Source: Rhodopseudomonas infernalis
GTDB lineage: Bacteria; Pseudomonadota; Alphaproteobacteria; Rhizobiales; Xanthobacteraceae
Assembly (NCBI RefSeq): GCF_022271405.1
Contig: NZ_JAJNAL010000031.1
Coordinates: 1 to 60,989, forward strand
Reading direction: 5' to 3'
DNA: 60,989 nucleotides
Notes under the pieces: generated by a model
What the model was told of the DNA's origin: nothing
What the model saw: only the letters and a program-made list of their open reading frames with translations
The model's database searches: none
Program-made: the position numbers and the translations under genes
In this document: positions 1 through 60,989 of the stretch, one piece after another
Position numbering within the stretch: the first letter of the stretch is position 1
Layout: each line of letters begins with the position of its first letter

Positions 1-98
1 ACCCGCATTCGCGGGGGATGACGGTTGATGGTGAGGCTAACTCAGCGGCCTGCTCGCAACGCCTATTCGGCCTACAATTTCCCAGCTAAAGCACAACG

Positions 99-130
99 AA
101 AAAGGCGGCGCCATGCGGCACCGCCTTTCG
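99..130 (-). terminator. Rho-independent terminator of the alpha operon
   Basis: Read on the minus strand, a perfect or G-U-paired 12-bp stem (AAAGGCGGTGCC with GGCGCCGCCTTT) around a GCAT loop is followed directly by more Ts. It lies about 30 bp past the rplQ stop codon and is the expected end of the S10-spc-alpha transcript. Confidence 0.85.
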
Positions 131-157
131 AAACCAATCAGCCTGAAAGTGAGCAGC

Positions 158-571
158 TTACGCCGCTTCGGCCGAATCCTGCGTCGGACCCGAATCCTTG
201 CCCTTGGCGTCTTCGTCGCGGTCGACGAATTCGATCACCGCCATCGCGGCGTTGTCGCCGTAGCGGAAGCCGGCCTTGATGATGCGGGTGTAGCCGCCGT
301 TGCGGTCGGCGTAGCGCGGGGCCAGCACGTCGAACAGCTTCTTGACCTGATCCTTGTCGCGCATTTCGGCGATCGCCTGGCGGCGCTTGTCGAGGCCGCC
401 CTTCTTGCCGAGCGTGACCAGCTTCTCGACGATCGGCCGCAGCTCCTTGGCCTTCGGCAGCGTGGTGACGATCTGCTCGTGCTTGATCAGCGCGGCGCAC
501 ATGTTGGCGAACATCGCCTTGCGATGCTCGGCGGTGCGGTTGAGCTTCCGATGAACCTTGCCGTGACGCAT
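158..571 (-). CDS. rplQ: 50S ribosomal protein L17
   Basis: Large-subunit protein L17, 137 residues. The N-terminus [12 protein letters not shown] and the following [14 protein letters not shown]-like segment are diagnostic. The C-terminus is a short Asp/Glu/Lys-rich and Ala-rich tail beyond the conserved core, common in alphaproteobacteria. It is the last gene of the spc-alpha block, 144 bp after rpoA across a spacer that carries one copy of a palindromic repeat, and it is followed by a strong terminator. Confidence 0.97.
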
Positions 572-644
572 GTTGTCAGTCCTTTACTCGATGATCCCGA
601 CGGTTCGTCGGAGTTGCAGGTGGGCTGCCTGCGTTCGCCCAGGA

Positions 645-712
645 GCGAGTGGTGAGTAGCGAATGGCGAATAGATCCTCTTCTACTCGCCACTCCCCTAC
701 TCGCTATTCGCC
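645..712. repeat. Palindromic spacer repeat, copy A (rpoA-rplQ spacer)
   Basis: Two facing arms (645-673 and 682-712) are built from near-identical 7-bp units of the form GCGA(A/G)T(A/G) or GCGAATGG and can fold into a long imperfect hairpin with many G-U pairs. The element ends 3 bp from the rpoA stop codon. The same unit recurs at 2319-2385, 15138-15200 and 30752-30847. Confidence 0.75.
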
Positions 713-715
713 TTC

Positions 716-1735
716 TTAGTAGTGGTCCTCGAAGCGCTTGGCGAGCTCGTCGATGTTCTCGGGCGGCCAGCCCGGCACTTCCATGCCGAGATGCAGACCC
801 ATCTGCGCCAGCACTTCCTTGATCTCGTTCAGCGACTTGCGGCCGAAGTTCGGAGTGCGGAGCATTTCGGCTTCCGACTTCTGCACCAGATCGCCGATGT
901 AGACGATGTTGTCGTTCTTCAGGCAGTTCGCCGAACGCACCGACAGTTCGAGTTCGTCCACCTTCTTGAGGAAGGCCGGGTTGAAGGCGAGATCCGGGAT
1001 GATCTCCTGGGTGACTTCCTTGCGCGGCTCTTCGAAGTTGACGAAGACGTTGAGCTGATCCTGCAGGATGCGGGCCGCATAGGCCACGGCGTCCTCCGGC
1101 GAGATCGCGCCGTTGGTCTCGACCGTCATGGTCAGCTTGTCGTAATCGAGGATCTGACCCTCGCGGGTGTTCTCGACCTTGTACGACACCTTGCGGACCG
1201 GCGAGAACAGGCTGTCGACCGGGATCAGGCCGATCGGCGCGTCTTCCGGACGGTTACGCTCGGCGGCGACGTAGCCCTTGCCGGTGTTGACGGTGAATTC
1301 CATGCGGATCTCGGCGCCCTCGTCGAGGGTGCAGAGCTGCAGATCGGGGTTCAGCACCACGATGTCGCCGACGGTCTGGATGTCGGCGGCGGTGACGGCG
1401 CCCGGGCCCTGCTTCTTGATGACCATCCGCTTCGGGCCTTCGCCCTGCATCTTCAGCGAGATGTCCTTGATGTTCAGCACGATGTCGGTGACGTCTTCAC
1501 GCACGCCGGCGATCGAGGAGAACTCGTGCAGCACGCCGTCGATGTGGACCGACTGCACCGCCGCGCCCTGCAGCGACGACAGCAGCACGCGCCGCAACGC
1601 GTTGCCCAGCGTCTGGCCGAAGCCGCGCTCGAGCGGTTCGGCGACCAGCGTCGCGAACTTGGTCGCATCGCTGCCCGGGGTCACCTGCAGCTTGTTCGGT
1701 CGAATGAGTTCTTGCCAATTCTTCTGGATCGTCAC
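716..1735 (-). CDS. rpoA: DNA-directed RNA polymerase subunit alpha
   Basis: RNA polymerase alpha, 339 residues. The N-terminal dimerisation/assembly domain (about 1-235) includes [20 protein letters not shown]. The C-terminal domain (about 250-325) carries the UP-element-binding determinant in [15 protein letters not shown] and the helix-hairpin-helix near [15 protein letters not shown]. It sits between rpsK and rplQ as in the classical alpha operon; rpsD, which lies here in enterobacteria, is absent, as is usual for alphaproteobacteria. Confidence 0.98.
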
Positions 1736-1871
1736 TGTGTCACCTTCCTGGCCAGTCCATCGCCGCCGAAAATCAAGGCGCGGGCGTCACTAGCATTGGA
1801 AACTGCGGATCAATCCGCGCCAAATATCGAAAACAGTCGCGGGCGGCACATGGCCACCCGCGAAAAAACAA

Positions 1872-2261
1872 TCAAACCCGGCGGCGCTTGCGAGGCCGGC
1901 AGCCGTTGTGCGGGATCGTGGTGACGTCGCGGATCGAGGTCACCGTGAAACCCGCAGCCTGCAGCGCGCGCAGCGCCGACTCACGACCCGAACCCGGACC
2001 TGCGACCTCGACTTCGAGGGTGCGCATGCCGTGCTCCTGCGCCTTCTTGGCGACGTCCTCGGCCGCGACCTGCGCGGCGTACGGGGTCGACTTGCGCGAG
2101 CCCTTGAAGCCCATCGTGCCGGCCGACGACCAGGCAATCGCATTGCCCTGCGCGTCGGTGATGGTGATGGTGGTGTTGTTGAACGACGAGTTCACATGCG
2201 CAATGCCCGAGGCGATGTTCTTGCGCTCGCGGCGGCGAATGCGGCCGGCTTCCTTAGCCAT
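1872..2261 (-). CDS. rpsK: 30S ribosomal protein S11
   Basis: Small-subunit platform protein S11, 129 residues, the usual length. Recognisable segments are [18 protein letters not shown] and the basic C-terminus [14 protein letters not shown]. It lies between rpsM and rpoA, in the same order and strand as the conserved operon. The 128-bp gap upstream to rpsM carries palindromic repeat copy B. Confidence 0.98.
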
Positions 2262-2318
2262 GGTCTACCTTTCTTGAGATCTCAACGCCGCCGTAACGCC
2301 AGCGGCTCCACCGAAAAG

Positions 2319-2385
2319 GCGAATGGCGAATAGCGAGTGGCGAATAGGGGAATCCCCTACTCGCCATTCACCATTCGCTACTCGC
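2319..2385. repeat. Palindromic spacer repeat, copy B (rpsM-rpsK spacer)
   Basis: This is the best-paired copy of the family. The left arm (2319-2351) and right arm (2353-2385) match almost throughout when one is reverse-complemented; the differences are A/G or C/T transitions that keep G-U pairing in RNA. Units of GCGAATGG, GCGAATAG and GCGAGTGG alternate. It lies 4 bp from the rpsM stop codon. Confidence 0.8.
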
Positions 2386-2389
2386 AATC

Positions 2390-2758
2390 TTACTTCTTCT
2401 TGCCAGCGATCGCCTTGGCCGGACCCTTGCGGGTGCGGGCGTTGGTGTGGGTGCGCTGACCACGCACCGGCAGACCGCGGCGATGACGCAGGCCGCGATA
2501 GCAGCCAAGGTCCATCAGGCGCTTGATGTTCATGCCGGTCTCACGGCGAAGGTCGCCTTCCACGAGGTAATCGCGGTCGATCACTTCGCGGATCTGCAGA
2601 ACCTCGGCGTCGCTGAGCTGGTTGACGCGGCGGTCGAGCGGGATCTTCACCTTCTCGACGATCTCGGCCGCGTTCTTCTGGCCGATGCCATGGATGTACT
2701 GAAGCGCGATCAGCACGCGCTTGTTGGTCGGGATATTCACGCCGGCAATACGGGCCAC
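2390..2758 (-). CDS. rpsM: 30S ribosomal protein S13
   Basis: S13 of the small-subunit head, 122 residues. I place the start at a GTG (2758), giving [15 protein letters not shown], because GGAGAG lies 6 bases ahead of it; the longer reading from a GTG at 2776 would translate through that ribosome-binding site. Family landmarks are [13 protein letters not shown] and the C-terminal [14 protein letters not shown]. It follows adk after 186 bp with no gene. Confidence 0.96.
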
Positions 2759-2944
2759 AGACTTCTCTCCTGTCACCGACCGTCGGGCCGGTTGTATTTT
2801 GCTATCTCGGGCTGGCGTTCACATACGCGAACACGACGCCATCCCCTTCGCTTCTTTCGGGGCCCGGCATCGTCTGAAACCTATCCGACGGGATATCGGG
2901 CCTTATTAATGGATTCCGGCTTGCTTCGTCAACCGGATCCAGGT

Positions 2945-4006
2945 TCAAGATCTCTTTTTCGTGACCGACTTCGCCGCTTTGGCAGCTTTTTTGCTAGCCT
3001 TGGCGACGGATGTCTTGCCGGCCTTGACCGCTTTCTTGGCGGCCGATTTCGCCGATTTGGCCGCCTTGGCAGCACCCTTCACGGCCTTTTTGCCAGTCTT
3101 TTGAAGGGCTTTCGCCACCTTCTTCACGCCGGCCTTAGCACCAGATTTGACGCCAGCCTTCGAAGCCTTGGCCTTGGAGGCCTTTGCTTTCGGGAGCTTG
3201 GCCTGAGAGGCCTTTGCTTTAGAGACCTTTGCCTTGGAAGCCTTCGCCGGAGCCGCCTTGACGGATGCCGACTTGGACGAGGCCTTCTTGCTAACTGCCT
3301 TCTTGGCCGACGCTTTTTTGCCGGCGGGCTTCGCCGCGCCGGTCTTCGCCTTGCCGCTCGACTTGGTGGCCGATCGCTTCTTGGCCGAGGCGCTCTTGGC
3401 GGCCTTCTTCTTGTCGGCCTGGGCGACAGCGGCGAGCACCCGGCCGATCTCGCGGGTCACTTCGTCGATCGTCATCATGCCGTCGACCGTGAGCAGCTTG
3501 CGCTTCTCCGAGTAGTATTCCACCAGCGGCTCGGTCTGGGCGCGGTAGGCGGCCAGACGCTTGGCGAGCGCCTCGGCGTTGTCGTCGGCGCGCGGCTCCT
3601 CGCCCCTCGCCCGCATCTCGGCGACGCGGGTCTCGACCCGCGCCAGCAGCGCGCTTTCGTTGACCCGCAGTTCGACCACGGCGTCGAGCGACAGCTTCTT
3701 GTCCTTGAGCAGCGAATCGAGCGCCTCGGCCTGCGGCACGGTGCGCGGGAAGCCGTCGAGGATGAAGCCGTTGGCGGCGTCGTCCTGCTCGATGCGGTCG
3801 GAGATGATGCCGATCACCACCTCGTCCGGCACCAGGCCGCCGCTGGCCATGATGTCCTTGGCCTTGAGGCCGACCGGCGTGCCGGCCGCCACAGCGGCGC
3901 GCAGCATGTCACCCGTCGAGAGCTGCACGATGCCGTGCTGCTCGACCAGACGGGCCGCTTGCGTCCCCTTGCCCGCGCCTGGCGGTCCGAGAAGGATCAG
4001 TCTCAT
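2945..4006 (-). CDS. adk: Adenylate kinase with long histone H1-like C-terminal tail
   Basis: Catalyses ATP + AMP to 2 ADP. Residues 1-195 form a normal short-LID adenylate kinase: P-loop GPPGAGKGT (7-15), AMP-binding STGDMLR (30-36) and [11 protein letters not shown] (84-94), and a short LID without the zinc Cys. Residues from about 197 to 353 are an extension of Lys, Ala, Ser and a few Val/Gly/Thr in AKASKAK-type repeats, with no aromatic residue and no acidic residue after D198, resembling histone H1 or AlgP tails. Most bacterial homologues stop near 190-217 residues. The start overlaps the secY stop codon (ATGA), so the two are translationally coupled. The kinase call is certain; the role of the tail (nucleic acid or ribosome association?) is inference. 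Confidence 0.95.
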
Positions 4007-5334
4007 TTCTTGCGGCCCCTCAACTTCGACTTCCGGATCAAGCCTTCATACTGGTGCGCCAGCAGATAGCCCTGGACTTGAGCCACGGTATCCATGGTGA
4101 CGCTGACCACGATCAGGAGCGAAGTTCCGCCGAAATAGAACGGCACCGAAGCGTAGGAGATCAGCACTTCGGGAATCAAGCAGACGATCGCCAGATAGAT
4201 CGCACCGACCACGGTGATGCGCGTCAGAACGTAATCGATGTATTCGGCGGTGCGCTCGCCCGGCCGGATGCCCGGAATGAAGCCGCCGTGCTTCTTGAGA
4301 TTGTCGGCGGTCTCGGTCGGGTTGAACACGATGGCGGTGTAGAAGAACGCGAAGAACACGATCATCGCGATATAGAACACCAGGAACAGCGGCCGGCCGT
4401 GACCGAACTGCGTCACGATCCACTGGAACCATTCGGGACCCGTACCGGCGTTGAAGCTGGCGATCGTGGTCGGCAGCAGCAGCAGCGACGACGCGAAGAT
4501 CGGCGGGATGACGCCCGAGGTGTTGAGCTTGAGCGGCAGATGCGAGGACTGGCCCTCGAACATCTTGTTGCCGACCTGGCGCTTCGGATACTGGATCAGC
4601 AGCCGGCGCTGGGCGCGCTCCATGAACACGATGAAGGCGATCACGACCACGGCCATCACCAGCACGACCAGGATCAGGCCGGTCGACAGAGCCCCCTGAC
4701 GGCCGAGCTCGAGCATGTTGGCGAGCGCCGACGGCAGCTCGGCCACGATGCCGGCCAGGATGATCAGCGAGATGCCGTTGCCGATGCCGCGCGAGGTGAT
4801 CTGCTCACCCAGCCACATCAGGAACATCGTGCCGCCGGTCAGCGTGATGGTGGTCGACAGCAGGAAGAACACGCCCGGCTCAGCCACCACGTTGCCGGCG
4901 CCCTGCAGGCCGACGGCGATGCCGTAGGACTGGAACGTCGCGAGGATGACGGTGAGATAACGGGTATATTGATTGAGCGTTTTGCGGCCGCTCTCGCCTT
5001 CCTTCTTCAGCGCTTCCAGCTGCGGCGACACCGTCGTCAGCAGCTGGACGATGATCGATGCCGAGATGTACGGCATGATGTTGAGCGCGAAGATCGCCAT
5101 GCGGTGGATGCCACCGCCGGCGAACATGTTGAACATGCCGAGAATGCCGCCGGCCTGCGACCGGAACACCTGCTCCCACACCGTCGGATCAATGCCGGGG
5201 AGCGGGATGTAAGTGCCGAGGCGATAGACCAGCAGCGCACCGAGCGTGAACCAGATCCGCTTCTTCAGCTCTTCGGCTTTACCAAGCGCCGAGAAGTTGA
5301 GATTCGCCGCAAGTTGTTCCGCTGCAGAGACCAT
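4003..5334 (-). CDS. secY: Protein translocase subunit SecY
   Basis: Channel subunit of the Sec translocon in the inner membrane, 443 residues. Ten hydrophobic segments are visible. Landmarks are [13 protein letters not shown] near the N-terminus, the glycine-rich plug region after [35 protein letters not shown], and the [11 protein letters not shown] loop that contacts ribosome and SecA. The last codons overlap the adk start. It is preceded by rplO across 146 bp that contains a small GC-rich palindrome. Confidence 0.98.
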
Positions 5335-5428
5335 GTCCGGCTTTCTCCCGCGCTACTCGACCCGTGGCCGCCGGATGCGGCGGCCCGGTCAGCGCCGGGC
5401 ATCAATTTGGTGCGCAACTAACGAAAAA

Positions 5429-5479
5429 TCCACCATCCCGGCAAGGCCGGTGCCCGCTTTCGCGGGCTATGACGGCAAT
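5429..5479. repeat. Short intergenic palindrome (rplO-secY spacer)
   Basis: The spacer contains CCCGGCAAGGCCGG followed by CCCGCTTTCGCGGG and ATGACGG. A cognate fragment, CCCGCATTCGCGGG with GATGACGG, is at positions 2-24. The stem-loop plus ATGACG tail resembles the larger palindromes at 40757-40858 and 41989-42076, so I treat it as a truncated member of that family. Confidence 0.5.
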
Positions 5480-5480
5480 G

Positions 5481-5966
5481 TTACGCAGCCTCGCCTTCGT
5501 CCTTCTTCGGCGCCAGGATCTTCACCGTGCCGCCGGCCTTCTCGACCGCCTCGATCGCCGACTTGGTGGCGCCGTGGACTTCGATGTTCAGCTTGGTGGT
5601 GATTTCACCACGGCCGAGCAGACGCACGCCGTCACGCGAACGGCGCAGAACGCCGGCCTCGACCAGTGCCGCGGCGTCGATCACCTTACCGGCGTCGATC
5701 GTCTTGGCGTCGACCGCTTCCTGCAGGCGGTCGAGATTGATCTCGGAGAATTCGAGACGGAAGATGTTGTTGAAGCCGCGCTTCGGCAGACGACGATGCA
5801 ACGGCATCTGGCCGCCTTCGAAGCCCTTGATGCGCACGCCCGAACGCGCGGTCTGGCCCTTGCCGCCACGACCGCCGGTCTTGCCCTTGCCGGAACCGAT
5901 GCCGCGGCCGATGCGCATGCGCTTCTTGCGCGCGCCCGGATTGTCGGAGATCTCGTCGAGCTTCAT
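5481..5966 (-). CDS. rplO: 50S ribosomal protein L15
   Basis: L15, 161 residues. The glycine/lysine-rich N-terminal region [19 protein letters not shown] and the following [18 protein letters not shown] are the family signature. A slightly long acidic C-terminal tail ends the protein. It lies 12 bp after rpmD, as in the standard spc order. Confidence 0.98.
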
Positions 5967-5978
5967 CGCTCTACCCTC

Positions 5979-6173
5979 TTACTTCTCGTCGACGACGCGA
6001 ACGAGGTGTTGCACCTTGGCGATCATGCCGCGAACTTCAGGCGTATCCTGCAGCTCGGTGACCCGGCCGATCTTGTTGAGCTTGAGGCCGACCAGCGTCG
6101 CACGCTGCGAGGAATGGCGCCGGATGGGGCTGCCGATCTGCTCGACCTTGATCATGTTTGCGGCCTTGGCCAT
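5979..6173 (-). CDS. rpmD: 50S ribosomal protein L30
   Basis: L30, 64 residues, carrying [20 protein letters not shown] and [16 protein letters not shown] choose the ATG at 6173 ([10 protein letters not shown]) because GGAG lies 8 bases ahead of it; a GTG three codons further up would overlap that site. It stands between rpsE and rplO. Confidence 0.96.
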
Positions 6174-6223
6174 CGTCTTCACTCCAGATCGCGTCTTGTG
6201 TCAGCGTGATCGCCGACTCCGAG

Positions 6224-6796
6224 TTATTCGGCAACCACTTCCGCATCGCCGCCGATGCGGCGGGACTGCAGGGTGGAGACCTTGATGTTGCGGCGAGCCG
6301 CAACAGCGCGCGGCGAATCGAGGTGCTTCAGCGCATCGAAGGTTGCGCGAACCATGTTGTAGGGGTTCGACGAACCGATCGACTTCGCCACCACGTCCTG
6401 GATGCCGAGCGTCTCGAACACGGCGCGCATCGGACCGCCGGCGATGATGCCGGTACCAGCCGGAGCGGCACGCAGATAGACGCGACCGGCGCCGTGACGG
6501 CCGGCGATGTCGTGATGCAGCGTGCGGCCTTCGCGCAGAGCGACGCGGGTCAGGTTGCGCTTCGCCGACTCGGTCGCCTTGCGGATCGCTTCCGGAACTT
6601 CGCGCGCCTTGCCGTGGCCGAAGCCGACGCGGCCCTTCTGATCGCCGATCACGACCAGTGCGGCAAAACCAAAGCGCTTACCGCCCTTCACAACCTTCGC
6701 CACACGGTTGATGTGGACGAGCTTGTCGACGAACTCGCTGTCGCGCTCCTCGCGATTGCTCCGTTCGCGTCCACCGCGTTCGCGTTCACCTGCCAT
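6224..6796 (-). CDS. rpsE: 30S ribosomal protein S5
   Basis: S5, 190 residues, a decoding-fidelity protein. The N-terminal 20 residues are a charged Arg/Glu extension ([17 protein letters not shown]). The double-stranded-RNA-binding fold follows with [18 protein letters not shown] and the C-terminal domain [18 protein letters not shown] start at the ATG at 6796; an in-frame TTG four codons upstream abuts the AAGGA motif and is less likely. Confidence 0.96.
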
Positions 6797-6856
6797 GGTG
6801 TTTTCCAATCCTTGCGAGGCCGAGGCCCCGATCCTGGTATCCGTTCAATTCGAAAA

Positions 6857-7219
6857 TTAGAAGCTCAGTCCGCCTTCGCGGGCTGCATCGGCCAGCGCCT
6901 TGACGCGACCGTGATACAGATAGCCGCCGCGATCGAACACGACTTCCTTGACGCCCTGCTTCACCGCCCGCTCCGCGACCAACTTGCCGACAGCCTTGGC
7001 GGCGTCGATATCGGCGCCGGTGTTGCCGGCCTCGCGCAGCGTCTTCTCCAGCGACGACGCCGAAGCCAGCGTCTCGCCCTTCAGGTCGTCGATGACCTGG
7101 GCGTAGATGTGCTTCGACGAGCGGAAGATCGACAGCCGCGGGCGGCCGTTGGCGGTGCGCCGGAGCGCGATCCTGACCCGTGTCTTGCGCCGGGCGTTCG
7201 TGACATTCAACTTCGACAT
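6857..7219 (-). CDS. rplR: 50S ribosomal protein L18
   Basis: L18, which binds 5S rRNA, 120 residues. Landmarks are [20 protein letters not shown] and the C-terminal [20 protein letters not shown]. It follows rplF by 12 bp and precedes rpsE by 60 bp. Confidence 0.98.
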
Positions 7220-7231
7220 GACCCGGCTCCG

Positions 7232-7765
7232 TTACTTCTTCTTGCCTTCCTTGCGGAAGATGAACTCGTCGGAATAACGCACGCCCTTGCCCTTGTAGGG
7301 CTCCGGCGGACGGTAGTCTCGAATCTCGGCCGCGACCTGACCGACCTTCTGCGAGTCGATGCCGACGACGTTGATCTCGGTCGGCTTCGGCACCGTGATG
7401 GTGATGCCTTCCGGGATGTCGTACAGCACGTCGTGGCTGTAGCCGAGCGCGAGCTGCAGCTTCTTGCCCTGCAGTGCGGCACGATAGCCGACGCCGGTGA
7501 TCTCAAGCTTCTTCTCGAAGCCCTTCGTGACGCCCTCGACCAGGTTCGCGATCTGGGCGCGAGCCGTGCCGTACAGCGCCTGGGCGCGGTTGGTCTCGTG
7601 GCGCGGCGCCACCTTAACCGAACCGTCCTCGAACTTGACGTCGACGTCGTCGTGCACGACGAACTGAAGCTGACCCTTCGGCCCCTTCATCTTGACGGTC
7701 TGACCCTCGACGGTCGCCGTCACGCCGGACGGGACCGTGACGGGCTTCTTGCCAACGCGTGACAT
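7232..7765 (-). CDS. rplF: 50S ribosomal protein L6
   Basis: L6, 177 residues from [16 protein letters not shown] longer in-frame reading to 7807 adds 14 residues with no family counterpart, so I reject it. The C-terminal segment [18 protein letters not shown] is the classical L6 signature. The gene follows rpsH after 113 bp. Confidence 0.97.
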
Positions 7766-7878
7766 GGTCGATCCTTTTTCAACCCTGCATCTTCCGGCGT
7801 GATTCACGCCACGGTCGATGCTTCAATTTCCGTTCTTGTCGCGCGTCGGCCGGATCCTCCCGGCCGCCGCGCCTGCGA

Positions 7879-8277
7879 TTAGAACACCGTGAACAGAACC
7901 TCGCCGCCGACATTGGCGTCGCGGGCGTCGTGATCGGCCATGATCCCCTTCGGGGTCGACAGCACCGAGATGCCGAGGCCGTTGTTGACGCGCGGAAGGT
8001 TCTTCACGGACGCGTAGACCCGACGGCCCGGGCGCGACACGCGCTCGATTTCGCGGATCACCGGCTCGCCGTCGAAGTACTTCAGCTCGATCTCGAGCTC
8101 GCTGCGTCCCGACGGATGCTCGACGCTGGCGTAGCCACGGATGTAGCCCTCGCTCTTCAGCACTTCGAGCACGTTGGCGCGCATCTTGGAGCCCGGGGTC
8201 GAAACCTTGGACTTGGCCCGCATCTGCGCGTTGCGGATGCGGGTGATGAGATCACTGATCGGATCGTGCGTGGACAT
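7879..8277 (-). CDS. rpsH: 30S ribosomal protein S8
   Basis: S8, 132 residues, a central-domain 16S binder and in enterobacteria the translational repressor of the spc operon. N-terminal [18 protein letters not shown] and C-terminal [20 protein letters not shown] are typical. It is 15 bp after rpsN. Confidence 0.98.
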
Positions 8278-8292
8278 CTGACGACCCTCCCC

Positions 8293-8598
8293 TTACCAGC
8301 TCGACTTCACGAGGCCCGGAACCAGGCCCCTCGAACCCAGGTCGCGGATCGCGATACGGCTCAGCTTGTTCAGGCGATAGACCGAGCGGGAACGGCCGGT
8401 GATTTCGCAGCGGTTGCGAATCCGGGTGGCCGACGAATTGCGCGGCATCTCGGCGAGCTTCAGGGTCGCCGCGAAACGCTCCTCCATCGGGAGGTCCTTG
8501 TCGGCGATGATGGCCTTCAGACGGGCGCGCTTCGGCGCCGCGTTCTTGCTCATCTTCTTCCGACGATTGTTCTTCTCGATCGAACTCTTCTTTGCCAT
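8293..8598 (-). CDS. rpsN: 30S ribosomal protein S14 (zinc-independent form)
   Basis: S14, 101 residues. This is the long form without the CxxC zinc knuckle of the short paralogue: only one cysteine is present (in [15 protein letters not shown]). The C-terminus [13 protein letters not shown] is diagnostic. It lies between rplE and rpsH. Confidence 0.98.
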
Positions 8599-8641
8599 GC
8601 CAGGCTCCTGGGTTTCCGCGTTTGAGAGGCTTTTCAGCGTC

Positions 8642-9199
8642 TCACTGCCGGAACGGGAAATTGAATGCAGTCAACAACGCACGCGCTTCGTCATCGGTCG
8701 GCGCCGTCGTGCAAACGGTGATGTCCATACCCCACGACTCGCCAGTCTTGTCGAAGTCGATTTCGGGGAAAATGATGTGCTCCTTGATGCCGAGCGAGTA
8801 GTTGCCACGGCCGTCGAAGCTCTTCGGGTTCAGGCCGCGGAAGTCGCGGACGCGCGGCAGCGCAACCGTGATCAGGCGGTCGATGAACTCGTACATTTTG
8901 GCGCCGCGCAGCGTGACCTTGCAGCCGATCGGCTGATTCTCACGCAGCTTGAAGGTCGAGATCGCGACGCGCGAATAGGTCACGACCGCCTTCTGACCGG
9001 CGATCAGCGACATATCGGCCGCCGCCTGCTCAGCTTTCTTGCGATCGTTGACCGCCTCGCCGACGCCCATGTTCAGCACGACTTTCTCGAGCTTGGGAAC
9101 CTGCATGGCGTTGGCGTAACCGAACTTCTCGGTCAGCGCGGTGCGGATGCTCTTGTCGTATTCCGTGCGCAGGCGCGGAACGTATGCGGTCTCAGCCAT
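8642..9199 (-). CDS. rplE: 50S ribosomal protein L5
   Basis: L5, which binds 5S rRNA and P-site tRNA, 185 residues. [18 protein letters not shown] and [19 protein letters not shown] are diagnostic. Its start overlaps the 3' end of rplX by 8 bp, suggesting coupled translation. Confidence 0.98.
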
Positions 9200-9506
9200 C
9201 GATCTCTGCTCCCGAGCTCTTGGCGATGCGAACCTTCTTGCCGTCCGCCAGAACCTTGAAACCGACCCGGGTCGGTTTGCCGTCCTTGCCGACGATCGCG
9301 ATATTGGACAGGTGGATCGGCGCCTCTTTCGAGATGATGCCGCCTTCCTGGGTCTGGGACTGCTTCTGGTGCCGCTTGATCATGTTGATGCCACGCACCA
9401 GCGCCACGTCGGCGTCCGGACGGACTTCGAACACTTCGCCGGTGCGACCCTTGTCGCGCCCGCTCAGTACGATCACCTTGTCACCCTTGCGGATCTTGGC
9501 CGCCAT
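9192..9506 (-). CDS. rplX: 50S ribosomal protein L24
   Basis: L24, 104 residues from [20 protein letters not shown], containing the KOW motif. The reading frame is open further upstream into rplN, but the ATG at 9506 gives the family length. It overlaps the rplN stop codon by one base and the rplE start by 8 bp, so three genes are tightly linked. Confidence 0.97.
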
Positions 9507-9874
9507 CACAGCACCTCCGGCGCCAGCGAAATGATTTTCATGTGGTTCTTCGCACGCAGTTCGCGCGGCACCGGCCCGAAAATGCGGGTGCCGACCGGCT
9601 CGGACTGATTGTTGATCAGCACGGCGGCGTTGCGATCGAAGCGGATGACGGAGCCGTCGGGGCGGCGGATGTCCTTGCGGACCCGGACCACCACGGCCTT
9701 CATGACGTCGCCCTTCTTCACCTTGCCGCGCGGAATCGCTTCCTTGATCGACACTACGATAACGTCGCCCACGGTGGCATAGCGGCGCTTGGAGCCCCCC
9801 AGCACCTTGATGCACATGACACGGCGTGCGCCGGAATTATCGGCCACGTCGAGGTTGGTCTGCATCTGGATCAT
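9506..9874 (-). CDS. rplN: 50S ribosomal protein L14
   Basis: L14, 122 residues. It begins [19 protein letters not shown] and contains [20 protein letters not shown], both highly conserved. It follows rpsQ by 61 bp and overlaps rplX by one base. Confidence 0.98.
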
Positions 9875-9935
9875 TGATGCACCTCGTCCTCTCTCTAATG
9901 CGCGATTGCGCTCTCAACTGACGCGCGAACTGCGC

Positions 9936-10184
9936 TTAAGCGGTCTTCTTAGGTTCGCCCCGGACAACGGTCCAGCGCTTGAGCTTGGAGATCGGCTTGC
10001 TCTCCTCGATCCAAACCATATCGCCCGGATGGAACTGATTGTTCTCGTCGTGGGCGTGGTAGTTCTTCGAGCGGCGGATCGTCTTCTTGTAGATCGGGTG
10101 GGTGAAGCGACGGTCGACGCGCACCACAATCGTCTTTGCTTGCTTGTCGCTGACGACCACGCCCTGCAGGGTCCTCTTCGGCAT
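9936..10184 (-). CDS. rpsQ: 30S ribosomal protein S17
   Basis: S17, 82 residues, an OB-fold 16S rRNA binder. [20 protein letters not shown] and [20 protein letters not shown] identify it. It lies 11 bp after rpmC. Confidence 0.98.
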
Positions 10185-10195
10185 GTTGAACGTCC

Positions 10196-10405
10196 TTACT
10201 TCGTCTTGCCGGCGCGCTTCTGCGCGGCGATGGTCTTGATCCGGGCGATATCGCGACGGGCCTCGCGCAGCCGCGAGGTGCTCTCGAGCTGACCGGTGGC
10301 GCGCTGGAAGCGCAGGTTGAAGCGCTCCTTCTTCAAATTCAGGATGGCGTCATCCATCTGGTCTTCGCTCATCGCGCGGATGTCGGCGGTCTTCATCTCG
10401 GCCAT
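10196..10405 (-). CDS. rpmC: 50S ribosomal protein L29
   Basis: L29, 69 residues, two-helix protein near the tunnel exit. It carries [21 protein letters not shown] choose the ATG at 10405 ([10 protein letters not shown]): GGAG lies 8 bases upstream. The ATG two codons further up overlaps the rplP stop codon and is too close to that site. Confidence 0.95.
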
Positions 10406-10410
10406 GTCCA

Positions 10411-10824
10411 TTACTCCGCGATACGCGCGACGAAGCGCGTCTTGATCGGCAGCTTGGCGGCGGCGAGCGTCAGCGCTTCCTTGGCGAGCTGCTGATTGAC
10501 GCCGTCGATCTCGAACATCACGCGGCCCGGCTTGACCCGCGCCACCCACAGTTCCGGCGAACCCTTGCCGGAGCCCATGCGGACTTCGGCAGGCTTCTTG
10601 GACACCGGAACGTCCGGGAAGATGCGGATCCAGACGCGGCCGGCACGCTTCATGTGGCGGGTCAGCGCACGACGGGCGGCTTCGATCTGACGCGCCGTGA
10701 CGCGCTCAGGCTCCATCGCCTTCAGGCCGAACTGGCCGAACGCCAGGGTCGCGCCCGACGACGCAACGCCGTGGATGCGGCCCTTGTGCGCCTTGCGGAA
10801 CTTGGTCTTCTTTGGTTGCATCAT
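10411..10824 (-). CDS. rplP: 50S ribosomal protein L16
   Basis: L16, 137 residues, binds the A-site region of 23S r[22 protein letters not shown] and [19 protein letters not shown] are characteristic. It follows rpsC by 32 bp. Confidence 0.98.
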
Positions 10825-10856
10825 GGCTTACGCCCTCAAACCTTTTACAGCAGCCG

Positions 10857-11555
<699 letters not shown>

Positions 11556-11577
11556 CGAAAGTCTCCCGCGCCTTCGC

Positions 11578-11964
11578 TTAAGCGCTTGCTTCTGCTTCGA
11601 CCTGACGAACGACGATCGTCAGCTGCGCGAAGGGTTTGAAAATACGGCCCGACCGACCCCGGCCGCGCGGCGAGAAACGCTTCATGACGATGCCCTTGCC
11701 GACATGGGCCTCGGACACGACCAGCGCGTCGACGTCCAGATCGTGGTTGTTCTCGGCGTTGGCGATCGCCGATTCCAGGCACTTCTTCACGTCGACGGCG
11801 ATCCGCTTGCGCGAGAACGCCAGGTCGGCGAGCGCAGCCGAGGCGCTCCGGCCGCGGATCAGCTGAGCCACCAGATTGAGCTTCTGCGGAGAAACGCGAA
11901 GCATCCGGGCGACGGCCTTGGCCTCGTTCTCCGGGAGGCTCCGTTCGCGCTTGGGTTTGCTCAT
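11578..11964 (-). CDS. rplV: 50S ribosomal protein L22
   Basis: L22, 128 residues, with its beta-hairpin lining the exit tunnel. [20 protein letters not shown] and the C-terminal [20 protein letters not shown] are typical. It is 10 bp after rpsS. Confidence 0.98.
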
Positions 11965-11974
11965 GGCTTCGTCC

Positions 11975-12253
11975 TCAACCCTTCTTCGACTTCTTGTCGC
12001 CGGAGTGGCCGTGGAACGTGCGGGTCGGCGAGAACTCGCCGAACTTGTGACCCACCATTTCCTCGTTCACCGACACCGGGACGTGCTTCTGGCCGTTGTA
12101 GACGCCGAAGGTCAGCCCGACGAACTGCGGCAGGATGGTGGAGCGGCGGCTCCAAATCTTGATGACGTCGTGGCGGCCCGACGCGCGCGCCGCATCCGCC
12201 TTTTTCAGCAGCGAGCCCTCGACGAATGGGCCCTTCCAGACTGAGCGAACCAT
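11975..12253 (-). CDS. rpsS: 30S ribosomal protein S19
   Basis: S19, 92 residues, forms a complex with S13 in the head. [20 protein letters not shown] and [19 protein letters not shown] identify it. A longer in-frame reading to 12358 runs into the rplB end and lacks family similarity. It follows rplB by 11 bp. Confidence 0.97.
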
Positions 12254-12264
12254 GTCCGGCTTCC

Positions 12265-13101
12265 TTACTTCTTCTTCCGCTTGTGGCGGCTGATGAGAAT
12301 GAACTTGTCGGTCGACTTGTTCGAGCGGGTCTTCTTGCCCTTGGTCGGCTTGCCCCACGGAGTCACAGGGTGACGGCCGCCCGAAGTGCGTCCTTCACCA
12401 CCGCCGTGCGGATGGTCGATCGGGTTCATCACGACGCCGCGGTTGTGCGGACGGCGGCCGAGCCAGCGCTTGCGGCCAGCCTTGCCGATCGAGATGTTCA
12501 TGTGGTCCGGGTTCGACACAGCGCCGATGGTGGCGGTGCAGCGGCCATGGACCAGGCGCTGTTCGCCCGAGTTCAGGCGAACGATAACGTAGTCGTGGTC
12601 ACGACCAACGAGCTGGGCGTAGGTGCCGGCGGAACGGGCGATCTGGCCGCCCTTTCCGATCTTCAGCTCGATGTTGTGCACGATGGTGCCGACCGGCATG
12701 TTGCCGAGCGGCATGACGTTGCCCGGCTTCACGTCGACATACGAACCGGCGATCACGCTATCACCGACCGCGAGGCGCTGCGGCGCCAGGATGTAGGCCT
12801 GCTCGCCGTCCTCGTACTTGATCAGCGCGATGAACGCGGTGCGGTTCGGATCGTATTCCAGGCGCTCGACCTTGGCCGGAACGTCGACCTTGGTGCGCTT
12901 GAAGTCGACCATGCGATAGGTCTGCTTGTGACCACCGCCGCGGAAGCGAACGGTGATCCGGCCGGTGTTGTTGCGGCCGCCTGCCGAGCTCTTGCCCTCG
13001 GTCAGCGACTTGACCGGCTTGCCCTTGTAGAGGGCCGAACGATCAACCATGACCAGCTGGCGCTGGCCCGGCGTCGTGGGATTGTATTTTTTCAATGCCA
13101 T
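12265..13101 (-). CDS. rplB: 50S ribosomal protein L2
   Basis: L2, 278 residues, close to the peptidyl transferase centre. [20 protein letters not shown] starts it; the C-terminal region contains [17 protein letters not shown] with the conserved histidine. It is 13 bp after rplW. Confidence 0.98.
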
Positions 13102-13114
13102 GGTCGGTCCCGCC

Positions 13115-13414
13115 TTACAGTCCGGTGGTCACGTCGATGCGATGACCCTCTTCGAGGGTCACGACCGCACGCTTGGTGTCAGACTGCGTGCCGAAGGTGC
13201 CGCGGAAGGACTTCGACTTGCCCTTGCGCACCAGCGTGTTCACGCTCTTCACCTTGACGTCGAACAGCTTCTCGACGGCTTCCTTGATCTGCGGCTTGGT
13301 GGCATCGCCGAGCACTTTGAACACGACCTTGTTGAACTCGGAGGCCGTGGTCGCCTTTTCGGTCACCACCGGAGCGACGATGATGTCGTAGTGGCGCGGA
13401 TCGATATTTTTCAT
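13115..13414 (-). CDS. rplW: 50S ribosomal protein L23
   Basis: L23, 99 residues, exit-tunnel rim protein and docking site for trigger factor and [16 protein letters not shown] and [20 protein letters not shown] are typical. Its start overlaps the rplD stop codon by 4 bp (ATGA). Confidence 0.98.
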
Positions 13415-14031
13415 TTGAAGCGCGCCTCCAACGCATCCAGCGCAGCCTTGGTCAGTACCAGCTTCTGGCGGCGCACAATGTCATAGACGTTGATGCCCTG
13501 GATCGGCAGCACGTCGATGTTCGGAATGTTGCGGGCGGCCGCGGCGAAACCGGTGTTCACCTCGGTGCCGTCGATGATCAGCGCGCTGGTCAGGCCGAGA
13601 CCCGAGAACGCACCGACCAGAGCCTTGGTCTTGGCGGCTTCCAGCTCTGCCTTGTCCAGCACGATCAGACCGCCGCCCTTGGCCTTGGCCGACAGAGCGT
13701 GCTTCAGCGCCAGGGCGCGAACCTTCTTCGGCAGGTCGATGGCGTGCGAACGCACCACCGGGCCGAACGCACGACCACCGCCGCGGAACTGCGGCACGCG
13801 CTGCGAACCGTGACGAGCACCACCGGTGCCCTTCTGCTTGTACATCTTCTTGCCGGTGCGCCAGATCTCGGCGCGGCCCTTGGCCTTGTGAGTGCCGGCC
13901 TGACGCTTGGCAAGCTGCCAGATCACGCAGCGCTGCACGATGTCCTGGCGCGGCTCGAGACCGAAGATGGTGTCGGACAGCTGGACCGAGCCGGCGTCCT
14001 TACCTTCGAGTGTGGTGACCTTCAATTCCAT
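13411..14031 (-). CDS. rplD: 50S ribosomal protein L4
   Basis: L4, 206 residues from [16 protein letters not shown]. The frame stays open upstream into rplC, but the start at 14031 lies just past the rplC stop codon and gives the family length. Conserved [20 protein letters not shown] is present. In enterobacteria L4 is the feedback regulator of the S10 operon; the equivalent leader is not evident here. Confidence 0.96.
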
Positions 14032-14032
14032 C

Positions 14033-14758
14033 TCACACACCCTCCTGCTCGGCAGCCGGAGCCGCTGCTTCGTCGCCGCCATTGGCGAGCCGGAACTTGC
14101 CCGGCTTCGGCGCATCGGCCGGCAGCGCCTTCTTCACGGCGTCGCGCACCGCGATCCATCCGCCCTTGGAGCCGGGAACGGCTCCCTCGACGAGGATCAG
14201 GCCGCGCTCGACGTCGAGCTGCACCACACGCAAGTTCAGTGTGGTGATACGATCGACGCCCATGTGGCCAGGCATCTTCTTGTTCTTGAAGGTCTTGCCG
14301 GGATCCTGACGACCGCCGGTCGAACCGATCGAACGGTGCGACACGGACACGCCGTGGGTGGCCCGCAGACCGCCGAAATTCCAACGCTTCATACCACCGG
14401 CAAAACCCTTACCGGTCGAAGTGCCAGTGACGTCGACGAACTGGCCGACGACGAAGTGGTCGGCCTGGATCTCGGCGCCGACCGGGATCAGCGCGTCCTC
14501 GGACACGCGGAACTCGGCGACCTTGCGCTTCGGTTCGACCTTGGCGACGGCGAACTGGCCGCGCTCGGCCTTCGGCATATACACGGTCTTGCGCGAGCCG
14601 GAGCCGAGCTGCAGCGCCACGTAACCGTTCTTCTCAGTGGTGCGGTGGGCCAGCACCTGGCAGTTGCCCAGCTTCAGCACGGTCACGGGGATATGTTCGC
14701 CGGCCTCTGTAAAGACCCGCGTCATCCCGACCTTCTGTGCGATCACTCCGGAGCGCAT
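14033..14758 (-). CDS. rplC: 50S ribosomal protein L3
   Basis: L3, 241 residues. Landmarks are [20 protein letters not shown] and [20 protein letters not shown] in the loop reaching the peptidyl transferase centre. An acidic/Ala-rich C-terminal tail of about 20 residues extends beyond the E. coli length. It follows rpsJ by 49 bp. Confidence 0.98.
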
Positions 14759-14807
14759 CGGCGTGCTTCCTGTTCTTTCTGTCCGCTAGTAACCGGACGG
14801 TCCAATC

Positions 14808-15116
14808 TCAGAGCTTGATTTCGACGTCGACGCCGGCGGCCAGGTCGAGCTTCATCAGCGCGTCCACGGTCTGCGGGGTCGGGTCGACGATGTCGAGCAG
14901 GCGCTTGTGAGTGCGCATCTCGAACTGCTCGCGGCTCTTCTTGTCGACGTGCGGCGAACGGTTGACGGTGAACTTCTCGATCCGGGTCGGCAGCGGGATC
15001 GGCCCGCGCACCTGCGCACCGGTTCGCTTCGCGGTGTTGACGATCTCACGCGTCGACGTATCGAGAATCCGATGGTCGAACGCCTTGAGGCGAATGCGAA
15101 TATTTTGGCCGTTCAT
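14808..15116 (-). CDS. rpsJ: 30S ribosomal protein S10 (NusE)
   Basis: S10, 102 residues. [19 protein letters not shown] and [20 protein letters not shown] are diagnostic. It is also transcription antitermination factor NusE, binding NusB and NusG. It is the first gene of the S10 block and follows tuf by 88 bp that carry palindromic repeat copy C. Confidence 0.98.
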
Positions 15117-15137
15117 TGCCGTATCTTTCTTTAGAGA

Positions 15138-15200
15138 GCGAGTGGTGAGTGGCGAGTAGCGAATAGTCCCCTATTCGCCACTCCCCTATTCGCTATTCGC
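15138..15200. repeat. Palindromic spacer repeat, copy C (tuf-rpsJ spacer)
   Basis: Left arm 15138-15166 (GCGAGTGGTGAGTGGCGAGT and on) and right arm 15171-15200 form an imperfect long hairpin with a 4-bp loop. It fills the spacer between tuf and rpsJ and ends 4 bp from the tuf stop codon. Same family as copies A, B and D. Confidence 0.75.
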
Positions 15201-15204
15201 GTCC

Positions 15205-16395
<1,191 letters not shown>

Positions 16396-16434
16396 CGCTC
16401 TTCTCCATTCAGTCGCGGCTTACGCCGGCGACAA

Positions 16435-18507
16435 TCAGGCAAACTTCTTCTGGACTTCCGCCGACACGTTGGCCGGGGCTTCCGCGTAGTGGTCGAACTG
16501 CATCGTGAAGGTCGCGCGCCCCTGGCTCATCGAGCGCAGGTTGTTCACGTAACCGAACATGTTCATGAGCGGCACCATCGCGTTGATGACGTTGGCATTG
16601 CCGCGCATGTCCTGGCCCTGGATCTGGCCACGCCGCGAGTTGAGGTCGCCGATCACCGAACCGGTGTAGTCTTCCGGCGTCACGACTTCGACCTTCATGA
16701 TCGGCTCCAGAAGAACCGACTTACCCTTCTGAAGCGCTTCGCGGAATGCAGCACGCGAAGCGATTTCGAAGGCCAGCGCCGACGAGTCGACGTCGTGATA
16801 CTTGCCGTCGACCAGCGACACCTTGACGTCGACCACGGGGAAGCCCGCGACCACGCCCGAGGACAGCACGCTCTCGATGCCCTTTTCGACGCCGGGGATG
16901 TATTCCTTCGGCACCGCGCCACCGACGATCTTCGACTCGAACACGTAGCCACCACCCGGCTCGTTCGGCTCGACCACGAAGCTCACCGCAGCGAACTGAC
17001 CGGTACCGCCGGTCTGCTTCTTGTGGGTGTAGTCGACCTCGGCCTTCTTGGTGATGCGCTCACGGAACGCCACCTGCGGCGCACCGATGTTCGCGTCGAC
17101 CTTGTAGGTCCGCTTCAGAATGTCGACCTTGATGTCGAGATGCAGTTCGCCCATCCCCTTGAGGATGGTCTGACCCGACTCCAGATCGGTCGACACGCGG
17201 AACGACGGATCTTCCGCAGCCAGCTTCGCAAGCGCGACGCCGAGCTTCTCCTGGTCGGCCTTCGACTTCGGCTCGATCGCGATCTCGATCACCGGCTCCG
17301 GGAATTCCATCTTCTCGAGGATCACCGGATTGGCGGGATCGCACAGCGTGTCACCGGTGCGAGCTTCCTTGAGGCCGGCCAGCGCGACGATATCGCCGGC
17401 GTAGGCTTCCTTGATGTCTTCGCGGTTGTTGGCGTGCATCAGCAGCATGCGGCCGATGCGCTCCTTCTTCTCGCGGGTCGAGTTCACCACGCCGGTGCCG
17501 CTCTGCAGGATACCCGAGTAGATGCGGCAGAAGGTGATGGTGCCGACAAACGGATCGTCCATGATCTTGAACGCGAGCAGAGCCAGCGGCTCCTTGTCGT
17601 CCGCCTGGCGCACGACTTCGTTGCCGTCCTCGTCGATGCCCTTGATCGCCGGCACGTCGACCGGCGACGGCAGGTAGTCGACCACGGCGTCGAGCAGCGG
17701 CTGAACACCCTTGTTCTTGAACGCCGAGCCGCACAGCACCGGATAGAACGCACCGGTCAGCACCGCCTTGCGGATCAGGCGCTTCAGAGTCGCCTCGTCC
17801 GGCTCGTTGCCGTCGAGATAAGCGGCCATCGCGTCGTCATCGAGCTCGACGGCGGCTTCGATCATCTTCTCGCGATATTCCTTGGACTGCTCGAGCAGAT
17901 CTTCCGGAATCTCGACGTCTTCGAACTTGGCGCCGAGCGACTCGTCGTTCCACACCACAGCCTTCATGCGGACCAGATCGACCAGGCCCTTGAAGTTGTT
18001 CTCGGAGCCGATCGGGAGCTGGATCGCAACCGGCTTGGCGCCGAGGCGGTCGATGATGTCCTGCAGGCACTTGAAGAAGTCAGCGCCGGTCTTGTCCATC
18101 TTGTTGGCGAAGACGATGCGCGGAACCTTGTACTTGTCGCCCTGGCGCCAGACCGTCTCGGTCTGCGGCTCGACGCCCTGGTTCGAGTCGAGAACGCAGA
18201 CGGCGCCGTCGAGCACGCGCAGCGAACGCTCGACTTCGATGGTGAAGTCGACGTGGCCGGGGGTGTCGATGATGTTCAGGCGCTTGCCGTTCCAGAACGC
18301 AGTGGTGGCGGCGGAGGTGATGGTGATGCCCCGCTCCTGCTCCTGCGTCATCCAATCCATCGTCGCGGCACCTTCGTGCACTTCGCCGATCTTATGGCTC
18401 TTGCCGGTGTAGAACAGGATGCGCTCGGTCGTCGTGGTCTTGCCGGCATCAATGTGGGCCATGATGCCGAAGTTGCGGTAGTCCTCGATGGCGTGAACGC
18501 GGGGCAT
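16435..18507 (-). CDS. fusA: Elongation factor G
   Basis: EF-G, 690 residues, catalyses GTP-dependent translocation. G1 is [16 protein letters not shown]3 is [10 protein letters not shown]4 is NKMD. The C-terminal domains IV-V include [14 protein letters not shown] and [18 protein letters not shown]. It lies between rpsG and tuf with short spacers (30 and 39 bp), the standard str operon order. Confidence 0.99.
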
Positions 18508-18537
18508 GACGTCTTCCTTGATTCCGTTGCTTCGCCG

Positions 18538-19023
<486 letters not shown>

Positions 19024-19395
19024 TTACTTGGGACGCTTCGCGCCGTACTTCGAACGGCGCTGCTTACGATTCTTGACGCCCTGGGTATCGAGGACGCCGC
19101 GGAGGATGTGGTAGCGCACGCCGGGCAAATCCTTGACGCGGCCGCCACGGATCATGACCACCGAGTGCTCCTGAAGGTTGTGGCCTTCACCCGGGATGTA
19201 ACCGATCACCTCGAAGCCGTTGGTCAGCCGAACCTTGGCGACCTTACGAAGCGCCGAGTTCGGCTTCTTCGGCGTCGTGGTGTACACGCGGGTGCACACG
19301 CCGCGCTTCTGCGGCGACTGCTGCAGCGCCGGAACCTTCTTGCGCGACTTCTGCACCGCGCGCGGATTTGCGATCAGCTGGTTGATCGTCGGCAT
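19024..19395 (-). CDS. rpsL: 30S ribosomal protein S12
   Basis: S12, 123 residues from [20 protein letters not shown]. The decoding-centre loop [18 protein letters not shown] and the loop [13 protein letters not shown] keep the lysines whose mutation gives streptomycin resistance elsewhere, so this is a sensitive-type allele. The frame is open 43 codons upstream but the ATG at 19395 gives the universal N-terminus. It opens the str operon. Confidence 0.98.
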
Positions 19396-20231
19396 CTTCG
19401 CCTTCACCCTTAGCTTCGCGCGAAACCTCGCGGGTTTCGCAAATTCGTTCGGGGCACCCGCCCCAGCGGCCGCCTCACCTGACCGGACACGTCCGACCAC
19501 GCAAAGCGAAATTGCGCCAGCCACTCATCGCTGAGCGGAAAGCGCTTCCATGCAACAGAGGACCGCAGCAAAAACCGGACAGCAATTGCTGGCCGGCTAG
19601 TACCGAGGTCATGCTTCCAAAACTGTCCTCAGGAGCAAACGACTCGAGAGAACGCTGAACGTCCTGGCATTGCCTGGCTTATAGAGACAGCGTTTGAGCG
19701 ACTTGGGTCGAGGTTGGTGCCCGAAGCCCGCAAGGGACGTCCGGGTGATCCGTTCCGACGTTGGCGAAGCTCACCGCCTGTCTTGAAGTGGCCGGGTTTT
19801 ATCGGTGCGACACTTGCAAGTCAAGGCAAAACGGTGTGCCGGATGACGATATCACGTCATCAGCTTGCCCTGCCCGATCGACAGGAAACGCCAGTGTCGC
19901 TGGGACTTCTGTCAGACCGCCCGGTGTCCGGAAGAAGCGTCGACGATCGTCCTTGCGACCGTCCGGCGGGCCGGTTCCGGGTGCCGCAGCATGCAATCAG
20001 GCAGAATCGCCCCCCTGCCGACTCGGTCGGTCGATGCGTTAAGCCGAGTCGTCGCATGAGATGGTGAACGATTCGTGACGATGGCGCCGGCGGACGCGAG
20101 CAGCTCGCGACTGAAAACAATCGTTGATTGCGTTGAAGCGAAGTATCGCGTCGGTCGCTCAATTGCGCCGCGCTTGCCCAGCGTGCTTACCTGATGCCCG
20201 CCGGCAGCACGCCCGGCGCTGGGGTCAGCCG
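19396..20231. other. Intergenic region upstream of the str operon
   Basis: 836 bp between divergently transcribed rpsL and an outer-membrane-like gene. I see no convincing gene. On the minus strand a TATAAG hexamer at 19677-19682 could be a -10 element for rpsL, but no good -35 lies 16-18 bp upstream of it. The leader of rpsL would then be about 280 nt, leaving room for regulation I cannot identify. Confidence 0.4.
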
Positions 20232-21134
20232 ATGCTGCAGAGCCTGAGGAGGACGTCGCGCCGGCGTCCCGCGCGAGCTGGCTGCCTCGCGGTTGCGATG
20301 TTGACGGCTGTTCCTGGCGGCGCCCTGGCGGCGGATGACGACGAGGACGAGGACACCAAGGCGTCGCGGCCGCAGGTCTATCTCGACTTCCGCAGCACCT
20401 ATTCACGCGTGCCCGCGGGAGTGCTGTCGATCGGCTTCAGCCCGACCAGCGTGCTGTCGCAATTGGCATCACTGGCCGCCCTGCCCGCACCGTCGCTGCC
20501 GGCAAGTCAGGGCGTCGGCTTCGACGTTCCGCTGACGGTCGACGTCAATGATCGGGTCTCGCTGTATGGCGGCCTCAGCGCCACCGCCTCGAAGGCCGGC
20601 AATCTCGACTGGACCTCGGTTGCGATCACGAGCTGGAACGTCGGCATCCAGGCCGATATCCTTCAGCAGAACGGCGGCGCGATCCCGACGCTCACGCTGC
20701 AGACGACACTGACCCGCACGCTGCCGGCCGGGCCGCTCGCAACCATTTCGCTGAATACGATCCTGGAGGCGACCTACGCGCTCGACGCCGACGAAACCCG
20801 CGGGTTTCTCGCCGGGATGCAATCGACGCTGACCGCGATCGATGCGGACCGCGCCGAGATTCGGCCGAACTGGGTCGGCTGGTTCGGCGGGTTCTATCAG
20901 TGGGACAGCAAATGGAAGGCGACGGGCCGCGCCGGCATGCAGTCGTTCGGCGGCGCCCAATTGCTCAACCTGAAGCCGCTCGCGTCCTTCACCCAGCCGA
21001 TTCTCCGCTTCGACCTCGACAAGATGGACGACGACGACAACCGCCTGTTCGGCCTCACCGCGCAGATCGCGTGGACGCCTAAGCCGGCCTATCAGCTCAC
21101 GTTGCGCACGCCGCTGTATCTGACCAAGAAGTAA
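20232..21134 (+). CDS. Secreted, outer-membrane barrel-like protein, unknown function
   Basis: About 300 residues from the ATG at 20232. The N-terminus is a signal peptide: twin basic patches (SLRRTSRRRPARAG), hydrophobic LAVAMLTAVPG, cleavage likely after GALA. A short acidic stretch (ADDDEDED) follows. The rest alternates polar and hydrophobic residues in strand-like runs (LTLQTTLTRTL, WVGWFGGFYQW, YQLTLRTPLYL), suggesting a beta-barrel. I do not recognise the family. An in-frame start at 20124 would put 36 basic residues before the signal peptide and is unlikely. The gene is on the plus strand, opposite to its neighbours. Confidence 0.7.
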   Translation: MLQSLRRTSRRRPARAGCLAVAMLTAVPGGALAADDDEDEDTKASRPQVYLDFRSTYSRVPAGVLSIGFSPTSVLSQLASLAALPAPSLPASQGVGFDVPLTVDVNDRVSLYGGLSATASKAGNLDWTSVAITSWNVGIQADILQQNGGAIPTLTLQTTLTRTLPAGPLATISLNTILEATYALDADETRGFLAGMQSTLTAIDADRAEIRPNWVGWFGGFYQWDSKWKATGRAGMQSFGGAQLLNLKPLASFTQPILRFDLDKMDDDDNRLFGLTAQIAWTPKPAYQLTLRTPLYLTKK

Positions 21135-21296
21135 GCGCTAGCGCGCTCCCTGACGCGCCTGATGGTGCTTTTGATAAATCACAACCGTTATCCTCGAGGT
21201 GCGTGCTGTGCATCGCTGTGCGCTGCGCTGCGCGCCTTAGGATGACGATTCAACACCTGAGGTGGCGGCGTCGATTCCATCAATCGATGAAGTGAC

Positions 21297-21843
21297 TTAG
21301 AATGAATACTCCACACCGCACGTCAGGCCCTGGAAGAGCGTGCTGGAGCGATGATTGACGCCCTGCGCGGCGCTGCCGGGGGTGGTTCAGGTCATTTGAA
21401 TCTGGCCGGGGGCTAGGGCGACGCCGTTAAACCATAGCGCCTCGTAGCCGAGCTTCAGCGCGGCGACCTCGGTGAGGCGATACTTCGCCACCAGCCCGCC
21501 CTCGGCGACGAACGCCGCGGCGCTGGTGGCAGACTGCGCCGGAGCGACCGAGAAACAGCGCTTCGGCGGAGAGCGTCCAGCGCGGCGCGCTGATCGGCTG
21601 ACGGGACAACACCGGACGCGCGGGGAGCGAGGCGTCGGCCTTTGCCGATGCCGCGGCCAGGGCGTTGAGGTCCTCGGCGGACGCCGCGGACGGGAGCAGC
21701 AGCACCGCCAGCAGAGCAGCAGCGGACCAACGGCGTCGTTTACGCGTCGATAACCGGACTGCAGGCTGCGATCGCGGCCCGGACGCCGGAGCGGGTCCGC
21801 AGACCGTCCCGCCCTGCTCGCTGTCAGTCCGATGCTTCGACAT
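21297..21843 (-). pseudogene. Decayed outer-membrane beta-barrel (porin-like) gene
   Basis: The frame starting at 21843 encodes a clear signal peptide (SAAALLAVLLLPSAASA) and SAEALFLGRSG, then loses sense near 21540. Another frame takes over with FVAEGGLVAKYRLTEVAAL and LGYEALWFNGVALAPGQI, reaches a TGA at 21387-21389, and the same frame beyond that stop reads on to LFQGLTCGVEYSF followed by TAA at 21297. A terminal Phe is typical of outer-membrane barrels. So one frameshift and one in-frame stop are visible. The assembled product would be only about 180 residues, so an internal deletion is likely. Family assignment is from the sequence style of related rhizobial porin-like proteins; no search was made. 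Confidence 0.7.
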
Positions 21844-21967
21844 CGGCCGGATACTCTCGTCTCAGCCTGCATCGCACATCCTTGCATCGGCGAAGCCCGA
21901 TTCGGACCCTCGTGCGTCTACCTACTTCGATCGAGCAGATCGAAACCCGGCCCGCGATGGCGCCGGA

Positions 21968-24049
21968 TCAATCCTCATCGTCCTCGTCGTCGTCGTCGTC
22001 GTCATCATCATCGGCGGTGCGGCCGTGGTTGCTCTGGTCGTCCCAGAGCTTGCGATAGACGCCATTCTTGGCGAGCAGCTCCTTGTGCGAGCCGCGCTCG
22101 ATGGCCTGACCGCCAGAGATGACGATGATCTCGTCCATCTCGACCACAGAGGTCAGCCGATGCGTCGAGAAGATCATGGTGCGACCACGAGCGAGCTTCA
22201 GCAGCGTCTTGTTGATCGCGGCTTCGGTGGTCTGATCGAGCGCCGAGGTCGCCTCGTCGAGCAGCAGCACCGAGGGATCGCGCACGATGGCGCGGGCGAT
22301 CGCAAGGCGCTGGCGCTGGCCGCCGGACAGCGTATCGCCGCGCTCCCCGACCTGGGTGTCGTATTTGTCCGGCAGACTCATGATGTAGCGGTGGATCTCG
22401 GCCTTCTTGGCGGCCTCGACGACCTCCTGGTCCGTCGCCCCCTCCTTGCCGAGCCGGATGTTTTCGCGGATCGACATGTTGAACAGCATGTTCTCCTGGA
22501 ACACGACGGCCATGCTCTGCCGCAGCGAATCCAGCGTCACCTTTCGGACGTCGACGCCGTCGATCGTGATCCGGCCTTCATCGGGCTGATACAGCCGCAG
22601 GATCATGTTGAGCAGCGTGCTTTTGCCCGAGCCGCTTGGGCCGACGATGGCGATCGTCTTGCCGGCCTTCAGCTTGAGGCTGAGATTGTCGATCACCGGC
22701 TGCTCGGCGCCTTCGTAAGCGAAGGTCACCCGCTCGAATGCGATGTTGTCGGTGATGCGCGGCAGCTCGGCGGCGCCCGTACGGTCGGCGATCGGTGTCG
22801 GCTCGTCGAGCAGCTCCTCCATGTGGCGCACGGCGGCGGCGGCCTGGATCGCCACCGGGATGAACTGCATCAGATGGGCGATGTTGTAGGACACCTCCCA
22901 GAACGCACTCTCGAAGGTGACGAAGGTACCGACCGTGATCTGGCCTTTGGTGGCCAGATAGGCGCCGATCGCCAGCACCACGATGTGCAGCAGCAGAACG
23001 GCGACCGTCACCGAGCGCTCGACCATCGAGCGCAGGAACACCGCCTCGGCGATCTTGTCGCGCGTCGCGTTGTTGCGCAGCGAGAAGAAGCCGAACATCT
23101 TGCGCTGCAGGCTGAACGCCTTGACCACCGCCTGGGCGCCGACATTCTCCTGCACCATGCCGAGCAGTCCGGCTTCCTGGACCTTCTGCTCGTAGTTGGC
23201 CTGCACCGCCTTCGGCGTCAGGATGCGCGGGCCGATCAACGTGATCGGGAAGATCAGCAGCGCCACCACGGCGAGCTGCCAGTTCAGGAACAGCATCAGA
23301 ATGACGCCGGCGATCAGCTCGAGGAACGGCAGCATCGCCGTGTTGGCGAAGATCTCGACGACGTTCTCGAACGCAGCCATATCGATCGAAAACCGCGACA
23401 GCGTCTCGCCGCGCTTGGTGCGGGCGAAATAACCGGCCGGCAGTTTCTGGACATGGTCGAACAGGCGCGTGCGCACGTCGGTGATCACCGATGCGGCGAG
23501 CCGCGCGTCCCAGCGCTCGTACCACACCGCTACGATCGACGTGATGATGCCGGCGACGGCGAGGATCGACAGGATCTTGTAGAGTTCCTGGAAGTCCTCC
23601 TCGCCGAGCGCGTCGTCGATCAGGAACTTCAGGCTGAGCGGCATGATGACGTTGAACAGGGTTTCGACCAAAACGCCGAACACCACGATCGCCACCATCT
23701 TGCGATAGTTCGGCAGGATCGGCCTGACGTGCCGCGCGATCGTCGCCAACGCGCCGGCGGCCTCCCGCGCGGTGAAGACGACGAGTTCCTCGTCCTCATC
23801 GTCATCGTCGTCTTCGTCATCCTCGTCGTCGTCCGCGTCCTTGGCCTTGGCCTTCGGCGTCTTGTCCTGGACGAGTTGCTTTACCGCCGGCTTGGTGCTC
23901 GGCACCGGCGACGCGACGGCGCCGACCGGAATGGCGAACTTCTCGTCGAGCGGCGATGCGGGCGCACTGGCTGCGCCCGGCTCCGCCGGCGAAGCCGCGG
24001 CCTGACCGTCGCCGTCAGTGGGAGGATTGGCTGGTTGCTTGCGCGTCAT
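21968..24049 (-). CDS. ABC exporter (membrane-ATPase half-transporter) with acidic termini
   Basis: 693 residues: an exporter half-transporter expected to homodimerise in the inner membrane. Residues 1-90 are a Pro/Ala-rich then highly acidic N-terminal extension (Asp/Glu run about 71-88). About six membrane segments lie between 117 and 405. The ATPase has Walker A GPSGSGKST (470-478), signature LSGGQ (574-578), Walker B VLLLDEA (594-600) and the H-loop His630. The last 14 residues are almost all Asp/Glu. It lies 130 bp after the flavoprotein-methyltransferase fusion gene with a hairpin between them. Substrate unknown; overall it resembles lipid- or glycan-exporting families. Confidence 0.85.
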   Translation of the reverse strand: MTRKQPANPPTDGDGQAAASPAEPGAASAPASPLDEKFAIPVGAVASPVPSTKPAVKQLVQDKTPKAKAKDADDDEDDEDDDDDEDEELVVFTAREAAGALATIARHVRPILPNYRKMVAIVVFGVLVETLFNVIMPLSLKFLIDDALGEEDFQELYKILSILAVAGIITSIVAVWYERWDARLAASVITDVRTRLFDHVQKLPAGYFARTKRGETLSRFSIDMAAFENVVEIFANTAMLPFLELIAGVILMLFLNWQLAVVALLIFPITLIGPRILTPKAVQANYEQKVQEAGLLGMVQENVGAQAVVKAFSLQRKMFGFFSLRNNATRDKIAEAVFLRSMVERSVTVAVLLLHIVVLAIGAYLATKGQITVGTFVTFESAFWEVSYNIAHLMQFIPVAIQAAAAVRHMEELLDEPTPIADRTGAAELPRITDNIAFERVTFAYEGAEQPVIDNLSLKLKAGKTIAIVGPSGSGKSTLLNMILRLYQPDEGRITIDGVDVRKVTLDSLRQSMAVVFQENMLFNMSIRENIRLGKEGATDQEVVEAAKKAEIHRYIMSLPDKYDTQVGERGDTLSGGQRQRLAIARAIVRDPSVLLLDEATSALDQTTEAAINKTLLKLARGRTMIFSTHRLTSVVEMDEIIVISGGQAIERGSHKELLAKNGVYRKLWDDQSNHGRTADDDDDDDDDEDDED

Positions 24050-24103
24050 GTAGCGGAACCGTGGATGGACCGGCTGGAGACGAAAGGCTGGAAGCGAAAT
24101 GAT

Positions 24104-24135
24104 CGACGCCGTGACTCGTTCGAGCCACGGCGTCG
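24104..24135 (-). terminator. Hairpin between the fusion gene and the ABC exporter
   Basis: A perfect 10-bp stem (CGACGCCGTG with CACGGCGTCG) continues inward as CTCG/CGAG after one mismatch. On the minus strand it is followed by ATCATTT, a weak U tract. It could end or attenuate transcription between the two genes. Confidence 0.5.
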
Positions 24136-24179
24136 TAATCCTTATGCGATGTCAGCAGGTCCGGCCAAGCCGCTCGTTA

Positions 24180-26234
24180 TCATTCTTCGTCGTCGACCTT
24201 GTCGAAGAACGAATAGCGCAGGCTGTCCGCGTCGCCGTACCACTGCCCGGGCCCCTTGCCGGCCTTCAGCGTGGCTTCCCAAAGCTGATCGCTGCAATCC
24301 TTGCGGTGCATCGACAGGTCGAAGCCGTTGTTGAAGAACAACTCCGACCACTCCCACCAAGTGCCGAGCTTCTTCACGGCGCGCAGCAGGTCGTAGCGGT
24401 CGACCACCTTGGGGTCCATGTCGCTGGTGACCGAGCCGAACACCAGGCCGATGCGGGAGACGCGATTCAGCTCGCGGATCGCCTTGACGACGCGGGCCTC
24501 CGGAACGTGGCACAGGCTGGTTTCGAACACGAAGTCGAATGAATTGTCCTCGAACGGCAGTTCGGCGATCGATCCGAACTGGTTGTAGGGCTTCAGCGCC
24601 TCGGGCGTCTTGGCGAGGATACCGCGGTTGTTGTCGACGCCGAAGGCGTCGATGCCGCGCTCGCGCAGTGCTCCGACGAGCTGACCGCTGGCCGAGCCGG
24701 CGACCAGCAGCTTGGCACCCTGCGGCATGTCCCAGACCGTGCGGATCATCTCGAGCAGATAATCGGGATCGGTGAAGCGGTCCCAGACCTCGCTGTAAGG
24801 TCCCTGGTTGCGATAGTTCTCGAAATAGGAGGCGTCGATCTTGTCCGAGACCGCCTTTTCGGCCAGCGCGCGGGCGCGGCGCAGCTTCATCGTTTCGGTG
24901 ACGATGATGTCGGTCGCCGCATCCGAGGAGTCGAGCAGACCGTTCAGCGTCGAGTCGAACAGATAATCGCCGACCACGACGAAGCCCGGATGGTTCTTCG
25001 GTTCCGGCCGGTGGTTGGTCATCACATCGCGGACCGGCAGGCCGCCGGGGATGCAATTGACGGACGACAGCCAGCGATGGGTCTTGCCCTCCATGAAGTG
25101 GTCACGGGCATCGCCGATCGCCGCCGGCAGCGACTTCAGCGCCAGATCGATCAGTTCCTTGTCGGTCAGGTTCGAGAACGCTAGCGCGTCCGAGCCGGCG
25201 ACCAGGAAGTTCAGCACGCCGTATTTGCCGACGTCGTGGCGAGCGCCCTCGTTGTAGACGCAGCAGCCACCGAAAGCCTCCGACATGAACCAGGCGCCGG
25301 GGATCTTGTCGCCCCAGAACGGCGAGTCGAACAGCAGCGAGATCCGCAGATAATGCGCCGGGCGGTCGAAGTAAGCGACGTGCTTGACCATCGCCTTGCG
25401 CAGCTGCTCGTCGCCCCAGGCCAGCGTCGCCAGCCAATTGTGCGGCAGGCACATCAGCACGAGATCGAAGTCGCGCGTCTCCGGCCCCTTGCCGTTCATC
25501 ATATTGAGCTCGTAACGCCCGGTCTCGGTCTTGCCGACCTTGAGGACGCGGTGGTTGAGCTGGATCTCGGCGTCGACCTCGGAGCGCAGCCCCTCGATCA
25601 GTTGCTCGTTGCCGTTCTGGATCGAATACAGGCCGATATAGCCGTCGATATCCATCACGAAGTTCTTCAGCGCGTTGAGGCCGTTGGTGTTGTGGCTCTC
25701 GGTCGCGATGTCGGACCGCGCCATCACCTTGAAGAACTTCTTGGCGACAGGATCCTCGATTTCCTTGTCGAGCAGTTGCTCGCAATTCATCCAGGCCCAG
25801 GGGTGCTCGTTGTCGTGCGCGCCGACGCCTTCGTAGTACTGGACCGGCGACATCTGCTCGGTGAGCGTCTTGCGGAAGGAGAGGATCGCGTCGGCGGTCT
25901 TGTCGCCGTACTTGCTGCGCATGCCGGGCACGTCGTTGAGCAGCTCGCCATCGAGCTGCACCTGCTCGGCGTCCATCGGGATGGTCTGCAGGCCGAAATG
26001 CTGGACCAGCTCGCGTAGCGGGTCCGGCCCCGTCATCGAGTAATCGTACAGCTCGGCGACGCCGGCTTCGTACAGCGCCGGCGCGGTGTCGAAGGTGCGC
26101 GAGACGATCTTGCCGCCAAGGCGGTCGGACGCTTCGAAAATGGTGATCCGGCACAACGGGCCGAGTTTCTTCTTCAGGTACCAGGCGCTCATCAGGCCGC
26201 CCGGGCCGCCACCAACGATTGCAAGGTCAAACAT
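24180..26234 (-). CDS. FAD-dependent oxidoreductase fused to a SAM methyltransferase domain
   Basis: 684 residues, cytoplasmic by appearance. N-terminal part (1 to about 450): Rossmann FAD motif LAIVGGGPGGLMSAWYL (4-20), FEASDRLGGKI (33-43), and a C-terminal FAD-type motif VVVGDYLFDSTLNG (419-432), as in amine oxidase/phytoene desaturase-type flavoproteins. C-terminal part (about 480-684): class I methyltransferase-like, with motif I replaced by KLLVAGSASGQLVGAL (508-523), an acidic residue after strand 2 (GVDNN, 532-536) and SFDFVFETSLCHVPEA (565-580) as the motif II-III region. The two activities in one chain suggest oxidation and methylation of one substrate. The substrate is unknown. It probably belongs with the downstream ABC exporter. 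Confidence 0.8.
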   Translation of the reverse strand: MFDLAIVGGGPGGLMSAWYLKKKLGPLCRITIFEASDRLGGKIVSRTFDTAPALYEAGVAELYDYSMTGPDPLRELVQHFGLQTIPMDAEQVQLDGELLNDVPGMRSKYGDKTADAILSFRKTLTEQMSPVQYYEGVGAHDNEHPWAWMNCEQLLDKEIEDPVAKKFFKVMARSDIATESHNTNGLNALKNFVMDIDGYIGLYSIQNGNEQLIEGLRSEVDAEIQLNHRVLKVGKTETGRYELNMMNGKGPETRDFDLVLMCLPHNWLATLAWGDEQLRKAMVKHVAYFDRPAHYLRISLLFDSPFWGDKIPGAWFMSEAFGGCCVYNEGARHDVGKYGVLNFLVAGSDALAFSNLTDKELIDLALKSLPAAIGDARDHFMEGKTHRWLSSVNCIPGGLPVRDVMTNHRPEPKNHPGFVVVGDYLFDSTLNGLLDSSDAATDIIVTETMKLRRARALAEKAVSDKIDASYFENYRNQGPYSEVWDRFTDPDYLLEMIRTVWDMPQGAKLLVAGSASGQLVGALRERGIDAFGVDNNRGILAKTPEALKPYNQFGSIAELPFEDNSFDFVFETSLCHVPEARVVKAIRELNRVSRIGLVFGSVTSDMDPKVVDRYDLLRAVKKLGTWWEWSELFFNNGFDLSMHRKDCSDQLWEATLKAGKGPGQWYGDADSLRYSFFDKVDDEE

Positions 26235-26479
26235 CTGGTTCTTTCAACGCCTGGCGCAGCCGGTCGCCGCGCCGCCTAACCCGATCCGTTCCGCCGGCGC
26301 TCGGGTGACTTCGATTCTCTGCGAAAATCAGCTTCTGATCAACGGTTTAAGACTGATTTTGACGTCGAACCGGCGCCCCTGCCGAAGGATCGCGTCGATC
26401 AAGACCAGCAAGGCGCTTTTCACCTGAAGGAAAGATGAACGGAGCCCGGACGGGGCTCAAAAAGCCCGCTTTGACGCAG

Positions 26480-26505
26480 AAAAGGCCGGCTTTCGCCGGC
26501 CTTTT
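26480..26505 (-). terminator. Rho-independent terminator after rpoC
   Basis: AAAAGGCCGGC-TTTC-GCCGGCCTTTT forms an 11-bp stem with a 4-base loop flanked by A and T runs, so it can act on either strand. It lies 24 bp past the rpoC stop codon. Confidence 0.85.
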
Positions 26506-26528
26506 CAAGAGTGGATCGCAGCGCCTGC

Positions 26529-30731
<4,203 letters not shown>

Positions 30732-30751
30732 CGTCTTCTCCTTCGGAGAAA

Positions 30752-30847
30752 GCGAATTGCGAGTGGCGAGTAGCGAATGGTTCGCTCATCTCACCGTCCT
30801 CGCACACCCGCCTCTATTCTATTCGCCACTCGCTATTCGCCACTCGC
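30752..30847. repeat. Palindromic spacer repeat, copy D (rpoB-rpoC spacer)
   Basis: Left arm 30752-30785 (GCGAATTGCGAGTGGCGAGT and on) and right arm 30813-30847 of the same GCGA(A/G)T(A/G)G units face each other around a 27-bp loop. It is the only copy with a long loop. It occupies most of the spacer between rpoB and rpoC. Confidence 0.75.
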
Positions 30848-30876
30848 GGGCGCGGCCGAGGCCGCGCCGCCCCGTA

Positions 30877-35049
<4,173 letters not shown>

Positions 35050-35448
35050 CGTGGCCTCTCATGTCGTCGCCCGGTGGGGCGAACCTTCCGAGGCGCGATC
35101 CGCACCGCCCCCGGGTTGAATTACCGCACATCCGAAATTCAGAAACAGGATGTCAGGAAGTAAATCCTAAATCCACGCAACACGAATTCCGAACGCAAAA
35201 CGACGTGCGGGGCGCCAGCGCACCCGCCCGTCCAAACCATCTCGTCACAGACCGAAAAAGCCCGAAATTGCCGATTCTCCTAGAGGCTGCGCGGAATGTT
35301 ACCATATCCATCGCGCCTGCGCTTTCGTGCTGCCGGACCAATATGGGACGGCAATATGGAGATTTGAGGGGCGATCCCCACTCTTCCCCACACATTCCTG
35401 TGACGGCCCGTTGGGAACAGCGAATCTTCCGCCCCCACCGCCGCGACA

Positions 35449-35468
35449 GGGGCCGGCGAACCGGCCCC
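35449..35468 (-). other. Perfect 8-bp hairpin in the rplL-rpoB spacer
   Basis: GGGGCCGG, loop CGAA (TTCG on the minus strand), CCGGCCCC. The UUCG loop in the transcript would make it extra stable. No T run follows on the minus strand, so it is more likely an RNA-processing or pausing element than a terminator. Confidence 0.5.
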
Positions 35469-35591
35469 AACCGCTTTTGGCGTCAACGACCAGACTGACC
35501 CAGTCGTCAATGCCTTTGTTCGTCTCGAGCCTGCCGCCCTCTCGCCGTCTCGGCGGGGCTCGCCCCGGCCATCCACGTCGTGCTGGCGGCA

Positions 35592-35624
35592 GATCCCGGG
35601 CTTCGCTGACGCTCGCCCGGGATC
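35592..35624 (-). terminator. Hairpin directly after rplL
   Basis: GATCCCGGGC and GCCCGGGATC pair perfectly around a 13-base loop. The position right after rplL suggests partial termination that would lower rpoBC relative to L7/L12, but no U tract follows; a mobile palindrome is an alternative. Confidence 0.4.
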
Positions 35625-35643
35625 AAACCCAAATAACCTGCGG

Positions 35644-36021
<378 letters not shown>

Positions 36022-36076
36022 TGAATCAGTTCCTTACGGGTATCAGTTCGAACCAGGGTTGAATGAGATGGAAGCG

Positions 36077-36595
36077 TCAGGCCGCTTCGCTTTTGGAGGC
36101 ATAGGCCTGAACCACCCGCGCGACCTTGGCCGCGGGAGCAGTCGAGAGCTGCGCGATCTTGGTGGCCGGCGCGACCAGAAGGCCGACCAGCTTGCCACGC
36201 AGTTCGTCGAGCGACGGCAGCGAGGCCAGAGCCTTCACACCGTCGACGTTCAGGACAGTCTTGCCCATCGAACCGCCGAGGATGACAAACTTCTCGTTCG
36301 TCTTGGCGAATTCGACGGCAATCTTCGGCGCCGCCACCGGATCGTCGGAAGTCGCGATCACGGTCGGCCCCTTCAGCAGGGAGCCGATGGCAACGACGTC
36401 GGTGCCTTCAAGAGCAATTTTGGCGAGACGGTTCTTCGAGACCTTCACCGACGCGCCCGCCTGCTTCATCTGCGAACGCAGCTTCTGCATCTGGGCCACG
36501 GTGAGGCCGGAATAATGAGCGACGACCGCAACGCTGGTGGCCTGGAACAGACCGTTCAGCGAATCGACCGCCTCTTTCTTTGCCGCTCTATCCAC
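36077..36595 (-). CDS. rplJ: 50S ribosomal protein L10
   Basis: L10, 172 residues, base of the stalk. I choose the GTG at 36595 ([17 protein letters not shown]) because GGAAAGAG lies about 6-8 bases upstream; the frame is open another 23 codons but that stretch has no family similarity. Conserved [20 protein letters not shown] and the C-terminal helix ASKSEAA region are present. Expected to autoregulate through its mRNA leader. Confidence 0.95.
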
Positions 36596-36830
36596 AGCAA
36601 GCTCTTTCCGGTTGGCGGTCTCTGCGAGCAGGACCGCCGGGTTGCACCCTTCGCCCTGCCCCAAACCATCTCAAGACGCACGGCCTTCAGACACCACGGG
36701 GCAAAACGAATCTTACAGCCTGCCCTCCCGCCTGGACGTCGGCCGAAGCCAATGCCCGTGCGGGGTGTCGAGGTTCGAACCCACTCCGCGCCCCACCAAA
36801 CGGCAGAGCACAAAATTCGGTTTTCACCCG
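36596..36830 (-). ncRNA. Possible L10 (rplJ) mRNA leader
   Basis: The GC-rich, gene-free stretch upstream of rplJ contains GGTGCAACCC and several short stems, including GGCGGTCC with a facing GACCGCC just before the start region. Position and style fit the autoregulatory L10 leader, which binds L10-(L12)4. I cannot fold it or match it to a covariance model here, so this is tentative. Confidence 0.35.
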
Positions 36831-37443
36831 TCTATGCAGGTCATTCGATTAAGCGTCGGACGAAAACGAAGTTTTCGACGTCGGCACCTGCAGTCTTGGA
36901 CAGGACCAGGATCGTTCGGAGCCGCGCCGGCAAACCGGCAAAGCCCTTGCAATCCCTGCCCGCACTCCCCGAAACGATAGAGGTTCGGCCCTTCGAGCAA
37001 TCCAAACGAGGACAACTTGAAGGACTCATCTCCTATCGACACCGGTGATCGGAATGCGCGCACGAGCGCGCCAGCCACGGCCAGCACGCCCGGAAGGAAC
37101 TCTTTAACGAGTCTTTCTCCCCTTGCCAAGGCCGATTTGGGGAAAACGGCACCTTTTATGCAGGGGCCAGGTTCGGCCCGGGCAACGGCCCCTGAAATTC
37201 GCCGCCACTTCCGTGAAGCGAAGCATCGCTGCTGCCACTGGTATTACTACCTACACAAAGTTGCGTCACTTGCTACGCACAACCATTCATGGCCATCCTG
37301 GGGCACAGCTTCAACCGGCTGATTCGCGCCCGATTCCGGGCCGCGGGTCTCCCGACGAGGCTGCCGATCTCGATTTCGGGTCAGTTCCTGAACTTCGGCA
37401 CGCCTGTTTTCACGCGCCGCACGACAACTCCGGGGACACCTTC
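36831..37443. other. Intergenic region between rplJ leader and outer-membrane gene
   Basis: About 610 bp shared by minus-strand rplJ and a plus-strand outer-membrane gene. On the minus strand CATAAAAGG occurs at 37153-37161, the same -10-like string as upstream of secE, but without a matching -35. No gene is evident. Confidence 0.4.
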
Positions 37444-38346
37444 ATGAATCGCTTGATGGTCGCTTTGACACTCGTTGCGCCGACAATCGCCGTACTGCCC
37501 GCCCGCGCCGCCGATCTGCCGGCGTTGAAGGTGGTCGCCCCGCTGTACATGCCGGCCTCGCTGGTGCCTCGCACCGCGTGGTTCGCCGGCATCGGCGGCA
37601 GCGTCGCGTCGCAGAGCTATGAAAGCCAGAACATCTACGCCCAGGGCGTCTCCAACATCTACCTGGGCGGCACCCAGGTCGCATTCGGATCGGCAGGCGG
37701 CCCGACCACACCATCGCTCGACCCCCGCACCAGCTTCGCTCCCACTGCCCAGGTCGGCTTCTTCCAGCATGTCGGCGGCACCGACTGGCTGTTAGGCGGC
37801 AAGGTCACTTACAGCTATGTGAATGCGCACTCGACCGACAGCCGCGTGCGCGACCCGCAGGTCGGCTCGTTCACCAGCGCCAATTCCGACAGTTTCACCG
37901 GCAATGTGGTGATCGGCTCGTATCAGAGCGGCATCAGCCAGCAGATCAACTTCATTCCGTTCCTCGGCCACTCGTTCGAGCGCAGCATGGTCTATGCCGG
38001 CGTCGGCCCCTCGCTGTCGCAGGTCAAATCCAGCCTGAACAAAGTCATCGGCTTTGCTGCGATCAACGGCCAGCACGTCAACATCACCGGCCAGCTGAGC
38101 AACTTCTCCAGCACCCAATGGGTGCTGGGCGGCGCCGCGACCGTCGGCGGCACCTACTTCATCGACCGCGGCTGGTTCATCGACGTGAACTACACCTTCG
38201 GCATCACCAAGAACCAGACCACCAATTTCGCCGCGCCGTTCGCCAGCGCGACCGACGGCTACACCGACACCGGCATCCTCAGCGGCAACTGGTCCGGCCA
38301 CATCATCACCCAGGCGGTGGCGGTGTCGATCAACAAGGCGTTCTGA
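37444..38346 (+). CDS. Outer-membrane beta-barrel protein, unknown function
   Basis: 300 residues from the ATG at 37444. Signal peptide MNRLMVALTLVAPTIAVLPARA with cleavage before ADLPALKV. Strand-like alternation throughout (AQVGFFQHV, DWLLGGKVTYSYVNA, YFIDRGWFIDVNYTFGI) and a C-terminal Phe, the barrel-assembly signal. It resembles porin-like opacity proteins of rhizobia. The frame is open back to 37123 but only this start precedes a signal peptide. It is on the plus strand inside a minus-strand superoperon. Confidence 0.8.
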   Translation: MNRLMVALTLVAPTIAVLPARAADLPALKVVAPLYMPASLVPRTAWFAGIGGSVASQSYESQNIYAQGVSNIYLGGTQVAFGSAGGPTTPSLDPRTSFAPTAQVGFFQHVGGTDWLLGGKVTYSYVNAHSTDSRVRDPQVGSFTSANSDSFTGNVVIGSYQSGISQQINFIPFLGHSFERSMVYAGVGPSLSQVKSSLNKVIGFAAINGQHVNITGQLSNFSSTQWVLGGAATVGGTYFIDRGWFIDVNYTFGITKNQTTNFAAPFASATDGYTDTGILSGNWSGHIITQAVAVSINKAF

Positions 38347-38461
38347 GTTCGGCCGGCCAACGCGCCAGCTCCGGACACTGGGCGGCGTGCGGTGCGGCGC
38401 CCTCAATTATGAACGGCGAGAGCTTGCCGATTTTGGCTGCAGCAGACTCAAGCCCCGGACG

Positions 38462-39409
38462 CTACCCCACGGCGTACGGCAACTGGCGCCCTGCGAAGAA
38501 GGCGGTCAGATTGTCGATCACGCAATCCTGCATCGCCACATGGGCGTCGAGCGTATGGCCGCCGATATGCGGCGTCAGCACCACGTTCGGCAGTTCGCTC
38601 AACGCATCCGGCGCATAGGGCTCCTGCTCGAACACGTCGAGGCCGGCGCCGGCGATGGTGCCGTCGGCGAGCGCCGCGATCAGCGCCGGCTGGTCGATAA
38701 CAGAGCCGCGCGAGATGTTGATCAGCACGCCGTCCTTGCCGAGCCGCTTCAGCATCGACGCGTCGATGATGCGCTGGGTGTCCGGGCCGGCGCGGACCGC
38801 GATCAGCAGCACGTCGCACCAGTCGATCAGTTCGCCGAGGTCGCCGATATAGCGATACGGCACGTCATGGCGGCTGCGGCTGTGATACGCCACTTCCGTC
38901 TCGAACGCCGCGACCCGCGCGGCGATTTTCTTGCCGATCTCGCCGATGCCGTAGACGCCGACCTTGGCGCCGGTCAGGCCACGCGGCGGTTTCAGCAAAG
39001 GCGATGGCTTGGCGCCGGCCCAGCCGCCGGCGCGCAGATAGGCGTCGGCCGGAATCACCCGGCGCATCAGCGCCAGTAGCAGCGTCATCGCGAGATCGGC
39101 CACCGCGGAGGCATTCGCGGCCGGGCTGTTGCCGATGACGAGGTTGCGCTCGGAGGCGGCTTTCAGATCGACCCCATCGTAGCCGGTGCCGTAGCAGACG
39201 ACCGCGCCGAGCGAGGGCAACAGGTCGAAGGTCTCACGGCCGAGCGGCTGGGCGCCCATGGTCAGCAGCGCGCGAACGTCCTTCAACTGATCGGAGCTGA
39301 ATACGTCGCCGGCCGGCTTGCCGCCGGTCTCCAGCAGTTCGAACTGCTCCCCGAACCGCGCCAACATCGACTTCGCGAACCGCGAAAACACCAGAACCTT
39401 GTCGGCCAA
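38462..39409 (-). CDS. D-2-hydroxyacid dehydrogenase (NAD(P)-dependent)
   Basis: 315 residues. NAD-binding motif VGVYGIGEIGKKI (150-162, GxGxxG at 154-159). The catalytic triad of the family is in place: Arg234 (NISRGSVID), Glu263 (EQEP) and His281 (LTPHIGGHT). Such enzymes reduce 2-ketoacids or glyoxylate/hydroxypyruvate; the specificity cannot be told here. It lies convergent to the outer-membrane gene and 100 bp after rplA, behind the rplA terminator, so it is probably a separate transcript or readthrough partner. Confidence 0.9.
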   Translation of the reverse strand: MADKVLVFSRFAKSMLARFGEQFELLETGGKPAGDVFSSDQLKDVRALLTMGAQPLGRETFDLLPSLGAVVCYGTGYDGVDLKAASERNLVIGNSPAANASAVADLAMTLLLALMRRVIPADAYLRAGGWAGAKPSPLLKPPRGLTGAKVGVYGIGEIGKKIAARVAAFETEVAYHSRSRHDVPYRYIGDLGELIDWCDVLLIAVRAGPDTQRIIDASMLKRLGKDGVLINISRGSVIDQPALIAALADGTIAGAGLDVFEQEPYAPDALSELPNVVLTPHIGGHTLDAHVAMQDCVIDNLTAFFAGRQLPYAVG

Positions 39410-39448
39410 CTCGCTCTCCCCGTTTCTTGTTGTTCGTCACGCAAAGCA

Positions 39449-39478
39449 AAGGGCGGACCGGTTTCCCGATCCGCCCTT
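39449..39478 (-). terminator. Terminator after rplKA
   Basis: On the minus strand AAGGGCGGATCGG, loop GAAA, CCGGTCCGCCCTT gives a 13-bp stem with one G-T pair, followed by TGCTTTG. It lies 31 bp past the rplA stop codon and separates rplKA from the dehydrogenase gene. Confidence 0.75.
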
Positions 39479-39509
39479 GTTATTCAATGATCACCGAGCC
39501 GCAAGCAGC

Positions 39510-40199
39510 TTAGGCGATCGTGCCGGGCTCGACCTTGACGCCCGGGCCCATCGACGACGACACCGCGACGCGCTGGATGTAGGTGCCCTTCGCGCCGGTC
39601 GGCTTGGCCTTGGTCACCGCATCCGCGAGCGCCTTGATGTTCTCGACCAGCTTGTCCTCGCCGAACGAGGCCTTGCCGACGCCGGCCTGAATGATGCCGG
39701 CCTTCTCGACGCGGAACTCGACCGAACCGCCCTTGGCACCCTTGACGGCGCCAGCGACGTCCATGGTCACGGTGCCGATCTTCGGGTTCGGCATCATACC
39801 GCGCGGGCCGAGCACCTTACCGAGACGGCCGACCAGCGGCATCATGTCGGGGGTCGCGATGCAGCGGTCGAAATTGATGTTGCCGGCCTGCACCTGCTCC
39901 ACCAGATCCTCCGCGCCGACCACGTCGGCGCCCGCAGCCTTGGCCTCGTCCGCCTTGGCGCCGCGTGCGAACACACCGACACGCACGGTGCGGCCGGTGC
40001 CGTTCGGCAGCATCACCACGCCACGGACCATCTGGTCGGCATGACGCGGATCGACGCCGAGGTTGAGGGCGACTTCGATGGTCTCGTCGAACTTCGAGGT
40101 CGCGCGCTCCTTCACCAACTTCACCGCTTCTTCCAGCGGATACAGCTTGGTGCGGTCGATGCCCTCGCGGGCCTTCTTCAAACGCTTACCGATTGCCAT
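39510..40199 (-). CDS. rplA: 50S ribosomal protein L1
   Basis: L1, 229 residues, forms the mobile L1 stalk. [39 protein letters not shown] and the C-terminal [19 protein letters not shown] are diagnostic. It starts 6 bp after rplK. Confidence 0.98.
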
Positions 40200-40205
40200 G
40201 ATGCG

Positions 40206-40634
40206 TTACCCCTCGACCCGCAGGCCCATCGAACGGGCGGAGCCCTCGACCATGCGCATGGCCGACTCGATGGTGTCGCAATTGAGATCCTTCAACTTCT
40301 TCTCGGCGATCTCGCGCACCTGGGCGGAGGTCACCGAGCCGGCGACGTCACGGCCCGGCAGCTTGGAGCCGGACTGGATCTTCGCCGCCTGCTTGAGGAA
40401 GAACGACATCGGAGGGGTCTTCATCTCGAAGGTGAACGAACGATCCGCGTAGATCGTGATCACCACCGGAATCGGCGTATTCTTCTCTTCCTTCTGGGTC
40501 TGCGCGTTGAACGCCTTGCAGAACTCCATGATGTTGAGGCCGCGCTGACCAAGCGCGGGACCGATCGGAGGCGACGGATTGGCCGCTCCGGCCGGCACCT
40601 GCAACTTCAGGTATCCGGTCACTTTCTTTGCCAT
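40206..40634 (-). CDS. rplK: 50S ribosomal protein L11
   Basis: L11, 142 residues, GTPase-associated centre and thiostrepton-binding site. [20 protein letters not shown] and the C-terminal [19 protein letters not shown] are typical. It follows nusG by 263 bp, an unusually long gap filled by a palindromic element. Confidence 0.98.
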
Positions 40635-40756
40635 TTAACTCTCCTGTTGCCGGCGAACCGGCGGTTTCAGGTTTCGTGGTGGGGCTCGCGCGGACGACTG
40701 GCGATCGTCCGAAGCCTCCCACGTCGCTTGTGAGCAGAGCTGTCGCCCCGCCCTCT

Positions 40757-40858
40757 TCCGTCATGCCCAGACTTGATCCGGGCATCCATCCCTCTTCATC
40801 GGAAGAGTCCCTCTTCATCGGAAGAGGATGGATTGCCGGGTCAAGCCCGGCAATGACG
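40757..40858. repeat. Interspersed palindrome with an internal 19-bp tandem duplication
   Basis: Arms GTCATGCCCAGACTTGATCC and GGGTCAAGCCCGGCAATGAC flank inner arms GGGCATCCATCC and GGATGGATTGCC. In the loop TCCCTCTTCATCGGAAGAG occurs twice in direct tandem (40789-40807, 40808-40826) without a mismatch; each unit is itself a small palindrome around CTCTTC/GAAGAG. A further CCCGGCAATGACAG copy follows at 40877-40890. Confidence 0.75.
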
Positions 40859-40897
40859 GCCGTTGCCAAGGCAAGCCCCGGCAATGACAGTCCCCGA

Positions 40898-41428
40898 TCA
40901 GACCTTCTCGACCTGACCGAATTCCAGTTCGACCGGCGTCGCGCGGCCGAAGATCGACACCGCGACCTTGACGCGCGAGCGGGCCTCGTCGATTTCCTCG
41001 ACCACGCCGGAGAACGACGCGAACGGGCCATCGGCGACCCGGACGTTTTCGCCGATCTCGAACGACACCGACGCCTTCGGGCGCTCCACGCCTTCCTGCA
41101 CCTGGTGCAGAATGCGCATCGCCTCGGACTCCGAAATCGGCATCGGCTTGTTTTCGGCGCCGAGGAAGCCGGTGACCTTCGGGGTGTTCTTGATCAGGTG
41201 GAAGGCTTCGTCGGTGAGGTTCATCTTCACCAGCACGTAGCCCGGGAAGAACTTCCGCTCGGCGTCGACCTTGCGGCCGCGACGCACCTCGGTGACCTTC
41301 TCGGTCGGCACCAGCACCTGCTCGAACAGGTCCTCGACGCCGCGCTGCTTGGCCTGCTCACGGATCGACTCCGCGACCTTCTTCTCGAAGTTCGAATAGG
41401 CGTGGACGATGTACCAGCGCATGCTCAT
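40898..41428 (-). CDS. nusG: Transcription termination/antitermination protein NusG
   Basis: NusG, 176 residues. The N-terminal NGN domain begins MSMRWYIVHAYSNFEKKVAE and includes FFPGYVLVKMNL. The C-terminal KOW motif is in VADGPFASFSGVVEEID. It links RNA polymerase to Rho or to S10. It follows secE by 16 bp. Confidence 0.98.
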   Translation of the reverse strand: MSMRWYIVHAYSNFEKKVAESIREQAKQRGVEDLFEQVLVPTEKVTEVRRGRKVDAERKFFPGYVLVKMNLTDEAFHLIKNTPKVTGFLGAENKPMPISESEAMRILHQVQEGVERPKASVSFEIGENVRVADGPFASFSGVVEEIDEARSRVKVAVSIFGRATPVELEFGQVEKV

Positions 41429-41444
41429 GGTCGAAGGCCTAACG

Positions 41445-41633
41445 TTAGACGCCGAGGATGAAGCTGATCAGGACCCTGATCAGCTGGTCGGCGAAAAAGA
41501 AGAAGATCGACGCGAGCGCCACCATGACGAACACCATGATGGTGGTGATGGTGACTTCGCGGCGCGACGGCCAGGTCACCTTGGCGGTTTCGCTCCGCAC
41601 TTCCTGCAGGAATTTGAACGGGCTGAAAGCCAT
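41445..41633 (-). CDS. secE: Protein translocase subunit SecE
   Basis: SecE, 62 residues, single-helix form. The amphipathic region FLQEVRSETAKVTWPSRREV and one membrane helix (TIMVFVMVALASIFFFFAD) are the family core. I choose the ATG at 41633 over an open frame reaching 41699, because the shorter product matches the alphaproteobacterial SecE length. Confidence 0.97.
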   Translation of the reverse strand: MAFSPFKFLQEVRSETAKVTWPSRREVTITTIMVFVMVALASIFFFFADQLIRVLISFILGV

Positions 41634-41807
41634 CGTGTGATCCAGATCGTCAGTCGAATGTCGGGGTTTGCGAAAATCAGACAGCCCTGTTGCGCCCAAC
41701 CCTTGCCAAGGAACCCCTTGCCGCAGGATGAGCCGCCAACCGGGCTCTGTTTTCGGGAAATCAAGCCGCGCCGGAAATCCGCAAAACGGGCCGGCAGCGA
41801 GTGAGGC

Positions 41808-41836
41808 CTTTTATGGCGACTCCACGCAAAGGTCAA
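41808..41836 (-). promoter_or_regulatory. Candidate promoter for secE-nusG
   Basis: On the minus strand TTGACC (41831-41836), a 17-bp gap and TAAAAG (41808-41813). The CTTGAC-like -35 followed by a T-rich -10 at 17 bp matches alphaproteobacterial housekeeping promoters. It lies 175 bp upstream of the secE start. Confidence 0.55.
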
Positions 41837-41988
41837 GCTGAGGGCGACACCAACCGCCTCTTGAGGTACTTCATCCGGATTGTTGCCCGACAGAATTCTC
41901 TCAAGCGAAGCAAAGGCTTGCGTTTGGACGTTCACGCCTGGTCGGATCTAGGTCAAGTGCCGCGTTAAAGTGTATGCGCCTCCCCATC

Positions 41989-42076
41989 GTCATGGCCGGG
42001 CTTGTCCCGGCCATCCACGCCTTTCCGGCATCTGCGTCAGCAAGGCGTGGATGCCCGGCACAAGGCCGGGCATGAC
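41989..42076. repeat. Interspersed palindrome between livF and secE
   Basis: GTCATGGCCGGGCTTGTCCC at one end and GGCACAAGGCCGGGCATGAC at the other pair with GGCCATCCACGCCT/AGGCGTGGATGCC as the inner stem. Same family as 40757-40858. It occupies the middle of the 483-bp gap between secE and livF, which otherwise holds only the secE promoter candidate. Confidence 0.75.
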
Positions 42077-42116
42077 GCGCGGAGAGGAAGTGCGATCGAT
42101 CTCGCGCTCGAACGAC

Positions 42117-42836
42117 CTATCCGATCCCGACCCCGAGCAGCGAGTCCACCAGTTCGCGGTCGCCGCGCAACTGGGCGCCCTGCCCCTGCCAGACGATGCG
42201 ACCGCGCTCGATCACCATGACGTCGTCGGCGAAGTCGAGGGCGCGTTCGATCTGCTGTTCGACCAGCACCACCGTCATCTCGCCGGATTGGGCGAGCTTG
42301 ACGATCGTCTCCATCAGCTGATCGCAGATCACCGGCGCGAGGCCTTCGAGCGGCTCGTCGAGCAGCAGCACCTGCGGCTTGCCAAGCAGCGTCCGCGCCA
42401 GCGACAGCATCTGCTGCTCGCCGCCGGACAGCTGCATGCCGCCATGGTTGCGCCGTTCCGCGAGCCGCGGAAACATCGCGTAGACGGAGTCGAGCTCGGT
42501 CCGCGGCCGGCCCTTGAGACCGGTGAACAGATTTTCCTCGACCGTCAGCGACCGGAACACGTCGCGGGTCTGCGGCACATAGCCGAGCCCGGCGGCGGCG
42601 CGGGCGAAGGTCTTGAGCCCGGTGACGTCGCGCTCGCCGACGCGGACCGATCCGCCTTTGTGGGTCGTCAGGCCCATCAGCGTCGCCAGCAGCGTGGTCT
42701 TGCCGACGCCGTTGCGGCCGAGCACCGTCAGCCGGCCGCCGGCCGGCACGACAAAGCCGATGTCGCTGAGAATGCTCACCGAGCCATAGCCGGCGGCAAG
42801 ACGCTCGACTTCAAGACGCGCGGCGGGCATCGGCAT
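42117..42836 (-). CDS. livF: Branched-chain amino acid-type ABC transporter ATPase
   Basis: 239 residues, second ATPase of a Liv-type (HAAT family) importer. Walker A GRNGVGKTT, signature LSGGEQQML, Walker B VLLLDEPLEGLAP. It overlaps the upstream ATPase gene by 26 bp and is the last gene of the operon. The substrate is not necessarily an amino acid; Liv-type systems next to catabolic genes often import aromatic acids, amides or urea derivatives. The symbol denotes the subunit type. Confidence 0.88.
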   Translation of the reverse strand: MPMPAARLEVERLAAGYGSVSILSDIGFVVPAGGRLTVLGRNGVGKTTLLATLMGLTTHKGGSVRVGERDVTGLKTFARAAAGLGYVPQTRDVFRSLTVEENLFTGLKGRPRTELDSVYAMFPRLAERRNHGGMQLSGGEQQMLSLARTLLGKPQVLLLDEPLEGLAPVICDQLMETIVKLAQSGEMTVVLVEQQIERALDFADDVMVIERGRIVWQGQGAQLRGDRELVDSLLGVGIG

Positions 42837-43575
42837 AGCTTCCCAGATAGGCCGTACGGACGGCGTCGTTTTCCTTCACCTCGGCGGGCGTGCCTTCGAA
42901 GATCAGCGCGCCGTTCGCCAGCACCAGCACGCGCTTGGCGAATTTGAACACCAGATCCATGTCGTGCTCGATCATCAGGATCGCGATCTCCGGCGACATC
43001 CGCCCGATCGCCTCGAGGATGCGCGGCGACTCGTCGTGCGGCACGCCGGCCGCCGGCTCATCGAGCACCAGCACCCGCGGCTTCATGGCGAGACCGATCG
43101 CAAGATCGAGTAGCCGCTGCTGGCCGTAAGCCAGCTTGGTCACCGGCATCGACGCCAGATGGCCGATGCCGAGCAGGCTGAGCACGCTCTGCCACTCGTC
43201 GCGGACATCGGGCTTGTTGATGACGGACGAAAACATCCGCCTGGTCAGGCCGCGGCGCTGCATCACCGCGAGCGCAACGTTCTCGGCCACGGTGAGGCTG
43301 GTAAACAGCCGCGTCACCTGGAAGGTGCGGACCAGGCCGCGCTCGACCCGGTGCGCAATCGAGGCGGTGGTGATGTCCTCGCCCGCAAGAACGATGCGGC
43401 CGTCGGACGGCGACAGGTCGCCGGAGAGCTGATTGACCAGCGTGGTCTTGCCGGCGCCGTTCGGCCCGATCAGCGCGACGCGGTCGCCGCTCGACAGCGT
43501 GAACGAGATATCGTCGGTGACGCGCAGGCCGCCGAACGATTTCGACAGGCGCTGGACTTCGAGCAAGGTGGTCAT
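42811..43575 (-). CDS. livG: Branched-chain amino acid-type ABC transporter ATPase
   Basis: 254 residues, first ATPase. Walker A GPNGAGKTT, Walker B RVLVLDEPAAGVP. The signature is atypical: LAYGQQRLLDLA in place of LSYGQQR, still acceptable for the LivG branch. The start overlaps the livM stop codon by 4 bp. Confidence 0.88.
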   Translation of the reverse strand: MTTLLEVQRLSKSFGGLRVTDDISFTLSSGDRVALIGPNGAGKTTLVNQLSGDLSPSDGRIVLAGEDITTASIAHRVERGLVRTFQVTRLFTSLTVAENVALAVMQRRGLTRRMFSSVINKPDVRDEWQSVLSLLGIGHLASMPVTKLAYGQQRLLDLAIGLAMKPRVLVLDEPAAGVPHDESPRILEAIGRMSPEIAILMIEHDMDLVFKFAKRVLVLANGALIFEGTPAEVKENDAVRTAYLGSYADARRAS

Positions 43576-44570
43576 GGGGCCGCCCTCGCCTGCCTGAAGT
43601 CACCGATCCGCCGCGTCACTTCGTTGACCAGTCCCTTGGGGAAGAACAGCACCACCACGATCAGCAGCACGCCGATCAGGATCATCCAGTGGAACGGGCT
43701 CGCCGCCGAGACGTAGTGGTGGAACAGCTCGAACAGGATCGCGCCGATCAGCGCCCCCCACAGATTGCCGGCGCCGCCGAGGATCAGCATGATCAGCGCT
43801 TCGGCCGAGCGTTCGAAGCTGACGCCGTCGAGGCCGACCACGCCGGTGTTGATCGCCGCCAGGCCGCCGCCGAGCCCGGCGACCGCGCCGGCGACGCAGT
43901 ACATCACCACCAGCCGCGGATAGACCGACACGCCGATCATGCGCGTGCGCAGCGTATCGTCCTTGATGGCGCGGCACATCAGCGCAAACGGCGAGCGCGC
44001 GAACCGCAGCAGCACCACCATGGTGATCAGCAGCACGGCCACCGAGAAGACGTAGCCGGTGCGGCCGAACATATCGAAATTGAACACGCCGAACACCGGC
44101 CCCGGCGAGATGCCGGCTAGGCCGTCGCTGCCGCCGGTGATCGACGACAGCTTGTTGGCGAGCGCGGCCACGAGCTGGCCGAACGCAATCGACAGCACCA
44201 ACTGCGGCAGGCCGCGAAAGCGCGTCACCAGCAGGCCGGACATCAGCCCGGTCGCGCTGCCGGCGAGCGCACCGACCAGCAGCATCAGGATCGGATCGGT
44301 GATGCCGGCCAGACAGGCATTTCCGGCCGCGTAGGCCGCAACGCCGAACAGCGCCGCGTGGCCGAGCGTGGCGACGCCGCAGAAGCCGGTGACGAGATCG
44401 AGCGAGATCACCAGGAAGGCGAGACCGATCACCCGGATCAGGAAGGCGAGATCGTCCGGATAGACGAAATAGCCGATCGCGCCGAGCACGGCGATCACCG
44501 CCGCGGCGATCAGATCATTGCGCAGACCGGCCCAGGCGGGCGGAGCAGCCGTCACGGACAAGGTCGCCAT
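43572..44570 (-). CDS. livM: Branched-chain amino acid-type ABC transporter permease
   Basis: 332 residues, about nine hydrophobic segments, with the family motif DLVTGFCGVATLGHAALFGV near the first third and LGGAGNLWGALIGAILFELF near the C-terminus. It pairs with LivH in the inner membrane. It starts one base after the livH stop codon. Confidence 0.88.
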   Translation of the reverse strand: MATLSVTAAPPAWAGLRNDLIAAAVIAVLGAIGYFVYPDDLAFLIRVIGLAFLVISLDLVTGFCGVATLGHAALFGVAAYAAGNACLAGITDPILMLLVGALAGSATGLMSGLLVTRFRGLPQLVLSIAFGQLVAALANKLSSITGGSDGLAGISPGPVFGVFNFDMFGRTGYVFSVAVLLITMVVLLRFARSPFALMCRAIKDDTLRTRMIGVSVYPRLVVMYCVAGAVAGLGGGLAAINTGVVGLDGVSFERSAEALIMLILGGAGNLWGALIGAILFELFHHYVSAASPFHWMILIGVLLIVVVLFFPKGLVNEVTRRIGDFRQARAAP

Positions 44571-44571
44571 C

Positions 44572-45438
44572 TCAATGCGCCTTTCCGAACAGGCCGTGAG
44601 GGAACACGTAAACGATCACGATCACCGCGACATAGAAGAAGAATTCGCCGAACTCCGGCGCCAGATATTTGCCGGTGGTGTCGGCGAGGCCGAGCAGCAG
44701 CGAGGCCGCCATCGCGCCGGTGACCGAGCCGGCGCCGCCGACCGAGACCACGACCAGGAACGTCACCATGTAGCGCAGCGCGTAGAACGGCTCGACCGGC
44801 AGCAGCTCGGCGCCGACCACGCCGCCGAACGCAGCCAGCCCGACCGCGAGTGCGAAGGTTACCGAATAGACGACCTGGGTGCGAATGCCGAGCGCCTCGG
44901 CCATGTCGCCATTGTCGACCGCCGCGCGCAGCCGAACGCCGAACTCGGTCTTCTCGATCAGCAGCCACAGCGCGACCGCCGTGACCACGCCGCAACCGAT
45001 CACGAACAGCCGATGCGTCGGGATCATGCGGAAGCCGAGATCGAACGGCCCGCGCAACACCTCCGGCAGCGGGATCGGTTTGGAGGTCGGGCCGAAAATG
45101 TAGTTGGCGATGCCGACGATGAAGAAGGTGATGCCGATCGTCAGCAGGATCTGCGTCAGTTCGTCGGAGCGGCGATAGATCCGCCGATACAGCAGGAATT
45201 CGAACGGCACCGAGATGATCACGGCACCGATGACTGCGATCAGGATCGCGACCGGATAGGAGACGCCGAGCGACACCAGCGCGAACGACGCGAGATAGCC
45301 GCCGATCATCGCGAAGGCGCCGTGGGCGAGGTTCACCACCCGCATCAGCCCCATCATGATCGACAGGCCGATCGAGATCGTGAACAGCACCATGCCGTAG
45401 GCCAGTGCGTCCGGCAGGATTCCGAGAATCGTCCGCAT
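44572..45438 (-). CDS. livH: Branched-chain amino acid-type ABC transporter permease
   Basis: 288 residues, about eight membrane segments. MGLMRVVNLAHGAFAMIGGY is the LivH signature and VVVSVGGAGSVTGAMAASLL follows near the C-terminus. It is separated from the binding-protein gene by 157 bp with a stem-loop, whereas the other transporter genes are tightly packed. Confidence 0.88.
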   Translation of the reverse strand: MRTILGILPDALAYGMVLFTISIGLSIMMGLMRVVNLAHGAFAMIGGYLASFALVSLGVSYPVAILIAVIGAVIISVPFEFLLYRRIYRRSDELTQILLTIGITFFIVGIANYIFGPTSKPIPLPEVLRGPFDLGFRMIPTHRLFVIGCGVVTAVALWLLIEKTEFGVRLRAAVDNGDMAEALGIRTQVVYSVTFALAVGLAAFGGVVGAELLPVEPFYALRYMVTFLVVVSVGGAGSVTGAMAASLLLGLADTTGKYLAPEFGEFFFYVAVIVIVYVFPHGLFGKAH

Positions 45439-45542
45439 CAGGCTTGTGTCCTTGCGGACGCTACTGATCTCGTTCGATTCAACCCAGCCTTCACAACCCG
45501 TCTCCTTCGACTCTGCTTGGCGCGGCTATCCCTAGTCGACAA

Positions 45543-45584
45543 GAGCCCTCCGCGCCAAGCCACAAAGGATGGCGCGAAGGGCTC
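45543..45584 (-). terminator. Stem-loop between binding-protein gene and livH
   Basis: GAGCCC and GCGCCA arms (45543-45557) face TGGCGC and GGGCTC (45569-45584) with small internal mismatches. No U tract follows on the minus strand. Such hairpins after binding-protein genes commonly stabilise that part of the mRNA or cause partial termination. Confidence 0.55.
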
Positions 45585-45595
45585 AAAGTTTCGGC

Positions 45596-46771
45596 TTACT
45601 GCTTAACAAGACCCCAGTCGGGCTGGGCCTTGAAGGTCTCGATCTCCTTGTTGATCAACTTACCGTCGGCCTTCACGACTTCGCGCAGATAGACGTTCTG
45701 CGTGATGTGGCGGGTCTCCGGATCAATCGACACCGGACCGCGCGGGCTGGTCCACTGCATGCCCTTCACCGCGGCGATCGCCTTCTCGGGATCCTGCTTG
45801 CCGCCGGTCGCCTCGATCATCTTGTAGATCAGGCGCGCGCCGTCATAGGCCGCCACCGACGTCATGGTGACTTCGTCCAGCTTGCCGCCGTCCTTCTGCA
45901 GCTGCGCCAGGAACGCCTTGTTCTCGGGCGAGTCGTGCGACACGGCGTAGTGATAGGTCGACAGGATGCCGAGGCCGGACTCGCCGATATTCGGCAGGTC
46001 GGGCTCGGTGACGACGTCGCCGGTCGACATCAGCTTGACGCCTCCCGCCTTCAGGCCGTTGTCGATATAGGCCTTGACGAAGCCGAGCGTCGGCGGGCCG
46101 GCCGGCAGGAAGGTGAAGATCATGTCGGCGCCGGAATCCTTGATGCGCTGCATGATCGGCCCGAAATCGGTGGTCGACAGCGGCATCCGGATCGCCTCGA
46201 CGACCTTGCCGCCCTCGGCTTCGAAGGTCTTCTTGAACGCGGTTTCGGCGTCGATGCCCGGACCGTAATCGCTGACCGCGATGGCGACCTTGGTGGCGCC
46301 CTTCTGCTTGGCGACCTTGGCGGCCGGCACCGTGTTCTGGAACATCGTGAACGAGGTGCGGACGATGTAGGGGCTCTTCTCGGTGATCGACGAAGTGGCC
46401 GCGTTCAGCACCACCATCGGCACCTTGGCTTCCTGCAGCAGCGGCGCCACCGCCATCGCGTTCGGCGTGAAGTACAGGCCGGCGAGGTACTGCACCTTCT
46501 CCTTGACGATCAGCTCCTGCGCCAGCGCCTTGGACTGCGCCGGGTTCGGCGAGACTTCGTCACGATAGACGAACTCGATGGTGTGGCCGCCGACCTTGTT
46601 GCCGTTCTCGGCGACCCAGGCGTCGATGCCCATCTTGTAGTTCTTGCCGAACAGCGCGTACGGCCCCGACATCGTGCCGATCACGCCGACCTTGATGGTG
46701 TCGGCCTGCGCGGCGCCGACACTGAACGAAATCGCCGCGGCTGCGCACAGCCATCCAACTGCTTTCACCAT
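45596..46771 (-). CDS. Periplasmic substrate-binding protein of a Liv-type ABC importer
   Basis: 391 residues. Signal peptide about 1-23 (LCAAAAISFSVGAAQA), no lipobox. The mature part begins DTIKVGVIGTMSGPYALFG, the usual first strand of Liv-type periplasmic receptors, and carries the family's second-lobe pattern around VAIAVSDYGPGIDAETAFKK. It lies 49 bp after the glutamine synthetase-like gene. The ligand is unknown; the operon suggests the compound degraded by the Rieske oxygenase and ligase. Confidence 0.87.
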   Translation of the reverse strand: MVKAVGWLCAAAAISFSVGAAQADTIKVGVIGTMSGPYALFGKNYKMGIDAWVAENGNKVGGHTIEFVYRDEVSPNPAQSKALAQELIVKEKVQYLAGLYFTPNAMAVAPLLQEAKVPMVVLNAATSSITEKSPYIVRTSFTMFQNTVPAAKVAKQKGATKVAIAVSDYGPGIDAETAFKKTFEAEGGKVVEAIRMPLSTTDFGPIMQRIKDSGADMIFTFLPAGPPTLGFVKAYIDNGLKAGGVKLMSTGDVVTEPDLPNIGESGLGILSTYHYAVSHDSPENKAFLAQLQKDGGKLDEVTMTSVAAYDGARLIYKMIEATGGKQDPEKAIAAVKGMQWTSPRGPVSIDPETRHITQNVYLREVVKADGKLINKEIETFKAQPDWGLVKQ

Positions 46772-46820
46772 ACGTCTCCCTCTTCTCTGCCTGATTCAGT
46801 TATTTGCGTTTGGTCGATGC

Positions 46821-48281
46821 TCAGAACATTTCGAAATATTCACGCTGTTCCCATTCCGTGACTTCGGCCTGGAAACGCTCGATCTCGGCGTTCTTGATGA
46901 AGGTGTAGTAGTCGACGAACTCGCCGCCCAGCGCGGTGCGGAAGAACGGATCGTCGCGCAGTGCGAAGATCGCCTCGCGCAGCGATTTCGGCAGCAGGTC
47001 CGCCTTGGTCTCGTAAGGCGTATCGGCCGACGGGCCGGGATCGAGCGCGCGGTCGACGCCGTCGAGACCGGACAGGATCTGCGACGCCATGTAGAGATAC
47101 GGGTTGGCGGCGGGTTCGCCGACGCGATTCTCGATCCGCGTCGCCTTGTCGCCGGCCCCGCCGAGCACGCGCAGCATCACGCCGCGGTTGTCGCGGCCCC
47201 AGATCGCGCGATCCGGCGCCAGCGAATAGGAGCGATAGCGCTTGTAGCCGTTGATGGTCGGGGTGGTGAACACCGTAGCGGCGCGCGCATGCGTCATCAG
47301 GCCGGCGAGATAGTGCCGGCCGAAATCCGACAGCACATCGGTGTCCGACATGAACGCGTTGCGGCCGCCATCGCGCGCAACCACGGACTGATGCAGATGC
47401 CAGCCCGACGACACCACGTTGGGAATCCGCGGCCGGCACATGAAGGTCGCGTGATAACCGTGGCGCTGGCAGATCTGTTTCACGGCGGCGCGGAACAGCA
47501 CCATCAGGTCGGCCGGCAGCAGGCCGACCGTCGGCTGGAAGGTGAATTCACACTGGCTCGGGCCGAACTCGACCTCGATCGAGCGCAGCGGCAGGCCGAG
47601 CGCCATAACGTCGCGGCGGATCAGTTCGAGCACCGGCTCCATCTGATCGTAGCGCTGCTCGGTGAGATACTGATAGCCGTGCGACAGCAGGCTGACCTCC
47701 GGCGGCTCACCGGGCTGGCCGGCATGCTCCGGCCGCATCTTCCTGTCCTCGACCTTGAAGACGTGAAACTCGACTTCGAGTCCCGCCTTGTAGTCGTAGC
47801 CGCGGTCGGCGAGCTTCTTCAACGCCGAACGATAGATGTTGCGGGTCGCGAACTGCACCGGACGGCCGTCGGCGAAATACAGGTCGCACAAAACCCAGCC
47901 GGTCGTCGGCGCCCAAGGCAGTACGCGGAACGTGGTCGGGTCCGGCAGCATGACGACGTCGGCGCCGCCCTGCATCTCCGACATGCCGAAGCCGCCGCCG
48001 GCCTGAAACACCGGAAACACCGTCTTGTGCGAGGTGTCCTTGGCCAGCATCGTGGTGGTGATAGTGGCGCCGCTGTCGAGGCAGTTCAGCGCCTCGGACG
48101 CGACCAGCGTCTTGCCGCGCAGGATGCCGTGCTGATCGGGAAACGAGAACCGGATGGTCTCGAGCCCCTGCTCCTCGGCGATGCGGCGGACGCGCGCCGC
48201 CGCATCGATCTGTTCTTCGGACCACAGTCCGTGCTTGGCTGCGAGGCTGTCGCCCATGGTGGTGCGCTGATGCACGTTCAT
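46821..48281 (-). CDS. Glutamine synthetase-like ligase (probable gamma-glutamyl ligase)
   Basis: 486 residues of the glutamine synthetase superfamily. Active-site landmarks are GLEVEFHVF, the conserved-histidine segment SSGWHLHQSVV, NGYKRYRSYSLAPDRAIWG and RIENRVGEPAANPYLYMA. The N-terminal beta-Grasp region carries FPDQHGILRGKT, typical of the GS-like ligases rather than housekeeping GlnA (which would have the adenylylation Tyr motif near the C-terminus, not seen here). Known relatives glutamylate amines: isopropylamine, aniline, polyamines. Its start overlaps the Rieske gene's stop codon by 4 bp, so it is coupled to an oxygenase. Gamma-glutamylation of an amine substrate is inference. Confidence 0.85.
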   Translation of the reverse strand: MNVHQRTTMGDSLAAKHGLWSEEQIDAAARVRRIAEEQGLETIRFSFPDQHGILRGKTLVASEALNCLDSGATITTTMLAKDTSHKTVFPVFQAGGGFGMSEMQGGADVVMLPDPTTFRVLPWAPTTGWVLCDLYFADGRPVQFATRNIYRSALKKLADRGYDYKAGLEVEFHVFKVEDRKMRPEHAGQPGEPPEVSLLSHGYQYLTEQRYDQMEPVLELIRRDVMALGLPLRSIEVEFGPSQCEFTFQPTVGLLPADLMVLFRAAVKQICQRHGYHATFMCRPRIPNVVSSGWHLHQSVVARDGGRNAFMSDTDVLSDFGRHYLAGLMTHARAATVFTTPTINGYKRYRSYSLAPDRAIWGRDNRGVMLRVLGGAGDKATRIENRVGEPAANPYLYMASQILSGLDGVDRALDPGPSADTPYETKADLLPKSLREAIFALRDDPFFRTALGGEFVDYYTFIKNAEIERFQAEVTEWEQREYFEMF

Positions 48282-49636
48282 TCTGCGGCCGTCAGATGCG
48301 GGACCTTGGCGGCGATCTCAGCCGGCACCGGCGCGGCCCACGGGGCACCGCGGCGACGCTTGACGTCGACCTCCATCCAATAGGTCTCCCAGCCGCGGCT
48401 CGGGCCGATGCCGTCCATCGTCGCCGGGCCCTGGATGCCACGCGCGGCAGCCGCGTCGAGCGCCAGCAGCGGCCGCTGGCCGGCTTCGGCCTTGGCGATC
48501 TCCTGCCGCAGCAGCCGGCGATACTGGATGATCGCCTTGTCGCTCTGGCCGAGATGCTCGCGGGTACGATCCTGGATCTTCCCCATCGACTCCACCGCCC
48601 ACTGGTCGTGGACGTTGATGTCGGCGCCCATGCCGGTGTAGGTCGAGGTCGCCTGCTCGTGCGGATCGAAGCCGTAGTCGTTGCGCTTGTTCTTGCGGGA
48701 CGTGTAGTCCGGCAGCTCATAGAGTTCGAGGCGCTGCTCGCGCATCTTCACCTTGTCGACCGGCTGCGTGTAGCTGGTGAAGATCGCGTACCAGTAGCAA
48801 TTTTCGTCATCGACCGGGACGTGCCACTGCGTGATCGTCATCTCGGTGCTCATCGGAATGACGAAGCCGTGCGGGAACAACTGATTGGTGACGCGCACAT
48901 GGGTGCGTTCGTCGTCGATCTGGCGCAGTGCGATCAGCCGCAGGCCGTATTCGGTGTGCTCGACATTGATGATCGGGCGATCGTACTCGCGCAACACCTT
49001 GGTCATCGGCATTTCGCTGCCGGCGGACACGCCGCGGAACTGCTTGCCGTAGGCGTGCGAAGTGTCCTCGTCCTCGAAGAAGCGATGCAGGAACGATGCG
49101 TGCGCCGGGTCAATGCCGACTTCCAGCGCCTGCAGCCAGTTGCACTCGAACAGACCCTTGAACGCGAACACGTGCGTATCCGGCGCGGTGAAGCAGTCGA
49201 TCTCCGGAAACGCCGGCGGCTCACCGGCGCCGAGATAGGCCCACAGGATGCCGCCCTTGGCGACCACCGGGAAGGCGCGCTGCTTAATGTTGGCGCACAG
49301 CGGCGAGCCGGCCGGCTCGGCGGGAGTCTCGAGGCACTTGCCCTCGACGTCGAACAGCCAGCCATGGAAGGCGCAGCGCAGGCCGCCGCCTTCGAGCCGG
49401 CCGAACGCCAGATCGGCGCCGCGATGCGGGCAGTCGCGATCGATCAGGCCGTAACGGCCCTGCTCGTCTTTGAACAGCACGAAGTCCTCGCCGAGCAGAC
49501 GCACCGGCCGGATCGGCCGATCACCTTCCAGCTCGTCGACGAGCGCCGCCGGCTGCCAATAGGCGCGCATCAGTTTGCCGCAAGGCGCGGCGGGTCCGAC
49601 CCGGGTGATCAGATCGTTCTGTTCCTGGCTCATCAT
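48278..49636 (-). CDS. Rieske-type aromatic ring-hydroxylating oxygenase, alpha subunit
   Basis: 452 residues, phthalate-dioxygenase-like. Rieske 2Fe-2S motif CPHRGADLAFGRLEGGG then LRCAFHGWLF (CxH-x16-CxxH). Mononuclear iron site GIDPAHASFLHRFF (D-x2-H-x4-H). A TAGGAGG ribosome-binding site lies 8 bases before the ATG at 49636. It is the first gene of the catabolic operon. No reductase/ferredoxin partner is encoded in the window, so electrons must come from elsewhere. Substrate unknown, probably an aromatic or N-containing compound. Confidence 0.9.
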   Translation of the reverse strand: MMSQEQNDLITRVGPAAPCGKLMRAYWQPAALVDELEGDRPIRPVRLLGEDFVLFKDEQGRYGLIDRDCPHRGADLAFGRLEGGGLRCAFHGWLFDVEGKCLETPAEPAGSPLCANIKQRAFPVVAKGGILWAYLGAGEPPAFPEIDCFTAPDTHVFAFKGLFECNWLQALEVGIDPAHASFLHRFFEDEDTSHAYGKQFRGVSAGSEMPMTKVLREYDRPIINVEHTEYGLRLIALRQIDDERTHVRVTNQLFPHGFVIPMSTEMTITQWHVPVDDENCYWYAIFTSYTQPVDKVKMREQRLELYELPDYTSRKNKRNDYGFDPHEQATSTYTGMGADINVHDQWAVESMGKIQDRTREHLGQSDKAIIQYRRLLRQEIAKAEAGQRPLLALDAAAARGIQGPATMDGIGPSRGWETYWMEVDVKRRRGAPWAAPVPAEIAAKVPHLTAAE

Positions 49637-49770
49637 GGCGTTGGCCTCCTACGAGCAGCTCGCGACACGCTGCCCTGTGTTTGAAGGCGACAGAGCTGGG
49701 GAGGTGCCGCAAAGGCTTTGCAAAAGCCAGCGCACCCTTGTCGCATCGTTAAGATCCGCACCCTGCCGCA

Positions 49771-49797
49771 ATGTTCGATAGACGAACATTCGTTCGT
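49771..49797 (-). promoter_or_regulatory. Composite IclR-type operator, site 1
   Basis: ATGTTCG-ATAGA-CGAACAT is a perfect 7-bp inverted repeat (49771-49789). It overlaps ACGAAC-ATTC-GTTCGT (49782-49797). So three GTTCG half-sites occur with gaps of 5 then 4 bp, a layout like that of PcaU/PobR operators. It lies 135 bp upstream of the Rieske start. Confidence 0.7.
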
Positions 49798-49910
49798 TTA
49801 GAATAAGATTGCCTCTGATGTGCAAAAGAGCAAGCGCAAATTCGATGCTGCAGATGCACAAGCTGTTTGCATTGCAGCGGCACTCCCTCACCCGCGGCGA
49901 ATCGCACTTA

Positions 49911-49937
49911 CCGAACTTGTGTTCGGCACACGAACAC
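49911..49937 (+). promoter_or_regulatory. Composite IclR-type operator, site 2
   Basis: CCGAAC-TTGT-GTTCGG (49911-49926) overlaps GTGTTCG-GCACA-CGAACAC (49919-49937). The three half-sites have gaps of 4 then 5 bp, exactly the reverse complement of site 1. It lies 64 bp upstream of the IclR start, where it could mediate autoregulation. Confidence 0.7.
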
Positions 49938-50000
49938 CGGTAAATTGGATCTGCCGCAACAGCGAAGCGGTACCCACGCCTACCCGGATCCGCGTACCGC

Positions 50001-50798
50001 ATGCCCAAACTGAAACGTCCCGCCGACGAAGCCGAGGTCGGCGAGGACAGCGCCGAATTCATCGAAAGCCTGTCCCGCGGGCTGCGGGTGATCGAAGCCT
50101 TCGGCGCCGAACGGCGGCCGATGACGCTCAGCGACATCGCCAAGGCCTGCGACCTGCCGCGCGCCACCGCACGCCGCGTGCTGCTGACGCTGCGCAAATC
50201 CGGCTACGTAACGAGCGACGAAAGGCTGTTCGCCCTCACCCCCCGCGTGCTCGGCCTCGCCTCGGCCTATCTGGCGTCCAACCAGATCAGCGCGGTGCTG
50301 CAGCCGCTGATGGACGAGGTCTCGGCGACCGCCAAGGAAGTCTGCTCGCTGGCGATTCTCGATGGCGACGACGCGGTGTTCGTGGCGCGCGCCAGCCCGG
50401 CGCGGGTATTTTCGGCGGGAATCGATCTCGGCTATCGGTTGCCGTTATTTTGCACCTCAGTCGGCCGGGTGCTGCTCGGCCGGCTCGACAACGACGAACT
50501 GACGGCGACGATCGAGGCGATGAATCTCGCTGCGCAGACGCCCGAAACCATCGTCGACAAGCCGACCGTGGTGGCGACCATCATCGCCGACCGGACCCGC
50601 GGCTATTCGCTGGTCGACCGCGAGGCCGAGCCCGGCTTCCGCTCGATCGCGGTGCCGATTCGCCGCTACGACGGCGCCATCGTGGCCGCCGCCAATATCG
50701 GCGCGCATGTCGACCGCATCACCACCGGCGAAATGATCGACCGCTTTCTGCCACCGCTGCAGCGGATGGCCAAGGAGGCTCAGCCGCTGATCGTGTAA
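50001..50798 (+). CDS. IclR-family transcriptional regulator
   Basis: 265 residues. N-terminal winged helix-turn-helix (about 22-85) with SRGLRVIEAF and MTLSDIAKACDLPRATARRV. C-terminal effector domain (about 95-265) with LGYRLPLFCTSVGRVLLG and AVPIRRYDGAIVAAANIGAH. The PcaR/PobR-like branch controls aromatic catabolism. It is divergent from the Rieske operon and convergent with tonB, whose stop codon is 27 bp away. Confidence 0.93.
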   Translation: MPKLKRPADEAEVGEDSAEFIESLSRGLRVIEAFGAERRPMTLSDIAKACDLPRATARRVLLTLRKSGYVTSDERLFALTPRVLGLASAYLASNQISAVLQPLMDEVSATAKEVCSLAILDGDDAVFVARASPARVFSAGIDLGYRLPLFCTSVGRVLLGRLDNDELTATIEAMNLAAQTPETIVDKPTVVATIIADRTRGYSLVDREAEPGFRSIAVPIRRYDGAIVAAANIGAHVDRITTGEMIDRFLPPLQRMAKEAQPLIV

Positions 50799-50825
50799 CG
50801 CGAACCTTCGGCCTCCGAACAGGCT

Positions 50826-51668
50826 TCAGTCCTCGGACGTGAATCCCACCGGCACAGTCAGCGTCCGGGCAGCGCCTGGTGGCGGCGAAGGAAGCGGCGA
50901 GGCCCGCTGTACCAGCGCAACGGCCTCGCGATCGACCTCGGCAACGCCCGACGATCGTAGCAACGCGGCCGACAGAACGTGACCGCTGCCGTCGATCGAA
51001 AACCGCACATAGGCGATGGCACGAGTCCCCGCGGTGGCCGACACGGCGCGCTTGCGGCGCTTGAGATGGGCCATCAGCAGCGACCGCCAATCGGCGGGCG
51101 ATATCGACGAATCCCCCGAAGCCGTCTGCGCCGCAGCGATCCGCGTCGACCGTTTCGCCTGGATCTGCTCCTGCCGCATCGCGCGAGAAGCTGCGACCGC
51201 CTGTTGTCGGCGCTGCTGAGGTTTCTTCTCGGGTGTCCGGCTTTGCGTCGGCCTGGTTTCCGGCCTCGGTGGTCGGGGTGGAAGCGGCACCTCCGCCTTC
51301 TCGAGGATGGGCGTACTCTCGTCGATCTTCGGATCTTCGGTTGGCTCTGGCTTGTCCGGCTCCGACCGTTTCTCGACGGCCTGCTCCTGCGGCGTTTGCT
51401 GCTCCTGTTCCTGTTGGGGACGACTGTCGTCCGACGACGCCGCATCCGGCGTGATCTCGCTCTGCTCGGTCCGGATCGCTTCAGGCAGGGCCGCAAGGTC
51501 CACCATGATGGCGGCCGGCGAACTATCGGCCGCAACGACAGGATCGCTGCGCAGCAACCAGCCGATGGTCGCGGCATGAGCGCCGATCGTCACCAGCGCC
51601 GCGCCCGACCAGCCCAGCGCCTCGATCACTTTGGTCCGGCCGCGAACCGCGCCCTCGAAATCGGTCAT
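50826..51668 (-). CDS. tonB: TonB family protein of the haem uptake operon
   Basis: 280 residues. One N-terminal membrane helix (about 18-40), a long Pro/Glu/Arg-rich periplasmic spacer (about 85-165, including PLPPRPPRPETRP) and a C-terminal domain with YVRFSIDGSGHVLSAALLRS and VDREAVALVQRASPLPSPP. It transmits proton-motive energy from ExbBD to the receptor. The start overlaps the exbD stop codon by 4 bp. Last gene of the haem block. Confidence 0.92.
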   Translation of the reverse strand: MTDFEGAVRGRTKVIEALGWSGAALVTIGAHAATIGWLLRSDPVVAADSSPAAIMVDLAALPEAIRTEQSEITPDAASSDDSRPQQEQEQQTPQEQAVEKRSEPDKPEPTEDPKIDESTPILEKAEVPLPPRPPRPETRPTQSRTPEKKPQQRRQQAVAASRAMRQEQIQAKRSTRIAAAQTASGDSSISPADWRSLLMAHLKRRKRAVSATAGTRAIAYVRFSIDGSGHVLSAALLRSSGVAEVDREAVALVQRASPLPSPPPGAARTLTVPVGFTSED

Positions 51669-52141
51669 GGCGCGGCGGCGGCCGGCCGGGCCTCGGGCAA
51701 CGCGCCGGACGGTGAGATGGAGGATGCGGTTTCGAGACCGACCAGCGCGATCTTGAGATAGCCTGCGTCGCGTAGCAGATTCATCACTTCCATCAGGCTG
51801 CCGTAGTCGACGCTCTTGTCGGCGCGCACGAAGATCCGCGTCTGCTTGCCCTCATTGGCCGCATGGTAGATCACCTTCTCGAGATCCTCGCGCGAGACCG
51901 ACATCTCACCGACGCTCAACATGCCGTCGCGCTTCAACGTGAGATAGAGCGGCTTGTCGGGACGCGGTATCGGCTGTGCCGTCGACGCAGGCAGGTCGAC
52001 ATCCACGTCGACAGTGGCCAGCGGCACCGCCACCATGAAGATCATGAGGAGAACCAGCATGACGTCGATGAAAGGCGTGACGTTGATGTCGTGATTGTCC
52101 TCGAGTTCATCTCCGATGCGTTCGCGAATACTCCCTGCCAT
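51665..52141 (-). CDS. exbD: Biopolymer transport protein ExbD
   Basis: 158 residues from MAGSIRERIGDELEDNHDIN. One membrane helix (about 22-45) with the essential Asp26 in NVTPFIDVMLVLLMIF. The periplasmic domain ends in a Pro/Ala-rich tail of about 20 residues. The frame is open upstream into exbB, but this ATG is 10 bp after the exbB stop codon and gives the family start. Confidence 0.94.
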   Translation of the reverse strand: MAGSIRERIGDELEDNHDINVTPFIDVMLVLLMIFMVAVPLATVDVDVDLPASTAQPIPRPDKPLYLTLKRDGMLSVGEMSVSREDLEKVIYHAANEGKQTRIFVRADKSVDYGSLMEVMNLLRDAGYLKIALVGLETASSISPSGALPEARPAAAAP

Positions 52142-52151
52142 GACGTCACTC

Positions 52152-53114
52152 CTACTCTGCAGCCAAAACCGAAGCCGGCGACTTGCGCTCTCCCGGCACT
52201 CTGCGGAAATCCAGGTCCAGCCCCACAAGTCGTTCGACGCCCGCTGATGCGTCGGCGAGAACCTGCCGATAGCCGGTGATCGCGCGCGCGAAGATGTTGT
52301 AGATGACGACGGCGGGGATGGCGGCGACGAGGCCGAAAGCGGTCGCTAGCAGAGCCTCCGCGATGCCGGGTGCAACGACAGCGAGATTGGTGGTCTGACT
52401 CTGCGAAATCCCGATGAAGGAGTTCATGATGCCCCATACCGTGCCGAACAGGCCGACGAACGGAGAGATCGCCGCCACCGTCGCGAGCAGTCCCGTGCCG
52501 CGTGTGAGCCGGCGCCCGGCCTGAGCTTCGATGCGGAGCAGACGGGACACGACGCGCTCTTTCAAACCGCCGTCGCCGGCGTAGTCCACCGCCGGCAGCG
52601 ATCGACGCATTTCCTCGCCGGCGGACCGCACCATGAAGGCGGCCGGCCCGCCGCGGCTGCCCAGATGGTCTGCGGCAGCAGACAGGCTGTCTGCGGACGC
52701 GATGATCCTGAACGTCCGCCGCGCCCTCCCACGCGCGCAGGCGACCTCGACTGTCTTGGCGAGACAAACCGTCCAGGTGAGTACCGAAGCGAGCACCAGA
52801 CCGATCATCACGGCCTTCACCACCCGATCCGCGGACATGAACATGCCCCAGACGGACAGGTCATGCGGCAGGTCGGACCTGCGATCCGGCCTCGCGGGCG
52901 CGGGTGAAGCAGCAGCCGGGCTCTCCGCCGACACGGCTTCTCCTGACGATGCCTGCGGGCTCGCCATCTCGCCATTCGGCGGGATGCCGTCCGGGGAAGC
53001 CGAGCGTTCGAGCGAGGTCGATGGCTGCTGCGCCAGTCCCTGCGACGGGCCAAGCACCAGCGCGCCGATCAGGAACGACATCACAAGCCTTGTCGTCGAA
53101 ACTACAGCCCGCAT
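52152..53114 (-). CDS. exbB: Biopolymer transport protein ExbB
   Basis: 320 residues, long form. A signal-like N-terminus and a periplasmic Ser/Pro/Ala-rich stretch (about 30-85) precede the three helices; MotA/TolQ signature is in LLATVAAISPFVGLFGTVWG and GIAEALLATAFGLVAAIPAV. It forms the proton-conducting motor with ExbD. It follows the haem oxygenase gene by 91 bp. Confidence 0.94.
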   Translation of the reverse strand: MRAVVSTTRLVMSFLIGALVLGPSQGLAQQPSTSLERSASPDGIPPNGEMASPQASSGEAVSAESPAAASPAPARPDRRSDLPHDLSVWGMFMSADRVVKAVMIGLVLASVLTWTVCLAKTVEVACARGRARRTFRIIASADSLSAAADHLGSRGGPAAFMVRSAGEEMRRSLPAVDYAGDGGLKERVVSRLLRIEAQAGRRLTRGTGLLATVAAISPFVGLFGTVWGIMNSFIGISQSQTTNLAVVAPGIAEALLATAFGLVAAIPAVVIYNIFARAITGYRQVLADASAGVERLVGLDLDFRRVPGERKSPASVLAAE

Positions 53115-53205
53115 TCGCGGCCTTCCTTTCAGTTTCCGGACCTCACGGTGTGCCGCCCGTCGCGAACGCCCTCGGCCCCGTCAGTCGCTGCGTCTTGCAG
53201 AATCG

Positions 53206-53847
53206 CTAGCCGTCGACCTCTTGAGCCGAGGCGGCAGCAGGCAGAGCGAGGAGCTCGCTCACCAGCGCCTGCACGCGCATGAACGCAGCACGGGCGCCGG
53301 CAATCGCCCCCTCCTCTTGCAGATGTGAGAGCGGGACGGCATCGAACGCCGCCACGAACCCCCTCCAGTGCAGCGCGCGTCCGTCGGGCGCCGCGGCCAG
53401 GTGCCGGGCGCCGAACGTCTCCGACAGACCGAGCTTGGCGGCCTGCTTGAGCAGAAACGATGCGCCGAGATTCGAACCTTCGGCGACGTAGAGCCAGCCG
53501 AGCGCGCTCGGAACGTCGATCTGATCATCCATCGTGGACGTCGGCGTCGCTCCCGATGGGTCCGTAGCTATCCCGAGGTCGCACAGGTCCTGCTCGACCA
53601 ATCCGAGCCGACGGCGCTGCGCCAAGTCCGGCAACAACGCTCCAAGGGCGGCGCTGCGGTACAATGGATCGACGTCGCGATGGAAGCGATGCTGAACCTC
53701 GAGAAACAACGCGTAGCGCTCGCGGTTCGCAAACGGCCGGCGCGCCATGATCGCCGTGTCGAGCCGCTCGTGCGTCGCGTGCGTCGCCATCTTCAGCCTT
53801 CTGGCCCGGCTGGCCTCCGGGACCGAGCCATCACTCATCACAACCAT
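53206..53847 (-). CDS. Haem oxygenase (biliverdin-producing, bacterial)
   Basis: 213 residues from the ATG at 53847, 8 bases after GGAG; an open frame reaches 53922. Proximal-helix motif ATHATHERLDTAI with probable iron ligand His26, and distal-helix LGWLYVAEGSNLGASFLLKQ with the Gly-rich kink. It would open imported haem to biliverdin, iron and CO in the cytoplasm. It lies between the receptor and exbB, consistent with haem-iron use. The biliverdin could also serve bacteriophytochromes, common in this group, but that is inference. Confidence 0.88.
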   Translation of the reverse strand: MVVMSDGSVPEASRARRLKMATHATHERLDTAIMARRPFANRERYALFLEVQHRFHRDVDPLYRSAALGALLPDLAQRRRLGLVEQDLCDLGIATDPSGATPTSTMDDQIDVPSALGWLYVAEGSNLGASFLLKQAAKLGLSETFGARHLAAAPDGRALHWRGFVAAFDAVPLSHLQEEGAIAGARAAFMRVQALVSELLALPAAASAQEVDG

Positions 53848-54017
53848 CCAAGAAGCTCCAATCTGCAGAACGCCTATCCGCTCTTCGCCATCTCGTTCGC
53901 GGCCCACCTTCATCGGCAGCACCGTCTCGTTGTTGAACTCCCGTCAGCCTCGGCACAGCGTGAGCTGCGGTGGACGGGGCGGAAAGCTGTCGCCCCGATC
54001 TTGTCCGTCGCGCGCGG

Positions 54018-57000
54018 TCAGAACCTGTAGTTGACCCCGACCCGAACCATCGGGATGTCGACGCTGCTGGTGAGCCTGCGCCCGTTGCTGGTCGAATAGG
54101 TCGCCGGCGTCACGAAATTGCCCGGCAGCACGCCCGCCCTCGCGTCGGCGAAAGTGAAATCCTCACCGGAAAATCGAGCCAGCAGATACTCGGCTTTGAT
54201 CGACCAAGCACCGCCCACCGCGAATTCGCCGCCGCCACCGATCACGTAGCCCACGCGCGTGCGGGAGCTATCTTCGGTGAAAGTCGCCACGGTCGTCGTC
54301 GGCCACGCGAAGTTTCCGGTGTTGACGGCTCGGTACTGAGTCCGGGACTCGTCCTGCTGCATGAAGGCGACGCCGCCGCTGGCATAGAGCATCAACCGGT
54401 CGTTGACGGCGTAGCCGAGCCGTCCGCGCACGGTGGACAGCCATTTGATCTCGCTCTGCTGCACCGCCTCGAACTGCCGCATCCTGGACAGATTGTTCGC
54501 ACAGTTGCAGGCAACGCCTTCGGTGGCGAAGGTCACCTGGGACGCGCCGATCTCGCTCTTGGCGATGTCGGCCTCGATGCCGGCGACGATCCGGCTCGCG
54601 AACTGATAGTCGTAGCCGGCATGTAGGCCGAAGGAGAGCGCGCCGACCTGCTGATTGGGCGCTTCGTTCACCGCATGACTGTCCGGCGATCCGTCCAACG
54701 CGGTCGTGGTCCCGCTGAATTTCGCGGAGTTGTAAGCCGCGTTGACGCCGGCATGGAATCCGCTCCAGTTCGCAACCGTTGCGCTCGGAGCAAACAGCCG
54801 GCCCAGTGACACCGGCGATACGGTCTCGTTTCCTCCGAACTTTCCGGTCATCCCGAGGCGAACCGTGCGTCCGGGGCTCGGCTGTTGCACCAAGCTCAGC
54901 GGGTCGACGTAGTACTGATCCGTCAGATTCTCCACGGTGGCTCGCAAGCTGATGTCCTTGGTCAACCTGTATTCGGCGAACACATCGACCAGCCAATACG
55001 GCTGCCAGATGATCGGAGCGATGATGGCGGACGCACCATACTGCACCGCGCCGTATCCGATCGAGCGTGGCCCGATATAGCTCGCGCGACCGCCGACCGT
55101 CAGGTCATCGTCGAGCAGTTTCTGAGACAGCGTGATGTTCGCCGAATATTTCGGCGGCACCTGATTGGCCGAATAATCGCCCGACAGAGTCGAGTTGGCG
55201 CAGGTGCCCGCGGTCGGACAGTATTCAACGTTGAGATAGTAGTTTGCGGCGACCTCTGCGGTGAAGCCGCCGTTCTGATAGCGCCCCGACCACTCAATTC
55301 CTTCGAAACGCGCGCGATCGATGTTGACCACCTGAAGGGCAGTGTATGTGTAGCCGTAGGTCGGATCCACGAACGACTTGCTCATCCGGGCGACGTAATT
55401 CGACACATCCCAATTGAAATATCCGAACTTCATCATCGCCTTGTCGGCAGCCGCGAAAACCCCTTCTCTGAACAGATTCACGCCGGCTTCCCAATTGTTG
55501 GAGCGTTCGGGAAGCAGACCGGCATTCGGGACCAGGCTGTAGCCGGCGACCGATTCGAACAGCGTCGGCATGCGCAGGGCGCTGGAGTAATTAGTGTAGA
55601 ACTGCACGTCCTTGATCGGCTCGACCACGATTCCGGCGGACGGACTGTATCCGCCATTCTCGCGCGACGGCTCCGAATTCACCTGGGTTGCGTTGGTGAT
55701 CGTACTGCGATCCTGAGACCAGTAATGCGAGTATCGGAGACCACCGTTCAACGTCAGCCATTCGACCGGCTTGTAGGAGAGTTTCCCGAAACCGGCGACT
55801 TCCTGCCGTTCGCCGTCACGAGACGGGATGCCGGCGTTGAGCTGGTTCGTAAACGGCGTCGGCCTGGTCGCCTCCTGGAGGTAAGAAGCACCGTAATCCA
55901 CGTCGAGCGATCCGAACCGATCCAGCTCGACGTGAGACTTGTTGCTGACGTCGCCCCCTGCCATCGTACTCTGATTGCCCGGAAGATAACCATACGGGAG
56001 ACCGAAATCTTCAGGCTTGACGTTGGTCGCGAAGCTCGTCCGGGGCGGTGTCAGCAACGTCAGGCTCGTCATCCACATATTGGCTTTGAGGTCGACGAGA
56101 CCGTTGTCTTCAGGTTTCCAGCGATAGCGCACGGTCCCGGTATCGACCTTGGTCACGTCCTCCTGGAGCTGCTGGGTGGCCTGGCTTTGAACGCTGGAAA
56201 ACAGCGAGGCGATGACGTCCCCGGCCCTGCTGCGATAGCCGTTGTAGCCGATCTGCAGACTCTGGCCGTCATCGGATCGCACGGTCCCCTTGGCGAGATA
56301 GGATTCGGTCTCGAGCTGCGTGTTGAGAACCTGCTCGCCGGCGCGATAGCTGGTCAGACCGGTGTTTTGGTAGACATGCGCATAGGAGATCGGGCTCGGC
56401 GGATAGTAACAGAAGCCACTCGAATAGCAGAGCGGCTGCGGTCCGGTATCGAGCACGCCCGCGCCCGGCCCGTTCTTTCCGGCAAAATAGTTACCCTGCT
56501 TCCGATAAGCATAGCCCCACAGCAGATCGTAGTTCGCCTCCTTGATCGCCGCGACGGTGCTGAACGAACCGCTGGTCGGATTGAGCAATCCTGGGCGATC
56601 GAGGCCGGAAGCCTGCGCCGTCGGCACCGGATAGGGCTGAGGATCGCTGACATAGGGCCGCGGCCAGCTATAACCGCCGAGATCGCCCGGCCGCGGGTTG
56701 GCCGTATTGGTGCCGAACCCGCTTCTGACCAGCACGCCCCACTTCTCGCCGGCCTTGACGACGTCGTCGGCACCGAGCGTTCGCATCGCCACCGTGCCGG
56801 CGATGCCGCGGGACGAGGCGTCCGCACCCTTGGTGATATCGACACCCGCGAGAAGATCCGGATCGACATAGGTCCGGTTCGAGATGCCCTGATAGCCCTG
56901 ATAAACTGTCAGCCCGTTCTCGGCGCCATCCACCGTCACGGCGACACGGCCCATGCCCTGCATGCCCCGGATGTTGACGTCGATCGAACCGCCGCCGTTC

Positions 57001-57578
57001 CTGGCTTCGCCCGACATCACGCCCGGCGTGCCGCGGAAGATGTCTGCGGGACTGCTGCCACGAAACCGCTCGATGCTCTCCTGCGAAATACGACTGACCG
57101 CCGCCGGCGTGCGATACGGCGCCTCGGTCGGATTTCCACGACCACCCGAGATGTCGATCGTATCCAGCAAGAGCGAGCCGTCGGTCGCCGGCATCTGGTT
57201 CATGCTCGCGCGTACCGGACCGACGATGGTGACTGTGTTGGCGCTCTTGAACCGATATGAGAGCCCGGATCCGGCCAGCAACCGGTCGAGTGCCGCAGAT
57301 GGCGTCAAGGCGCCACTCACCGCCGGCGCGGACTTGCCCGCTACCAACGCCTGATCAATGAATATCTGAAGCCGCGCCTGGCGCGAGAAGGCAACCAGCG
57401 CACGCGCAAGCGGCTGGGCTGGGATGTCGAGCTCACGCGACTTGGCGTCGGCGCTGCCGGATTGTGGAGATTGCGCGCGCGCCAGTTCGACCGTCGCCGC
57501 GGTGGACAAAAACGTCGCCGCCATGACCAGAGCGACAAACCCAGCGTGCCTCGATGCGCATCTCGTATCGTCGTCCAT
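54018..57578 (-). CDS. TonB-dependent haem/haemoprotein receptor fused to an Omp25-like barrel
   Basis: 1186 residues. Signal peptide (about 1-36); STN signalling domain (about 48-125, DIPAQPLARALVAFSRQARL); plug (about 145-280, with FRGTPGVMSGEARNGGGSID); 22-strand-type barrel closing near residue 914 with SPGRTVRLGMTGKF. A second unit follows from about 935 to the end: ANWSGFHAGVNAAYN, LSFGLHAGYDYQF, WLSTVRGRLGYAV, SIKAEYLLARF and a terminal MVRVGVNYRF, which is a complete 8-stranded Omp25/opacity-type barrel. The plug and barrel fit the haemoglobin/haem receptor branch. The STN domain fits the adjacent sigma/FecR pair. A fused second barrel is unusual. Confidence 0.9.
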   Translation of the reverse strand: MDDDTRCASRHAGFVALVMAATFLSTAATVELARAQSPQSGSADAKSRELDIPAQPLARALVAFSRQARLQIFIDQALVAGKSAPAVSGALTPSAALDRLLAGSGLSYRFKSANTVTIVGPVRASMNQMPATDGSLLLDTIDISGGRGNPTEAPYRTPAAVSRISQESIERFRGSSPADIFRGTPGVMSGEARNGGGSIDVNIRGMQGMGRVAVTVDGAENGLTVYQGYQGISNRTYVDPDLLAGVDITKGADASSRGIAGTVAMRTLGADDVVKAGEKWGVLVRSGFGTNTANPRPGDLGGYSWPRPYVSDPQPYPVPTAQASGLDRPGLLNPTSGSFSTVAAIKEANYDLLWGYAYRKQGNYFAGKNGPGAGVLDTGPQPLCYSSGFCYYPPSPISYAHVYQNTGLTSYRAGEQVLNTQLETESYLAKGTVRSDDGQSLQIGYNGYRSRAGDVIASLFSSVQSQATQQLQEDVTKVDTGTVRYRWKPEDNGLVDLKANMWMTSLTLLTPPRTSFATNVKPEDFGLPYGYLPGNQSTMAGGDVSNKSHVELDRFGSLDVDYGASYLQEATRPTPFTNQLNAGIPSRDGERQEVAGFGKLSYKPVEWLTLNGGLRYSHYWSQDRSTITNATQVNSEPSRENGGYSPSAGIVVEPIKDVQFYTNYSSALRMPTLFESVAGYSLVPNAGLLPERSNNWEAGVNLFREGVFAAADKAMMKFGYFNWDVSNYVARMSKSFVDPTYGYTYTALQVVNIDRARFEGIEWSGRYQNGGFTAEVAANYYLNVEYCPTAGTCANSTLSGDYSANQVPPKYSANITLSQKLLDDDLTVGGRASYIGPRSIGYGAVQYGASAIIAPIIWQPYWLVDVFAEYRLTKDISLRATVENLTDQYYVDPLSLVQQPSPGRTVRLGMTGKFGGNETVSPVSLGRLFAPSATVANWSGFHAGVNAAYNSAKFSGTTTALDGSPDSHAVNEAPNQQVGALSFGLHAGYDYQFASRIVAGIEADIAKSEIGASQVTFATEGVACNCANNLSRMRQFEAVQQSEIKWLSTVRGRLGYAVNDRLMLYASGGVAFMQQDESRTQYRAVNTGNFAWPTTTVATFTEDSSRTRVGYVIGGGGEFAVGGAWSIKAEYLLARFSGEDFTFADARAGVLPGNFVTPATYSTSNGRRLTSSVDIPMVRVGVNYRF

Positions 57579-57674
57579 TCCCCAACGCCCCTGTCTTCGA
57601 ACGGTCGCTTGTTGCGACCTCTTGGTTTGAAGACGGTGGGACGAAGAAAAGCAGTTACTCGGATACCGAGTCTT

Positions 57675-58607
57675 TTAGCGATCGCTGGTTGGAATCATTA
57701 AAGTCAGCCAGCTCGTCGCCCGATAGATCCGCAACGACAGCGACTGGGCGATGATATCCAGCGCTGCGTCGGTATCATGCGTGTCGAATACGGCGGTGAC
57801 GTGCCGCTGACCGAGCGCGCCTCCAAGTAGGAGGACCGAGCCGCGACGATAGCGGCCCAGTTCGGCGAGCACCTCACTCAGCGGAACGTCGCGGAAGACG
57901 AGCTGGTTCTGACGCCACGCCTGCACGGCGTCGAGATCGGCCTCGGTCACGGCGGAGAGGCCGCCTGCGCCGTAGCGCACCTCGTGACCTGCCGTGACCT
58001 CCACGGGCCGACCGGGCGGCGTGCCGACCTGAACCCTACTCTGGGCAACGGCCACCCTGACGTCGCCCGCGAACTTGACGTCGAACGCGGTGCCGAGGAC
58101 CTTCACTTCTCCACGTCCAGCCGTGACGATGAAGGGCCGCGTCGAATCCTTCGCCACCGTGAAGAACGCCTCGCCCGTCAGCAGCTTGATCCGCCGTTCG
58201 GCCGGCTTGAACGACACGTCGAGTGCCGTCGCGGTCCCCAATTCGATCTGGGAGCCGTCTTCGAGCGTGATCGTCTTGCGCTCGCCGATGCTCGTCCGGT
58301 GGTCCGCGAACAGCCCGACCGGTATCATCTGCCAGCCGAGGCCGGCGACCACCAGCAGGACCACGGCGGCTGTCACGGCGCGCTTCAGCGTATGCCGGTG
58401 TCGCCGCCGCTGGCGCGGCCGGCCGACGACATCGAGCCCGCTCCACATCCGCTCGAGCGAATGCCATGACGCTTCGTGGGATGGATCGGACCGCAACCAT
58501 GTGGCGAACGCGGCCCGATCCGCCTCCGTCGCCTCGTCGTCGCGCAGCAAGACGAACCATTGGATCGCCTGATCATCGACGGACGGTGGTGCGTCGATCC
58601 TGTCCAT
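57675..58607 (-). CDS. FecR-type anti-sigma/sensor protein
   Basis: 310 residues. N-terminal cytoplasmic DUF4880-like domain (about 12-65, WFVLLRDDEATEADRAAFAT, WHSLERMW), one membrane helix (about 76-93), periplasmic FecR domain (about 105-200, LEDGSQIELGTATALDVSF, VLGTAFDVK) and a C-terminal STN-like part. It relays receptor occupancy through the membrane to the sigma factor. It lies 129 bp after the sigma gene and 96 bp before the receptor. Confidence 0.92.
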   Translation of the reverse strand: MDRIDAPPSVDDQAIQWFVLLRDDEATEADRAAFATWLRSDPSHEASWHSLERMWSGLDVVGRPRQRRRHRHTLKRAVTAAVVLLVVAGLGWQMIPVGLFADHRTSIGERKTITLEDGSQIELGTATALDVSFKPAERRIKLLTGEAFFTVAKDSTRPFIVTAGRGEVKVLGTAFDVKFAGDVRVAVAQSRVQVGTPPGRPVEVTAGHEVRYGAGGLSAVTEADLDAVQAWRQNQLVFRDVPLSEVLAELGRYRRGSVLLLGGALGQRHVTAVFDTHDTDAALDIIAQSLSLRIYRATSWLTLMIPTSDR

Positions 58608-58736
58608 GAAGCCTCGAAGGATATGCAGTGGGCCGGGAGAACGGGGGAGCTGCCGCGCCCGGCCGGCTGGGAGGGTTTGTCTACAGGAAAGCTTCGGCCG
58701 CTTGAACCGCGCCTCGCCATCCGACGTGACGACGTG

Positions 58737-59261
58737 TCATCGATCCAGTTCGCCAGTGGCGTTCGGGTCCGAGAAGCTCGCCTTGAGGCTGAACATCGCC
58801 CTGACCATGTGGGCCATCACGGTGTTCTTGGAGATGCCCAGGCGGCCGGCGATCTCGGCATAGCTCATGCCTTCGAACTTGTGCAGGATCAGCACTTCGC
58901 GCGGCCGCGGCGGCAAGCCTGCGAGCGCGGCATGCAGCGCCTGGAATTCCTCCCGGGAGATCAGAACGGCGTCGGGCAACGGCGCCGGATCGGCCAGCGC
59001 CTCGTCCAGCTCGACGGCGTTGCCGAGGACGCTGCGCTGCTGCCGGCGGACATCGTCGATCGCCAGATTGCCTGTGGTGCGGAACAGATAGCTGCGAAGA
59101 TCGCGAATCTCGTCGCGCGGTGTGCGCAGCAAGCGAAGGAAGGCCTCCTGCACGATGTCGGCGGCGGCGCTCGCCGAGACCCCGCGCGCCATCAGAAATC
59201 GCTTCAGGCGGCCGTGCTCGTCGGCATAGAGCGTCGCCAGATTATCGGTCAAATCACTCAT
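58737..59261 (-). CDS. ECF sigma factor, FecI type
   Basis: 174 residues from the ATG at 59261; a TTG-started frame to 59345 lacks support. Region 2: ADIVQEAFLRLLRTPRDEI and YLFRTTGNLAIDDVRRQQR. Region 4: LPPRPREVLILHKFEGMSYA and EIAGRLGISKNTVMAHMVRA. It should direct transcription of the receptor in response to the STN-FecR signal. First gene of the haem block. Confidence 0.92.
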   Translation of the reverse strand: MSDLTDNLATLYADEHGRLKRFLMARGVSASAAADIVQEAFLRLLRTPRDEIRDLRSYLFRTTGNLAIDDVRRQQRSVLGNAVELDEALADPAPLPDAVLISREEFQALHAALAGLPPRPREVLILHKFEGMSYAEIAGRLGISKNTVMAHMVRAMFSLKASFSDPNATGELDR

Positions 59262-59611
59262 GGAAGGCCACACCACAGCAGCGCTCGAAAGCCGCGGAAC
59301 CTGCCGATTTCGACTACCAGTCTCCGGATTTTCTTTCAAATGCAATGATTTGGATTGGCTCTAGGGATGTCCGCAAGCTGCGCGGCATGCACTCGCCCCG
59401 GGGGCCATCTGCAAAGCCCGATGGACTTGGCCCATCGGAAACCGGGGGCAAGCCTACGCTGCCGGTGTCATCGCAGCAGGACCGGTGCCCTCAACCAGCA
59501 GAAGACTGGGCCGCAGCGAAACAGCGCTTTGGGCGAAGCGAGCCCGCAAATTGTCCCACTGACCTTAAGCCAGTGTCCCACCAGTTGAAATGACTGAATA
59601 ATTTCTGTCGC
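59262..59611. other. Spacer between the sigma factor gene and tRNA-Trp
   Basis: 350 bp without a gene. An A/T-rich patch (59330-59358) is a plausible promoter/iron-box site for the sigma gene but has no clean Fur or Irr motif. Near the tRNA, TGTCCCAC is repeated at 59553-59560 and 59575-59582, 22 bp apart, like repeats at IS21-family ends. Confidence 0.4.
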
Positions 59612-59687
59612 TGGCAGGAGTGGCAGGGCTCGAACCTGCGACCCCCGGTTTTGGAGACCGGTGCTCTACCAATTGAGCTACACTCCT
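59612..59687 (-). tRNA. tRNA-Trp (anticodon CCA)
   Basis: 76 nt including an encoded CCA end. Acceptor AGGAGTG pairs with CACTCCT; the discriminator base is G. The anticodon loop CTCCAAA gives CCA. The T arm carries GGTTCGAGCC. It lies downstream of tuf, as is usual, but the normal next gene, secE, is 18 kb away. Confidence 0.97.
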
Positions 59688-59769
59688 ACGTCGACGTCGC
59701 CGCCGAACGGGGCGGTTGAAGCATAGGCAGGCCCCCGCTGGCAAGTGGGATGCGCGATTAGGCTTTGGT

Positions 59770-60087
59770 CTATTCGGCCGGTTCCACAGCTACGGTCGCT
59801 GGAGCCGGCTGGGACTTCCTGGTCGATCGGGGCGCCAGCGCACACTCCCGGTTCTCACCCGTCCCCGGCGCATTCTCGAACACGCAGCGGCTTGGCGGCG
59901 TGCCGCAGACCTTGTCCAGCTCTCGGAAGCCGACGCAGTGGCCGTCCGGGGCCCGATAGCCGGTGCCGCCCTTGCAGCCGCAGCCTTTGCACGGCGGCCG
60001 GTCCGCGCAGGCGGCGTGAGCCACGGCCGGCAGCGCCAAAACAAAAGCCGCGAGCACGATGAAGCGTGCTCGCGGCCCCGTCGACAC
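59770..60087 (-). CDS. Small secreted cysteine-rich protein, unknown function
   Basis: 105 residues if it starts at the GTG at 60087. Signal peptide (FIVLAAFVLALPAVAHA) and eight cysteines in the mature part, starting ACADRPPCKGCGCKGGTGYR and continuing with HCVGF, VCGTPPSRCVFE and RECA. Eight cysteines suggest four disulfides. No GTG/ATG has a good ribosome-binding site. The signal-peptide codons coincide with the tuf terminator. I do not recognise a named family. Confidence 0.6.
   Translation of the reverse strand: MSTGPRARFIVLAAFVLALPAVAHAACADRPPCKGCGCKGGTGYRAPDGHCVGFRELDKVCGTPPSRCVFENAPGTGENRECALAPRSTRKSQPAPATVAVEPAE
60039..60076 (-). terminator. Rho-independent terminator of tuf copy 2
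   Basis: GCCGCGAGCACG and CGTGCTCGCGGC (60047-60058, 60065-60076) form a perfect 12-bp stem with a 6-base loop; on the minus strand TTTTGTTTTGG follows. It starts 31 bp past the tuf stop codon and lies inside the small cysteine-rich reading frame. Confidence 0.85.
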
Positions 60088-60106
60088 TGACGCGTCCGAC
60101 TCTTCG

Positions 60107-60989
<883 letters not shown>

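Follow-up and report, generated by a model that had tools for sequence, protein, structure and literature searches.

A HasR-type TonB-dependent receptor predicted to continue into a second, eight-stranded outer-membrane barrel

Background

Can one polypeptide carry both a complete TonB-dependent receptor and a second complete outer-membrane barrel, and if so, what would the smaller barrel do for an importer? The question is raised by a gene in a stretch of 60,989 nucleotides of Rhodopseudomonas infernalis DNA (contig NZ_JAJNAL010000031.1, hereafter the window). A sequence-only reading of this gene had proposed a haem receptor whose barrel closes near residue 914 and is followed, in the same chain, by about 250 residues forming a complete opacity-type barrel that ends in a terminal Phe of its own and may serve as a surface adhesin or in haemophore docking.

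To our knowledge, almost every outer-membrane protein whose structure has been solved contains a single barrel in its chain. Multi-barrel outer-membrane proteins are a known kind, described for YjbH/GfcD in PMC8592465 and PMC11494523 (citing Solan et al. 2021), and in GfcD, according to the same papers, barrels of 12 and 13 strands are joined via a periplasmic domain. The receptor described here shares with these proteins the possession of more than one complete barrel per chain, in our case by prediction, and differs from GfcD, as those papers portray it, in pairing a TonB-dependent receptor with an eight-stranded barrel. We met no such fusion in the titles and abstract openings of the literature searched. 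Within that literature two things appear to be new: the joining of these two barrels in a conserved but intermittently present variant of the receptor, and the conservation of the outer face of the second barrel.

Gene organisation and predicted structure

The gene is a single uninterrupted frame on the reverse strand, running from an ATG at 57578 to a stop at 54018-54020 (1186 codons; Table 1). The sequence-only reading had named a missed stop codon or a frameshift near 54833 as what would undo the fusion; both were looked for, and neither was present there. In the domain search proposed along with it, the Pfam matches to STN (residues 70-119), Plug (156-258), TonB_dep_Rec (435-885) and OMP_b-brl (928-1149) were each above their cut-offs, the last (PF13505) with 43.4 bits against a gathering cut-off of 28.7. 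The NCBIfam model for haem/haemoglobin receptors, TIGR01785, was passed narrowly (322 bits against a curated cut-off of 316.85). Among solved structures, the best sequence matches were to HasR, the haemophore receptor of Serratia marcescens; this alignment begins at residue 36, which bears on the extent of the putative signal peptide. Barrel 2 by itself gave just three chance-like sequence matches in the PDB, to a Kelch-like protein (best E 0.046).

Table 1. Features of the two-barrel receptor gene and its neighbours, with positions in the window
Feature	Position	Strand	Basis
TonB	50826..51668	-	neighbour analysis
ExbD	51665..52228	-	neighbour analysis; ORF list
ExbB	52152..53114	-	neighbour analysis
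Haem oxygenase	53206..53922	-	PF01126, E 1e-18
Two-barrel receptor gene, whole (1186 aa + stop)	54018..57578	-	open frame
Barrel 2, eight-stranded OMP_b-brl (Omp25/OmpA-like), residues 938-1186	54021..54767	-	Pfam, models, Foldseek
Linker, residues 915-937, low model confidence	54768..54836	-	model; homologues
Barrel 1, 22-stranded TonB-dependent receptor barrel, residues 280-914, closing at F914	54837..56741	-	Pfam, TIGR01785, model, Foldseek, single-barrel homologues
TonB-dependent receptor plug, residues 156-258	56805..57113	-	PF07715, E 1.7e-15
STN signalling domain, residues 70-119	57222..57371	-	PF07660, E 3e-12
Putative N-terminal signal peptide region, residues 1-36	57471..57578	-	sequence; model helix 12-24 (low confidence)
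FecR-type anti-sigma factor	57675..58607	-	neighbour analysis
ECF sigma factor	58737..59345	-	neighbour analysis

An AlphaFold2 model of the whole chain, built with a 64-row alignment (mean pLDDT 81, pTM 0.70), contains 22 strands of at least eight residues between positions 280 and 916 (our own count, five shorter strands omitted), a stretch with pLDDT below 50 at 920-933, and eight strands between 940 and 1185, within the 272-residue extension beyond F914 (915-1186). The last 266 residues, modelled alone, gave the same eight strands (pLDDT 91.4, pTM 0.84). In Foldseek searches, HasR (3ddr/3csl) ranked first for the whole chain. The first rank for barrel 2 went to OmpA; the 50 matches listed also include Ail, OmpX and NspA, as well as FadL and OmpT at lower target-normalised TM-scores. 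As modelled, then, the chain holds two separately closing barrels, as in multi-barrel proteins: a plug and a 22-stranded barrel of the TIGR01785 type, and an eight-stranded barrel with a C-terminal aromatic residue of the Omp25 type. The likeness of barrel 2 to opacity/Ail-type adhesins is one of fold only.

Evidence for the position of the boundary also comes from homologues that lack barrel 2. In 32 of 33 close single-barrel homologues no residue follows the match to F914 (the other, L055, runs three residues further), and the receptor barrel therefore closes there, in agreement with the model. A single continuous barrel of about 30 strands is extremely unlikely in the light of these endpoints, of the 22 + 8 strand arrangement with a low-confidence linker in between, and of the pLDDT of 91 of barrel 2 alone. 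The fusion, its boundary and its complete second barrel are thus borne out by Pfam, two models, homologues and codon statistics, and the earlier family assignments (a HasR-type receptor and an Omp25/opacity-like barrel) were right.

Distribution of fused and single-barrel receptors

In the family of the source organism, where three candidates were scored per genome, 12 of 198 genomes had a match at E ≤1e-100, at 20 places. Eighteen of these, the window included, are full-length fusions and were aligned (A1); the two left out are cut by a contig end (L021) or partial (L028). STN, Plug, receptor barrel and OMP_b-brl are all present in the 18 members, two of which also matched Opacity (PF02462). 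A wider scan of the genome collection ranked 310 relatives by their match to an alignment of fused receptors and yielded the best 79 loci, so that fused forms are over-represented among them. With the window, and without L049, whose 3' end departs from the family and which was excluded from the trees as well, these loci gave a set of 88 receptors, biased towards fused forms, of which 52 are fused and 36 are without barrel 2. Further alignments hold 50 of the 52 fused and 14 of the 33 close single rows (A2) or 32 of the 52 fused rows (A3). The fused rows are labelled as 11 families, including Nitrobacteraceae, Xanthobacteraceae, Brucellaceae, Hyphomicrobiaceae, Rhizobiaceae, Caulobacteraceae and Sphingosinicellaceae.

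On plasmids, 20 records matched and eight of them extend to the end of barrel 2. The three plasmid RefSeq records that we examined have one CDS each, named just 'TonB-dependent receptor', which makes the second barrel easy to overlook. That the fusion is an artefact, two genes joined by a missed stop or frameshift, can be rejected with near certainty, since the frame is open and full-length fused homologues, some of them on complete plasmids, occur in many genera and assemblies with a barrel 2 identity of 26-92% (31 compared). The double barrel is a property of a receptor subfamily and not of one genome.

Censuses with two candidates scored per genome, and hence to be read as lower bounds, gave at least 22 of 397 genomes with a match at E 1e-150 in an even sample of the order, where three of 30 places reach the model end, and at least five of 385 genomes at E 1e-100 in the class, where one of five places, the window itself, is fused to the end. 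Single forms are therefore the more frequent ones at large. Barrel 2 is not needed for the basic job of the receptor, being absent in 36 of the 88 receptors and in 27 of the 30 places of the order sample. At four loci (L045, L050, L051 and L077), fused and single receptors stand in tandem.

Linker and assembly

The linker measures 19-34 residues in the 52 fused receptors and 23 in the window protein. The counts based on 33 single forms, here and above, leave out three remote single receptors, which were likewise excluded from a comparison of receptor positions; in that comparison, five positions separate fused from single forms, all of them between similar residues.

Residue 914 is aromatic in 32 of the 33 single forms vs 35 of the 52 fused ones, the other 17 having Leu or Ile (Fisher p 0.0008), but the contrast is not significant with relatedness counted (five independent pairs on starred branches, median p 0.5). 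The C-terminal residue is Phe in all 52 fused receptors, as had been read for the window protein. The pattern is suggestive, at a strength that loses significance once relatedness is counted, of a BAM machinery that reads mainly the terminal signal, and two BAM folding events per chain are plausible. On this basis barrel 2 could be an assembly or stability device, supplying the C-terminal BAM signal and a tether to aid insertion of the large receptor, and having no ligand of its own. The less frequent aromatic residue at 914 and the invariant new C-terminus speak for such a device; the weakness of the 914 contrast under relatedness and the conserved extracellular positions described below, which it does not predict, speak against it, and we consider it unlikely. 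It is very improbable that the product is a polyprotein which is cleaved within the linker to give two separate outer-membrane proteins: the linker is indeed low in model confidence and rich in Gly, Pro and Ser over its 19-34 residues, but 12 linkers inspected have no evident cleavage motif and the three RefSeq records are one CDS each, an annotation with which later cutting would still be compatible.

Evolutionary history of barrel 2

The receptor tree was obtained by a quick search that raised long-branch warnings. Its best version has 10 changes of the fused/single label, at least six of them forced by starred branches; without the three remote rows the number is nine. In a tree of barrel 2, the 52 fused domains and 25 stand-alone or other multi-barrel rows (23 proteins from nine genomes, a small stand-alone sample) need two changes, the odd one out being a single stand-alone row that sits on a long branch. 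An AU test did not reject a single clade of fused barrels (p 0.476), which is no proof of a clade, and the fused barrels formed one clade in 2% of 200 bootstrap trees. The fused copies group nearly as a single clade, separate from stand-alone Omp25s. The simplest reading would be one or few origins of barrel 2 followed by repeated loss or exchange, for which the tandem loci offer a possible route.

A search of the 1500 bases downstream of 33 single-barrel receptors turned up no convincing remnant of a decayed barrel 2 (one match, E 0.47). The end of single-barrel L055, three residues past the F914 match, resembles the start of a linker. Genomes in which the two barrels are separate genes had been suggested as a check on the fusion; among frames of at least 70 aa in the stored flanks of the 79 loci, there was no separate barrel 2 gene except at L074, where an ordinary Omp25 gene lies 3.7 kb from the receptor.

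Selection and the outer face of barrel 2

Barrel 2 is maintained under purifying selection. In four pairs, three from Rhodopseudomonas and one from Afipia, its dN/dS was 0.088, 0.093, 0.094 and 0.097, close to the 0.066, 0.072, 0.087 and 0.075 of plug and barrel 1 in the same pairs. With Omp25/OmpA-like barrels (PF13505) it shares eight strands, the terminal Phe and the same conserved residues in the periplasmic half; unlike them, it sits C-terminal to a receptor in one chain. We defined signature positions as those with a residue found in ≥80% of fused barrels and ≤25% of the 25 other Omp25-type rows. All 14 of them within 938-1186 belong to the extracellular half. That half comprises 148 of the 249 positions, and none of the 29 positions conserved in both fused and other rows falls in it.

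Because such a picture could arise for any set of orthologues compared with a mixed one, a control was built from 30 stand-alone Omp25-type proteins related to one encoded in the source genome (175 of 297 genomes matched; 30 of these contributed one locus each). The extracellular half proved conserved in barrel 2 and variable in the control: 19 of 53 conserved positions are apical in the fused set (n=52) vs one of 33 in the control (n=30; Fisher p 4e-4), where the apical or basal assignment follows the predicted model and positions within one family are not independent. Mean identity is nearly equal in the two sets (0.40 in fused barrel 2, 0.38 in the control). The contrast holds at a conservation threshold of 0.7 (29 of 71 vs six of 45, p 0.002) and of 0.9 (13 of 39 vs one of 28, p 0.005), and the 21 more diverged control rows alone (mean identity 0.37) gave two of 40 at 0.8; two of the 40 conserved control columns fall in gaps of the window protein, both ahead of the barrel.

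These results bear on the notion that barrel 2 is a tolerated passenger of an old fusion, freely lost. The alternation of fused and single forms along the receptor tree and the apparent linker start in L055 would suit a passenger, but a dN/dS of about 0.09 in four pairs and an apical side that stays conserved at such a mean identity in rows of 11 labelled families make it improbable. Given the apical conservation against the stand-alone control, barrel 2 probably acts as a surface module that makes a specific contact, and a functional outer face is supported indirectly. By strand alternation, seven of the nine apical signature positions located in strands point into the lumen, the orientation of the seventh strand being nearly tied; lumen-facing residues include R1079, Q1081, E1102 and R1167, and E972 and E1020 are loop residues. 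Residues that mostly face the lumen could simply brace the barrel, and the signature set may bind a ligand, may brace fixed loops touching the receptor, or may do both.

Gene neighbours and the haem connection

All on the same strand, the sigma factor and FecR genes lie upstream of the receptor gene, and haem oxygenase, ExbB, ExbD and TonB genes lie downstream (Table 1). The true start of ExbD is probably further in, as the listed ORF start overlaps exbB. From order and strand, the genes would form one operon. In the stored flanks of the 79 homologous loci, a sigma factor was found at 76, FecR at 78, haem oxygenase at 27, TonB at 33, ExbB at 16 and ExbD at 15. The near-constancy of sigma factor and FecR marks this as a cell-surface signalling receptor; its link to haem is good at the window locus and not universal across homologous loci. 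A promoter and terminator scan returned about as many sites as shuffled sequences. An Rfam scan of the window returned one tRNA.

HasR (PDB 3csl, 3ddr, 5c58) is the top match of the receptor by sequence and fold and shares the STN domain, plug and 22-stranded barrel; its entries have 865 aa and no second barrel, which the window receptor has. HasR works with sigma/anti-sigma genes, a trait that the window locus shares in its STN domain and its ECF sigma factor and FecR genes. The HasR residues H189 and H603, which we take to be haem ligands, have no His counterpart: H189 aligns with Y229, nearly invariant in the 64-row alignment, and the H603 segment falls in a gap. With both histidines missing, haem, if bound, must use other residues, perhaps Tyr.

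HasA, the partner of HasR, has no match in the source genome by PF06438, which a diverged haemophore could escape. The same model matched one of 49 homologue-bearing genomes (reached via 50 of the 79 loci) and none of 14 control genomes, so that its sensitivity rests on that one match. The docking of a haemophore, as the sequence-only reading had it, is not supported by this distribution.

Proposed working of the receptor

The reading that we favour, and regard as more likely than not, is that of a signalling HasR-type receptor continued by a linker into barrel 2, a fixed surface module that contacts a ligand. Barrel 1 would import haem or iron, powered by the ExbB-ExbD-TonB encoded in adjacent genes, and the haem oxygenase would open haem inside the cell. 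The STN domain would signal occupancy via FecR to the ECF sigma factor, leading to induction of the operon. Eight-stranded barrels are too narrow for a pore. Barrel 2 would sit beside barrel 1 in the membrane with both its ends in the periplasm, and its conserved upper lumen and loops would contact the ligand, most likely a haem source or the receptor's own loops, through residues such as E972, E1020, R1079, Q1081, Y1082, E1102, F1143, R1167 and others. More tentatively, barrel 2 might be a built-in surface co-receptor that holds the haem source or gates the receptor, replacing haemophore or lipoprotein partners; this is possible rather than probable, and if true the protein would be a single-chain capture-and-import machine.

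Two questions are opened by this receptor: by what means BAM folds both barrels of a chain in which the end-strand signal of the first lies internally, and what an importer gains from a small barrel that is not a pore. Both can be tested, since versions with and without barrel 2 occur naturally and stand side by side at four loci, and the apical conservation names residues worth testing.

Haem-ligand positions and receptor relatives

The two-barrel receptor of the window (54018-57578) departs from HasR, the haemophore receptor of Serratia marcescens, at both haem-ligand histidines: the position of H189 is taken by Y229, which is nearly invariant across the 64-row alignment of fused and single-barrel receptors, and H603 has no counterpart.

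At four loci (L045, L050, L051 and L077) a fused receptor adjoins a single-barrel receptor in tandem, and at the last three of these each receptor has its own sigma factor and FecR pair. Single-barrel homologues also occur beyond Alphaproteobacteria, in Klebsiella sp. (L076) and on a Pseudoalteromonas plasmid (NZ_CP098525.1), where horizontal transfer is perhaps responsible. The Brucella cytisi homologue (L049), with a 3' end that diverges from the receptor family, was left out of the trees and is described only.

The single-barrel receptor of a Hyphomicrobium locus (L055) has a C-terminus resembling the beginning of the fused linker, perhaps the trace of a lost second barrel; no part of barrel 2 was found in the 1500 bases downstream of this receptor gene. 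An Azorhizobium genome (G204) contains a HasA-like haemophore match, and long frames of the same genome account for four matches to barrel 2.

Other barrel proteins and candidates

Elsewhere in the window, a 407-aa ORF resembles, from an internal Met onward, a signal-bearing outer-membrane barrel protein; a Pfam search at E 0.01 gave no match for it. Besides the two-barrel receptor, the genome containing the window (G000) has five further long ORFs in which an Omp25-type barrel occurs. Several double-barrel proteins may be encoded in this genome.

Features discussed in the text and their positions
Feature	Location	Coordinates	Length (aa)
Linker-like receptor C-terminus	L055	9700-9724	
HasA-like match	G204:C4 (L109)		
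ORF resembling barrel protein	window	37123-38346 (+)	407
Two OMP_b-brl stretches	G000:C6 (L115)	946-2760	605
OMP_b-brl and OprB porin	G000:C16 (L113)	1243-3363	707
One OMP_b-brl, much extra chain	G000:C13 (L111)	1267-3102	within 469-612
One OMP_b-brl, much extra chain	G000:C37 (L112)	1384-3084	within 469-612
One OMP_b-brl, much extra chain	G000:C14 (L118)	1393-2799	within 469-612
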